Assembly (NCBI GenBank): GCA_013423385.1
Contig: BLZA01000021.1
Coordinates: 620,001 to 684,000 of the forward strand
Direction: 5' to 3'
Length of the DNA stretch: 64,000 nucleotides
Source: Naganishia liquefaciens
Lineage: Eukaryota > Basidiomycota > Tremellomycetes > Filobasidiales > Filobasidiaceae
Shown: positions 1-64,000 of the stretch, piece by piece
Layout of the letters: each line of letters begins with the position of its first letter
Position numbering within the stretch: position 1 is the first letter of the stretch
Notes under the pieces: generated by a model
Told to the model about the DNA's origin: nothing
The model's input: only the letters and a program-made list of their open reading frames with translations
Databases searched by the model: none
Translations under genes and position numbers: made by a program

Positions 1-1
1 G

Positions 2-274
2 ATCGATGGGATCAAAGATCGAAGTAATGCTGGCATGTGCGTGGAGCGTTTAAGTGAGACGACGGGGTTGACTGAAGCGGACAGCATGGTGGAATTTTAT
101 GAGCACAGAATCGCGGAACAGCTTGACAGAGACTTCTCACCAGATAGATATCTGACAAGCTCTATGATCTCGAGGGTGACGGAAAAGAGGATGACAAGAA
201 GCCGAGCGAACAGGCAGATGGTGCTGTTGATGAAGCAAGGTGGTCAGGCGTCGGGCAGTGGGGGCGGAGGCTGA
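2..274 (+). CDS. possible 3' end of a gene entering from the left edge
   Basis: A frame is open from the left edge to a stop at 272-274, so this could be the last exon of a plus-strand gene. It ends in a short Gly-rich tail (GGQASGSGGGG). I recognise no domain. The alternative is a chance open frame in the promoter of the helicase that follows. The stretch 275-531 up to the helicase ATG shows no other gene. Judgement rests only on openness and composition, so confidence is low. Confidence 0.22.
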   Translation: MDGIKDRSNAGMCVERLSETTGLTEADSMVEFYEHRIAEQLDRDFSPDRYLTSSMISRVTEKRMTRSRANRQMVLLMKQGGQASGSGGGG

Positions 275-531
275 CTGTAGAATTTCCAACTTTTCTCGTC
301 AAGTCGGAAGTCGAAGCCGATCGGTGCGCTTCGGATCACGGGCTTCGGGCTGCGGATCGCTTCTCCGGCCGCCGAGAGTCTGGGGGGTCAGACATGAATT
401 TCGAAGCTCGATCACGTGTTCAGGGTTTTCTGTTGCCTCGACCATTGTGGGCGTCAAGTGGGCCTGTTGTCCAAATCTCGGTTCAGCATTCAACAGGTCC
501 CGTCGACTTGCCTGTGACATATAATCCAGCC

Positions 532-2979
532 ATGCTCGCCGCCAGAAACGTATCAAACATCGGCCGCTCCTTACTGCGAGCTCGATTCGCTTTGCGAACA
601 GCCACGAACGCTATCACTAGCCAGTCTCCGCTATACCGATCGGCATCCTCCGCTGCTGCGTGGGCTCAGACGGAATCCGAACCATCGCGTTCATGGGAGG
701 AGTACGCAGAGGAGAAGCCTCAGTCAGGATCATTGACACAGGTATCCGATCTGCCAGTCGAGGACCCAGTGAAACCACCGAATCCCCGTCTTCCCTTCTC
801 CATCCTTCGCCGACGAATCAATCATGATTCCCTCAAAGCGCTGCAGAAGCGACCTTTCAACTTTGAATACATGAGTGAGGTACAGGAGCGGGTGCTGAGC
901 TTGATGCCAGACCTGGTCGGCTTTGAAGAGCGACCGCCACATGGAATGTCAAAGGAAGAATTCGATGCGCAGAAGTCAGAAGAGGAACGAAATTTGCCAC
1001 CTCCAGCGAAGAAGGATCTGCTGGTCAAGGCAAAAACTGGTACAGGCAAGACCGTGGTAAGTTCTCGTGGCTAGAATTGATTCGCACATGACCCACTGAC
1101 AGCGTTTCAGGCCTTCTTGGTCCCTGCCATTGAGAGACGACTGCATTTCCTTGAAGAAGAGAGCAAAAAGGCCGCTTTGGAGAAGTTTGGGGATGTTTCA
1201 GGTGGCAAGGAAGGGCTGACGAGGCGTAGGTTCCGTACGCATTTCCATGGTCTTCATGCTAAATGTGTCCTTTTCAGGTGATTTGTCAAAAAACACCATT
1301 GGAGCCTTGGTGATCTCGCCAACTCGTGAACTCGCTACGCAGATTGCGAATGAGGCCATCAAATGTCTGACTTGGCACAAGCTCATGGAGGTCCGGTTGC
1401 TAGTCGGTGGAGAGAACCGTCGTGCGCAGATTGGAGCATTCAAGCGAGGAAGACTAGACGTCGTTGTTGCAACTCCTGGCAGACTGAAGGATCTGATGCA
1501 AGACCCTCAATTCGGTCCTGAGATCCAGGCCGCCATGTCAAGAACTGGTACTGTGAGTTGCCATGTCTCCTCCAGGGTTGCACCGACTCACAGCAATCTT
1601 GCCTGCAGCTCATTCTGGATGAGGCCGATACCTTGCTGGATATGGGGTTCACCGAGGACCTCAACTACATCGTCGACCATACTCCTAAAGACCGACAGAC
1701 TTTCCTCTTCTCCGCAACCGTATCGCCATCGATCAAGAAGATTGCCCGAAAGTATCTCGACAAGGACAATCTCGTCATCGACTGCGTGCCCGAGAACGAG
1801 TCTAATGTTCACGAGCACATACCTCAATACGCTACAATCTTGCCCTCCGCCAAGGAACAACTTCCTCATGTCCTCAAGCTTCTCGCTGCCGATCAACTCA
1901 CAAACCCCGGCAAATCCAAATCAATCGTATTCTTGCCGACTACCAAGTTGACTCAGCTCTATGCCACTTTCATTCGCGAACTTTCCGAATCCCTGCCGGC
2001 TGGTGACCGAACCGAGGTTTACGAGATTCATTCCAAGTTGGAGCAGCGACGACGGTCTCGAGCTTCCGACGCCTTCAGGCAAGACAACAGCGGCGCGTCC
2101 GTTCTCGTCACGTCCGATGTGTCCGCACGCGGAGTCGACTACCCTGGCGTTACGCGAGTAATTCAAGTGGGTATCCCCGGAACTCCAGAACAGTACATCC
2201 ACCGTGTCGGACGTACAGGTCGAGGTGGTTCGACGGGTGGTCAGGGTGATCTGGTACTGCTACCATGGGAGGCCAAATTCTTGCGTGCTCTTGCAGAAGT
2301 TCCTATTCGACAAGTATCGACTGAAGAGACCACGGCGCAGCTTGAACAGATGGTGAAAGCTCGAGATGAGCTCATCGGCAACGGCGATTCCGTGACGACC
2401 GCCGCTAAGAAGGCTGTCCAACGTAATGACCGCTTCGGTACCCGCAGAGCATTCTCTGATCCCTCGACCGAGCTGTACCTACCAAGATATCACAAGATGG
2501 ACGCCCTCATCGACGAGCTCAAGGCGGGACTTGATGCCGAAGCAGTGGAGGAAGTTTTCGTCTCAATGCTGGGATACTACGCCGCCAAGGCGGACAGTCT
2601 TCTGCATACACCGGCGATGAACATCGTGCAAGACCTGCAGACATGGGCTGTGGAAGCGGGTGGCCTAGACTCCCCGCCGTATGTCTCGACAGCGTTCCTG
2701 CAGAAACTCGGTATCCGTCAGAATCGAGGTGGCAAGAGGAGCGGTGACAGGTCATTCGGTGACCGCAGGGGCAACTTTGGTCGTCCGGAGGGCGGTAGCT
2801 TCGGCCGTGGCTATGGTCGCGATCGGGATAGTGGCTTCCCTAGGAGTAGGGAGGGGGGCTTCGGTCGGGATAGGCAGGAATCTTTCGGTCGGGGTAGTGA
2901 TGGAGGCTTTGGCCGAAGCTCTGGGCCAAAATTTGAGAACAAGAAACGGGGTGGATTTGGTATGGGCAATAGCCGGTAG
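532..2979 (+). CDS. MSS116: mitochondrial DEAD-box RNA helicase, Mss116-like
   Basis: ATP-dependent RNA helicase, expected to act in mitochondria on group I/II intron splicing and RNA remodelling. Exons 532-1056, 1111-1225, 1278-1552 and 1609-2979 join in frame to 761 residues. Visible in order: a Ser/Arg-rich N-terminus fitting a mitochondrial presequence, motif I KTGTGKT, PTRELA (Ia), TPGR (Ib), DEAD (II), SAT (III), then the second RecA lobe with SARGVDYPGV and HRVGRTGRGG (VI). The C-terminal about 90 residues are Gly/Arg/Phe-rich with repeated SFGR/GFGR units, typical of Mss116/CYT-19-type helicases that bind RNA non-specifically. I chose ATG 532 because the protein from there starts with a good presequence; an upstream in-frame ATG at 394 would add 46 residues. 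Family sure, exact Mss116 orthology likely. Confidence 0.9.
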
Positions 2980-3445
2980 GCCGATAGACGATCTGCAAAG
3001 GGCGCGATCGTTCTTTACATAGACTACAGCACAATCCCACATCGAGGTCATGGGGACGTTTGATCTCGACAAAGGTTCCTAGCTTTTTACATATCAAGTT
3101 GTATCCGGCGTTTGACTAGACCCAGTACCGCTTTGTACACATACACTCATTCTTCCTAGAGCTGTGTTGTCTTTCCAGTCGCTGCATTTGATTGGTATCC
3201 AAAATCAGCAACTCAATCGCAGGACCGACGTATGCATATATCTGTGTCAGTAAACGGAACCACTGTCAGTTCACTACCTTTGCGATGGACCGAAACAAGT
3301 GCGCCTCCTTTCATGTAACAAGTGCGAGTTCCTTTCATGTGATGACGCGGCCCACAAAAGCATCCGTTGAGCATTACTCCTAGAAGGCCCTAAGTCCTCG
3401 CATCATGAGTTCAACACCGTCCTCAAAATTGCTAGCTCACTGACT
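2980..3445. other. intergenic region, no supported gene
   Basis: No convincing coding frame. The segment holds the helicase 3' flank and the promoter side of the next gene. A decamer CCTTTCATGT occurs twice about 24 nt apart near 3307 and 3332. Confidence 0.5.
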
Positions 3446-4300
3446 ATGGATATTGTTTACGAGTCCCGGGTATCATGCAGTCGTATCGGGATCGATAGCC
3501 CAAGTGACAACAGTATGCCCGTCTTCTCAGTCAATGTACATGACGATCTCCAGTGGAGACACTCTCACTACTGGTGGCAGTCTTTGCGAAATGAGCAAGC
3601 TGGCCGATGGCAAGCATTCGATTCACGTGCCGATGTTGCTATCGATTATCAGGTCAGGCAATCCCGGCCACTGCGAAATGCTCCCTCATCAGTCAGTCCG
3701 GCATTCAGACACTCCCCTACATCAGCGACTCGTGTGCTGGGTGATCACGCCTTCTTGAATCCCATTCCATCCTATAAGACGATACAAAGCCGCTCCCATG
3801 CCAATTCCGACGGCGATGTGGATCCGCCGGCGTATGATCCGAAGTGGGACATGCTGCCTACATACCGCGCTGCGCGGAATGCAAGACGAGAATCGGAAGG
3901 AGGTCGCTTCCTCGGAATTGGGGCTACCCCGCCAAGTCACTGGATGGGTTCAGGGGCTCCTCAGGAAGCCCTGCCGATAGCCGCGGCCACAGATGAAATC
4001 TTCTTCAACAGCCCGTTCCAACATTATCGACTCACCCCTGACGGAGACATGGAAGGAGGATCATCCAGAACAAGTGATACGATATGCGGAATTCCGAGAC
4101 GACGAGCGAGCCTGATCATCAATGTATCCCTACTCGCGCTGTGCATTATCATCTGGTCTGCTGTCGTACTTTCTCTGGACTTCTCGGAGCCAAGATTATC
4201 CGAGCCGAGCTCTGCGGTGACAAGTTCAGGCTCCGGTTACGCGTCTTACGTTGATGCTTTCTTCGATTTGTTGGCTAGGCAGGATGAGATACAGGACTGA
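3446..4300 (+). CDS. hypothetical membrane protein with PPxY motif (model uncertain)
   Basis: A 284-codon open frame. The reliable part is the 3' half: a PPAY motif followed shortly by LPTY (about 3828-3865), a polar stretch, a hydrophobic segment of about 22 residues (INVSLLALCIIIWSAVVLSL, about 4120-4180) flanked by Arg on its N side, and a short Ser-rich tail ending QDEIQD. PPxY motifs are bound by WW domains of Nedd4/Rsp5 ubiquitin ligases; a PPxY next to a membrane segment is typical of Rsp5 adaptors, but no adaptor family is recognisable. The 5' half is doubtful: another frame (about 3453-3740), joined through short candidate introns near 3653-3692 and 3741-3789, gives a protein-like sequence with paired cysteines. 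I cannot decide between these models. Confidence 0.4.
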   Translation: MDIVYESRVSCSRIGIDSPSDNSMPVFSVNVHDDLQWRHSHYWWQSLRNEQAGRWQAFDSRADVAIDYQVRQSRPLRNAPSSVSPAFRHSPTSATRVLGDHAFLNPIPSYKTIQSRSHANSDGDVDPPAYDPKWDMLPTYRAARNARRESEGGRFLGIGATPPSHWMGSGAPQEALPIAAATDEIFFNSPFQHYRLTPDGDMEGGSSRTSDTICGIPRRRASLIINVSLLALCIIIWSAVVLSLDFSEPRLSEPSSAVTSSGSGYASYVDAFFDLLARQDEIQD

Positions 4301-4775
4301 GGTGCTTGGACTCCACAAGTGACGAGCCGAAGGGTGCCCTTCCAGGTATCGCGGACGCGAGTTCTCTGTCTGGTTGTTTCATTAGAGAATGAACAAGTAC
4401 GTTTCGCTTTGCAAAAGTATCGCCGCTCCACATCGAACTCTGGTACGAAAACTAAGCTCCCAGACGGCATCTACCTCGATGCTACACAAGTGTTGTACCA
4501 GTACGGTGGCAAATAGAATCACGTGCACGCAATGCCTAGCCCTAATGTGCGCGAACGGCGCGTCTCTGATTGAATCGGAGACGCGTCGAGCTCGCTTGCA
4601 CTTTCTCGAGAGTGGTAATGAGTATCTGCCCGTCATTCCTGCGCCAACGCCCATCTCGTAATACATAGCGACCGCTTCGACTCGCCCACGCCTCGAGACA
4701 ATCTCCGATTGAAAGGCGGCATATCGACTAGATCATCGTATCAGGCCCCTTAGCTAAACAGCACATCCTTGCATC
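4301..4775. promoter_or_regulatory. RPA1 upstream region
   Basis: Non-coding by reading-frame inspection. It lies between the PPxY protein stop and the RPA1 ATG and contains the dyad described separately. No other motif is claimed. Confidence 0.5.
4559..4586. promoter_or_regulatory. near-perfect 27-nt palindrome ending in an MCB-like ACGCGT box
   Basis: CGCGTCTC at 4559-4566 is matched by GAGACGCG at 4578-4585. The inner GATT/AATC also pairs, leaving one central base and one T/G mismatch. ACGCGT (4581-4586) is the MluI cell-cycle box bound by MBF, known upstream of yeast replication genes including RFA1. It sits about 190 bp 5' of the RPA1 ATG. Regulation is inferred, not shown. Confidence 0.5.
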
Positions 4776-6845
4776 ATGGCGGACCAGCTCACCACCGACG
4801 CCGTGTCGACGATATTTCACGCCGAACCCCCAGTAGATGCGACAGTCTTGCAACCTACGCTACAGATCCTCAACATCAAGAAGATCCAGGCAGCTGCTAA
4901 TTCTATGGATCGCTACCGGTCCGTCCCCTGTTGTTATTCATGCCTTAACAGGAAGCCAGGCTGACAAACTGCTTCCTAGGTTGATCATGTCTGATGGAAA
5001 GCATTACCTGCAAGCGATGCTGGGTACACAGCTCAACAATCTCGTCGAGACGAATGCTTTGACCAAGAACGGGTTGATCACCTTGACCCAATACGCCACT
5101 AATGTCGTCCAGGGTAGAAGGTATGTCGTAACTGAACATCCGCCTCAAGACAATCTGACGATATCACGTTGATTGGCGTAGATTACTCATCGTTCTAGGT
5201 GCCACAGCTGCACCTGGTCCAGCTGACCGTATCGGACAGCCGACCAATGTTGATGACAGAACCGCGGAAAACACTGAAGCCAAAGCCAACCCCGTCGCCC
5301 AGCAGCAACAAGCGGCACCGCAAGCCGCGCCTCAGATCCAGTCTGCTAGAAAAGTTGCTGCCCCAGCAGCACGTGGAGCATCGAATGCCGCTCGTGGTGG
5401 TCGTGCGGGTGGTGCCCAGCCATCTGGGCCTCTTTATCCTATTGAAGGCTTGAGCCCCTATCAGAACAAGTGGACAATCAAGGCTCGAGTAGCCCACAAG
5501 TCCGACATCAAGCACTATTCAAACCAGCGAGGTGAAGGCAAACTATTCAATGTAACATTCATGGACGAAACGGGAGAGATTCGCGCAACGGGATTCAATG
5601 AGGCGGTCGACAACTTTTACGAAGTCCTGCAAGAGGGCAAAGTATACTTTATCTCCCGAGCCAGAGTTAATATTGCCAAAAAGCAATTCAGCAATGTCAA
5701 CAACGACTACGAGATCATGTTCGAGCAGCATACCGAGATCGAGCCGTGCGAAGACGAAAGCGTACCGCAGGTCAAGTACAACTTTGTTCCTATCGAAAAT
5801 TTGGCTTCTGTCGAAAAGGATCAGACCTGTGATGTTCTGGCTGTGGTGAAAGAAGTTGGCGAGCTCGGTCAGATCACAGCGAAGAACGGTCGACCTTTCT
5901 CCAAGCGAGACATCACCTTGGTGGATCAATCGCAATGGAGTGTTCGGCTGACTCTGTGGGGTAAGCAAGCGGAGGCGTTCAAGAGCGAAGGCTATCCTGT
6001 TATCGCTTTCAAGGGCGTCAAAGTCGGCGATTTCGGTGGACGTTCCCTATCGATGTTCAGCTCAAGTTCGATGACCTACAATCCCGACGTTGGAGAGGCC
6101 CATTCACTGCGAGGCTGGTTCGACGCGGAAGGCACGCGTGTCAGCTACAACACCTTCAACAGCGCAGGTATGCAAGGCGCCGCGGGTGCCAACAGCATTC
6201 GTCCAGACGAGATGAAGACGATCGGTCAAATCAAGGACGAGAACATTGGCATGTCGGACAAGCAAGAATATTTCAGCACCAAGGCAACTATCAGCTTTAT
6301 CAAGTCGGAATCTTTCAGCTATCCGGCTTGTCCCACATGCAACAAGAAAGTCGTGGAGGAGAATGACGGGTGGAGGTGCGAGAAATGTGATGCTGTCTAT
6401 CCCAAACCGCTGCATCGGTCAGTCAATGGAATCCGTTCGCTCAAGTTTGGTGGACTGATCGGCGTCTCTTGCCATAGATATATTCTCAACCTCAGCGTCA
6501 TGGATCACACTGGTCATGTTTGGATCACCGCGTTCAACGAAGCCGCTGAATCGCTCCTAGGCAAGACCGCAGACGAACTCGTAGAGATGAAAGAGGCGGA
6601 CGAAGGAGCATTCAATAACATTATCCACACTGCCACGGGAAAAACTTTCACTTTCTCGTGTTCCGCCAAACAGGACAGTTACAACGTGAGCCAGGTATCA
6701 AGCACGAACAGTGTCAGTGCTTACACCTAACATCCCCTCTCAGGATCAAATGCGAATACGTTACAGCGTGCGACGAGCGTCTCCTATCGATTACAAACTG
6801 GAAGCTCGCGCCCTCATCAAGCTCATTGACGAAATGCAGATCTAG
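4776..6845 (+). CDS. RFA1: replication protein A large subunit (RPA70/Rfa1)
   Basis: Largest subunit of the heterotrimeric ssDNA-binding RPA complex used in replication, repair and recombination. Exons 4776-4918, 4980-5120, 5182-6694 and 6744-6845 join to 632 residues, the usual size. Visible: N-terminal DBD-F OB fold, a Gln/Ala/Gly-rich linker (about 5260-5430), DBD-A starting with LSPYQNKWTIKARV, DBD-B (TCDVLAVVKEVGELG), and DBD-C with a zinc ribbon CPTCNKK...WRCEKC (about 6331-6390). The C-terminal RIRYSVRRASPIDYKLEA is highly characteristic of the family. The last intron (6695-6743) is required to reach it. The ATG gives MADQLTTDAVS, right for the fold. Confidence 0.96.
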
Positions 6846-7496
6846 GAGGCGCGGCCTAGACGTTGGCAGCGGGATCTCTGAACCCATTCATTATGTTTTC
6901 AGGTTAGCTTTGTATCCTCATAGCTTGTATTCGCGTTCTCTTTTCGTAGGAGGAAGTGTGACATGGAACGAAGGCGGTATTAGCCAATCCGTGCGCCTTT
7001 CAATTCGCACATGATTCGCACCCAAGACCCTTATGCCTCGCAGCGTGCGTCACCTGACACTTCGCTTACTAAGCAGTGTATAGCTTGAATCCAAGTACAG
7101 CAATGGCGTACCAGCTCATCAGTACTGAATGTCGGCTCGGCGGGAGTATCCGGAAACTCAGTCTGGCAGAATAAGGTTCTGGTATTCGAGTGGGAGCACC
7201 GGCGTATTTTGTCTGGGCTCGGTTCTTAGCGCTCTCCACTTGGGGCAACTCTTGGTGAATGACAATCAGATATCGCTGTGAATGCGGAGGCAAGCGAGGT
7301 CCTGAACTGCCTATTGCGCATAACTGCGGTCTCCGCGAGGGCCTCCAATCGTATTTGACGGGGTTGTTAGCATAAGGGCTCGACAAGACCGTTCGCAGAT
7401 CCGACAAGTCCGTTCGCAGACCCGACAAGCGTCTAAGAGTAACCAAGAAGCAGCGAGTGCAGCATAGCCGTGACTGTGGAGAGTATACTTGGCAAC
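6846..7496. promoter_or_regulatory. intergenic region upstream of the FAD oxidoreductase
   Basis: No supported gene. The proximal part carries the 21-nt tandem repeat listed next; the rest shows nothing I can interpret. Confidence 0.45.
7381..7431 (+). repeat. 21-nt tandem repeat, 2.4 copies, in promoter
   Basis: The unit CGACAAGACCGTTCGCAGAT plus C (7381-7401) recurs with two changes at 7402-7422 and partly at 7423-7431. It lies about 65-115 bp before the ATG at 7497. It may be a factor-binding array or a chance local duplication. Confidence 0.7.
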
Positions 7497-10400
7497 ATGG
7501 TCAACCAGACATCTCAACATCTCGCGAATAGCCTCGCAGGAACAGCATTCAGCAACGACACTCTTCATGGGAAAAACGAAAGCCTCAAGCACGACACGGC
7601 GACTCATCAGTCAAATGGATTCACGGAAATTCACGGTGGCGAGTCTATTCAGAAGGAGCGTTCCATGCTCGCCGAGCTTGATCCGAACCCCAGCATGAGG
7701 GCCTCTGCTCCCATGGATGCGATACTAAACCCACCTGTGGCGGAAACCCTCAGAAATAGGGAAATGGAAAGCGTATCACCCTCGGAGCGGAGGCTGGAAT
7801 CGTCTCTCCTTTCGGAGCTGAGGGAATCTCTTGCGGACCCGTTTGCAAGGTGCATTTCAGCGGATCAAGTGAAGGAAACAGGCTCAGAGCCCAAGGAGGA
7901 GCAGGACGGAGAAGCCGAGGTGTGGGAGTACGGGTCAGAGAATTTCAGACTGCACTCTACGGTCTTCAACGGAACGGTCAGGGCGCGGGCATCGCTCTTG
8001 GTGCGACCTCGCACTGCAAGGCAGATCAGCAGGCAAGTCGAGGGCAAAAGACATCCACTGCGTCCCCGTTGACACTACTCCATTCAGGATTATCCTTTTT
8101 TGTAAGAAGCATGACCTCGAATTATCCGTAAAGTCTGGAGGATATGGAACACACGGTTGGGCTGTCGCGGGACAAGTCATCGTCGATCTTTCCCTCATGT
8201 CAGCCATTGCTGTATCCCTTCCTGATTCGCCTCAGACGCCACTGCCACCGCTTCGAAATATGAAACTTAGCGTCAATCAGCACCACGAACGCTCGAACAA
8301 CAAGATCACGAATCCCAGCGGCCAGGTCACCTCAATTTTCAGCGACCCCAAAGGGAAGGGCAAACAGTACGGCCACGGTGCTGGTGATGGTCCGGATGCA
8401 GGCATGGCGTCTCCGCCAATCGCCTACAATGCTGGTTTCGGCTTCGGTGGAAAGCCCATTCAGGTTGCTAGATCGAACAGCGATGGACCTAAATCAGCAA
8501 ACGGTAACAATAACAGCAACGGCGCTAAACGCTCTATCGACGATGCTTGGCAAGGAGATGAGACTACTCAGCCGAGACAAGATGGTGCGAAGTCGGGACC
8601 CTCGACAGCCAGGAACTCAAATTCCTTTGGACCTCCCAGTGCGACAGAGAGCGGCCTTCTCAGTGCAGCCTCGAAAAAGAGCATGATGGACGGTTTAGGA
8701 GGGCCTACAGAGTATCAACCCAGCTTCAACGCCGTCCATGGTTCTTTCCAGAGCTCGACGCCTCTCAACTTTGGCAGCTCTGTTCCACCAATGATGCAAC
8801 AGACTAGTCACTTTCCCATGATGCCATCCGGTCTCGCATTAGATCCCAGGTGGCAATTCGGCCAGACAGCGTCATCAGGGTCGACTTCTAGTGGTGGCAC
8901 ATTCGATCCGACTTATGCGATGGGATACCCGGGTGCGATGGGCCTTGGCGGAATCTCAAACAGCTACTTTGGTAGGCAGATCTCCAGCAGCGAAACCTCA
9001 CCCTTCGCCTCTGGCTCCGGATCCGGGTCCGGCTCCGAAGCGACGTCATCCGCTACACCGCTCTTTCCAAGCATGTCACCGGGTTCCCTGCCTCCTTACA
9101 CCGTAGTCACCTTTGGGTCCGGCGCCACAGCGAAGCAGGTCGATAAGGCATCACATCATTCACCATGGGGCGCTTTCCACGTGCCGCTTGCCGCTTTCCC
9201 AGTCGGTTCCGCCGTCATGATGACTGGGGGATTTGGATTCCTGGGTCGACTCCATGGTCTCAGCATGGACAATCTGCTCGAAATCGAATACGTTCTAGCG
9301 GATGGCAGAATTATTTGGTTGTCTGGCATGGATGAGAAGAATGAAGGAATGGTGGCGGCGGTTGAGAATCCCGACGGATCAGAGGGTGAGCTCACTGAGC
9401 AGGAAGGAAAGGACTTGTGGTTTGCTATTCGTGGCGCTGGTACTACGATGGGTATCGCTACAAGATATCGCGCAAAGGCATTCCATGTCCCCGTCGTTTT
9501 TGCCGGCAACTTGATTTAGTAAGTCATCCAAAGTAGTCCGCTGGTGTGATCTTCTGACCTTGCTTTGTAGTCCCTTCAACCGCTCGACCACACCGGGTCT
9601 GATTCAGCACGTCAGAGATTGCGTCAAAGCTTCGCCACGGTCCTTATATGTCAACATGATCTTGACAGCCGGGCCAGCCGACTTGGCTGGTGTGGTCATC
9701 GTCCAGCTGTGCTTTGCCGGCTCTCAGGAGACTGGTGCCGAATATCTGCAGGCAATTAGCAGTTGGGAAGAAGAACGATGTCTTTTTAAAGATGTGCGAG
9801 AACGAGATTTCCTAGAGCAACAGGATTCCGTCGCCAACATCCTGAAAGGTGGAGCGGGCAGAAAATGGTTAGTCTCCGAATCTTGTGCATTGTCGGCAAT
9901 CGCCTGACGCACCATGTTCATCGCCAGGTTCATCAAGTCTGATTTGCTCAACTCGCTATCGGACGACGTGATCAACCAGACTTGCCAGCAATTCAATACA
10001 GTTCCCGATGGCTGCAGTGAGTCGTATCAAGTTACCTCGCGCTCAACGCTGATCCGATGTTATCATCTTGTAGCATGGCTTTTCGAGTTGGTTGAAGGCG
10101 CAATCTCCGACACCACAACATCGTGTCTACCAAAGTCTCATCGTGAAGCCTTGTACACTGTTGCAGCACTGCATCAGTGGCCTGTCAACGTACCTCAGGA
10201 GGATGTGCGTTGCGTCTTGACTGCTCGAGACTGGATCGATAAGGTCATACATGTCGAATCCCCGGGCGGACCTTTGCCTTGTGTAAGTGTATTCGCATGT
10301 CGTAGCACATTCGAGCTGATGACCGAGATCAATAGTTTCTGTCGAGTTCTCACCCAGACGCTATCCGTGGGGTTTACGGTGAAAACTTTGAGCGTCTACT

Positions 10401-10605
10401 TAGCATCAAGCAACACTTCGATTCGGACAACTTTTTCCGTCACAGTCTGTGGCCAGCTGCAGGCCATAGAGGCAATCTCTTAGCAACCGGAGAAGACCGT
10501 CAGCATGATTCGACAGTATCGGAGGATATCAGGAAGACTTGGAAAGAGGAAGATCAGCCAATCGGTCGAGATGGCGTTTTGGGTATCAGCGTCAAGGGCT
10601 GCTAG
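7497..10605 (+). CDS. FAD-linked oxidoreductase (BBE family) with a large disordered insertion
   Basis: Berberine-bridge-enzyme-like flavoprotein; substrate unknown. Exons 7497-8032, 8088-9518, 9571-9867, 9928-10016, 10074-10282 and 10336-10605 give 943 residues, nearly twice the usual 450-550. FAD_binding_4 starts at VRPRTARQISR, continues over intron 1 as KKHDLELSVKSGGYGTHGWA, then is broken by about 290 Ser/Gly/Asn/Pro-rich residues (about 8215-9090) before resuming at GGFGFLGRLHGLSMDNLLE. The C-terminus has the BBE signature GVYGENFERL and SDNFFRHSLWP. The N-terminal about 140 residues are also disordered and no signal peptide is evident, so a cytosolic location is likely. Intron 1 is GC-AG. 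The 57-nt intron at 10017-10073 is in frame without a stop, so retention would be tolerated. Confidence 0.85.
8033..8087 (+). other. GC-AG intron in the FAD oxidoreductase
   Basis: The donor is AG|GCAAGT. The nearest GT alternative (GTCGAG, 4 nt downstream) puts a stop five codons after the junction, whereas the GC donor joins QISR to IILFCKKHDLEL in frame. Confidence 0.85.
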
Positions 10606-11046
10606 ATTCAGCGACTCACACCAGCTTCATATTTTGAGGCCGGACGGGCGAACAGGAATCAGCTTCAAGGCCTGCTCGGTACATTATAATTCTGCTGATG
10701 ATAGCACGTGCCAGCAAGCAGCACAATGTCCAACTTTTGTATCATTCTTCCCCTTTGACTTCTCTGCATGCAGCATTCAGTGCAGATTCTGTAAGGGCTG
10801 TTACAACAAGTTTCTGATTCGGCAGTACAATACAATTTCAGCTTTCCAAGAGGCTAAGCCTCCGCTGACTTCATTCGTTCGGACAAACAGCGCCTTCCAT
10901 CCTGTCAGATAGTCTGGACGGGCCGTGCCAGACCGGGATTATTTTCTCCCTCCGACCCGTCCCAAGCGCGCGAATCATGTGAATTGAATTCATTCTGGCC
11001 AGCGTCAATCCTCTTTGCGTGAGATCTCTGCGCGTGGTCAAATCTA
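10606..11046. other. convergent intergenic region
   Basis: Lies between the 3' end of the oxidoreductase and the presumed 3' end of the minus-strand gene that follows. No supported feature. Confidence 0.45.
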
Positions 11047-11781
11047 ATGCTGACTGGCCGGCCTAAAACTGACCTTCTTATTTGGACTGGACGGATGCGA
11101 CCCGTGGTAGAAACTGGTACCAGTCGGGGACTGTGGGGACTGTGCTTCTACAGTGGCTGGCATCGTATTGGGCCGAGGTGCCCATCGACGACTCTGATGA
11201 TAGGTCACGTATGCAGGTGCCGCTTGTGTGTACTGAGCATTGTGTAGCTTCGGCTTCGGGGAGTAGATTTGCGTCTGCTGTTGCTCGTAGCGATAACTCG
11301 CGGAAGACGAATGCCTAGAGCATTTTCTGTCTCTTGGAGCGAAGCAGCACGCCACGCACAGACCTGAGATCAAAATCCTCAGTACCGCCGAATCTAATTC
11401 GCGAGATCTGAACGGGACACTTACCCATGTGGATACGTTCTGCAAAGCTGAGCGCTTATGTTGTGGCTGATAATAGACTGCGTGCCTGGTGAGCTCGATG
11501 TTCCTGTAGGTCCACCTATCGAATATGCTGTCGTGTTATGAAGGCTATGCTGTGATTGATGTATAGTGGGTGTGGGGAAAGTTTGGGCCGTGTGTGTTCC
11601 GGTGACAAAGGCAAGCCGAGGGATGTCTTTTATAAGCGATTATCATAACAGCAAAGAAGACAGGTCCACCCTCTTCTTTGTCGGGTCCAGCACAACCGCA
11701 AGTGCCTTTGCTACCCCAAGGCTTGGACACTGTGTAAGGAACGCTCGCAGGAGCTCCATTAAAGGAGAGCAGTGAAAGCAA
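11044..11781 (-). CDS. unrecognised Ser/Thr/Gln-rich protein, N-terminus unresolved
   Basis: Three minus-strand pieces join plausibly. A 5' piece (about 11780-11680) reads PASVPYTVSKPWGSKGTCGC; a middle piece (about 11636-11425) is rich in Thr/Ser/His/Gln; a last exon (about 11310-11044) contains YEQQQTQIYSPKPK and ends PASQH. Candidate introns are about 11637-11676 and about 11311-11424, the second with a GTAAGT donor and CTCTAG acceptor. The start is not clear. An ATG just upstream opens a signal-peptide-like MKRLLAFTALL but is out of frame with what follows, so either a first exon is missed or the 5' piece begins after an acceptor near 11760. No family recognised; a secreted or wall protein is possible. 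Confidence 0.35.
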
Positions 11782-12394
11782 GAAGGCGTTTCATCCGCAG
11801 TGCCCTCAAGGTGAAACCCCACTTTCGTTCGGCAGTTGTGCCTTGACGGAGAAATCATTGCGTCCAGGCACAATGTAAAAGTGGACGCTGAATCAAGCGA
11901 CCTTTAGTGAGCCGCCTTTGTAAGACCTCTTTTGTTAGAGCGCCGTGAATCGAAAATGGAAGACGTGAACATGAGGGTTTCCGCGCTTCTTGCACGTGTT
12001 CTCATCTTGTACCCAGCGATGAAAGATCTCAGAATCGCACCTCTCAATCAAGCCTGACGATACCGCTTGTTTACCGTTGTCATTCTCAATTGCGGGAAGT
12101 GCGAGTAAAGTCTCTATTCATGGCATGTTTCATCCCCTCCATACAAGGTAGGTTCAAATTCGCAGCTTTGCAATAGAGTGCATCGCTCAGCCGTTAAAAG
12201 ACATCGCAGTGCGGTCATCTGCCATGAGCCTTCGGTACCTGCGGATCCACAAGGGGGACCAGAGAAGACGCGGAGAACGGATCAGCAAGGGGTTTTGAAA
12301 GAAAGCGGATGCTTGTTTTATGGGATGGGCCAGCTCTGATACCCCTCAAATTGTGAGGGGTGTCATGTCCCTTATGGCGTTGCACGAGCATCAC
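11782..12394. other. intergenic region
   Basis: Promoter side of the unrecognised minus-strand gene and 3' flank of the glycosyltransferase. No open frame with protein-like content. Confidence 0.45.
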
Positions 12395-14991
12395 TTACTC
12401 TAGCAGCAATCTAAACATGTAAGCTTGCATGACCTCCCACCTCCAATGCTCCTTAACAAATTGCCGTCCGTTCTCTGCAATCTCCTTTGCCAAATACTAT
12501 TGACAAAGGGAATTTCTTCAGCTGCGTCCGCGCAATAGTAGAAAAGAGCCGTTGAGGTACTTACATCGTGGCCTTGGGATTCGTCAACCTGACCATCTGG
12601 ACCCACGGGCCCAGCGAAGAAGGCCATGATATCGTAAAGATCTTCATACGAGGCCTTGACGGGAATATAATGCAGCCATGGAGCTAGATACGCAGAGTAA
12701 TCAGTGTTGAGCTTTCAGGGCGAGGGCGGGAACTTGCTGATCCAATCCTGATACCACTCCGGGAACATGGTCATCTTCAGCACAACGCTACCAGAGGACA
12801 ACAAGCGGGCATAACGCTGAGACCACCCGTTACCTGAAGGTATTCCAGTCAGGGACCAAACAAGAAAGGCCTCTCAAAACGTGTACTTACCATCGACTGT
12901 GGCGGTTGCAGGCACCCGAAATGCAATCAGTACATCATCTGCGCTAATTCTTACGATTCTTACCATCGAGAGCATCTGCAAAAGCACAAATTAGCATACA
13001 TTATCGTACTTCGATGATGTCACGAACACTTATACCGGGCACCTGTGTCGGGAGGAACGTATGGTGAAAATTTGATTTTGGCATCAATCTGGTCGCAAAG
13101 TTTGGTGCTCGCACACTGAAAGATGCCGCGGAGAGATTTTGCAAAGGACGCATTGATTCAATACTTAGTACTGTAAGATGACATTGCAGAAGGCGCCTTA
13201 CCTGCATGGGCTCTCCGGCTAGACCGACATCCATGTAAGCCTGGTTGAGGGTGAGACGGTCGACTTCCTGGAGTTTATAGCCGTCCTTGCCATCGGGAAA
13301 CATGACAGTCCTCATATCCTCCTTCAACTCCTCCTCTTTGCCCTTTTCGCCGTTGGTCAGAAAATGCAGCCTCATCCTGTGCGACCATTCCCAGGGAATT
13401 TTATTGTCGAAACCACCTGTCGATGACCCCCGCCAAAACAGCTTTGAGTTGGTCTTCTCCTCCCATGATAATGTGTCTTGAGGCTTGAGGTCGGTATAGT
13501 TCTTGTACCCTTGGATAGCCGTTTGCAAGAATTCGGAATCGGTCGAATATTTGGACAAGACAAGAAGGGGTCGCAGTTCGGAAGGAGAGCGATCGCGGTA
13601 GTCGAGACTAGAAAAAAGCAAGGCTGATCAGCTCCGGTGTTGAACCAAAGCTTCCATCTTAGACTGACCTCATGGCACCGTGAAGTCGCTTAAGAGTGGG
13701 GTGTTGGCAGAAATCCATCGTCGGTAGATGGTCATGAATGAAAGTCTTCGCTATTGTCGTTTCATGCCGACTATCAGTTGCTGGAACGAAACCTTGTTAA
13801 ATACTCACGCAAGCCCGCATCCGTGGCATTCTGAGCGTCCGGTACAGCGTTCGCCGGTGAGTCAGGTCGACAGGCAGAGAACCATCCGGCAACGTCTGTT
13901 CGGAAGATGTCTTGCAGCGCTTTCAGCTCTTCCTCTTTGAAGTCTGCGATAAAGGTCGCTTAGCTTTATTGTCATCGGCGCGATATTACGGCTCACACTC
14001 TCCGTCCTCTATCAGCTCTTGTGCTCTCTCCCGCTGATCCCAACCCAAGATCACGGCACCAAGATCGTGATCGCTGCCTACAAGCTCCGTGGTAAAATCC
14101 TCTGGTAGCGCGTATCTAAATCCATCAATCATGGCTTTCAGGCTCTGCGGTCGTGATGCTTCCCCTCGATCACCACCCAGTGTGACAGCGGTATAGCTGA
14201 CATTCATGGTGAAGGTAAAGTCTCTTGCCTTTTGCTTTTCGACTCTGGCTTTGAACATCTCCGGGCTCAGTGCATGGTAGGGATATATGTCGTACATGAT
14301 GCGATCGTAGTCGTCAACAATCTTGATGTCGTTCTCCAGCACGAACTTCCACCAAGCATCGAAACCTTTCGGTGGTGGCATGCGGTAACGGCGCTTGTAC
14401 TCTGCGACTGCCTCGACAAGCGTCTTGGATTGGCGGGTGAGGAGATTATCGAATCGCGCTCGAGCTTTATCTATGAGATCGTCTGATGAAGGAAAATGTA
14501 ATGCTCCAGTCTCGATAGCCATCAACCTGCAGACGCTAGAACTCACAAATTGGATGCTCCGCATTCGTGGCGTCGTTGCTTGCGACGACCAATCCATTCT
14601 TCTGGAACTCGTGCCTGAAGTCTTTGGTTTTCTGCTTGGATTCTCCAAATCCTAGACTCCCCAGTGCTCCTCGCCATAGTCCGCCAGCCCCGCGACCGCT
14701 GCCGACAGGACTTACACCGGAATTCGGCCGCTGTTGCTGGCGTAGCGATTCAAGATGCGGAATTTTCCGCTCCGATCCAAGCCCATGCCGGAGCGAGAAG
14801 TAATAGATCACGGTCAAGAAGAGAACGACGAATAAGATCTTCCGTGGTCTACGTATTCTCGGTACGACAGATCCTGTGGAAGTGCCTTGCGTTGGGAGTC
14901 CAGCCATGCTCAAGGATGGCGTGAATGTAGGAGGTTTGGGCGAGTGTTGCGTTGAAGTGCGGCGACTGGATGCAACGGGGCGATGATTCAT
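12395..14991 (-). CDS. GT90 (CAP10-type) glycosyltransferase, type II membrane protein
   Basis: Family-90 glycosyltransferase, the group of cryptococcal Cap10/Cxt1 xylosyltransferases; expected in the Golgi. Eleven exons: 14547-14991, 13997-14482, 13809-13943, 13669-13750, 13202-13607, 13028-13115, 12964-12975, 12891-12896, 12738-12833, 12565-12683, 12395-12496; total 1977 nt, 658 residues, all phases consistent. One N-terminal membrane segment (KILFVVLFLTVIYYFSL) follows basic residues. Family motifs: SKLFWRGSSTGG, YKYALDVDGNGWSQRY (assembled across both micro-exons), LSSGSVVLKMTMFPEWY, WLHYIPV. Acceptor sugar and polymer cannot be told. It shares a 255-bp divergent promoter with the mitoribosomal gene. 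Confidence 0.9.
12684..12737 (-). other. GC-AG intron in the GT90 gene
   Basis: Donor A|GCAAGT (coding strand), acceptor ATCTAG. It joins QDWI to TPWLHYIPV in frame; the GT four bases further on would be out of phase. Confidence 0.8.
12891..12896 (-). other. 6-nt micro-exon (TCGATG) of the GT90 gene
   Basis: Flanked by acceptor CCGCCACAG and donor GTAAGT on the coding strand. It supplies VD of the conserved DVDGNGWS motif. Skipping it keeps the frame but loses two conserved residues. Confidence 0.75.
12964..12975 (-). other. 12-nt micro-exon (ATGCTCTCGATG) of the GT90 gene
   Basis: Flanked by acceptor CTTTTGCAG and donor GTAAGA. It encodes the YALD part of YKYALDVDG. The upstream intron (12976-13027) has a clear GCTAAT branch site. 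Confidence 0.8.
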
Positions 14992-15246
14992 GACTCTCGG
15001 CGTCTCGGCCGCAGTGTTTGCTGCAGGAGGTTACAGTGACTTTGAACAAAGTAGGAGGTATGGTTTGCTGCTTGCTGGCAGCTCGCGGGACTCATCCGAA
15101 TCGTAAACAAGCCATCGCCGGCGGGACGGACACTGGAACTCTTCCTCCGCGCCTTTTTCTCGATCGTTGGCATCCAAGAGGTCATGCACAAGATTTCGTT
15201 CACGTTCAGGTCGATTGAGCCTTTCAAAACTGTTTACACACTCATT

Positions 15247-16267
15247 ATGTCAGCGTTCGCAATTTCTCTTCGATCCGTTGTCCGAGCCTCTCGAACAGGC
15301 GTCATCCCACCCTCGCTAGCGAGATCTGCGCCTTCTAGGTGCTTCTCATTGTCGCGCCCGGCGTTGAACTCGTCGTCCCTCAAGGATGCTTTCTACACTA
15401 CTCCATCGACTCTCGACACCCAAGGATCGGTGCTGGGAGAGACGACCGCGAAAACGGTAGAAAAATGGCAGACGGGCCTTTGGGAGCGTTTGGAAGCAGA
15501 AATGCAGAGTGAGCATTAAACCAGACTGGTCGGTCACGGAGCTGACGTCGTGCATTCAGCCAACCCCAAGCTAGCAGAATATCTCTCGCGTCAACAATCC
15601 ACGCATCGATCGGGAACCCTCAGCATGACCGACCTTCTCTCTTTCCTGGCTCGAGATCCTTCACTGTCGCTTGCCTTCAACTATGCATCTTTGCTGCTCA
15701 ACACATCGTTCTTCCTTGAAGGCTTGGTCAAGGACACTTCGGCTCTCCAGGAGGTTCCCGGAAAGTTCCAAGGGCTAGAGGATCAGCTCGTTGCGCAAGC
15801 CAGGGGCATGGTCGGCAATGGATGGTTATGGGTAAGGTTTTCGTAGCCAGGGAATGCGGGCGGATGATTGATGACGCATTCGCTAGATCGTTTCCTACCG
15901 GGATAGGATTAGTACGATACCAACTTACGGTTCCGGCACCGTTCTCGTCCGTAATAGAATGCAACAGGGACGCGATTCGGCGACTCCCCTATACTACCCG
16001 ACATCTACTTCCGCGTCCACCTCTTCCGGCGAAACCAGCACTCCTATCCAGCAAGCCCAGATGCCGCAAGAGGATGAATTCAACTCGACATCAGATTCCG
16101 ACTACCAGCCGATCAAGCCGCTTGCTGTAATCAACTTGTTCGAGCACACTTACCTCGCACGGAAGCAGGGCCAGGATGGAGCACTGGATGTATGGGGAAA
16201 GGAGCAGTGGGTCAGGGATTGGTTCAAGATGGTGGATTGGGCTCAGGTCAAGGGTCGTGCGAGCTAG
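15247..16267 (+). CDS. mitochondrial small-subunit ribosomal protein, SOD-fold (mS42/mS43 type)
   Basis: Protein with the Mn/Fe superoxide dismutase fold used as a structural subunit of the fungal mitoribosome (yeast Rsm26 and Mrp1). Exons 15247-15508, 15560-15831 and 15887-16267 give 304 residues. The N-terminus is a Ser/Arg/Ala presequence (FAISLRSVVRASRTG). The SOD-like core includes FNYASLLLNTSFFLEGL, then GNGWLW, INLFEHTYLARKQG and WVRDWFKMVDWAQVKGR. A true dismutase would show a HxxxYxxxLN and DxWEHAYY metal set; here these are degenerate, which supports the ribosomal role. I cannot say which of the two paralogues it is. Confidence 0.78.
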
Positions 16268-16622
16268 TGGATGGTCAGTAGAAAATTTAAAAGAATGCCT
16301 GATAACATCAATATGCATTCTTTTCGATCTTCTGCGGTGTATACAAATTGTCTGTATGGGACGCATTAACAACCCGAAGACCAATATCACGCGGGTCTCG
16401 TGGGTGCGAGATACGCCACTGTAACTGCAGGCGACATCACAGCAAAGCACAGTTCTCTGCACGACGCACTGAACAGGATTTGCCAGCGCTGTCTAAAGCG
16501 CGACGACATCCTGTACCTGCCGACACTCCTTTCCTCTTCGACGAGATCATTGGAGTGATTCCATCTAAAACAAAGTGGCTGCAACTTGATGTCCGCACAT
16601 AAGCAGCCTTTCAGGCAGATGT
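16268..16622. other. convergent 3' intergenic region
   Basis: Lies between two converging stop codons. Nothing further seen. Confidence 0.4.
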
Positions 16623-17672
16623 CTATTCCTGCGGAAATAATATCGGATTCGCGAGCCAGATACCCCTAGGAAACTAGCGGTCAGCCAGACCAAATCTGTA
16701 AAACTGCTACTCACCTCAATCCATTTAGCCCGACGACAGCCCGGCCCTCTTGTACCAGCTGCATGAACCGTTCCACTGTGATGTCTTCCTCTCTGAGCGC
16801 GTCCAAGGAAAGTAAATGTGCTCGCATTACACCTCGAAGGAATGGTGCACCGTCCGCATGATAGCGCGGAGTTATCCATTGGGCATGATGGGCAGATGAT
16901 GGACAATGAATTGCGATATTCGATGTCGTGAGTTCCGTTATGCGATTCCGTGTCGAATCCTCTCGAGCCATCTCTCGAGGCCAATGTAGCAGTGTGTCGA
17001 AGATCTGCGTTTCGGTACTAACGGCTTCTGAAGATGGACGCTCGTGAGTTTGAGCGGATGACAGGCTTATATGGACATACTGCCTCGTCTTGCTGCGTCC
17101 TCGTATCCGCGCCTCTCGGTCGTTTTATATCGGTACAAGTCTGCGGGGTCTGTTGCAAAGCTCTCAGGGTCCGTCCCAGCTGTATGCGACGGTATTACGG
17201 GAAGCGCAGAGGCCAGGGGGTCCAATACAATCGGCTTTCCTGCCTGAACTTTGGCCAAAACAAATGGCTCCAGATTGAACTGGAAAGGTGCTTATTGTCG
17301 TATGAGTGCTTGTGTGATTCAAGGTATGACGACTGCTCACGGGATCCGGACGGCATAGGGTAGAATTCAACCTTGACTCCTGCCGTTGTCAAATCCAATA
17401 GAACCCGAACCTAGTTGTACATGAGTTCAAGACTGATAGTGACTAAGCACTACACGTACCCTCCAGTCACTGCTTTGACCCAAGCCTTTGCACGACGTGT
17501 AAATCTGTTGAATGATCCTCTCCTCTAATTCTTCTGGGAATTCCCCCTGTGCTGGTTCAGCGAAGTGCGACCACGCATTCCGAAGTCTTGCCGTGTGGTA
17601 ATGCAGCAATGGGTATGGCTCCGAATGAGCAGGACAGTACCGAAGTGTGGTGAGGAGAACCAGGCCAGACAT
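16623..17672 (-). CDS. class-IV PLP aminotransferase fold, 4-amino-4-deoxychorismate lyase type
   Basis: PLP enzyme of the BCAT-like class IV fold; the best fit is fungal Abz2/PabC, which releases p-aminobenzoate for folate. Exons 17460-17672, 17341-17410, 17081-17290, 16715-17027 and 16623-16665 give 282 residues. The start MSGLVLLTTLRYCP is typical. YRYKTTERRGYED contains the expected PLP-binding lysine; the later ELTTSNIAI and APFLRGVMRAHLL match the cofactor phosphate-binding and turn motifs, and NGLRGIWLA closes the protein. Other class-IV members (branched-chain or D-amino-acid aminotransferase) are less likely given the short length and RY start. It shares a 609-bp divergent region with the kinase gene. 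Confidence 0.75.
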
Positions 17673-18281
17673 GACGTTCGAGTGGTCATGGTGTGGCTGA
17701 CGTTACGACTGGACGCCGAGGTCTCACCCTGATGCAGCGGGAAGCGTTTCAGACATGTGATCGGCAATTCGGGCCCGGCCAGAGTGGTGTCGGATCAGCA
17801 AGCGAGCTTGAGCTTGATCGGGAACTGATCAAGGGCTTACCCCATGATTAGGTAATGGGCGGGAAGGTAATTTGAGCTTCGAATTAGGGGCGATCGATCT
17901 GGGTTGGAGAAGCACTTATGCGACAGCTACAGCGAATGTCGGCACCACGTTGAGTGCGTAGTACATCGATACTGGCGCCGGGACTGACGGATCTGCGTCA
18001 GACGACAGCCCATTATTCCTCTGCGTCTTCAAACCTCTACGAAATTCAATCAGGAATCAATCTACGATATCAAAGGGGACGGCCCGGCGATTGTGTGGAG
18101 ACGGCTTAAGGAGATCGGATGATCCTTTGCCGAGAGTCAACGTAGAACCATATCCGTCCTCAGGTGCGTCTCTTCCTATCCATACTATGAATGATTCTCA
18201 TATGCGGTAATATAGTCTAGCTTACAAAAGACGGAGCGACACCGGTCGTGCAAGAGATCGCCATTTCCGCTCCGTCTCGCC
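17673..18281. promoter_or_regulatory. divergent promoter region, class-IV enzyme / kinase
   Basis: No supported coding frame. A possible 5'UTR intron of the minus gene starts with GTGAGACC near 17730. No specific element is claimed. Confidence 0.4.
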
Positions 18282-21200
18282 ATGACGATCACCAGGATAG
18301 GCCCGACAAGTATTCCTTCTTCTGTTCGAGTACCAACGTCTGGATCGCAAGCTGGAAGCAAGCCCTCGTCACCGGCATTTGCATTCGGCAGGAATTCAGC
18401 AGCCAGAACGCCTCGGCGAGCGGTGTCATCGACCAACAAATATAGAATCAAATCTGACTCGGATGACACCGATACAGAGTCCTTGTCGTCCGCAGAAGGA
18501 AGTGGGCTAGATTTTGATGAAGAGAGCGCTGGGCAGGAAGGCGATGAGGGCTACTTCGCAAATAGGGCGAGAAAGAAAGTCAAGAGAGGGAGATTCAAGA
18601 AAGGAGATGGTTTACCGGCATCCCCACCGATTTCTGGGACGGATGGGGCGCTAGGGGCTGCCGACTTTCGCTCGTCATCGGTGCAATCTTCCACAAGTAA
18701 CAATCAGGAACGTAGACGGCCTCCAACTCCACCAATAGATTATCTGGCGATGGCTACAGCCGACAGACGACGTTCGTCTTTCGCTTCGAACAAGACGTCA
18801 GTCCCGGCTTCCGATTCGCTTTCATCAGCAAGAAAGGGTTCAGGCGCTCTTGCCAGCACGGGGAAAGTCGGCTACGTCGGTAAGGGCATCTCCGTTTCAG
18901 ATATCAAGAGCGTCATGCCATCCCTGGACGCCGAAACAGACAAATCCTTCGTTGTCTCAAATGATACTAAGGTCACACGGAGGTCGAGTTCGTCTGCATC
19001 TCGACCAACTCATGCTTTCGGAGTACACCCAGATCCAACAGACATCGGCACCCAGCTTGCCGTTGAAGCTGGAATCACTGCGCATAGTGACATGCTGGGA
19101 AGGGGCAAACAAGGATTCGCGGCCTATTCGCGCGGACATGCAAAGAGCCAGTCACTATCATCAAACCATAGTAATACGGATCGGCCGCCAATCCAGGCCG
19201 TGCCATCCAGTTACTTCTCGTCAATTCGTCAGCAACAGCAACCGGAAACACCCGTTCGGCAGGATCTGGACGCAACGCCCGTGGTGCGCACCGATCATTT
19301 GTCGTCGCCTTCCAGCATCATCGCGAGCGAGGGCGAAAGCATTACAGGAGAGACCTCCACCGTGACGAACTCGCCCGTTGCCAGCTTTTCCCATACTAGA
19401 ACGCCTGTCGCTATTCCTCCATTCGACCCTTCTATAGCGCGGGGTGAAGAACCAGGGATTCCGCCTCCATGCAGTCCTCGTAAACACCGCTCCACTATCC
19501 TGTTGTCGCGAGTGCGGGCACAGACTGGTGGCAATCCTCTTGCCGAGGTCTCGCCTGGGTGGTCCGGAAAGAACGACGAGGTTCAGAGAGAGTCCAAAAC
19601 TCTAGGACTGGATATTCAAGGCGATGCCGGTGAGCAGCCAGGAATAAGCCCTGACGACTGGCAGAAGGTCGATAGATCGACTGCTCTCGACAACGCGTGA
19701 GTCAGGCCTGATGACAATAGCAAGATCTTGCTCATTGACCTCTTGAATTCAAGTGCAAGGTATTATCACCGTCACCCGTACGCCAAATCCGCGTCGACTT
19801 CACCAGTCAAGCGTTTTGGTAGTCTGAATCTCCCGGCCGACCGCACCCGAGCGCAAATGCCGCTGCGGCGGAGTCCAAGTGGTCATCTCGGTGGTAGCGA
19901 GCGGGATGAAAACGAAACCTTGCCAGCTTCTGGTTTTGCAACCGTCGGGGGTCTCCTTGCAAAGAGAAACTTCACCTTGCCCTTCCCTACAGATAGGCAC
20001 GAGGCTGTTCGGGATGTATCAGGCGGACATGTCGCTTCGCAACCTGAAGGCTTTGGAGCGCCGCACCTGGTACCGGACATCAATGCAAACGGCCGCCTCG
20101 TGATTCTCACTCCCACAACTCAGGAATGGCGAGAGCTCGGACTGGACAGCCTGAAACATCTGGGCGGAGAGGGCGTCGGCAGTGAGAGTGATAGCGATCG
20201 GGGACAGCACTGGGACAGGAGAGACAGCGAAGCTTCTTCCGTAGGCTCCGTCAACCATACAAATGCCCTCGGGTCGGACGACAGGAGGGGTAGCCTAGGG
20301 AGCGATCATCACTCAGGCAGCCAGCCAAACAGCCGTCGCGCATCCATCATCTCGCCTCTGTTAACCGGCACGCTGAACCGCCGTCGACAAGAGTCGAACG
20401 AAAATGCGATGATCACATCTGCTGCCCGGCCTCGAATTCGCAGTGATACTGTGCATTCGGTCGACAATTTGGTGTCTGCAGATATGGGCGTGCAATTCTC
20501 CTCACTCCCGAAGCTTCCTCTCGCCTCGCAGGATCTGATGATTCAGATTCCATCACGGTCATCGGGAACGACCTCCTTCATGAACACGGACGGTTACGAA
20601 GACAGTCAGTCGAAAGGACGATCTTCGGACGACAGACTAGCTCTTCCCCTTCATTCTGCGCCGCCGCTGCTGGAGGAGACCGATGTCTTTGCCAAGCTAC
20701 TGTCTGAACAAATGGCTCAACAACACAAGCAATCACCAAGCTCATCAGCTGGTGGAGCAATCAGTCAATATGGCCCGTCCGAAGTAGCCAACGCCAGCAG
20801 TGACCATGTGCGTTCAAACGATCGCCATAACCACGACGGCGCCTCCACAGCCGAGATATCGATTCCTCGCGCCCCGAAAATATTCGAACCGGCATCCAGC
20901 TTGAGCAGAAGTCAGAGTATGCGCGAACCTCCGACTGCACCGCATCATATGACCAAACGTGAAAAGGAGAGAGAACGCCTTTTTCGAATGGTTGGTGAAG
21001 AGATTGAGCGTAGCGGATTCACCGAGGGTCAAGGCGGCGCCAGGGGAATCAAGCAGATCGGCAAAGGTTTGAGTCTTGGTCTAACCTCTTCTACGAACCC
21101 AGGGACGGCGAATCCCATCATCAGGACAGAATCCGGGCCCGCTACGTTTGGTCCAACTCAAAGTCCGAATCCTAAAGCGAATGTGATAGACTCTGAAAGC

Positions 21201-23241
21201 ACAAACAACGCAGCTGTACTATCGCCAACGCCACATCGACTGCAAGATGTTCTGACTTCGGGACACTCGCCGTTGATTTCTGAGACACCCATCGACACTG
21301 TCGCATCGCCATTAATTGAAGAACATAAGTCAGGCCTTCAATCGGGACTCGCGTCATCGAAACCTCGTTCAAGAGCACATTCTCGTGCTCCCTCGCTTGC
21401 GCAGCTGAGCTCAACTTCGGCCTCCCGATCTGAGAAATCCATTGGCGCAGAAGCCAACAGTAATGGCTCTACGCCCCTTCCACCTTTGACGTCTCGACGA
21501 CGGCAAAGTCAACGCTTGTCTCTGTTGGCCGGCAGGACACCATTGCCTCATCAATTCCCCGCTGTGCTCCCGCCTTCCGCTCCCACCGGCAACAATGGTC
21601 CACGCAAGCCCTCTGCGGGGCTATCCGCATTCTCAGCCTTTGCGACCATGACCCCATCCTCTCCGCCCGTGCGGCGACCTCCGCTTAACAGAGATGTCTC
21701 AAGTGTTGGAGTCGGATCACTTTCCGCTATTCCAGGGCATCTGAAACAAATCGGACGGTCTGATTCCACATTATCTCTGGCTCCGAGTACCGTGGCACCT
21801 AGTGAATGTGGCACGCCTGTAGGAGAAACAGCTGGTGGCCTTGGAGGGGGAGGAATCGACGACTATATCATTCAAAGCGAAGCTGGCAAGGGGGCTTATG
21901 GCCTTGTCAGGCGTGCTAAGCGTAAAGGTCCAGACGGCCAGCCCAGCGGGGTAAGTGTCTTTGAATGACGTTCGACCTCAAGCTGAAGTTTTGTTTAGGA
22001 CGAAGTGATTATCAAATACATTATCAAGTCTCGTATCTTGGCTGACTGTTGGAAGAAGTAGGTGCCTTCAGGAGGTGGTTTCGGGCGGGACTGACGATTT
22101 CCTTGTTCAGACACAAGGTTCTTGGGCCTATACCCATCGAGAGTGAGCAAAGCTGACCTGAATAACTCTAATGAGCCTAATAAGTCGTTCGTTACCAGTC
22201 CACGTAATGGAACAACTGCGCAACGTTGTCTATCGCAGACCGAAGGCACCGCACCCGTGGGATCCTTTGCGCGCGGGCCATTCCAACTACGAAGAGCAGG
22301 TCAGAGCCGATACGCCTCTTCAAACGGGCCAGAATACACCTACGGGTCATAGCGCATCCCGGGCTAGTGTCAAGAGCGTCGCGGGGCACGAGGACCCGCA
22401 AAAGGAGAACATAGCTCCCGGCAAACCGGACTCGCAGGATTTGAGTGCCTGGCAAGCGAAATTAACCAAGGACAATCTTCAGAACCGAGGCCACCCAAAT
22501 ATCGTCAAAATGCTGGATTTTTTTGAAGATCGCGAGTTTTATTATTGTAAGTAAATGTCGCATGAAGAAGAATTGTACTGACAGCGCATTGCAGTGGTGA
22601 TGGCTCGATTCGGTATCGGCTTGGATCTGTTCGACCGTATCGAAAGCGCGCCAGACGGTCTCGAGCCGTTCGATATCCGATCTCTGCTCGGTCAGCTTGC
22701 CGATGCTGTCGCATTTTTGCACACAAACGGCATCGTTCACCGAGATATCAAGGACGAGAACGTCATTTTGGACGGTCATGGCCACTGTCAATTGATCGAC
22801 TTTGGCTCCGCGGCACACTGGCGACCCGGCAGAAAGTGGGACACTTTCTCCGGCACGCTCGATTATGCCTCACCCGAGATTCTGCGCGGAGAGATGTACT
22901 CGGGCAAGGAACAAGACGTCTGGGCTCTCGGCGTGGTCGGTTTCGTCATGATATGCGGAGAGACACCGTTCTTGAGCGCGGAGGAGGCCGCGGTCGGGCT
23001 GTCGGAAGGCAGCAAGGCAAGAAACGACCTCTTGACGCGGTGTGGAGGTGACCGCGGGGAGGAGGGTGGTGAGACGGACGGAGGAGGTCGAATGGCGGAT
23101 GCCCTGGATTTTGTGGAGAGATGTCTCGAACTGCAGGTGGATCAGAGGCCACCTGCCGAGGCGTTGATGGAGCATCGCTTTGTGTTTGGGAAGGAAGGAT
23201 GGACTGGATTCCGGGGATGGCTGCACACGGACGCTGCGTGA
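18282..23241 (+). CDS. serine/threonine protein kinase, PAS-kinase (Psk1/2) type catalytic domain
   Basis: Protein kinase whose catalytic domain resembles PASK/yeast Psk1-Psk2, regulators of sugar storage and translation. Exons 18282-19696, 19760-21950, 21999-22057, 22111-22142, 22199-22546 and 22595-23241 give 1563 residues. About 1180 N-terminal residues are Ser/Pro/Arg-rich with no PAS domain that I can see. Kinase motifs: GKGAYGLVRRAKR, VIIKYIIKSR (ATP lysine), MARFGIGLDLFD, HRDIKDEN, LIDFGSAAHW, GTLDYASPEI, KEQDVWALGVVGF. A Pro/Asp-rich insert of about 90 residues (about 22240-22480) sits between the alphaC region and beta4. Residues look competent for catalysis. The absence of PAS is by eye only. 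Confidence 0.85.
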
Positions 23242-23506
23242 TTGAGATATATGCGAACAGGGTAATGTGAAATGCCACACTGGATATAGTAGTATCCCGT
23301 AATTTACGATAATGGAATAGGCGGAAACGAATAGTAACGATAACTACAATGTATTTGTTACGAACGAAAAGGGTATGAGATACCTAATAGGCGGCATTAT
23401 CGCATCAATCGACACCAGTGTGATAGATGTTAATGGCTTCTATTGTCATTCGCCTGTACTTGTGATCATTGTGCGGTTTCGAGTGCTTGCAGCGACGCTG
23501 TCGGAT

Positions 23507-23919
23507 TTAATGTGCAATCTCAAGAGCTTTGCATGCTGCAAGGAACTCCTCGGAAATGAGGACCTGCTCATCGCCTTCCGCCTTGAGAGTTTCCTGAAGA
23601 GGCGTTCAGCAAGGTTGCGCACTCACGTCTCCCTACGTACCACCATGTCCGTCAATTCTTCCCTTGCTGCCTGAACTTTTTCCTCTGTGAGCGGGATCAT
23701 CTGCTGGCAGTCCCTGACGACCTTTTCCGCATTCTTGAGATTCCACTCCCAATTTTCGTCGCGGCTTTCTGGGTCGATGTTGCGTTGCCTTTCTAATGCC
23801 TGCTGAGCGGTGGTTGTTTCGACATTGTAGGCGGCTACGTCTTTTTGCAGTCTTCCGAGAGAGGAGGTCTTGATGCGGAGTGCGCGCAGGATGGCGGATG
23901 ATCCCGAGGCTTTGGACAT
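23507..23919 (-). CDS. tubulin-folding cofactor A (TBCA/Rbl2)
   Basis: Small helical chaperone that captures beta-tubulin. Exons 23641-23919 and 23507-23593 give 121 residues, close to the family's 105-120. The sequence is nearly all helical and charged: ALRIKTSSLGRLQKDVAAY, EEKVQAAREELTDMV, then VETLKAEGDEQ. The second exon is needed for the conserved C-terminal helix. The start MSKASGSSAILRAL is the only sensible ATG. Confidence 0.85.
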
Positions 23920-25104
23920 TGGGAAGGGGAGATGAAATGGGTGCGTTTTATGACTGGGTGCTCAGCGATTCATGCGAGGGCAAAAGGTGGGATCGAGGTG
24001 GTATAAGAGGACAGAGGGTTAATGTGAATGGCAAGATGGTTTGATTTCGACGCGTTTCAGGGTTTCCAGGAGCCCAAACGCTCAACGCCGATCGAGAGGT
24101 CTCGGATGCAAGTCATGATCAGGGGACGACATAGATCTAGAGTGCGACGATTCAGCTGATGATTCGATATCGACGAGAATAGGCATAGGCGAAACGTATA
24201 ATTACGGAGTCGTTTTCAGACGCACAAGTGACATCACGAATTTCTCGGCCGTCATGCTCCGCTGATATGTGTAAACTGATCAGATCAGTTTGTAGCGATG
24301 GCAAGAGAGAAGATTCTGAACGCATCCATCGCGTTCGGCGACCAGGCAACTAAGCCTGATCCAGCGATATGGCCTAGACACAATACACGCCGACCATCTT
24401 GGTTGGAATCTCGGCCTGTCGTTACATCGGTCTCGGTTCTCCGCCGTGTCACAATGCATTTCCTCGGATACTAGATGATTCAGCAATAGCGTGCAAGTCT
24501 AGTGACATATGAACGCTTGGCATCCCGAGTCCTATGAGATGCTTACCCTTGATCAAGGGAGGATTACCAGGTCGATGAAGCCAGTGGAGATCGCTAGGCG
24601 GACTGCACATCTGTATGGTCCAACGGCTTTGCGACAGGCCTGAATTCAGTTGCTACTGCTATGATGGCAAGCCGGAACTTCTAACTCGACCGTTCGAAGA
24701 CCGGCTAGGCCATAGTACTCGCATCATCTCTTTTCCATGTCCGTGAGCAAGGAATACGAAGATGATCCCCGTGTAATGGGGTTTCTACACCGCAATGAGC
24801 TTTTGGGCTCATCCACTATCAGACGGCGCGGAGTTACATGACCTCGGCTGTTCCAGGGCTTCCGCCAAAATTTCGCACATGAGTACAGGTTCGAGGGATC
24901 ACAAGCGCGGATGGCTCGCTGATCCGCAAACTGCTCGATAGGATTAGCAGTTGGATTCAGAAGGATGGCATTACGACTCTTGTATCCAGCACACTCAGGC
25001 AAACAGTACTAAGGTCCGACCGGTGTCAAGTTTGCGACCGACTGATAATGGGTCATCGACGGGTTTCACATGATATAATGAGTCAGCCCGAGTTCAGCAT
25101 CAAA
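23920..25104. other. 1.2-kb intergenic region
   Basis: No protein-like open frame and no recognisable RNA gene until the tRNA at its right end. It is the longest left-half stretch with nothing assigned. Confidence 0.5.
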
Positions 25105-25199
25105 GCTGAATTGGTCTAGTGGTATGATACACCCTTAGGGCGCTGTTCTGACAACTGCTCGCCTGGGTGTGGTTCTCGGTTCGATTCCGGGATTCGGCC
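25105..25199 (+). tRNA. tRNA-Pro (AGG) with a 23-nt intron
   Basis: Acceptor arms GCTGAAT (25105-25111) and ATTCGGC (25192-25198) pair in seven positions with one G-U. The D-arm has GGTCTAGTGGTATGA (A- and B-box context), anticodon stem CACCC/GGGTG, loop TTAGGGT with AGG anticodon, T-arm CTCGG-TTCGATT-CCGGG. The intron 25141-25163 follows position 37, the canonical place. A T-run at 25201-25206 fits Pol III termination. Confidence 0.92.
25141..25163 (+). other. tRNA-Pro intron
   Basis: 23 nt directly 3' of the purine after the anticodon; removal restores a seven-base anticodon loop. Confidence 0.85.
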
Positions 25200-25647
25200 C
25201 TTTTTTGCCTCTTGGAGAACCAGAAGTCCATTCTGGCGGTCTGCCCACCTACGGATTAAATTGGTCCATCCATCGGTTGACCTCGCTCGAGCTGTACAGT
25301 AATTGTTGCGTCCTAGCGATGATCGCGGCTGATGACGGCGCTCTGCACCTCTTTTTCGCTGGAAAACTCATTCGTTGCTTGAGAGGTCCGGTGTCGACGA
25401 GAATGCGGGAAGTACAAGGTTTGCATGACAACGAAATCCCAAGCTGTTGCAGCCTTTGGCATAATCGGTCTTGCCCCGCTTCGTATACATGCAACCATGA
25501 TGGGCATTGTGTGGCAAGCTACTCGCGCCAACTACGGATTTAGGCATTGAGATCTTCATTTCATATTTCACTGCAGTCGGACTAGTCTGCATACTTTGAT
25601 ACTATTTTCCTTCTAGCCATCTCGGCTTGTGAGAAGGCTCCCGTTTC
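25200..25647. other. intergenic region between the tRNA and ARPC1
   Basis: Pol III terminator T-run at the left end, then the 3' flank of the minus-strand ARPC1 gene. Nothing else supported. Confidence 0.4.
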
Positions 25648-27243
25648 TTAAACGGCCCAAATGACGAGCCTACCATCCCTCCCAATGGTATAGACCTTGA
25701 CGACGGACCCATCCGCAGCCCATTCGTAGGGCTCGACGCCGGTAATCGTGTTCTGATGAATCGTCTTGAGTTCTCCATTCGCCTGCACGGCCCCGGCCCC
25801 GCCGGTCGCGCCATCGGACGAGGAGCCCCGGGTATCGGCCTGTCGGAATCGATTAAAAGCCTCGCTCTGAAGTCGACCGACCCCTGCACCACCGAATCGG
25901 CTGGCACCCGTCGCTTGGGGCGTCAATCCGGCGCGACCGCCGGCGGCGGTATCGTCGAGGGATTTCACCTTTTTCCAGCCCTGCTCGGAGCCCTGGAAGA
26001 GCACCGGCTGACAGTCGTGTCCGGCGGCGACGAGAGCCTGTTCCGTCGTAAAGCAGAGCGACTTGTAGGGCAACGAGTGAGATCGTATGACCTGGATCGC
26101 CGCGGGGGGCTGGCCGGGAGCACTCGGATAGACGACGCTGATGGTAGAGTCATGGCCTTACAGGGGATCAGTAAAACGATACGCAACATGGTGAACGCAC
26201 TCACTGGCAAACGCCAAGATATTTCCAGAGGGAGAAAAGGAGACGTCATGAACCCAGCCGCCATTGGGACTGGCAAACTCGCCACAGACGGTGTTGAATG
26301 GCAGCTTTTCACCCCAGACGCTGGGCTCGGGTCTGGGGAGAAGGTCAGCAGATGTTTCAAAAGTCCCTTTCGCGCAGCCTTGAAAGCGTCATGGTTGCGC
26401 GTTCTGGCACTCACTTTGCGTCGACGCCCTTGATGAATGCCGAAAACACCCTCGCTCGGCCATCTGCTCCGCCGGCGGCGAGCAAGACGCCATTGTTATG
26501 CCAGTCGATCGACAAGACGGTCGACCTGAGGGGTTTCTTCAAGTGCTTTGATGTCCACCAGTTGTTTTCCTCGTCAAACGAGCAGACGGCAACGGATCTG
26601 CGCTCGGTATCAGCATACGGCGGGTAATCTCGGTGAAGGGTGCATACCGTGCTCCGTTACCAACGGCAAACTTGTCCTCATTGGGACTCCATTTGACACA
26701 CGTCGCGGCACGGTTGATTCTCAGCAAAACGAGCACGGGCTTCCATTCGCCCGTGGCTTCGTTCAGGGTCCAGACGTAGGCGTTTCGGTCCTGGGAACAT
26801 GTGACGATTCGGTTGGTGCGGGGTGCCCAGGAGATGGAGGTGACGGTCTTGTCGTGCTGCAAGGGCGACGAGAATAGCGAATGTTAGCTTAGTGACGAGG
26901 CGAAAATGCGGCGTAGCGCATAGGGGGAAACCAAGCAGCTACGGCGGTGTCCCAAAGTTGCGGCAGCGTGATTCTGGCTCCGCGCGATAACGTAGATCTT
27001 TGCTTCTTTCAACTCACCTCCTCCAACACCTGCTCCACCGCCCATCCTCCCGCTCCCCTTCCATATACCTGCACTTCATTCCCCGCCGGACTCGTCGCGA
27101 GCTCTACAGGATCCCCAAGCCATCAGCATTTGAATCGGGTCTCGCTCTTGCCCCGACTGCGCCCACTTACTAGATCGGTCGGCGTTGAATGCGAGACCCG
27201 TCAAGGGTCCGACGGAGAGCTGGAATACTTCGGGTGCTGACAT
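25648..27243 (-). CDS. ARC40: Arp2/3 complex subunit ARPC1 (Arc40), WD40 protein
   Basis: Beta-propeller subunit of the Arp2/3 actin nucleator. Exons 27171-27243, 27018-27103, 26648-26856, 26415-26597, 26205-26332 and 25648-26156 give 395 residues. Blades are recognisable: [98 protein letters not shown], and a final [10 protein letters not shown] at the C-terminus. Between the last two blades there is a Gly/Ala/Arg-rich insert (about 25770-25960), where the Arp2/3-specific protrusion normally sits. The second intron (26857-27017, 161 nt) is long for this locus. Confidence 0.93.
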
Positions 27244-27529
27244 GGTGGTGGTTGTTCTGGAGGACTATCAGTCTACTCCCGGGGTTGTGCGCTGCGGTGA
27301 GGTGATGGGCAAAAAACCCTGCGATGATGTTTGCTGAATGACAGGTAGCGTGCGTGGATCGATGAATGACGCGGCGACCCCTCGCTCGCGGCCATGCCAT
27401 CCATCTGCATCCGCGCCCGACCGAGCAATCGACCGCCCGCGGCGTTTCAGCTCGAGTGGATCGGTTTCAGCCCGCGCGTTTCAGCCCACAACAGCCTCCT
27501 TCCCGGACCTTCATCCCATCCCACAAGCC
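27244..27529. promoter_or_regulatory. 286-bp divergent promoter, ARPC1 / ZNG1
   Basis: Two start codons face away from each other across this short stretch. No specific box is claimed. Confidence 0.45.
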
Positions 27530-29200
27530 ATGACCAAGCCCGCCTCCAAGCCCATTCCCGTCACCTGCTTCACCGGATTCCTCGGTGCAGTGCGTCCCCT
27601 CCTGGTATCACGTGTTCTCCTGGACGTCCCGCTGAAGACCGGATTTTTCCCCACCAGGGAAAGACATCCACCATCCTCGGCCTGCTCGGTCAGCTGCCGC
27701 CAGACTACCGCGTCGTCCTCCTCAAAAACGAATACGGCGATGTCGAGGGTCAGTCCGCTATTCGAGCTGCATGGCGCACTACCTAGATGCTGATGGGTTG
27801 CACGTCCGCTTTCGCTTTGCGTTTGGGTGGTCCAGTGGATTCATTGTTGGCAGAGCAGGGTGCGATTGCGGGTGTCTCGGAGATTTTGAACGGATGCATG
27901 TGCTGTAAGTCTAGCCTTGAGGGCGACGTTGCGAGGAGAAACAGTGGCGAATCGAGGTGGAGTGATGCGTTCCGGGGGAACGTCCCGGCGATGCAAGTAT
28001 TACAGCTGGAGACTGCTGGCCCACCTTTCTCGGCGTCGTTCCCACCTCTTCGTGATCGTTCGCCGAGACGATAGTAATGTCTCGCATACATACTCATATA
28101 CGTAACCCCCTTAGGCACCCTCGTCGGCCAGATCCAGAACGCCATGATCGAAATCAGAGGTATGCCTTTTCGGCACCTTCCAACTCTCCTCTCTCTCATT
28201 TTCAAGCTTTTTTCGTCCTATATTGCAGACACAATGAAGCCCGACCGAATTATCATCGAAAGTAGCGGCTCCGCCTTTCCCGCCACCCTCGCCATACAGA
28301 TCCGGCAACTCGCGCCCGAGGGCTTTGCGCTCGATTCGGTCGTGACGGTAATTGACTGCGTGAATTTTGCAGGATACGAGGATACCAGTCCGACGGCCAA
28401 GGTACGGCAGCAGGTTGCTTTCCTCCTTTTCTTCGCTGCCTCGTTGCCCATCTCGCTTATACCTTTCATCTGTAGATTCAAGCAAAATACACCGATTGCC
28501 TTCTCTTGAACAAGCACGATCTTTGTACCGAACGTCAACTCGACACGGTGCTCGACCACCTGTACGAGCTCAACGACGAAACACCCGTCATCCGCGTCTC
28601 CAAGGCTGCGCCGCTCGACCCATCCTTAATCTTCGGACTTGATACCAAGCTATTCACACGCGGAGCCGAGGAAGTCGCCGATTGGGAGGCGATTGGTACG
28701 ACGGGAACAAGCCATGTAGACGAGGTCGAGACGAGGAGCGTTTGGCTCGGCGGGGGTCGACCGGGGGCCAAAACGCACCGACATGATGATGCGGTCGGCT
28801 GCGACGGCGCGCATGAGGCAGAACAGGCGGTGGATGGCGAGGCTTCGGTCGTCGATGAGGAGCTTCTCAGGACAGAGCTGGCAAAGCTTCCGTTCGATAT
28901 ATACCGAGGTGAGATGAACCGCGTCATTTGAGGAAGATGTTCTCTCAATCTTTTCCCCCTTCGCTCCTTTTCGCAGTCAAGGGCTTCCTGCGCCTACCAT
29001 CCAAGGATTCCCCGGCGGAAACTCGCATACACATTCTCAACTGGGCGTTTGGCCGACATGAATTGACACCGGCGCCCACGCTCGATGCATCACCGGATAT
29101 GGAGCACGTCACCTTCCGTTTGACAATGATGGGCGCGCGCGGCGAGGTGACGCGGCGTGCGCGACAGATGGCGACCGCGCTCGGAGGACAGTTCGCATAG
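27530..29200 (+). CDS. ZNG1: CobW/COG0523 GTPase, ZNG1-type zinc chaperone
   Basis: P-loop GTPase that hands zinc to client metalloproteins such as methionine aminopeptidase. Exons 27530-27589, 27658-27748, 27836-27904, 28115-28159, 28229-28401, 28476-28908 and 28977-29200 give 364 residues. Walker A GFLGAGKTS is formed across intron 1; NEYGDVE follows; the metal motif CxCC appears as GCMCC at the end of exon 3; IESSGSAFP and NKHD (base recognition) are in place. A hydrophilic His/Asp/Glu stretch (about 28760-28860) could bind metal. The C-terminal CobW_C domain begins KGFLRLPS. The 210-nt third intron is the longest of the gene. Confidence 0.9.
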
Positions 29201-29545
29201 AAGTTGTAGCCATTGTTGGCTATTATAGACGCCCGTTAGAGCAGGGTATACTGGCATGATCCGTTGAGGACCAATTTTGGCTGTGATGCGGCCGCACTCG
29301 AGAGCGCCGCAGCGCCCGCTTGCGCTCATCCCTCGAGTACTTCTCTCATTTAGGCGATGGAGTCCAGCCATCAACGGCAGAAGGTACGCGTATATGGCCT
29401 CGAATGAGACACCTTCCGTCGCGTCTACAACGGTGCGGCTTCTCAAGCCAGAACATCCAGACCAATATGCAAAACGATTCATGAGTTGTTGCGAAGATCC
29501 TCAAGAGCTTTTATACTATTCGACTTGGATTTTTTGAGATTACAA
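29201..29545. other. convergent 3' intergenic region
   Basis: Shared terminator zone between ZNG1 and the RRM gene. Nothing else supported. Confidence 0.4.
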
Positions 29546-31906
29546 TTACGCCGCCTCTGCATCGATTGGCGCCGGCTCCGCTTCCTGCTCCATTTCGGCC
29601 GCAGGCACACTTCCGCCCGCCGCAGCCGTATCGGCAAAGTCGTGCCACCTATCATTGTATTGCACATCTGGAAAAAGAGTCAGTGGCGCGTTGACATGCG
29701 CAGCTATGTCTACTCACCCAGAGGCCGACCACCGTACACGTATCCCTGGAAGTTCTTACAAGCCTCCGTCGCTTCGGCGACCTCTTTGAATTGCACCACA
29801 CCGCTGCCCTTGGAACGCGTGCCTTCGAAAAGAATCTCGGCAAGAACGACCTGACCGATCGTCTCGAATAGCTCCACCAGATCCTCGTTCGTGGTCGACC
29901 ATGGCAGCTGTCGGAACATGAGTTGATGTTTGCGGCATGTAGAGAGAGGTACTTACGTTGCGGACCATAACCTGGACGCTCGGCTCCACATTCGCAGCGG
30001 GCATTGCAGGAGCTGCGATGCCCATACCCATGCCCATGCCCATCCCGTTGGAGACAGCAGAACCGTCAGGACCGTTGTAGTCCGCGTACAGGTCATTTGT
30101 AAAGTTGCGGCCTCCCCGCATAGCTCCGCCCATACCGCCCATATGATTGCCCATCATTGGCCCACCAAATCCCCCTCGGCCCATGAAACCGCCGCCACGG
30201 CCCATAAATCCACCGCGGCCCATGAATCCACCTCGACCTCCGCGGAATGATGGCATGGATGCAAATCGGTCCTGTGCCAGTGTAAGCGGACCTGGTTGTA
30301 CTCGATCGAGTAGACTTACCGGTCGGACCTGCAAGACATTGTCGCCCCATTGATAGCCGTTCAATTTTTCTGGGACAGCCACAGTCAACGAGCGTCCCGT
30401 CGAGAAACAAGGTGACTTACCAACGGCATTCTTGGCATCGGCATGAGTCTCATAGACGACAATACCGGTGCCTTTGGGAGCTCCGTTCGGATAGTAGGAC
30501 ACGTCGGCTCGCACGATACTTCCGGCCTCTCGGAACAGATCCTTCATGTCCTGCCAAGTCGCCGTCAAGGGAAGCTGGAGATGATGGGAATCAGCACGTC
30601 ATTTCCGGTAGGTCTGTCTATTGAGCTGGGCTCACGTTTCCGATAAACAGCTGCCTGTATTCCGCAGCATTGTGCGCTGGGACACCGAAACCGCCAGCGA
30701 ATCCACCCCGTCCGGCGAATGGTGCACCCCGGAAAGGAGCTTCGCCAAAGGCCGCGCCGATCTTACCAGGAATAGGCGTCGCGCCGAATCGAGCCTCGGC
30801 CTCACGGTCCTATCGGTGAGGTCAGTCAAGGAGTCGGAGGAAATGAATGAGCCGCGGACGCTAACGTACCTCGCGAATGAAGCATGGCCGGCCGAGGATC
30901 GGCTTTTGCGCAAGATCATGAATCGCACGTTCGGCGCTCTCGCGATCTGCGTATTCGACGATTCTGCGATGCGATTAGCACGAATTGTCGTGCGAGGCCG
31001 ATTGGCAACTCACCCGCAGCCTTTAGACTGGCCGGCCGGCGTCACAAAGATTTCCGCAAAAACCACTTCTCCGGCTATCATCCAAGAACAATGAATCCGT
31101 CAACCTCCTTTCCTTTCCAAGCTCCACCTGGCTCCAATCCAGCTAATCCACCCACCCTCTTTCATAGCATTCTTGAGGTCTTGGTACGTGCAGTTGTACG
31201 GCAAGTTGCCAACATACACCCGATTTTCCTTGACCGACGTTCGCGCGTGTGCTTCCGCCTCTGCCAGCGGTGCATTGATGGGTCCCCCGACGCTTCGTCC
31301 TCCACCTCCGCCGTGATGACCATGTCCGTCGCGTCGGTGATAATCCCTCGAATCTCGGTATTCACCACGATCACGCCTCGAGCTCGAATACCGCCTTTCT
31401 CGACTCCTGCTCCTGTCCCTCTCCCTGTTGCGCGTGGGAGTCCTGCTTCTGCTACGGTCCCGGTAGTCCCGCGTGCCACGTCTTCGGTCGCCCGAATGCG
31501 AACGGGATCGGTGACGATGAGATGATCGACGCGGAGGCGAGCGCGAGCGTGAGCGCGATGCGGATGGCGAGCGGCGCGAAGATCGATGCTGTAGAAGATG
31601 GCAGCGTCAGCTCGGGTCTCTCACACATCAATCGAGGTGACCGCGTATCAAGAGGTAATCATCATCGCTCGCAAAACCATCAACGACGCATTGCAATCGG
31701 TACAGTTCCTTTGCTGTACACATCGAGCTCGATGCCAGCCCAGATACGCTTACCCTGTCCCTGCTGCTCCTCCTCTCGCGCCTGTCCCGATCATCACGCT
31801 CATCATATCCCCTCGACGGCTCTCTTTCGCGCCTGTCCCCGCTTCCGGCGTCGCGATCCTCCCTGACGGGCTCCCGATGCTCCATGTCTGCGTCCTCTCT
31901 GTCCAT
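29546..31906 (-). CDS. SR-type three-RRM RNA-binding protein, Gbp2/Hrb1-like
   Basis: Nuclear shuttling mRNA-binding protein; yeast Gbp2/Hrb1 link THO to mRNA export. Exons approximately 31754-31906, 31156-31588, 31014-31074, 30870-30963, 30636-30809, 30421-30574, 30320-30369, 29957-30271, 29715-29906 and 29546-29665. Order: Arg/Asp/Glu-rich start, RS domain (SRSRSRS and RDRSRSR, about 31430-31570), RRM1 (RVYVGNLPYNC), RRM2 (YRQLFIGNLPLTATW), a Gly/Met/Arg linker with FMGRGG and GMGMGMG repeats (about 29990-30260), RRM3 (VQVMVRNLPWSTTNEDL), and the typical tail DVQYNDRWHDF. Inference of export function is from family only. Confidence 0.88.
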
Positions 31907-32435
31907 GGCTGCAGTGAATGCAGAGAGGATCACGGGGAACACATGTAGCAATGCCTCTGGGCGACCCCTTTGAGGACTGGCATTCCCTACACCGGCCAGG
32001 TCACGTGTCTTCTCACGCTGGCGCGCCCGAGCAACGTCTCGTCGCGCGTAGGGGACAGTGGACGGCATCGATTATCCGCATGCCACCTGGACGTGGTCAA
32101 AGCCACGGTGCGGATACGACGCAAACAGGAGAGGGATCTTGTCAAAGCGAAGCTTATATAACGGACAATGGTCACATTTCGGGACTGCTTTCCTGGTTCG
32201 TCTGGAAACTCCGCTTTTATACGTCGTCTGGGTGGGCTTCTTCGCCGCTTCGAGTTGAGCGCAGATCTACTTTCACCCTGGCGATCGGAGAGGCTGATGG
32301 GACAGATACAGTGATTGTTACGTTTGTCAACGCCGAACATCTGGAAGGCGATCTACCGAGGCAAACAATCCTGTAGCATAGTATGGCATTTTGCATGTCA
32401 TGCATCTAAGGCCGCAGACGCTATATAAGGGGCGG
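31907..32435. promoter_or_regulatory. RRM-gene upstream region
   Basis: Between Ada3 stop and RRM-protein start on the minus strand. No gene seen. Confidence 0.4.
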
Positions 32436-34816
32436 CTATCCTTCTTCTTCGACATCGCGCTCCTGCGCGCGCAGCGGCTGCACCTCCCTCCCACGCTCAT
32501 CAATCCCAGCATATATGCTCGCCACGGGCAGCCCTCGATATCGCCCGACGACAGGATCATTCTCCAGCGCGGCACCGACCGTACTGAGCCAACGTCGACG
32601 AGCGTCCATGGCGAGCTTGACTTGATCACTCAGGGGCGGCACGCCTTCCCTACGGTTTGCTACGGCAGCCATATCGCCAGCCGCTGTCGCCACCACGGCC
32701 GCATGTTCCTTCGCCTTGCCCTTCTGCTTTTTGCCGGCCTTTTTCAGCGCAGCATACCGCTTTACCCACGCCTGTTCAATCAATTTTTCCAGGCCCTCCA
32801 GTACCTTCTTGTACTCGCTGTACGCCAGGCGTTCCTTGGTGACTTGCAGCAGCCGGTCCTTGCGTGCGTTATTGACGGCCACTTGCGTCTTGAGCAGGCG
32901 CTGACACTGGCGCAGCGCACACGATATCTCATCATCTTCGCGCAGAGACCAGTCGACCTACTCCCGATGATCAGTGATTGTGCGCTTGAAGTACATAATT
33001 GAGAACCCACCGTTTCCTCTTCCCCCAGCAGTCCCAGCAGACGCATCTCGCGTGCAACACCCTGATCCACTTGCGCCACTTCGACATCCAAAGTCGCAGC
33101 TTTTTCGCGTTCATTTGCGCGTTTCGGCGGACTGGAGATCCGATGTGGACGGATCGGCCACGTTGCAAGAGCTTCCTCGTTGTCGGAGGCGACGCTCTCG
33201 ACAGGATCTCGGTGCGGTGTTCGCTGTAACTGGCCCACTTTTGGCGATACTGTATCGCCATTCACCTGCAATTCCGGTACCTTTCCCTTGGGTGTTGTCG
33301 GAGGTTTAGCGTCTACTGGTACCGGCGGCGCTGCGGCTTTGAATGCCTTTTGCGCGACAGGATCGGCGACCCGCATCAAGGCCGCCACTGTACGCTCGTT
33401 GAATCCACCCAAGCCCTTGGCTTCGTCCCAAAGATCTTCCTCTACCATCTCATTTACGGGGACATATGTTCTTTCGAGCGAAAGCCGACGCGTGGAGGGA
33501 CGAGTTGTTTTGGCGCCAAAGTCCCACGCGTTGACAGCGGGCGGTCCGGACCCACTCGTTGAGGCAAAAGGCAACGCCGAATCTTCTTCGTCCCATATAT
33601 CCTGGTAGTGTTTGCCTAGCGGAGGCACGATAAACGGCTCGACGTCTTCCGGCTATATTTCAATCAGCGACATGCAGTGCCTAAATTGCGTCTGACCACA
33701 TACCCTGAAACCCAACATGGCCAATTCCTCCTCGCCAAAATCCTTCAAATACGGCTCGACTCCGTTCCAGAAAGTCGTCCATTGCACATTCTGCGTAACA
33801 TGCTTGACGGTCGAAAAGTCCTGATTTACATCCTTTTGGCGCTTTGGCAAAGGTTTTGGTGGATGCGGTCTGGGGGGTCGAACAGGCACGAGCGACTCGT
33901 ATGCCGGCGTCGACGGTGTCGGGATGCTGAAATTGATGGCTTGCTGGATAGCCGACTCTATACCTGTCGCCGGAAGTTGTGAATGCTGCAAAGGCGATGT
34001 TCCGTTGTCGGATGGCGGCAAGGACGAGCGGTTCTAGAAGAATCATTTAGACACGATCCACCCTTGCAAAAAGCTACTGACCTTGCCGCTGTTGGACAAA
34101 CTGAGCTTGACCTTGAGTCCGCTCCCTTGCGACTGATTCACCAATGACGGCCTTTCCGCATGACTGCCGGCGTACGAAGCCGCCCTATCCTGTCCGCCAG
34201 ACACACTTCCTTCCCTCGTCGTCGAGCCTGCTCTTCCCCGAAATGACGTTACACTGGCACTGTCGGGTTCCGGACTTCCATGATGTGTCACTTTGCGTTT
34301 CTTATTCTTGATATTTGCACGTTCCGACGCGTGATCCACGGGCGTTCCGAGGCGCGAGGAGCTAGGCCGCGCGTACTCGGAAGCCGTTGTTGGAGCCGGT
34401 GAAGCCGATGCTTCCCGCTTGATCTTTACGCCGTTGATGGATCCATCCTTCCGCCTGGACTCGGAACCGAGACCCCCCGTCGGAGCGCGCGGATAACCAG
34501 CACCCAAACCCTTCTTGAACACCCCTTTCTCGTCCCCACCTCGCTTAAGCTTTCCCGTCACATCCGCCTCGTCTCCTCCCAGCTTGTACGCATATGCGGA
34601 ACGCGCCAGACTTTCCCTTCCTACCTTGATGGCGTCTGCGGTACTCTTTGCACGCTTGTTGGCCGAGTTTTGCAAAGCAGACAATGAAATCAGCATGGAT
34701 TGAAGTTCATCGGCCGTCGGGGCCTCCGGTATCGGAGCGGAGCGTGGCTGAGAGCCATAGGTGTCGAACAGGTAGTATCCTATTGGCGGACGTGGAATGT
34801 TTTCGGCAGGCGGCAT
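32436..34816 (-). CDS. NGG1: SAGA/ADA histone acetyltransferase adaptor Ada3 (Ngg1)
   Basis: Ada3 joins Gcn5 and Ada2 in the SAGA/ADA acetyltransferase module in the nucleus. Exons 34082-34816, about 33709-34033, 33011-about 33660, and 32436-32957. Visible: MPPAENIPRPP start, a long basic Ser-rich region, then the conserved C-terminal half: PPLGKHYQDIWDEEDS, EMRLLGLLGEEETVDW (across intron 3), REDDEISCALRQCQRLL, NNARKDRLLQVTKERLAYSEY, a Lys-rich patch, RRRWLSTVGAALE and GLPVASIYAGIDERGRE. These are diagnostic of the Ada3 family. Intron phases agree throughout. Confidence 0.9.
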
Positions 34817-35528
34817 AGTGAACGGTCAGAAGGCACGATCATCCGACAAGCTGCTGTCCTGCCGTTTCTTGACCGAAGGAATCGTGAGGCGGGTTGCTAT
34901 GATGCGATTTTTGGGACCAGCGGTACGTGGATGAGCTGTCAAAGCGTGCAATATTGTCGCGGACGAGGATCTCACACCAGGAAAGCAACAGCACGGTCGG
35001 TGTCTCTCATGCATCATGATCGCGATGGCTCTCCGCGTGCGCGCTTGCATGAATTTCCGCAATTGGCAAACGCAAGATCGAGCGTTTTTGAGCCGCGTTC
35101 ATGGAATTTACGCCCTTTTGTGTACAGAATAACATGCTCTCGAGGTGGCGATTCAGCCATGAGCCAGAGCCCATGTCCAGCTCATGCCTTGCCGGAATCG
35201 AGTATAGCAGCAGGGATGGCTTGCAGGTTGCTGCTCAAAGTCTTGGTGGCAGGAACACAGCCCACCTTGCCTGAAAGGGCGTCAAGTAGGATGCCATGTG
35301 ATCTCGTCTCCTATGATACTTTCCAACTCAACCAGTGTGCATTTATCATCATCGCAAAGGCTACCGTTTCCCTTCGACCGATGACCAGTCGAGCAACCTC
35401 CGGGCATTTTGACGTCATTCACATCTCCAAACCCATACAACCCAATTTTCTTTACCTTTTCCCCTTTCCCTTGCCTAGCCAGCTTTGTGCTCAAGCAACC
35501 GCCCCGTATGTCCATGTGACTATACATC
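34817..35528. promoter_or_regulatory. Ada3 upstream region
   Basis: About 0.7 kb between the Ada3 start and the dehydrogenase stop on the minus strand. Open plus-strand frames here have no protein-like pattern. Confidence 0.4.
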
Positions 35529-37504
35529 CTACAACTTGGCTTCCCGCATCAACTGCGCCTCTCGCTGCTTGATGAGCGCGTTTCGCTCCTGCAGCAACGG
35601 AACCCGCTTTAATTCTTGCTTTCCGATCTGCTGCAAATGCACCTCGTCCGGGCCCTGCATTGCGCGTCAGCTCCGCATGAAGGAAAGCAAAGTGGATGGG
35701 ACTTACGTCGGCGTATCGCAGCGTTCGTAGACCCGCGTACATTTGGGCGAGTGGCTGATCTTGGCTGATACCTTCGGCGCCGAAAGACTGCATGGCTCGG
35801 TCAACGACACGCAAGGCCATCGAGGGAACCGTAAACTAGCGTTCCAGGCGAATCAGCACGCGACGCCGATATTTGCGCCGACAAACAAGCATTTCCGCAT
35901 ACCTTGGCAACACCGATATCCTTCATGGCGCCCTTGGGCCTGGCCACGTCGATCTGATGCGCGGCCGTGAGCACAAGCAGTCGCGCCTGATCGATCTCTG
36001 CCCGAGACTTGGCAATCTCGGTCAAGATGGTGCCTGAGGGAGCCCTCGGATCAGGCAAGGTAGTCGACCAAGATGACGATTCCCAAAACATACCGTGCTC
36101 TCGAAGGTACTTGCCAAACGTCTTTCGCACTGGGTCGCTGACCCGGGTCAGCATCATGTCGAGCGCGCGCTGTGCGGAACCGATGGAACGCATGCAGTGG
36201 TGGATTCGGCCGGGACTGGTAATGCGAATGAGTAAGCTCGAAGGCGGCAAAGACTTATAGCGCCGTCGCCCACCCGAGTCGTCCTTGAATGATCTGACAG
36301 ACGACAATTTAGCTTATTGCCTCAGATCGCTCGCGATCGCCGACACTCACCTCGAATCCACGTCCCCATCCACCGACGATACATTCCTTTTCATCCAACA
36401 CGACATTGTCATACAGCACCTCGCAGTGGCCCTCGGGCGCATCGTCATAGCCAAACACCTTGAGCGGCCTGACGACCTTGACGCCCTTTGTGCTCGGCGG
36501 AATGAGCACGATCGTGTGTCGCTTGTGCGGCGACGGGTTCTCCGGGTCGCTTAGGCCGATGAGGATGTGGATCTTGTTGCGCGGGTCTCCGGCGCCGGAA
36601 ATCCACTGCAAGGGAGGGAAAGCGGGGATAAAAAGATGAGTGGCCTGGCCCGGTGCAGGCTCCCACTGCCAAGACGTACCCATTTCCTGGCATTGACAAT
36701 GACCTTGCCGCCTTCCTTGCGAATACTGCCCCTCAAATTGGTCGCATCAGAGGAAGCCACTATCGAGGAACCCGTCAGTTTTTTACAGTTCAGGTGACCT
36801 ACAGTATGCCGGAGCGCACTCACCGCCAAACTCGGTCATGGCAAAGCTGCTTCGAATTTCGCCGTTCAAAAGTGGCGTCAGGTACTTTGCCTGCTGTTCC
36901 GGGTTACCGTATCGCGCAAAGACTTCCATGTTGCCCGTGTCTGGCGCGGCGCAGTTGGTCGCCTGGGGAGCGACGAGAGGGGCGTGTCCCATGATCTCGC
37001 AAAAGACGGCATACTGACGGGGTGAGGGTGTTGTAAGCACGGGCTTCCGAGACTCGCAAACTCGGTTGCACTCGGCGGGCCATGACGTACCTCCAAGTTG
37101 GTCAAGTCGACGCCGTGCTCCGGGTAGTGCTGTTTACTCAGGAACAAGTTCCACAAGCCCCGTGCCTTTGCCTTCTTCTTGAGGTCCTCCATGACAGGGA
37201 CGACAGTCGCCCATCGTTTCTCGAACGGATGTTCGGGGATCTGGGCGTGGTAGAGGTGTTCGGCGGGAAGACATTCGTTCTGCAACGCGTGCCGGATGAG
37301 CAGGGAATAGGGTGAATGAAGGGAAGTATGACGTACTTTGACGAAATCAACGAGGTTGGCGAGGAGGTCCTTGGCATAGGCGGAGAACCTGATCTCGATC
37401 TGGGAAGCGGGATTAGCAAAGCCCGGATCCCGCGGTGTCGAGAGGGAGCTCACCAATGACCAGGTCGAAGGGGGGATGAACTCGGTGACAGGGTGAAGCG
37501 ACAT
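35529..37504 (-). CDS. acyl-CoA dehydrogenase, ACAD10/11-like, with peroxisomal-type AKL C-terminus
   Basis: FAD-dependent acyl-CoA dehydrogenase of the long-chain/branched ACAD10-11 branch. Several short introns; exon 1 is 37454-37504. In order: [68 protein letters not shown], a beta-domain with [12 protein letters not shown] and [16 protein letters not shown], then [40 protein letters not shown] and a family-typical GPDEVH. The last residues are MREAKL-stop; AKL is a functional variant of the SKL peroxisomal signal (PTS1). No kinase or hydrolase domain is fused, unlike animal ACAD10. Location is inferred from the tripeptide only. Confidence 0.87.
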
Positions 37505-37937
37505 GGTGTGGATGCGATGGATGGCCAGGCCTTGCAGATACGCTGACGGCCGCCAGGCTTTGCACTTTTATAAGGTGGCGCGTAGGATATACCCCACCCA
37601 CGTCTAACCGGCGTGTAACGATACCCGTCCCGAACCCGCGCGGACAAGTCCGGGGTGACTCACCAGGCGGCCGCGGCGGACTGCAGCTTTTGCTTGTCCG
37701 CTGGGTTTTCGCGCTCGTCGATCGCAGGGCGAGGTGTTTCATGTTGCAACTCGTCGAACAGGCAGGCCACACACACACAAGGGCTGTCTTTCCAAGGGAT
37801 TGCCAGACACCCGACATCAACGCATTCTCCCAGACCCCACCCGACACCGCCGCAACTCTCAACATGCAAGTTCTCATGCGGCTCCGCTTTGACAGGCCAT
37901 ACTGACGCCTTTCCCCTTCGCCAGGGATTTCTCCGGA
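37505..37937. promoter_or_regulatory. divergent promoter, dehydrogenase / Tim9
   Basis: 433 bp between opposite start codons. A short (CA)n run lies near 37767. Nothing else supported. Confidence 0.4.
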
Positions 37938-38395
37938 ATGTCGCCCGCCGAACAGGCTCACATGAGCAAGGCACGTCCCGTCCTCGCTACCCTGCGTTAT
38001 TTTCCTGACCTTCTCCTCCTCTTGCTCAGATCATTGAAAAGAAGCAAATGCAGGACTTTATGAAGCTCTACTCGGGCCTCGTCGAGCGATGCTTTATGAG
38101 CTGCGCCCAGGACTTTACGAGCAAGGCGCTCACCGCCAAAGAGGTGCGTGTTTTCTCTGGGTTCTGTCTTTTTACAAGGCGAGTGAACTGAATGGGGACT
38201 CTGTTGTGCGCGCTCCACAGGGCACTTGCGTGCAGAACTGTACCGACAAGTTCCTCAAGCACAGTGAACGTGTCGGCGCGCGTTTCGCCGAACACAACGC
38301 CGGTGAGTGTCTTTTTTGGCCTGGATTTGCTGACGAGGGAGCTCATGACTCTATCTGGGCGTGTGACGTATCTAGAGCAAATGCAGGGTCGTTAG
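37938..38395 (+). CDS. TIM9: mitochondrial intermembrane-space chaperone Tim9
   Basis: Small Tim protein that with Tim10 escorts hydrophobic precursors to TIM22. Exons 37938-37970, 38030-38143, 38221-38302 and 38376-38395 give 82 residues. Twin CX3C motifs are present (CFMSC and CVQNC) separated by 15 residues; [19 protein letters not shown] before them is the Tim9 signature. Intron 1 has a GC donor. The last coding exon is only 20 nt including the stop. Confidence 0.92.
37971..38029 (+). other. GC-AG intron in TIM9
   Basis: Donor AAG|GCACGT, acceptor CTCAG. The GT four bases inside would create a stop just after the junction. Confidence 0.75.
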
Positions 38396-38708
38396 AGGTG
38401 CAATCACGCAGGTCCGGCTCGCTCATCCGATTCTCGTGGCAACATTATGTATCAGCATTATTCGTGGACCCCTCCCGCACTCCGTGTATCATGTCTAGAA
38501 CAGAAGAAAAGAAAAGGTATTAGATGATAATACCTCACCTTACTCGAAGCTTGACTTGTTGCAAGTTACCTTGAGGACGGGCCGCGGAGAGGTCGGGCGT
38601 CCGAGGTGCACCAGACATTCGCGGTCCCGGTGCCCTGGTCGATGCGAGCTTGCCCACGATACGAAGCCAGACGAATTATTCTCATTGTATACACATTCTA
38701 GCACAATC
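38396..38708. other. convergent 3' intergenic region
   Basis: Between the stops of TIM9 and cyclophilin H. Nothing else supported. Confidence 0.4.
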
Positions 38709-39613
38709 CTACATCTCCCCGCATTCTGTACCCAACCACAAAAAGAGGTCAGCCAAGCCCCATCATTTACCGCTGCTTTATGCCTCCCTCGACGACTCAC
38801 CCACGATCCTTACCGGCAACCGGGGCCGGTCATTCACCCCCGTCGGGACGGCCTCGATCTTGCGTACGCTCAGCATGCTCTGTCCGTCATTGACGACGCG
38901 GCCAAAGACGACGTGCTTGCCGTCCAAAAAGTGCGTCTCGACCGTCGTAATGAAGAACTATTTCGATGGCGCGAGTGCACGGAGATCCATCACTCAAAGG
39001 CCCTCCCCTTGAACATGATCGAACGCACCTGACATCCGTTCGTATCCTTGCCGCTATTGGCCATACTCAGCAACCCCGGCTGCGTATGCTTGACGTTGAA
39101 ATTCTCATCGGCGAATTTCCCGCCATAAATGCTCCATGTACCCGTCCCGTCGCCGTTGATAAAGTCGCCGCCTTGGATCATGAACGTCGGGACAACTCTG
39201 TTGCGGAAAAGCGTTTGGAGCGTTAGCCGATGTAGTGTGGAGGGTAGGAAAAGGGAGGGAGGGCGTACCGGTGAAAGGTGGCATGCTTGTACCCCTGAGG
39301 TACACCGTTTACACTGTTCGATCATACAAACCGCATCAGCATGATCTGCCCACCGCGCAGTCTTCGACCATCCGACCACGCACCGCATCTCGCCCGTACA
39401 CAGCTGTCTGAAATTCTCCGCTGTCCTATCAATTTACACACGGCCATCAGCAAACCCAACCCCTCCATGCTGAACACGCGATGACAAGACCCACCTTGGG
39501 ACGATATCGTCAAACAATTCCATTTTGATCCGGGGAAGCTTGGTGTCTCCGATGGCGACATCGAAAAACACGATGGGCCGTGTGTGGCCTTTTGGTGGCT
39601 CGGGGATGGACAT
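38709..39613 (-). CDS. peptidyl-prolyl cis-trans isomerase, cyclophilin H type
   Basis: Cyclophilin closest to PPIH/USA-CYP of the U4/U6.U5 tri-snRNP. In order: [102 protein letters not shown], and the C-terminal CGEM. Active-site FHR, QGGDF, MANSG, FF and the LDGKHV histidine are intact. Five short introns, all with GT donors. The tail and the NGDGT loop favour PPIH over cytosolic cyclophilin A. Confidence 0.93.
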
Positions 39614-41230
39614 GGTGGGTGCTGGGGGCCAAGGGTTGTTAGTAGGAGGGAGTTGTGAACTCTTCTGCCATGATCACTCATTCTCGGACGGTCCGGATGA
39701 TCGACCGCGCGCGGGTGGAAATAAACGCGAAAAGGGCGGGCGCGAGATAGGAGAAAAGGAGGAAATGGGCGGACGGGCGGGGTGGTCTCTGGCTCGTACT
39801 GCAGGCTACGCGACATCTCACCCTGACTCATCATCGTGTCAACATCCTTGTCGAAGATGCATAAAGTTCGGTCTGGGCGATGAAACGGGTGGCAGTCTTT
39901 CCAGGAAAGGAATAAACGCACGCGTTGACTCGCAAGGGTTCCCTGCGTGCAGTGAGAGTGGGCTCGGTTGCCGAAGAGGGTGGGTGATGAGTGCAGAGGG
40001 CGGCGTGAGGGCGGTATTGCGCGAGGATGCGCGCAAAGACCATTTTTGTTCGGAGGGGGTGATGATCCGAGCCGGCTAAAGGGACCTTGGTTGATTGCGA
40101 ATGCCCATCGGCCCGCAAGAATTCAGATGACGTGGTGGTGGTGCGGTTCATTGCGCGTAGAGCACCTTTGTTGATAGTTTATTGTACCGGATGATACAAA
40201 CGAGATTATCCAAGGATTATTGTCCGAGCGCGAGGTCATCAAGGACGTCTAGCCTGACGGCGGTGCAGTCCCCCAAAACAAGCACATCTGCCCTGGTTAG
40301 CCTCGACGCGTTTCACCTGGCCACCTCGGCGCAGAGCAGCGCATATACAATACAAAGCGATCGCACGAATAGACGCGAACGGGCAAGAGGTGTGTAAATG
40401 AATGCACGGATATCTCTAGCATATAACATTGCGCTCGCAGAATTGCAAGTGGCTGCAAACGGAAGCAATGTCTGCTCGAGTATCGCGACGGTGCTGCGAC
40501 TCGCCGCACTCGCGTTTTGGCTGCGTTTTGGCTGGGGAATCCGCAATGTTCACGTTGCACCACGTTTTGCGTTCACGCAAACGGCTGCGAATGGCTGAGA
40601 GGTCTATCAAAGGATGCACAGATTTCTACAGAGTATGCACGGGCATCGTACGGTGGAAGTCAAATGAGCATACGGAACCAACGACTACTCGGGCTGCGGA
40701 GAGCATGTTATCGGCCTGGACCAGAGAGGGTAAGAGCATAACATCATCATAAACTTTCGTCAAAGCAGAGTTGTTCGTCGGCATAGCTGGAGTGACCCAT
40801 CATCCTGCCAAGGATGACGACTCTCAATGTTTAACAAAACCTCGAGAAATGGCCGGCGGGAAGCGGCCTCGAATGTGTTGAATGCCTTGACCGAGCAACT
40901 CTCCTCTTTGCGGGCAAAGATGAACTCCAAAGCCGACTCCGGAGTTCATCAAGTAAGCCGGACAACCCCTCACTTCCAACTTGCATTCGAGCTTGGTTTG
41001 TATGTGATTGAACGGCTTTGCTGATTCAAGTCATTCCTGACTCATAGATCTGAAGGCACACCGGGTCGAGGGTATATACTATGGCTATGGGCGCCCACGA
41101 GCAGGCTACAAGCGAGTGAAATTGACAAAAACAAGAGTACGAAGCAAAGAGTGTCGTCGGCCCAGCCGATGTGTATGATGCAAAAAGTCATCCATCCATC
41201 TATCCATCCATCCATCGGTCCATCCATCCA
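39614..41230. other. 1.6-kb region with no confident gene
   Basis: Contains the cyclophilin promoter and then mostly non-coding sequence. At 40827 an ATG opens MFNKTSRNGRREAASNVLNA, a short helical frame ending at a GTAAGC donor-like site at 40953, with a possible acceptor near 41030; too weak to call. A perfect 10-bp inverted repeat and a CATC repeat are listed separately. Confidence 0.4.
40919..40950. repeat. perfect 10-bp inverted repeat, 12-nt spacer
   Basis: GATGAACTCC at 40919-40928 and its exact reverse complement GGAGTTCATC at 40941-40950. Confidence 0.8.
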
Positions 41231-41232
41231 TC
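41189..41232. repeat. CATC tetranucleotide repeat abutting a stop codon
   Basis: Imperfect (CATC)n with CTATC and CGGTC interruptions. On the coding strand it is a TGGA repeat beginning at the TGA stop of the desaturase. Confidence 0.85.
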
Positions 41233-42820
41233 ACTTGCCCGTCCTGCGCCTCAAGCCGCGCCTCTTGACCTCGGCATCAGATCCATAGCCGCGCTCCACC
41301 GCCTCGTCCATCAACTCGTCCATCGCCGCGTCCGCCGCATCCACTAACCGCACGACATCGTCATCGTCACCCGGACTGGTGGTGGTACGACACGCCGCCC
41401 ACACGCGCTCGGCGATTCGTTCGCCCTTGACACCGCTCGCGCGCTTCGCACGGCTCCACATCCCGATCCGCGGGTCCGTGATGAATTGCCATGTCACGCG
41501 CGGCCAGGACGGGTGCGCCGGCAAGGGGGCGTAGAATTCGTGGGCGAGGGCGTGCAAAGCCGGAAGACGGGTCCACGGGATGGAGGGGAAGTCGTGGTGT
41601 TCGTTGTGATAGCCGACCTGAAGGAAGGGGGGGGGGGAAGGGGCAAGGGTTGTTCGGTTAAGCCCGCGCCGCGAGGCAGAAGGTGCCGTGGGGGGGGGGG
41701 GAGCTCACATTGTAGCACAGCGCGTTCAGCCATCCGTAGTAACTCGTCGTTTCCTGACTGAGCTCGCGAATGCCCTCGAGCCCGTCCTGGACATCGGCAT
41801 TACGTTGGGCGCCTTGAACGACGGCAACGTCCTTGTCGCCCGCCATCAGGTAATGCTCGGCGATGAAATGCCCGGCGCACGGGTGCAGGCTTCCGGCGAA
41901 AAAGGAGCTCATCAGGAGGTAGAAGAGCGAGTACCAGCCCCAGGCGTGGACGATGAGTGCGTCGGCGGCGAGGATGAGGACGAGGTTGAGGGCATGGTAC
42001 AGGGTCGGCCGTTGGGAGCGGATGAACCCGGGGCGGAGGGCGTAAAACAGGATTTGAAACGTGGCGAAAAAGGTCTTGCCGGCGACATTGTTGAGCACGA
42101 TCGCTTCCCATTTACTCGGCAAGTCGGTATCGATCCCGTCCTCGCCGAGAAACTTGTGGTGCTCAATGTGGTAGCCCTTGAACGCCATGGCGTACGGCAC
42201 GCCAATGGCCACGTTGGCGACCATGGCCAACACTTTATTGGGCAAGATGCGCTTGAACGCGAGATTGTGCGTAATCTCGTGAATGGCCAAGAAAATGTTT
42301 TGGTTGGCCGTCCCGCCGACGGCATAGCTCACGAGCAGGAATTTCCACGACAAGGGCCACGTCGTGCGCAGCGTGTACGCCGTGGCGAGCTGGATGGCCA
42401 AGACGAGCGCGACACAGGGCGCCGTCCAGCGCGTGTAGCCCATCAACTGACGTACCTCGGGATGCGCCTTGAGGATCGCTTTCCGGCGCGAACGGTGCGG
42501 CTCCTCGGTCAGCATCCAGAGGAAATCGTTGGGGTCTTGCGGCATGGCGGCGGCGGCGGTGCGCGGGGTGTCGATGTAGCTTGATCGGTCGGACATGGGA
42601 GCCGGGGTGTTGACGGCTGCGTCGTCCTCGGATTCGGCGCCGCTCGTGAGGGAAGGCGTGGCGGAGCCTGCGCGGGCGCCAGGGATGTGTGTCCTCACGG
42701 CGGCGGGAGGAAACGGCGTTTCTGCGCCGCCGAGGAGGGAGTAGTCTGGCGGGAGGGGGGGAGGGGTCAGCCGGGGGGCGGTGACGAGGGGGAAGAGGGA
42801 AGGGACAGACCTATGGACAT
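41231..42820 (-). CDS. sphingolipid Delta4-desaturase, DES1 type
   Basis: Membrane di-iron enzyme that desaturates dihydroceramide, an early step to glucosylceramide, in the ER. Exons 42811-42820 (10 coding nt), 41709-42745 and 41231-41617 give 477 residues. N-terminal DES lipid-domain signature FLWMLTEEPHRSRRKAIL; several membrane helices; His boxes HEITHN, HIEHH and, across the second intron, GYHNEHHDFPSIPW. LHPCAGHFIAEHY is also family-typical. The first about 65 residues are an extra Ser/Ala/Pro-rich stretch. The second intron (41618-41708) has long C runs near both ends on the coding strand. Confidence 0.93.
41618..41708 (-). other. desaturase intron with poly-C tracts at both ends
   Basis: On the plus strand, G runs occur near 41629-41638 and 41691-41701, directly beside acceptor and donor. 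The intron is needed to join CYN to VGYHNEHHD in frame. Confidence 0.8.
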
Positions 42821-43052
42821 GGTTTGTTGTGGGTTCGTGGTGGGGCCGACTCGGGTGGATGCCCTCGCCTGGATGACCAGGACTCGCTATAATCGTCCTC
42901 GTCCTCGTCGTCGCTCCACTCGTTTGACGCGCGCTCGATCAATTTGCATCCGCGCGCGCGCCGGCCGGAGTGGAATGAATCGCATCGGTGAATCGGTTGC
43001 ATCCATTCCACCCATCCTATACCATCCACAACTGCCACCTGTCCGCCCAGTC
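42821..43052. promoter_or_regulatory. divergent promoter, desaturase / low-complexity protein
   Basis: About 230 bp between opposite start codons. No specific motif. Confidence 0.4.
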
Positions 43053-44027
43053 ATGCTCCGCCCTCCACCACCCTCCTCACCGCTCACAACACCCGCCAAG
43101 CCCCCGCCCGGCACCGGCACCGGCCGCCACCAGGGCCCGTCCACCGCGTTTCCGCCCCCGCTCGGCTCGTCCTCGCCGCCCATCTCATCCCCGACATCCT
43201 ACCGCGACCACGCGTCATTCACCTCGGACCCGTCGTCGTCTCGGTCGTCGTCGTCCCGCGCGCACAGCTCGGCGGGACTGTTTGCCGCCCGGGCGAGAGC
43301 CACATGCACGGGCACGGGCACGGGCACGCCGTCCGGGTACGTCGTCGAGGGATCGCGATACGGCCCGCGGCCTAGTTTGCGCAAGGCGACGACCGGGTTC
43401 ATGACGGCCGCGGTGGATGAGCCTGCCGTCGCCGCCACGACCACGACCACGAGCACGGGGTACCTCCTGCACCGACCTTTAGCCGTCAGACATGCATCCG
43501 AGCGCACCATCCCGCGCTCGATCCCCAACGTTTCCTCTGCCGTGGCAACCACCACGACCCTGGGCGACTCCCTGCCCGGTACCATGTGGAAAGGGAAATT
43601 CCGGCAACGTGTGCTCGCGGTTTCGCAAAAGAGACGCGATGGCAGGGACCGGAAGCGGCGGCGGAATACGGCGGCGGCGGGCGAGGGTGGAGGTGAGAGG
43701 GACGGCGGCGGCGGCGGCGGCGGCGAGCGCGAGTTGCCGGATGCGAGCGGGGAGAGTGCGTCCGCGAGCGATGCCGAAGCCGAGGCAGAGCATGAAGAGG
43801 TACGACGAACGTTTGTCTTCCCCCCCTCCCCTCCCCCGCCCTTTGCCCTAACCCCCTTTCTGACCCGCCTCATTTCCTCCCGCTGCGCGCAGATCTTCCG
43901 CCGCATGATCCAAAAAGAACACCGCCAACGCACACACACCATGGCACGCTCCTACGACGTCCACGTCGGCGGCTCCGATCCAGCCGTATGGGAAGCCGAC
44001 GTCCGTGATGCCGAACGCGATGGCGCA

Positions 44028-44070
<43 letters not shown>

Positions 44071-44465
44071 TTGCAGATGACGACCACGGAACGCCCGAAC
44101 GACCATTATCATCATCGGCACCGCAGTGGCAGTACCGCAGCACGACGAAACCCTCCCGGGCCGACACCGGCGCGGAAGACGAGTCCCAGCGTGAGCTTGC
44201 GCAGCTGTTGCTCGAGCAAGAAGAGGAAGAGTACGCCCGGATCGAGGCGTACGCCTCGGAGGTGCTCATGGATCCGCCCCTGCCCCTGCCGCTGCCGCCG
44301 CCGCCGCCGCCGCCGCAGCAGCAGCAGCAGCAGCAAGAATCGGACGTAGAGTTCCCCGCGTCGATGGATACGCCTGGTGGGCTGCTCGGCGTCGAGATGG
44401 AAGGGTTCACGTGGGAGGATGCGCCGCTGAGTGATGAGGAAGGTGGGGATATCGAGATGACGTAG
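43053..44465 (+). CDS. low-complexity protein of unknown function
   Basis: I do not recognise the family. Exons 43053-43799 and 43893-44465 give 439 residues. The first 150 residues are Pro/Ser/Thr-rich. A more ordered basic segment MWKGKFRQRVLAVSQKRR is followed by an Ala/Glu stretch, then IFRRMIQKEHRQRTHTM, SDPAVWEADV, a 14-residue poly-Asp, the acidic helical LLLEQEEEEYARIEAYASE, poly-Pro/poly-Gln, and an acidic tail ending DIEMT. The dispersed W, basic and acidic-helix blocks look conserved-protein-like, so I think it is expressed. The intron is phase 0 and 93 nt without a stop, so retention would insert 31 residues. Confidence 0.6.
44028..44069 (+). repeat. (GAC)14 microsatellite in coding sequence
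   Basis: Encodes 14 consecutive Asp in the protein above. Copy number is likely polymorphic. Confidence 0.9.
44293..44335 (+). repeat. (CCG)n(CAG)n microsatellite in coding sequence
   Basis: CCG units switch directly to CAG units, giving poly-Pro followed by poly-Gln. Confidence 0.9.
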
Positions 44466-44781
44466 CCCGAGGGGGAAAACGGGCCGAGGGTGATGGGTGT
44501 GGGAGTGGGATAGCGTCCGTCTGTGTGACCGTCCACAGTGCAGCAGGACAGGCCGCGTGGCTCGACGCGGTTCCCATGCTCGGCAAACTGGCTTCAGGCA
44601 CGGCTCCTTGCAGAATAGCAATGTTCGAGGGTCGAGGCAACATCTCACGTTGAAATGCATCAATCCATTTATATTAATACACAGATGCTGCCGAAAATGC
44701 TGTCACGAATACCCCATGCCCTTTGTTCAAGACTGGTGCCCTTCCACCCATCCGTGCCACGTCATCTTCGACACCCACCCC

Positions 44782-47700
44782 TTAGATATCATATGCCACC
44801 CGGCCACCCGTCCACGCATACGGATACTTGGCCTGGTAAAAGTTGCGCAGCGACTGGCGACTTGCCACTCGCGGAATGGTCGCAAACGATCCGCCCAGCT
44901 GAGCAGTCGAGCACAAGGTCAGCTTTGTAAGAGTGCAGCGAAAGAGGGGAAACGGCTTCAGCCACACTCACGACAACATGATGCAGTCCGTCGTAAAAGT
45001 CGGTGCTGTAGCCCGGGTACACCTCGGACTGTTCGAACCCGGGGTATCCCTCGAGCAGGGTCGACGTCCATTCCCATACTCCGCCATTGTGGCCGTACAG
45101 TGGTCGTCCACACGTATCCATCTTGGTGTTCGATGGGCTAGACAACAACGGTAAGCTTCGCGCCGCGGTAACATCCAGAACGCCTACTCACGGAATGGGA
45201 TGCCAATTGCGCAGGCCGACGTTCGCACTCAGGCTCGCCGGGCGCGGGCCCATGGGCGAATTCCAGAGCACGCGCATCTCCGCCTCGGTCGGCAAGCGGC
45301 CTCCCTTCCACTTGGCAAACGCGTCGATTTCTTCGTAGCTCGCCATCAGAGGCCAGTGCTGGGCAACCTCGAGCGGCACGGGTCCATATAGGGACTTTAC
45401 AGTAACGCGGCTCGTCTCTCGGTCAACGTTCCACGAACCGGGAACGCGTTGAATACCGTTTGTCTGCCAAAACTCGTGGTACTCGCCGTTTGTGATGGGC
45501 AACGACTGCACCTTGAACGGACGCACGGAAGCGGTCGTCGCGGGATTCTCATTGTCCCAGCCAAACTCGTGGCCCAGCCAAGAATCATCCGTGGCGAAAA
45601 GGCGGTCTTGTGACTCGCGATCGTCGTGGCCGAGCTTTACCGTCGACGCCGAGAATGCCAGTAGACGGTTCACGGGCGCAGATTCGTTCCATTGTCGCGC
45701 GAGATCACTCCAGTGGGGATGACTAAAGCCCGGTGGCGGCAGAGTCGCTGGCGATTGGAGGAGCATGTAGAGAAGAGTCTGCCAACGCGAATCAGTACGG
45801 CCATTGTAGCATCGCTGAATCCACTCACCTCGACGTGGAATGCCTCGTGCTCAAACGTCATCCAGAGAATTCTGCCGAACCGCCTGCTTAATATCCTCTT
45901 GCCCGTGTCAATGTCGTCATACAAGGCGAGCAACCTGGCGCGAACCCGATCTCGGAATGCCAAGATTTCCCGCAAAACGGGCCACTCGTCGTCTTTTTCG
46001 GGCACCGCCGAGTGATCGTGGATCTTGGTCGGATCATCCACGTGCGGGTCAATGCCGCGCTCGAAAATGTCCTTGAAGTGCTCCGGTTCGGTATGCTTGC
46101 CATCAGTGATTCGTGTCAAGTGAATGTCAAGGAACGTCGGGATATGGCCTAGATAGAATAGACACTTGTGGCGCAGATCTATCGGTTTCGAATGCAACAT
46201 GTGCTCTGGAATCATGTCGAGCGTGACGAGGTCCCAATACTTCCAGAGGGTTTCCCACTCTTGCCGGCTGGGTATGCTGGACCAAGAATCGGCGCCAGTC
46301 GCAGCAGAGGTTTTGGGTTCCGAGCCATTCACAGGCGACTCTGCCTGTTTAGCGACTTCCGGCAATAGAGGGAAATAAAAGGCAGGTTTTTCCAAAAGCC
46401 AGAGCCGATATTCGCTCTGAGGATCCTTCCAGTATTGGATGATGCGCAGACCCGATTTCTCGAACATTTCGAGCATTTCAGTGACAGAGTACTAAATGCG
46501 GCGGTCAGTCAACGTACGAAACGCGGGATCGTGTCGTCCTACCTTGCAACTCCACTCAACGTTGAGTAGTTCCCCTGCAGCCACATCGACCGTCTCTACG
46601 TGGCCTTCGTCATTCTGCCAAGAAACCGTCTGATCTTTCTTGCTTTCGTAATAAGCTTCATGTCGGCCTGGATTCGGAAAGTGAGTACGTGTCACCGAAC
46701 AGCGCACCAGACAAAGCTCACCGAGGCGGATATTGTATCTGCTCTTGTACTCCCATGCCCCAAGATCAATGCTACTGCGGTCACCCTCGGACACGGTACC
46801 GTTCTTGAGTTCCTGATTGACAACTTCGAGACCATGCATGATAAAGTCCCGCGTCTTGCCCCTGGGATCATCGTACGCGATCTCGACCTTTTTCTGGCCC
46901 TGGAAATAGTCTGGCGTTCCAGGCCGGGTGATATCGGTCACGCTGCCCATGGGAGTTCTCGATCCGCTCGCTTGAACCTGTTTGACAGCAGTAGGCCGGC
47001 CATCGAGACCAATGAGCAACGTATCCTGCGAGCCAGGTCGCAAGGGTAACGACGACAAGAATGGCGCGGTTTCCGACCGATCAAAGTTTCCGAGCGATGA
47101 CCCGAGAAAGAGGATGTGTCTCGGTCGCTCTTCATGGTCGGCTGAAGCGTTGCCCGTTGATGTGCCGTTGGAAGCCTTGATGTCTGGCTGGGTCGCAGAT
47201 TGGCCGTTCCTTGCCGGTCCCGTGCCGTCTTGTGGCGTAGACCCGTTCTCATCGTATCCGTTGCTGTCGTGCTTCAGTGCACCAAGCTCGGCCGCTTCTT
47301 GCCTAAACATGCGAATCCGTCCGAGGGCGTATTTCTTTAAAAGTCGTGTAAGCCAAACGTGCACACCGTCATCTTCGATCAGACTCACCAGGTAGTCAAA
47401 TTCGGCCGCCTCGACCTTGGCGCGCTCGTCCGGATTTGTGATCGTCTTGACCCGCCGGATCTGCTCTTCGGCCTGAATGATACCCCACAGAGCCCAAAAT
47501 GCGGAACTGGCTGGCGACCAGAGCCGGACCTCTTTTTCGAGCGCGTCGACGCGGCTCTGTTCAATCTTGTCCTCTGGGCTGATGCGCTCCTTGCCATCCC
47601 TCGAAGACATGTGTACGGAGAGATACGAACGGTAGAAGCGAGTACGCTCTTCGAGCGTAGGGTACGGCTGGTGATGCGAGAGCGAATGCGAGTGTGTCGG

Positions 47701-50113
47701 ATGGTGATAGTCTGCCTGCCATTCGTGAAAGTGATTGCCAATGTCAAAGCCTCGTGGATTAGGCGAAGCGTATTCAAAGTCAATCACAATCAGCCTTCGG
47801 TGCGGCGGCTCGGACGGCGGCAAAGGCTCATCGAGAAGCAACAGGTTCCCATACTGAGTGTCGTTGTGGGAAAAGACACAGCCGTGTCCGTGGTCCCGAT
47901 CCGGATTGGCGTCAACGTACGCGACATAGTCTCGGATTTCCTTCTCGAGCTCATCGAGCGGGCCAACCTCGCGCATCCATTCCGCAAGCTCGGGCACCTC
48001 GCTGATCTGTCGCTCGACATTGCGCGCATGACCAAGCCAGTCCTTGAGGCATTCCCAGACGGTGACCTTGCTCTGGGATCCCTCCTCGTACCCGAGTGCC
48101 TTCAAGTCGACGGAATGCAGCTCGCGCATGCGCTTGGCAATGTGCGAGCTCATGGTCGGATCTCGGAGTTCGCGCGCCGTCAGTGCGCGCGAAGGAAAGA
48201 ATTGCTCGATCCGGCCGTTGGCAAAGATGCCCTCGATGCGCGGGCCCAAGTCGTACCGCGTCGAGAGCGTATGCAAGATGCGCAATTCCTCATCACGCGC
48301 GATGAGCGTGCCCGTCGATGGCCCAAACACGCGAACGAGCAGCGTCGGCGGCGTTCGTTCACCGGGCAAGTGGGAGATCCCGCCCGTGATCTTGGGCGTC
48401 AGCATCGGGCTCATCGTCGGCTCCAAGGGCTGATTCGTCGGATTGTACGAGCAAAAGAAGACGGCGTTTGTCATGGCGCCCGAAATCTTCTGCAGGTGGA
48501 CATTGGTCGGCGTCAGGTGCGAGGACGACCAGAGCGGGATCCGTAGCTTGCGCAAGAGGGCCAAGATCTCGGCCTTGAAAGAATGCTGCCGCCACGCCGA
48601 CGCATCGATCGTGACGTCGGCTTCACGGATGCCCATCGCATTGACGGGCGCCGCATCGCTGTCCGTGAGACTAAGCTCGTCGATATCCACATCGCCGTCG
48701 AGTCGAAAGCTATTAAAGGATGACGTCGATGTCCGCCGTGCTGAGCGGGCCGAGGACGTCGTGCTGTAGAATCGCGCCGGCGATTTCGAGCGCGTGCGTT
48801 GCAAGGGCGTAGCGGGAGTCGAGGACGGAGCCGACACGGCCGGAGTAATGGGCGCCGGTGACTCGACGGCGCCGGAAGCCGTCACGTTGTTAAAGTAGTC
48901 GTTCGGTTGTGGTCGCGGTCTCGCGCCATCTCCCTCGTTTGCGCGCTCCATCATTTGCCTATCCCTCTCCAAGCCGTGAGCCTTGATATACGCTATCCCA
49001 CGATCGTAATCCCCCCACAGACCGCGCACGTCAATCTTGTTCCTAAAGGCGTCCTGATTCGCGTCTTGCAATTGCTTGAGCGTGCGTTCCAGTTCCGGCA
49101 GGGAGAGATCGAGCGCGTGGTAGGTGATGGGTGCCGCTGTGTGCTGGGAAGATGTCGTTGTTGTGGGCAGCGTCGATGCGAGCGAGTTGAGAAAGACCGA
49201 GGTCTTGCGGAGGGAACTAGATACGGCGTGTGCCGTCAAAGCGAAGCACAGACGGCGCATGACGGAAAGGAAGGCAAGACAATGCAAGAAGGTGATCGAG
49301 AGAGATTAGATATCGTTCCGCGGCCAAGAGGCCAGAGTCGGATCTCGCAGAGACGTACCCGGCACCCAACTCGACAATGTCCCAACCCTGCTCGACTTTG
49401 TGCCTGTCTTCTGCCGACAACTCGGCATGACCGCCGTCGTTCCCGGACTCGTCGCCGTCGTTGGACGCCTGTCCCCGCCCGCCGCTTTCCCCATTCACGC
49501 CATCATTCCACTTGCCGACTCGACCATCCCCCCACCGCTCATCCACCTTCTCCCCCTCCTTTCCCGCCTTTCCGTACCCGCCTTCCCTCGGCTCCCCACC
49601 CTCCTGATCCTGATGCTGATCCTGCCCTTCGGCATTGTCCCGCCTGCGGCCTCTGCACTCAACCGGCCGCGGGAACCCCATCGCACGTGCAATCTCGGCT
49701 CCATGATCCTTGAACAAGCCCAACTCGGCGCCAAAGAGGTAATACTCGGGCGCGTCCTCGGTAATGGCGTCGTAGAGTCTTAATCCCTTTTCGTCGTACA
49801 AGACCATCGTCGGGATGGATCGGCGGTACTGCCACGCATCGGGGGCCGCCGCCGCGGGGACAGAGGTCGCGTCCGCGTTCACGTCGCCCTCGGCTGCTGC
49901 TGCTGCTGTTACTGGCATGGCAGGGCTTCCACGAAGACCGTCAATGATACGCTGCTTGAGTGCGAATGCCGGCGTCGATTCGCCAGAGGAGGAGGACGAC
50001 GATGCGGGGGCATTCTGCGCAGACGTGGATGCATATGGGTCGTCGGGCAAGGGGACGATCGTTGGTGGTTTCGGCTGCGAGGCGTGTGCTGGTGTGGCGG
50101 TGTGCTGTGCCAT
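44782..50113 (-). CDS. EGT1: Egt1 ergothioneine synthase with a choline-kinase domain nested in its methyltransferase
   Basis: Egt1 trimethylates histidine to hercynine (EgtD part) and couples it to cysteine with oxygen (EgtB part). Exons 49359-50113, 46543-49216, 45829-46491, 45192-45778, 44972-45137 and 44782-44898 give 1653 residues, against about 850-900 usual. Order: EgtD N-half with MVLYDEKGLRLYDAITE and ELGAGSLRKTS (intron 1 falls inside ELGAG) to RGLWGDYDRG; about 600 residues with a full choline kinase; EgtD C-half from FLGSSLGNFD to YRLWLLEKP; DinB-like EgtB with HKCLFYLGH and FEHEAFHVE; FGE-sulfatase domain with GRLPTEAEMR and NGGVWEWTST, ending AYDI. The insert and both EgtD halves lie in one 2.7-kb exon with no stop. 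ATG 50113 (MAQHTATPA) was preferred over upstream in-frame ATGs. Confidence 0.88.
47295..48930 (-). other. choline/ethanolamine kinase domain inside EGT1
   Basis: Segment inserted between the EgtD motifs RGLWGDYDRG and FLGSSLGNFD. A Ser/Arg-rich linker (about 48540-48930) precedes the kinase: SGAMTNAVF (ATP loop), LLVRVFGPSTG, RDEELRILHTL, Brenner motif HNDTQYGN (about residues 702-709 of the full protein) and choline-kinase motif IDFEYASPNPRGFDIGNHF (about 730-748). The catalytic Asp residues of both motifs are present. It ends in helices rich in acidic residues, then a Gly/Asn/Ser linker returns to EgtD. All intron-like breaks would have to be invented to remove it. Confidence 0.88.
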
Positions 50114-50412
50114 GATGACCCGTTTGCTGTCTGAGAGGGTTTCAATTGCAGCAGCGACGAGCCCATGTATCTCTCCCTCCCTGCCTGGCATCTGTCGCTC
50201 GCTCGGATCTACCGGATCGCCGCCGGAAGGGGACACGATTGCATCCGCGCACACCCCTCCCGCGCCGGCGTGGGATGACGCGTAAGGACTCTCTCCCGAG
50301 CGGACATGCCCGTCCCACATCCCGCTTGCCACCCCTTCACTGATGCCATACACTATGGGGGCCCTCCCTGCGCTACGTATATACACACATCCCTAGGCTG
50401 CGCCACGTTACA
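50114..50412. promoter_or_regulatory. EGT1 upstream region
   Basis: The reading frame stays open upstream of the chosen ATG with further in-frame ATGs, so the start could be earlier. Otherwise nothing is visible. Confidence 0.4.
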
Positions 50413-52526
50413 CTAGAACCCCCGGATGCCCAGCACTTTGCGCACGTCGCTCGTGAACCGCAAGCTGTCCAGCACCGGCAGCGCATCAAGCAATGCCTCG
50501 TCGTTGGGATCCGATGTCCAGCCTTCGATCGGCAGGGCGTTGGCTGGAAGGGTCCGGTGGGGGGAGGGGGCAGGCAATGAGCAAGCAACCGGGGACGCTT
50601 TCTTCCCTGCGACTTGCCCTTGTTCCAGTTATAGCTGACGGGTGAATTATCCATAAAGCAGACCCGGCTGAGGTCTTGTTCTACCAACGACAGGTCCTTG
50701 GTATACGATCCGTTGGGCTGAAGCGCGCAGGACTGGGTGGGCAGGGAGGGGAGGAGGGGGGGGGAGCAGATATCAGCCGAGACTCGCTCGTCATGGCGAT
50801 TCCGCCGGGAGACTCACCTCTCGATATAGTTTCTTGGCAAAGTATCCACGACCGCCGTCGAGCCAATCAATCACGGGATCGGCATACTCTTGCATGCTGG
50901 CTGTAAAGATCACGAGGGTATACCACGAAGATACCTAGACAGGCAAACATGAGCATCCCGTCCGGATCCCTCCCTCCGTCACATCGGACTCACCTTTTTC
51001 AGAAAATGATCCACGTAGGGCCGCTTGTAGACATGATAAAGCGTGCTCCGTCCGCCCAGCACCACCTCGACCACGTGTCCCTCCCCCCTCGCGCCCCCGC
51101 CGCCCCGCTGATGCTTCCCGCCGGAAAACAAGCCGGACAACGAGATCCCCATGATTCCGCTGCCGCTGCCCATGCCCGAAGATTGCAGCGACAGCGGACG
51201 CGACGTCGAGTGAATCAGCGTTTCGTCCAGGTCGAGAATGAGCGTTTTCGGGCGATGAAATGGGGTCGTCGAGAGCGCGCGCGGAATCGCGGTGATGCTG
51301 AGCGACGGTTGATGTTGTGTGGCATGCTGGTGGGCGGCGGCGGCGGCGGCGGCGGCGGAGCGCGAAGTGGGATGGTTGCGTCGCTTCGAGATCGTCGGCG
51401 CCGAGAGGGGCACCGAGAGTGGCGCGGGCAAGAGTTTCGTGTTGCGTGGCAGCGGCGGCGAGACCCCATCCGCAGGGGGCTGTCTTCGCGTTTCGATGAG
51501 AATATTATTGTTCGTGCTGGCGGATGCATGGGTGGATTGAATCGTCGGCAAGAGCGTTGGCAGCGTGTGGCGTGGTGGAGTCGTAGAATTCGTCAAGATG
51601 GATGACATCGATGCGGGATGATCCGTGGCGGACGACGCCCGCGCGGACTCTGCAGGATCCACCGTCTTCTTGCCGAGCTGAAAGGAGACGAGCTGAGGCG
51701 ACGTCCGCCGTGTAGACGACGACGACGACGACGACGCCCTGTCTGGCCCCGCCACGGCTGCTCCATTGCTCGAAAGCATCTCCGCCTCGGCCGCTTGGCG
51801 GAGCAACTCCCCGGGATCATCTGGCGCACGCGTCACGGGATCCACCCATGATCCGTCCACTTGCCCGTCCGAGCGCCTCTCATCCCGTCTCCTGCTCCGC
51901 GGCGTCTTGTCCTCGGTCTCGGTCTCACTCGCTGACGAAGCCGACACCTCGTCTTCCCGCCTCTTGCCCTCGAGTCGACCATCATGCTTGACGGCCAACC
52001 TGTCATTCCTCGCATTCGACCAATCCTCCTCGTCCGGTCCGAAGATCGCCGTCCACAGGTCCGACCAGAGCCCCAGCACGCCCACAAAGCCCGCAGTCAT
52101 CCACCCTTCTTCGGCATTCGGATTTCTGTTCCGCAGCGGGCCGCGTCGTCCTTGGCCGAGTGGCCGCTTGCGTCTTCGTCGGCGCGGATCAGGCCCAGAA
52201 CTATCGAGCGGCGCCGTAGAAGTGCTCGAACTTGCCGTGTCCGTCGCATGCGCACCAGGATACCCCGTCGGACGTCTCGTAGGCCGAGCGCGCACAGGCA
52301 GGCTCTTCCCGGGTTCTTGACCGGGAGGAAGAACCGGCTCTGTGCTCGCCAGCACGGAATCTGGAACGATGATCTGGCTGCGCCGACGTGACGACGGAGA
52401 GCCTGAATTGGATGCGGCGGGACCCGGGGCAGGGGGTTTCCAGCGTGAGGACGTCGTCCGTGGATTGCCCGCGCTGCTGTTCCATCGGTCGAGCAAGTAC
52501 CGGTCGAGCGTGGAGAGCGAGTTCAT
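50413..52526 (-). CDS. NEM1: Nem1-type HAD phosphatase (FCP1-like)
   Basis: Catalytic subunit of the Nem1-Spo7 phosphatase, which activates lipin/Pah1 at the nuclear envelope/ER. Exons 50994-52526, 50818-50934, 50618-50732 and 50413-50543 give 631 residues. A long Ser/Arg-rich N-half contains a hydrophobic stretch ([19 protein letters not shown], about 52030-52090) that could anchor it. The catalytic DLDETLIHS starts the FCP1/Nif domain; [48 protein letters not shown], and the C-terminal RKVLGIRGF follow. A Gly-rich loop sits between DLDETLIHS and YKRPYVD. The last intron has a GC donor. Confidence 0.9.
50544..50617 (-). other. GC-AG intron in NEM1
   Basis: Donor AAGG|GCAAGT, acceptor CCTTCCAG. 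It joins SYNWNK to [12 protein letters not shown], the family motif, and no GT donor gives this frame. Confidence 0.85.
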
Positions 52527-53023
52527 GGCCGCGTCCTCGCGATGTGCGCGCGGTGTGGGTGCGATGCCAATACCAATACTCTCCCGTAGCTACGCTTGTA
52601 TGCGGGACCGTGGCCGGGCATGGGCAGTGATTCTTTATGGGGAGCCCCTGCGGCCGGCAACATGTCACTCACGCAAGCACGCTCGACTCGTGGGGATGAC
52701 AAAGTAAACAATCCCATTCCCCGCCGGCCGGGACCAGGCGCGGGTCTCCCCGTCGCGCGATGGCTGCTCTCGATAATATATACGCCAAGGGTCTGCTATC
52801 GCCGGTACCAGCTACGTATCCACGCCCACAATCCGGACCCACGGGCCGGCCCCTGCGCTCCATCGTCAGCCTCAGTGGCGGACGCATCGTCTCCGATGCG
52901 GTACCGCTTTTTATATTCCCCCGGTGATTCAAAATTATCAACGCCCCAGATCCCTCGCTTGGCGAATCTAGTGTCGTCGCATCAGTGGGAAAAAAGATTA
53001 TACAAACGAGTATGAACCAAAAC
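52527..53023. promoter_or_regulatory. NEM1 upstream region
   Basis: Between NEM1 start and LCL3 stop, both minus strand. No gene seen. Confidence 0.4.
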
Positions 53024-54251
53024 TTACTTGGCCTCGGCCTCGACTTGTTTAAGACGCTCGAGACCCCACGGTCCGTATTCCGCTCCTCCAGATTCATAGA
53101 CTTCTGCCATGCCCGACCGAAGCATCTCCAGCGGCAAGGGTCGATTGGGCAAGATGCGTCGATGGATGTAGGGTACTGCGACCTGATCAAGCACCGTTCC
53201 AGCACGGTAAGGCGAGGCTCTCAAAGGCCCAGCGGCAAAGACTCACGATCCGTCCATACTGATCCTTTCGCAAGATCTGGCACCACATGGTCTTGCGCGT
53301 CGGCTTGAGCAGCGTCTCGCGGAGCCAGTCGAGCGATTCTCGCGAGTGAAGCTGTGCAGGACGACCAAAGTGCGCAGCCTGAGGAGTCCGGAGAAGGCGT
53401 GAGCGAGACCGAGTCTCAAGTCGCTGCGATGGGCCTTACCTCTGGCGCATCAATCCCCGCAATTCGAATGTGGATCGTCTCGTCCTTGAGGTCTGGAAAA
53501 GCACGCCGCATGAGCTCATCTGGAGACGCTCGACATGATCCCTCACCTTTGGCATCGGTCGGAACTTTTCGCAGCTTTAGTGGCCACGAGTAGAACGCAG
53601 GGGTGTGAAAGAGTCGAAAGTTGTCTTTGCAGCGGGAAACGTGTTTGCCGGTGAGCGTTGGTTCGCGAAAGGGTCACACGGTACAAAGCCACTCACCTCC
53701 GTCGCCTACACTGTTTTTGTGTCAGTCGATGAACAGCGTTTGAGAAACGTTGCATCGAGCAATCACGGGCATTCTGATCAGCACGGGATAACACGCCACG
53801 ATCATTTCCCAGCCGCCATCATTCACCTCGTGACGATCCCCTTGATCCATTTACGCTCCTGCACCATCCCCGATGTCACATAATCGGCATTCCTGATCCT
53901 CCTGATATACCTCCGGTATACGATGACAGACAACAGCGTCAGGCCCGTGGCTGATACCGCCGAGATACCGGCGACGGCGGTAGGTGAAGAGGTGATGTCA
54001 TGAAAGGCAGATGAGACTAGGTGATGGATGCTGGAGGTGTCATTGGATTCTGAGGGTGGACTTTCCTTTTTGCTGGAGAACCAAGAGGTGAATGTTTCCA
54101 ATGGCGAGTGGACGATCAAGGTAGACGGAGCGTCGTTGACGGCGCACAGAGTCGGTCCGACGCGGGGCGTTCCCGCGGCGGGGCGGCAGCTGCCGATTGA
54201 CAACGGCAGTGGATGAGGTACGCCTTCCCGGATGATATGTTGAGAGTGCAT
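53024..54251 (-). CDS. LCL3: Lcl3-type membrane-anchored staphylococcal-nuclease-like protein
   Basis: Fungal mitochondrial-membrane nuclease-like protein. Exons 53827-54251, 53697-53710 (14 nt), 53547-53624, 53440-53492, then about 53247-53380 and a last exon ending at 53024. One membrane segment ([18 protein letters not shown]) precedes the SNase domain: [71 protein letters not shown], then [20 protein letters not shown]. Asp of GDGDN, the Arg/Asp of the RIAGIDAPE box and the Arg near DQYGR correspond to the known nuclease catalytic set. The phase sum is consistent through exon 4. Confidence 0.9.
53697..53710 (-). other. 14-nt micro-exon of LCL3
   Basis: TGTAGGCGACGGAG on the coding strand, between an AAAAACAG acceptor and a GTGAGT donor. 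It encodes most of VGDG in the SNase signature, and the length is required to keep phase. Confidence 0.8.
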
Positions 54252-54616
54252 TGATCGTTTCGAGGCTCAAGTCGAGGAATGACGGACCGCGAGTATCGAA
54301 ATCCAGGAAACTCGAAACCCCCTTGACGACCGCTGCGTCATTTCGCCCTCAATGTCTCACCCGCGCGGGTGATCGAGACGCAATGGCGCTCCTCCCTCTT
54401 CTTCTCACTGATAACTCGCCCCGCCGCAATAGACAAGGCTAACTCGCATCTCCCAGTAGCAGACACACCACCCTCTTCCATGCGTATATAGCCGTCAAAA
54501 GGGCTACTGGACGCAGCAATAGCAACAAGTTGGTCCACATCACGCCAGCGGCAGAGATCACCGCTACCTCGTTCGACACCGTCCTACAAGGCATCTTGCC
54601 CAACGCTCTCGGCACG
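54252..54616. promoter_or_regulatory. divergent promoter, LCL3 / TPR protein
   Basis: The frame of the TPR gene stays open upstream of its ATG but without protein-like conservation. No motif is claimed. Confidence 0.4.
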
Positions 54617-56035
54617 ATGAATTTTGACTGGGCCGCATGGCATAAGAAATTTGACGACTTGGGAATATCCACGGGAATCGACGTCGACTCGCATCCCAAA
54701 TTTCCCGGAAGCTTTCCCGAGGCCGAGGAGACGACATCCGGGGAGGCAAAGGTTGACGAACCGCAGAGCGATGGTGGACGCGGAACGGCAAAGGACAAGG
54801 ACGCGAGACACAATGCGCCGCAAAGCTGGAGGCAGGAAATGGACGAGGAAGCGGAGGATCCCGTGTGGCAAGAGCATCTGGACAAGTTACAAGCCAGCGG
54901 CAAGCTCAAGGACCGAAAGGACGGATATGCGGCACCCGACGAGGCCGAGGCAGGCATGCAGGAAGTGCAGGCAGAGCCTGCGTTGCCGCATTTCACAATT
55001 GACGAACTACAGGCGAGTCTTCTTACCATTCCGTCCACCACCATCTCGTTGACCCCTTGTCGTTTCACACAATCAGGAAATGCTCACAGACGCTGAATGT
55101 TTGCGCAAAGATGGCAACGAGCTCTACAAGTCCGGCAAGGAGATCGACCTCGAAGCCGCTATCGAGACGTATCAGCGTGCACTGTCCGCCTTGCCCGAGA
55201 CCAGTCTCGAGCGCGCGAGAAAAGCGTCGCAAGAGGGGAAGCGCGCCAATGCGGCTCAGGCGGACGTCGAAGCTGCAGCCGATACCACCGAAAAGCACAC
55301 TACGAATGTTCCAATGATGCCGGACAGTGGAATCGTGGAAGTGACAGATGAGCAAGCGGCGGCGTTGGAGGAGGAAGAGGATCGTAAGCGGGAGGAAGCA
55401 ATACATGCGCAGCGGCAGGCCGAAGAGATGGAGAGAAACAAGGCAAACGATCAAGTCCTGCAAGTCGAGGAGAAGATTGAAGAGATCAAGGGATTCTTGT
55501 ACGGCAATATCAGTGCTGCGTATGTTGCGCTGAACAAGGATAATGAGGCGGTCGAGGCAGCGTCAAAGTGTGAGTCTCCATTGAACACGCTGCACGAAAT
55601 TGTAATAGACTGATGCTTGCCCCGTTCAGCGTTGACGATCACGCCGGATAACGCCAAAGTCCGTCTTCGGCGTGCCAAGGTGAATGAAAAGATTGGCAAA
55701 TATACAAGTCTATCAGAAGCGTTGGAAGGTAAGGCTTACACCGCTGCAACGCGAACGAAATTCGACTTTTTTTTCCTTCGCTTTTCTCAGATTACAAATA
55801 TCTGCAATCCTCGCTCCCGCCGCATGACCCGCGCATGCCTCAAGTCCGTCACGCCGTCTCGACTCTTCCCACACGTATACAGGCAGCGGGCAAGGAAGAG
55901 ATGGACAAAATGATGGGGCAGATGAAGGAATGGGGTGATTCGGTGCTGGGTTGGTTTGGCATGAAGTGTGATGATTTCAAAACGGAGACGAGGGCGGATG
56001 GATCGACGACGATCAATATCAACAAGTCGGGCTGA
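54617..56035 (+). CDS. TTC1-like tetratricopeptide-repeat protein
   Basis: Soluble TPR co-chaperone-like protein. Exons 54617-55012, 55077-55569, 55630-55728 and 55791-56035 give 410 residues. The start MNFDWAAWHKKFDDLGISTG is protein-like, unlike the upstream extension. TPR helices: LRKDGNELYKSGKEIDLEAA, FLYGNISAAYVALNKDNEAV, AKVRLRRAKVNEKIG. Between TPR 1 and 2 lies a charged coiled-coil-like insert of about 90 residues (Glu/Lys/Ala-rich). The C-terminal WGDSVLGWFGMKCDDFKTE is characteristic of TTC1. The first intron appears to use a GC donor. Confidence 0.85.
55013..55076 (+). other. probable GC-AG intron in the TPR gene
   Basis: Donor CAG|GCGAGT, acceptor AATCAG. The GT three bases later runs into a stop; a GT donor further upstream (GTGCAG near 54965) is possible but weaker. 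Confidence 0.6.
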
Positions 56036-56266
56036 AGGGGCAGGTCTTGCGTTGACAAGTGGTGTACGCGTGGTATGTGCTATCTTGTGCCAGGACCATC
56101 TGGTCAATCCCTGTACGGGACCATTCGATGATGACATGAAAATCACCTCGTCGCCTGACAAGTCTTTGCGTCACTTGATTGTACCGCCATTTACATATAC
56201 ACTCCCCGATTAGCTGTCTGGCTTTCGTTCCAAGCCATTCATCCACGCTCCTCACCTTCCCCTCCT

Positions 56267-56584
56267 CACGTCGACTTGGGCTTGACCTGCTGGATGGCCG
56301 GGTTCCCGGGAAGGGGCTCATGCTCGCAGTCGCAACGGTCTTCTTTGGCGACGTCCGCGAGGCACTACAGGGCGCATGGAAATGAATGAGAACACGGGGA
56401 GAGATTGGGGCCCGGTCTGGCATGTCGGGTGAGGCGTACCTGCTCGATATGTTGTCCTGTGGGATGAGACACCGTCAGTGCGGTTTGGGACACGCCTCTA
56501 AATCGCGCTGCGCCACTCACCGCATCCCCACCAAGTATACTTGATCTCGGAAGCGTGGTTTGGGCACTGGACTTTTTTGCACAT
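56267..56584 (-). CDS. small cysteine-rich (probable zinc-binding) fungal protein
   Basis: 59 residues from three exons: about 56521-56584, a 17-nt middle exon about 56443-56459, and a last exon ending at 56267. Cys/His pattern: MCKKVQCPNH, YTWWGCGQHIEQ, CLADVAKEDRCDCEHE. It resembles a widespread family of tiny fungal proteins with a Cys-x-x-Cys, GCG-x-H, C-x-C layout, probably binding one zinc; function unknown. The first pair here is C-x-x-H rather than C-x-x-C. It shares a divergent promoter with the NVJ2-type gene. Confidence 0.7.
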
Positions 56585-56937
56585 GGTTGTATCTGCGGTG
56601 TATGCGGATGATGCGGTACGGAGGGCGGAGCATGACAAGCGCAGAACTATATAGGCCGCTGGCTGGCTGGCTGACTGACTACTGACGGACGGTATTCGGA
56701 AGAGCAATCGAGCGACAGCAGGATCACTAATGCTTACTAATGCGGGGTCCCTCGCATTCGTTCGCTTCGACGCCCGGACGTCATCCTCGACCCGACAACA
56801 CGGAGAGCGAGTCCTCACAAAGAGGTGCACTGCGGTTCACAATCAGGCTCACCAAGCCATTCACAGCAAAAGCTTGAGAACCTCAACGCTCGCCGAACCG
56901 GGATCAATCCCTCGCGCTCGGGACTTTGGCGACCAGC
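56585..56937. promoter_or_regulatory. divergent promoter, small Cys-rich protein / NVJ2-type gene
   Basis: 353 bp between opposite start codons. A short GGCT/GACT repeat (GGCTGGCTGGCTGACTGACT) is at 56655-56674. Confidence 0.45.
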
Positions 56938-59900
56938 ATGTCGGTAAAGTCATACCTTTACACTTTTCTCCTCGGCGGAGTCCTCGTCCCCTCGGCGGTC
57001 ATTGTTTTCACTCTTTGTAAGCAGCAACGGTCTGGCCTGAATCTACACCGCGCAGGGAGTACTGACCATTATTGCGCAAAAGACTATATATATACGTTTT
57101 GCAGTGTGCCGTATACTCCTGCCGAAAGCGTACGCAAAATCTCGTCTCTACTCGGCAATAATGACCCCTCGACGTCGTCAACTTCCGAGACGAACGATAC
57201 AAAATCAAACGTATCCGCCACTGCAGTAGAAAAATCCCCGAAGAAGCGAGATTCATTTCCGGCGCCGAAGCGTCACGGCCGTCCTCTCCAGGGATGGATG
57301 AATGTCCGCAGGGATTTTTACGGTAGAGACACGACAGAGAAGCATGTGGAAAACCCGTCGACGATAGCTACGGATGGGTCCGGTGGAAGCTCGGTGGCGA
57401 GCACGACGATGAGTACTGCCGCGGCGCGTTACTCGTCGCTCATCAAGGATTCGTACCTATCCTTTGCTCGAGGATCCTCCGCTGCGGCACAAGATGCTGC
57501 GTCCTCGGCTGAACCGTTGAGCGGCGCAAATTCGGGCGGCAAAGTAGCTGCTGCGGGGACGACCTCGTCGGGGATGCAAGAAAAAGTATTTGCCATCCTC
57601 AAGGGCAAAGTCCTATTCTTCTATTCCGACGAAACGAAGAGCGACTGCCTCGGCGCGCTGGATGTGGAAGCCTTTTCTGTGGGAATAAGTCGGGGCGACG
57701 AGGACGAAGAGAGAGAAGCGGACGTTCAAGGAGCGCCATCGAAACCCGTTATGCGGGAGGGCGAGCTGTTTAGCAAGCGGAACGCCATCATTCTGCGTTC
57801 CGTGCCGCGACTCGGAGACGCCGACGCTGAATCATCAACCAAGAGACGAAAACGCGCAAAAAGTGATGCACTGAAACGGTCGTCATCCGTCAAGAGCGTT
57901 CGTTCCACCACGACGGCCGTTTCCGGTATGGCTCCATCATTGGGGACCGAGCCCAAAGTGCCACCGATCACGCGCAAGTCTACCGAGCCGTGCGCGACGG
58001 ATCTGAAGCACATGTCCGAGCCGGATCGGGTCATGACGGATGGGAACAGTCAATTGCCGTCGGCCATTCCGTCGTTGACAAAGGACATGGATGATGGCGG
58101 TCGAGGGGTGACGCTTCCCGAACAAGACGAGATGGCGGATGCCTCACAAGCCAGGGGCAAGACGATGCTCGAAATCGAGAACGAGGAGAAGGAGCAGCGC
58201 CGAAGAGAAAAGCAAGAGAGGGATAAACGCCGGAGCAGGATCGAGGGTCGACCGTGGTATCTCTTTCTGCGCAACAATGTCAAAATGGAGGAATGGTATC
58301 TTTCGCTCTTGAGCGTATCGGCGCCGTCAGTGCCTTCAGCGAGCGCTCTGGAAAACCTGGATGCACGCACAAAGAAGGCCCTGGAAAGGCTCACCGCCCG
58401 TCCCGGGGTTGACGAAATCTTCCCAAAGGATAATATGGAAAAGTTGATTGCCAAACTCAATACGGATCCGGATCAAGGCAACGTTCGATGGCTTAATGGT
58501 CTGATAGGACGGCTGTTCTTGGGGATCTGTAACACTGTTGCCCTGGAAGCTGTGAGTTGATCCACTGTGACTTTTTGTGAATGGATGAACTGAATGCGAG
58601 TGAACAGTTTATCATCGAAAGAGTCATGAAAAAGATCAACAAGACAAAGCTGCCCGGCTGGATCGAATATATTCGGATTGACGAGGTCGATGTCGGAGAT
58701 GTGCCACCAACGTGAGTTCAAGTCAAGATCGCCAAGTCCCCGGAGCTCTGACGAGACCGTGAAACGACACAGGTTTTCCCAACCGATGCTAAAAGAGTTG
58801 AATGAAGACGGAACCTATGCGGCCGATGTGCACTTCAACTACGAGGGCGAATTCCGTCTCAAGGTTTCGGCTGCGGGATCCTTTTCTATACGAGGAACGA
58901 ATTTCGGCCGTGCTACTGCTCAGCTCAATGTTCGCATTCTATCCATCCAGGGCAATCTCCGCATCAAGATCAACAAGCCTCCTTCCAATCGACTTTGGTG
59001 GTGCTTCTCAGAGCCGCCACAGATTGTGATGCACGTCGAGCCGATTCTGGCCAGTCGGAAAATGCAATTAAGTGCTCTTACACGGGTGATAGAGAAGCAA
59101 ATCAGAGATGGTATTGCGGAAGCCTGCGTATCACCCTATTGCGATGACTTGCCGTTCTTTGATACTTCCAACTTGAAACCTCGAGGCGGCATCTTTGACG
59201 AGTTTGGCAAAAAACGCGGACAAAACACTGTGCCCATCAGTGCCGAGATGGGCGCCGAAGGACTGGAACCGAAGCCAACGGGGGCGGACAAGGTCTCGTT
59301 GAGCTCGGAATCGCCCTCGCGGCGTCGAAGCACCTCACTATCGGTTGCACAGCCAACTATGGCTGCAGAATCATTGACGATATCAACTGAAACGGTCAAC
59401 CGACACGGGCGAAGTGACAGTGATACGTACTTTGCGGCCAGTCTCGAGCGTTCTCCAATGGATCCCGCTTCCACCTCCACCTTGGCGAAATCCCTTCAGG
59501 ACGGTACTAAGAAGTGGTTCGCCGGTCGCATTAGCGGCGAAAGCACACTCGCATCGAGTCCTATCGCTCTCTCCTCGCACTCCGAAGCCATTCCAAACCT
59601 TTCCAAGAGGAGCTTAGCAGACACCGGGGATCCATCACCACAATCCATACGGGAAACTTCGCAAACGCGGCTGCAGTCAAAGGAGTCTGAAAGTGACGCT
59701 TCCCATGCCGTGTCATTTGTCCAGCGATTCCAACCTGCAGAGCAAACATTGGAGCGCAAAGCGGTTTCGGGATTGGCTCCCTCATCGACTCTTTTCGCCA
59801 ATTCATCGCGTCTGAAATCTACGGCAGTAGATTTCCCTTCCGATCAGCCTTCAGCCGCCGAGAATGTTGCCGCCACTGATGTTCCCGCAGGCAGCCTGAT

Positions 59901-60774
59901 GGACACAATTCGCACTCGAGCTAAAGACAAGCAAGCCCTGCAGACGTCTGTCAACCAGGCAAAGGATGCTATGCGGAAATGGGGTACCAACTGGGCGGCC
60001 AAGCGGAACCTGCCAATGGGCGTTAGTCCCAAGTCCAATGAGGCACCTGCAAATGCTCAGCCTGTCCCGTCGACGCCCGAACGATCAGCCACCCCGGTAA
60101 TCTCGCCGCCAAGTTATCGTAAACCTGAAACCCGGGGGGTTGAGATCCCGAAGACTGGCCTGTCTCTTCAAGAGAGGCTGGCTAACGTCACCCAATTGGC
60201 CACTTCTCCCGACCGCAAACCTCGTCACTCGGCTGAATCAGACAACTCGAGCTTGGATGCTCACATAGCTCGCTCCTTGAAAGACGACAACAAGATCAAA
60301 GTCCGCCAGTCACACAGTCCCCTCGTCGGAGCATCGTCGGAAGTTCCGCACTCAGAAGAAGCCATCTCTGCGTCGGAAGACCTGCAACGGCCCAGCGGAG
60401 AACAGCCATCCGTCACGCTCGCCAACGCAACTCAGTCTGCGAAAATGGACATTCCTCCACCAAAACTGCCTCCACGGGTTTACGCCGAACGGAACAGTCA
60501 AAGAGGATCTGATGTTCCAGCCTCGCGTGAGACTGCCATAGGTCCATCCAGCACACCAGAGACTCCTCGTGTCGCCCCTCCGCCTCTGCCGCCGCGACTA
60601 GCTACAGAAACACATCTACCCTCAGAGAAAACGGCTCCAACGTCAAAAGAGTTGCTCCCGGCTCACGCGGAGAGTGCTCTTCCTTCGCCTTCTTTGCCGC
60701 GGGCTGAAGAAGTTTTGAAAAGCGTCATGATAGCGTCGCAAACTCCTGAGGATATCAGCCGACCGGCTGCATGA
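56938..60774 (+). CDS. NVJ2: SMP-domain lipid-transfer protein, Nvj2/TEX2 type
   Basis: ER membrane-contact protein that carries lipids between membranes (yeast Nvj2, animal TEX2). Exons 56938-58551 (a 75-nt in-frame intron 57030-57104 is possible), 58608-58711 and 58773-60774. N-terminal membrane segment SYLYTFLLGGVLVPSAVIVF; a split PH-like domain (EKVFAILKGKVLFFYSD ... GRPWYLFLRNNVKMEEWYLS) interrupted by a Ser/Lys-rich insert; then the SMP domain from VRWLNGLIGRLFLGICNTV through WIEYIRIDEVDVGDVPP to QIRDGIAEACVSP. The last about 500 residues are disordered Ser/Pro-rich, with polyproline PPKLPPR and PPPLPPR motifs, possible SH3 ligands. Confidence 0.9.
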
Positions 60775-61257
60775 CCAGAATTGTGGCTCGGGCGAGAAGT
60801 GTCACCCAGTTGTATCGAAATTCATCGCCAAACCTAAAGTATCCCTTGTCGAAGCGCTGTCCTATCGTTGCTCTGAGACCACTGTTTCTATAATTACGCA
60901 AGGATGCCAACCTTCCCGGCAAGATACAATCTTTTTGCCAGACTACCACAAGGGCTGCGAGCGCCTCGATAGATACAAAGCAGGAACTCTGGCGTTACGT
61001 TCTTGCTGATGTATTTGCTGTTTACTTCGAGCATCATTACCCCCCCCTCTTGTTTACATCGGCCACAATATGAGCCCAACGGTCGAGTTCCGATGTCCGT
61101 GTAATTGTGTCCTTTGTCGACATGACTTTGGCCCCGAACTTTATCTCGATAAGGTAGGGACCCAATTGCAATGCGGCAGAAGTTTTGTAATACAATATTG
61201 CGAATAGCGGGAGACATGGCCTTAAGCGATCGTGTACATCTATACAAATCTGACTCT
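60775..61257. other. convergent 3' intergenic region
   Basis: Between the stops of the NVJ2-type gene and SEC21. No feature beyond the presumed terminators. Confidence 0.4.
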
Positions 61258-64000
61258 CTAGATCGCACCGATTACGAGAGAGCATGCTGCTTCTTGTTCT
61301 GCACGGACGCCCAGCTCTAGCGTGACCCCAGCACCAGCCTGGAAAGTCATCCGGCATCGAGCCAGAACCTTTCCACCTCCGCCACAAAGGATACCAGACA
61401 AGTTTAGCGTGTGGACACTACTCGACGTTGGCTGCTCCGTTCCGCCAAGAGGATCCATGTTGAGCACTGCGGGAAAAGCTTGTAAATATGGATTCGCGTG
61501 TAGAAATACAAGAGCACAAACCTTCAATCAGGGAATCACAAGCCGCTAAAAGCAGGCAAAAGTGAACGCGTCAGTTTGGGCGCAATTATTGGAGCTATTT
61601 CGCATCCTCACCCTTCAGACTTTCGGACGAGGACAGGGCGAAGGTTTCCGTCGCCGTCGCGCCGGCCTTGAGCCTCTCCCATTCGCTAGCGAAGTTTGCG
61701 TAATTTGGCGAAATGTACTAGATGGCGCAGACGGTTTAGCTCTATTTGCACAAATTTCGGAAATGACATACATCGCCTGCTCCCAAATCAAGTTCTTCGA
61801 TCTGGTATTCATCATCATATCCTTCGTCCTCTGGCTGTCCGCTTGCTGGATCAACCTCCTTGCTGACGAACTTTAGAGTGCAGCCGAAAGCGCCAATAGT
61901 GTATTGTTCTGGCGAATCTCTGGTGAACGAGACATAGACGGTACCGGGAACTTCGCTTGTAAGCAATGGGTACGGGATGATGAAGTCTTCGGTAAGCGCA
62001 GTGTCTTCAGAAGGCGTCATAATGACCGAGACGTTCTCCAGAACCGTGTCTGGCAGCGTGTTGGTGATGTTGAACTGATTGCGGAACTGATCAGCCAAGA
62101 GAGCGGACACATGGGCAGCAAATAGCGCCTTACCTGGAAGACAATGTGTTCCTTGAAGATGTGCTTGACGGCAGTGACCACATATTCAGTCTCGCTCTCA
62201 GTAAGAGCCACTGGCTTTGAAGTGCTTCGCAACACGGAGCCGTATGGCTCGAGTTCCGGTACAGCCTGCAGCTGAGCAGTGTAAAGTGATTGTATGCTTG
62301 CCGCCGAAGGCTGCGAGGTCTCTTGAGCTGTTGGCGAAGGCGCAACGATGTCGAGGGCAACAGGCCCTGTACAGGGAGAAACTGATTAGCCGAAAAATTG
62401 GTGCGAATCGATCTTCACTTACGAGGCACTTCAGCGGCAGCCTGTTCACGGCTGATTTTCGGAATGTTGGAAGTGTCGAAGGGCTCTTCCAGCTGAGCAG
62501 GGGTCTTCAGGTATGACATAAGGGCGGATTCGAGATTGGCCAATGGGAACGTCGCCTCTGCGAACCTCTGTCAGCCTTTGCCAAAAATCGCGATTAAACA
62601 TGCGCACCGTTTCGAATGTACTCATCGGCCAATGATTCTTCGCTCAGCACCCTAAGGTACATAGCAGCACGATCTCGGACTTCATCGTCGACATCGTCCA
62701 GGCATCTGTGAAAATGGCTATTTAGTCCTTGCTATTCACGCCATCGAGTGCCAGCCAACCTTCTCAGCAGAACGTTTACGCTTTTGGCGATGGCGGGATC
62801 TCCGACGGAAACACCGAATTTGGCAAGACTCGATACGGCAGCCGCCCGCACGACCGCGTTCTCCAAAACTACCCGGTTGTAGATGTATCGGATGAACTTC
62901 GTAGGTTGCTTTGTCTTGGGTCCTTCAAGTCCAAGCAGGTGTAGAATCTGGACGGAGAGCTTCGTGAACTCGCAATCTTCAATGAATTCGCAAAGGTGAG
63001 CGAGGGCTAGACAAAGAAAGCGGAGAAGCTGATGAGGCAGGGAGCAGCGATGATCGCGGACCGGTCACATACCAGCTTCCTTGCACTCGCCGATATACTT
63101 GATCATATCAAAGATGGCATCGACGACGGCACGCTTGAAGTCGTACCCACCCTCGTCCCGCAAAACACCCGACAGGAACGAAAGCATGACAGCCTGTTTT
63201 GTCGGGAACTTGAGACAGAGAGATCGGATGGCGTCGACAACGATGATTTTGAATTCGTCTGTGATCTCGGTCATGAAGCCAGAGATCTGCTTCATCAGCC
63301 TGTCAACCGAAGCCTCATTGCCGGTCTTGAGAAGGGTGGTGATGGCATACGTGGCGATGCTGCGGTTCGTATCGGTGATCAAGTTCTCGATGTCCAGGTT
63401 GCAACCAGCGACAGCACCGGGATGAGTTTGGGCCAACTTGTTCAGAGACCGAATGGCTGCGAACTTGAGGACGGGTTTCGGTGACGACAGGAACAGCTGC
63501 AGAACTACAGATAGCGACCATCAGTTTTCCTTCTCCATGTCGAATGGGTGACCGCTTACCAGCGACAGGTCGGTACAATGTCGCCTGATCGATATTCTTG
63601 ACCTCTGTCAAAGCTCGAGCCGCCTCGATGTTGACCATGTCCGATTTGTGTCGCAAGAGACCATCTAGGAACTCGTACATCTGCTTGAAAACACTAAGAA
63701 TAGCAGTCACCGCTCTATCAGCATGGCGCCCGCAGGATCCGCTTAGGTATTGCTTACTTGGGATCTTCCTCCATCACCTTGCTCGCATATCGGATCAACA
63801 TGACGATCGCCATAGGGTTCTTCAGGATACCCGACGATCCGCCTTTCCCAGATCCACCAAACTGCTGCACCATTTTGGTTACCGCCATCCTGTCCTTTTC
63901 CCGGATGAGATAGAGCAAACCCAAAGCATGGTATTGCATGATGTAGCTCGTGCTCGGAATGGCCTGATAGCCAGCTTGCTGTGAGGAACTCCCGCCGCCA
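61258..64000 (-). CDS. SEC21: coatomer gamma subunit (gamma-COP/Sec21), 5' part beyond the window
   Basis: Large subunit of the COPI vesicle coat on Golgi membranes. The visible part starts in the N-terminal solenoid ([19 protein letters not shown]) and runs to the stop at 61258-61260. Solenoid repeats include [36 protein letters not shown] and [20 protein letters not shown]; then a Pro/Ser hinge (about 62270-62370), the appendage domain ([34 protein letters not shown]) and C-terminal subdomain ([17 protein letters not shown]). At least eight short introns. About 230 N-terminal residues should lie right of the window. Confidence 0.94.

Follow-up and report, generated by a model that had tools for sequence, protein, structure and literature searches.

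The window analysed here, a stretch of 64,000 nucleotides from Naganishia liquefaciens, carries on its minus strand an ergothioneine synthase gene (EGT1) with a complete choline kinase inside the EgtD domain. One minus-strand open reading frame, 49305-46492, leads from EgtD through the whole choline kinase (PF01633, E 3e-65) into EgtD again (PF10017), and the adjoining frames hold the EgtD N-part, DinB_2 and FGE-sulfatase. Reading frames and Pfam domains thus bear out the order EgtD, entire choline kinase, EgtD, EgtB that an earlier note had read from the letters, and the motifs named there (SLRKTS, RGLWGDYDRG, HNDTQYGN, FDIGNHF and FLGSSLGNFD) are all present. The gene model is based on spliced alignment to the N. 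cerealis protein QFC19_007768 (P0001) and has the following parts, in window coordinates:

44782..50113, minus strand: whole gene, EGT1 with a choline kinase inside EgtD; 8 exons, 7 introns, 1617 residues
49359..50113, minus strand: exon 1, EgtD start with IPTMVLYDEKGLRLYD and the first part of the ELGAG motif; PF10017 positions 12-60
49217..49358, minus strand: intron 1, 142 bases, from spliced alignment
48967..49216, minus strand: second part of the EgtD N-half, SLRKTS to RGLWGDYDRGIAYIKAHGLE, residue 335; PF10017 positions 70-134
48610..48966, minus strand: linker 1, residues 336-454, mostly predicted disordered
47275..48609, minus strand: choline kinase domain, residues 455-881, with HNDTQYGN, IDFEYA and FDIGNHFHEW; PF01633 E 3e-65, best structure match 6whp
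47335..47388, minus strand: 54-base in-frame intron in the kinase C-lobe (FDYL/KYAL junction), from spliced alignment
47131..47274, minus strand: linker 2, residues 882-929, predicted disordered, length varying between species
46384..47130, minus strand: EgtD C-half, RHILFLGSSLGNF to about residue 1143, including NVEWSCK; PF10017, outer limit approximate
46721-46668 (54 bases, in frame) and 46542-46492, minus strand: introns within the EgtD C-half
44785..46383, minus strand: EgtB, DinB_2 with HEAFHVE (HX3HXE) and FGE-sulfatase; PF12867 and PF03781, inner limit approximate
45828-45779, 45191-45138 and 44971-44899, minus strand: introns within EgtB

The stop codon is TAA at 44784-44782. The start codon is assumed to be the ATG at 50113; the frame stays open upstream with two earlier ATGs, and the N. 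vaughanmartiniae protein P0121 starts at about the same place. What had been taken for one uninterrupted exon, 46543-49216, contains two 54-base introns, 47388-47335 and 46721-46668; both are in frame and stop-free and therefore invisible as breaks in the frame, and the spliced protein has 1617 residues, not the approximately 1650 proposed. At the intron site in the kinase C-lobe, P0002 and P0003 show other residues directly after FDYL/FNYL, and then their frame ends. A further 54-base 'intron' at 49882-49829 that came out of the spliced alignment was rejected as an alignment gap, because DAWQYRRSIPT aligns without any intron there.

Domain identity and copy number

PF10017, PF12867 and PF03781 occur in the fungal Egt1 order, with PF10017 cut by the kinase insert at about position 134 of 304, and the iron-binding motif HX3HXE is found as HEAFHVE (residues 1322-1328); the domain description and the motif definition follow PMC4020840. 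P0001 and P0005 score below the NCBIfam curated cut-offs of TIGR03438 (egtD) and TIGR03440 (egtB), but all three canonical fungal Egt1 controls also fall short of them, so these scores are no argument against a fungal Egt1. From the 116 canonical Egt1 rows, 111 were used to define conserved columns (P0127, P0135, P0150, P0165 and P0192 were dropped for their length or because we took them as partial), and the 175 resulting columns are kept at 172 positions in the window, 173 in P0001, 163 in P0121 and 159 in P0005. P0121 and P0005 each owe eight of their losses to gaps where the last exon is missing from the model.

Scanned in the unspliced frame, the inserted kinase matches PF01633 with 220.9 bits against a cut-off of 29 and covers positions 2-288 of the 300 in the profile. 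It has the catalytic HND and IDFE motifs, models onto the choline kinase of Cryptococcus neoformans (PDB 6whp), and retains 53 of the 55 columns in which 25 free fungal choline kinases show no variation, as do P0001 and P0121 (51 in P0005). A PF01633 search of the genome for a second, free-standing choline kinase gene (E up to 10, best candidates scored) gave one convincing gene, and with the Cryptococcus enzyme as query this locus was the sole match among the best candidates scored, which supports the fusion. One extra PF01633 match, L007 (C3:558507-558593), was read as a protein kinase and adjoins HRDIKPQNLL. The genome also appears to encode the enzyme that acts next in the choline route (L008, recognised by eye). 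It further holds matches to the PEMT family, whose members methylate PE with SAM.

Conservation in relatives

The same insert was found in the Egt1 of relatives: P0001 (N. cerealis), P0121 (N. vaughanmartiniae) and P0005, which comes from a distant relative, all share the layout; partial proteins agree as far as they reach. This upholds the earlier view of a natural domain-in-domain fusion. P0001 and P0121 carry the database name hypothetical protein and are presumably automatic gene models. Window aside, the junction from EgtD to the kinase (linker 1) is crossed in 7/7 relatives examined and the junction from the kinase to EgtD-C (linker 2) in 3/7. Across linker 1 and the adjoining domain edges, identity to the seven relatives ranges from 30 to 89%, and P0001 is 82% identical to the window both in the kinase and in EgtD-C plus EgtB. 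P0005, with 1509 residues, is 48% and 51% identical in comparisons with two queries and runs without a break across six of the seven intron sites. An assembly error, which the earlier note had named as a way in which its reading could fail, has next to no chance of being the explanation: the same junctions recur in N. cerealis and N. vaughanmartiniae proteins that were deposited separately, as well as in proteins from further contigs.

Continuity of the coding region

The kinase could instead be a separate gene in a large EGT1 intron, or alternative splicing or polyadenylation could free it; in either case the mature Egt1 would lack it. Such an arrangement gains from the sister orders, where, as listed, a separate kinase and a canonical Egt1 are the rule, and from the N. 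onofrii model P0004, which ends inside linker 2 (ELGALKDDPKAL), is joined to a neighbouring phosphatase and makes the kinase the end of a gene; in that species the coding region may truly be interrupted, or the kinase may be transcribed separately. However, the window DNA has no stop between the kinase and EgtD-C, and the P0001, P0121 and P0005 proteins run through. Donors and acceptors around the insert were searched for a way to splice out the kinase, and none was convincing: of four candidate donors in the stretch from RGLWGDY to the kinase, three agree with the consensus at 2 of 4 positions and their use would remove conserved EgtD residues, and the remaining one, in linker 1 at 48835, agrees at 1 of 4. 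One real intron of the fused gene also has a donor scoring 2 of 4. Within linker 1 the in-frame codon scores exceed those of the other five frames and, like the conservation of this linker and the continuity of P0005, speak against a nested gene, which we regard as very unlikely; the codon scores of linker 2 are uninformative on the frame. The openness of both linkers, to which the earlier note had appealed on this point, is real but by itself weak evidence, as simulation left them free of stops in 9% and 54% of cases. What lifts the layout above chance is its recurrence, equally continuous, in other species.

Linkers and structure model

The host loop, which the structure model places after the helix that follows the GDY motif and before the FLGSS strand, spans 610 residues here (427 of them kinase domain) compared with 34-190 in canonical Egt1 (measurable by the loop pattern in 78/116). 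The kinase sits in a loop that is already long in ordinary Egt1. Linker 1 carries RR[TA]S in 8/8 fused rows, and the basic pattern [RK][RK]xS is found in 15/17 free kinases; with its RRTS, linker 1 looks by its sequence like the kinase's own N-terminal tail. The model, which leaves out exon 1 and keeps two introns in, predicts both linkers to be disordered, the kinase with confidence and EgtD with middling confidence. A structure comparison gave no EgtD chain among the matches listed because the kinase fills the list.

Disordered and variable linkers would suit a chain that is made in one piece and then cut within them, leaving a free kinase and a nicked, assembled EgtD. This is compatible with a fusion gene, but no sequence feature calls for cleavage and we judge it decidedly improbable. 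Functional coupling, another proposal of the earlier note, would likewise add to the fusion: choline, ATP or phosphorylation of the kinase tail would alter histidine methylation, or the reverse, or the kinase would act on hercynine. The age of the fusion speaks for coupling, P0005 being only 48-51% identical, as does the contact of both routes with SAM, given the PEMT-family matches. On the other hand, the conserved kinase positions and the modelled fold are those of ordinary choline kinases, hercynine has no hydroxyl of the kind that choline kinase phosphorylates, and the insert loop points, as we presume from known EgtD structures, away from the EgtD substrate site. Long linkers predicted to be disordered favour independence. 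We find coupling unlikely and the notion of a new substrate unsupported.

Phylogeny

The eight fused kinases all group together (95/94), and their sister group is the set of 11 free Tremellomycete kinases in the tree. The four fused Egt1 likewise form a single clade (100/99), whose sister group consists of the 10 Egt1 from Tremellales/Trichosporonales. The kinase tree contained 8/8 fused rows, 11 of the 17 free Tremellomycete kinases (P0006-P0022) and 6 chosen from other fungi, the Egt1 tree the 4 fused, the 10 Tremellales/Trichosporonales and 10 chosen other rows. In the Tremellales/Trichosporonales members examined, Egt1 and choline kinase are kept apart. Both trees are consistent with a single origin from native genes, and neither lends support to horizontal transfer. 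The insertion would be a single event, no later than the separation of Naganishia from the P0005 lineage, and the free CKI1 would since have disappeared from the N. liquefaciens genome.

Discussion

The fusion of Egt1 and choline kinase is very probably real, as judged from gene models, conservation and trees. We consider it likely that the locus encodes one Egt1 of 1617 residues with a whole native choline kinase inserted in a surface loop of EgtD, and that the activities are probably independent. A single chain would comprise the EgtD histidine methyltransferase, the EgtB sulfoxide synthase and the inserted kinase with its N-terminal tail. The EgtD halves would fold together at the base of the two disordered linkers, and the kinase would hang outside EgtD as a separately folded domain. 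EgtD and EgtB are expected to yield hercynylcysteine sulfoxide, and the kinase phosphocholine (possibly phosphoethanolamine) for the CDP-choline route. The two activities would share expression and location while probably working independently, and a chain carrying two independent enzymes is the most likely reading. We give a small chance to a regulatory fusion, in which the sole choline kinase reports choline/ATP or its phosphorylation state to the methyltransferase, or the reverse; if so, phospholipid and ergothioneine synthesis, both tied to SAM, would be set against each other in one molecule.

This is apparently a natural case in which the catalytic domain of one enzyme houses a second, complete enzyme that serves an unrelated pathway, an arrangement that places two pathways on one chain. 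The fusion has been kept while relatives drifted to about 50% identity, and the genome search turned up no other choline kinase. Two questions become accessible to experiment: how a methyltransferase copes with a loop of about 600 residues, and whether joining to a lipid-synthesis enzyme guards an ergothioneine synthase from loss. Such a fusion would also mislead annotation as well as choline kinase or Egt1 searches by size or single domain. Among the papers listed in literature searches, which mostly did not reach subscription journals, no title or opening of an abstract describes a fusion of EgtD and choline kinase.

The architecture is a new arrangement of known enzymes. Bacterial EgtD (PDB 4pim, 4uy5-4uy7) and EgtB (4x8b, 8vih) are homologous to domains of this protein but are separate proteins in bacteria. 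Fungal Cki1, as in Cryptococcus neoformans (6whp), corresponds to the kinase, which here does not end in its own stop codon and lies within another enzyme. Fungal Egt1, as in S. pombe (egt1/mug158) and N. crassa (Egt-1), has the same order of EgtD, DinB_2 with HX3HXE and FGE-sulfatase (domain description from PMC4020840), but is without the kinase and the two linkers that fill the EgtD loop here.

Gene structure

Spliced alignment of the N. cerealis protein P0001 (QFC19_007768) to the DNA gave a single gene of eight exons on the minus strand of 50113-44782, and its conceptual protein of 1617 residues contains zero internal stops. Pieces of PF10017 (EgtD) flank PF01633 choline kinase (E 3e-65), followed by DinB_2 and FGE-sulfatase, which together represent EgtB. 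The PF10017 profile is interrupted at about position 134 of 304.

Exons of the fused gene, from spliced alignment to P0001
50113-49359, minus strand, exon 1 (start codon assumed)
49216-47389, minus strand, exon 2
47334-46722, minus strand, exon 3
46667-46543, minus strand, exon 4
46491-45829, minus strand, exon 5
45778-45192, minus strand, exon 6
45137-44972, minus strand, exon 7
44898-44782, minus strand, exon 8

The earlier note had taken 46543-49216 for one uninterrupted exon, but this stretch holds two 54-base introns, 47388-47335 and 46721-46668. Both preserve the frame and are stop-free, and the residues they would encode are missing from P0001. At the site of 47388-47335, the relatives P0002 and P0003 carry different residues directly after FDYL/FNYL. 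Since this intron lies within the kinase, the inserted kinase is not intronless in the window.

Other features of the window
50373-52589, minus strand, upstream neighbour, NLI-interacting-factor-like phosphatase (PF03031), Nem1-like by our own reading
42585-44465, plus strand, 626-residue open frame with Asp, Pro and Gln runs, no Pfam match at E <= 0.001
41661-42938, minus strand, sphingolipid delta-4 desaturase (PF08557, PF00487)
18216-21965, plus strand, two adjacent long open frames of 494 and 755 residues, no Pfam match at E <= 0.001
5159-6727, plus strand, frame with replication factor A / replication protein A domains (PF08646, PF16900)

Evidence for the fusion

Open linkers taken alone are poor support for a fusion. 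In sequences simulated with the same neighbour-base make-up, the stretch from the EgtD N-half to the kinase (linker 1) would be stop-free by chance in 9% of cases and that from the kinase to the EgtD C-half (linker 2) in 54%. For linker 1 the codon scores favoured the coding frame; for linker 2 they were uninformative. The comparison with relatives is the stronger evidence: EgtD, kinase, EgtD and EgtB follow each other in one chain in P0001, in P0121 of N. vaughanmartiniae and in the distant relative P0005. Linker 1 is crossed unbroken in 7 of 7 relatives examined besides the window (30-89% identity to the window, domain edges included). Three of the seven read across linker 2 (54-59% identity, domain edges included), another three end ahead of it, and P0004 of N. 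onofrii ends within it.

The gene models of these relatives are presumably automatic. P0005 shows no break at six of the seven intron positions and, by eye, seems to run into the last intron, a pattern that suggests either a transcript or a single long open frame. In P0121, residues ~1525-1927 beyond EgtB match a beta-eliminating lyase (PF01212), probably a merged neighbour gene. P0004 carries about 12 EgtD residues ahead of linker 1 (RGISYIKDHGLE) and lacks a PF10017 match; its model joins a phosphatase like that of the upstream neighbour to the kinase. No N. onofrii protein with the EgtD C-half and EgtB was found among the best 120 of 1132 matches, and P0004 counts against the fusion.

Insertion site

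Canonical Egt1 proteins carry a loop of 34-190 residues between GDY/GTY and FLGSSLGNF (78 of 116 rows, where the pattern was measurable). Its length is 610 residues in the window's protein and 552-590 in P0001, P0121 and P0005. The eight longest canonical loops among the measured rows belong to Kwoniella and Cryptococcus, and the loop seems to serve as a standing insertion site. The insert starts with a serine-rich tail resembling the kinase's own (RR[TA]S in 8/8 fused rows, [RK][RK]xS in 15/17 free kinases) and ends directly after MFRQEAAELG, the end point of free kinases. The translation of 49215-46543 was modelled with the two introns retained and exon 1 missing, and the predicted structure reached a mean pLDDT of 70.2 and a pTM of 0.58; the kinase was confident and the EgtD parts were intermediate. 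The linkers, model residues 97-175 and 655-695, are predicted to be disordered, and 609-626, 737-774 and 827-852 are additional weak stretches. The model places the insert between the helix that follows GDY and the FLGSS strand; it probably does not obstruct the active site.

Distribution and origin

With the whole N. cerealis protein as query, 3 of the best 120 of 353 matches combined PF10017 and PF01633, one (P0004) had the kinase without PF10017, and 116 had PF10017 without the kinase, including Cryptococcus, Kwoniella, Tremella, Vanrija, Cutaneotrichosporon and Phaffia. With the central frame of the window as query, both domains occurred in 4 of the best 120 of 200 matches; rows P0006-P0022, from Tremellomycetes, are 506- to 556-residue kinases lacking PF10017, and no free-standing kinase under the name Naganishia was among these 120. 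The nearest named relatives in both searches are species of Naganishia (order Filobasidiales). In the kinase tree, the eight fused kinases form one clade (95/94) next to free Tremellomycete kinases, and the four fused proteins form one clade in the Egt1 tree (100/99) next to Tremellales and Trichosporonales. As the simplest reading of both trees, a native kinase gene would have been inserted once into the native EGT1 gene and then inherited vertically.

Function

Both parts look functional, judging from their conservation. The kinase retains 53 of 55 columns invariant across 25 free fungal kinases (the altered two being Y to F and T to I). The Egt1 part retains 172 of 175 columns conserved to at least 98% in 111 canonical Egt1 proteins; P0001 retains 173, and P0121 and P0005 retain 163 and 159, partly because the last exon is missing from their models. 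Identity to N. cerealis is 82% for the kinase and likewise for the EgtD C-half with EgtB.

In the 19.4 Mb assembly (28 contigs, completeness not given), neither a second PF01633 nor a second PF10017 locus was found at E <= 0.001, and a Cryptococcus choline kinase as query matched solely the fused locus. An additional PF01633 match at E <= 10 reads as a protein kinase and was rejected as a second choline kinase. Elsewhere, the assembly contains a CTP-transferase-family gene (L008, by eye a choline-phosphate cytidylyltransferase) and PEMT-family and CDP-alcohol phosphotransferase-family matches, so phosphocholine has an outlet. The best-supported reading is one chain with two independent enzymes, the kinase being the cell's choline kinase. 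Coupling of the two activities, as proposed in the earlier note, is possible. Hercynine, its other suggestion, is unlikely as kinase substrate because it lacks a counterpart to choline's hydroxyl group.

The fused proteins are public database entries labelled as hypothetical proteins. Among the papers listed in literature searches on ergothioneine, hercynine, choline kinase and Naganishia, we found no description of an Egt1-choline kinase fusion, and the main text of the N. friedmannii genome paper contains neither 'choline' nor 'ergothioneine' (PMC12204325). Choline kinase is treated in PMC10970773. The fungal Egt1 proteins of S. pombe and N. crassa are known to be EgtD-EgtB fusions (PMC4020840). 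The closest solved structure to the inserted kinase is the choline kinase of Cryptococcus neoformans (6whp).
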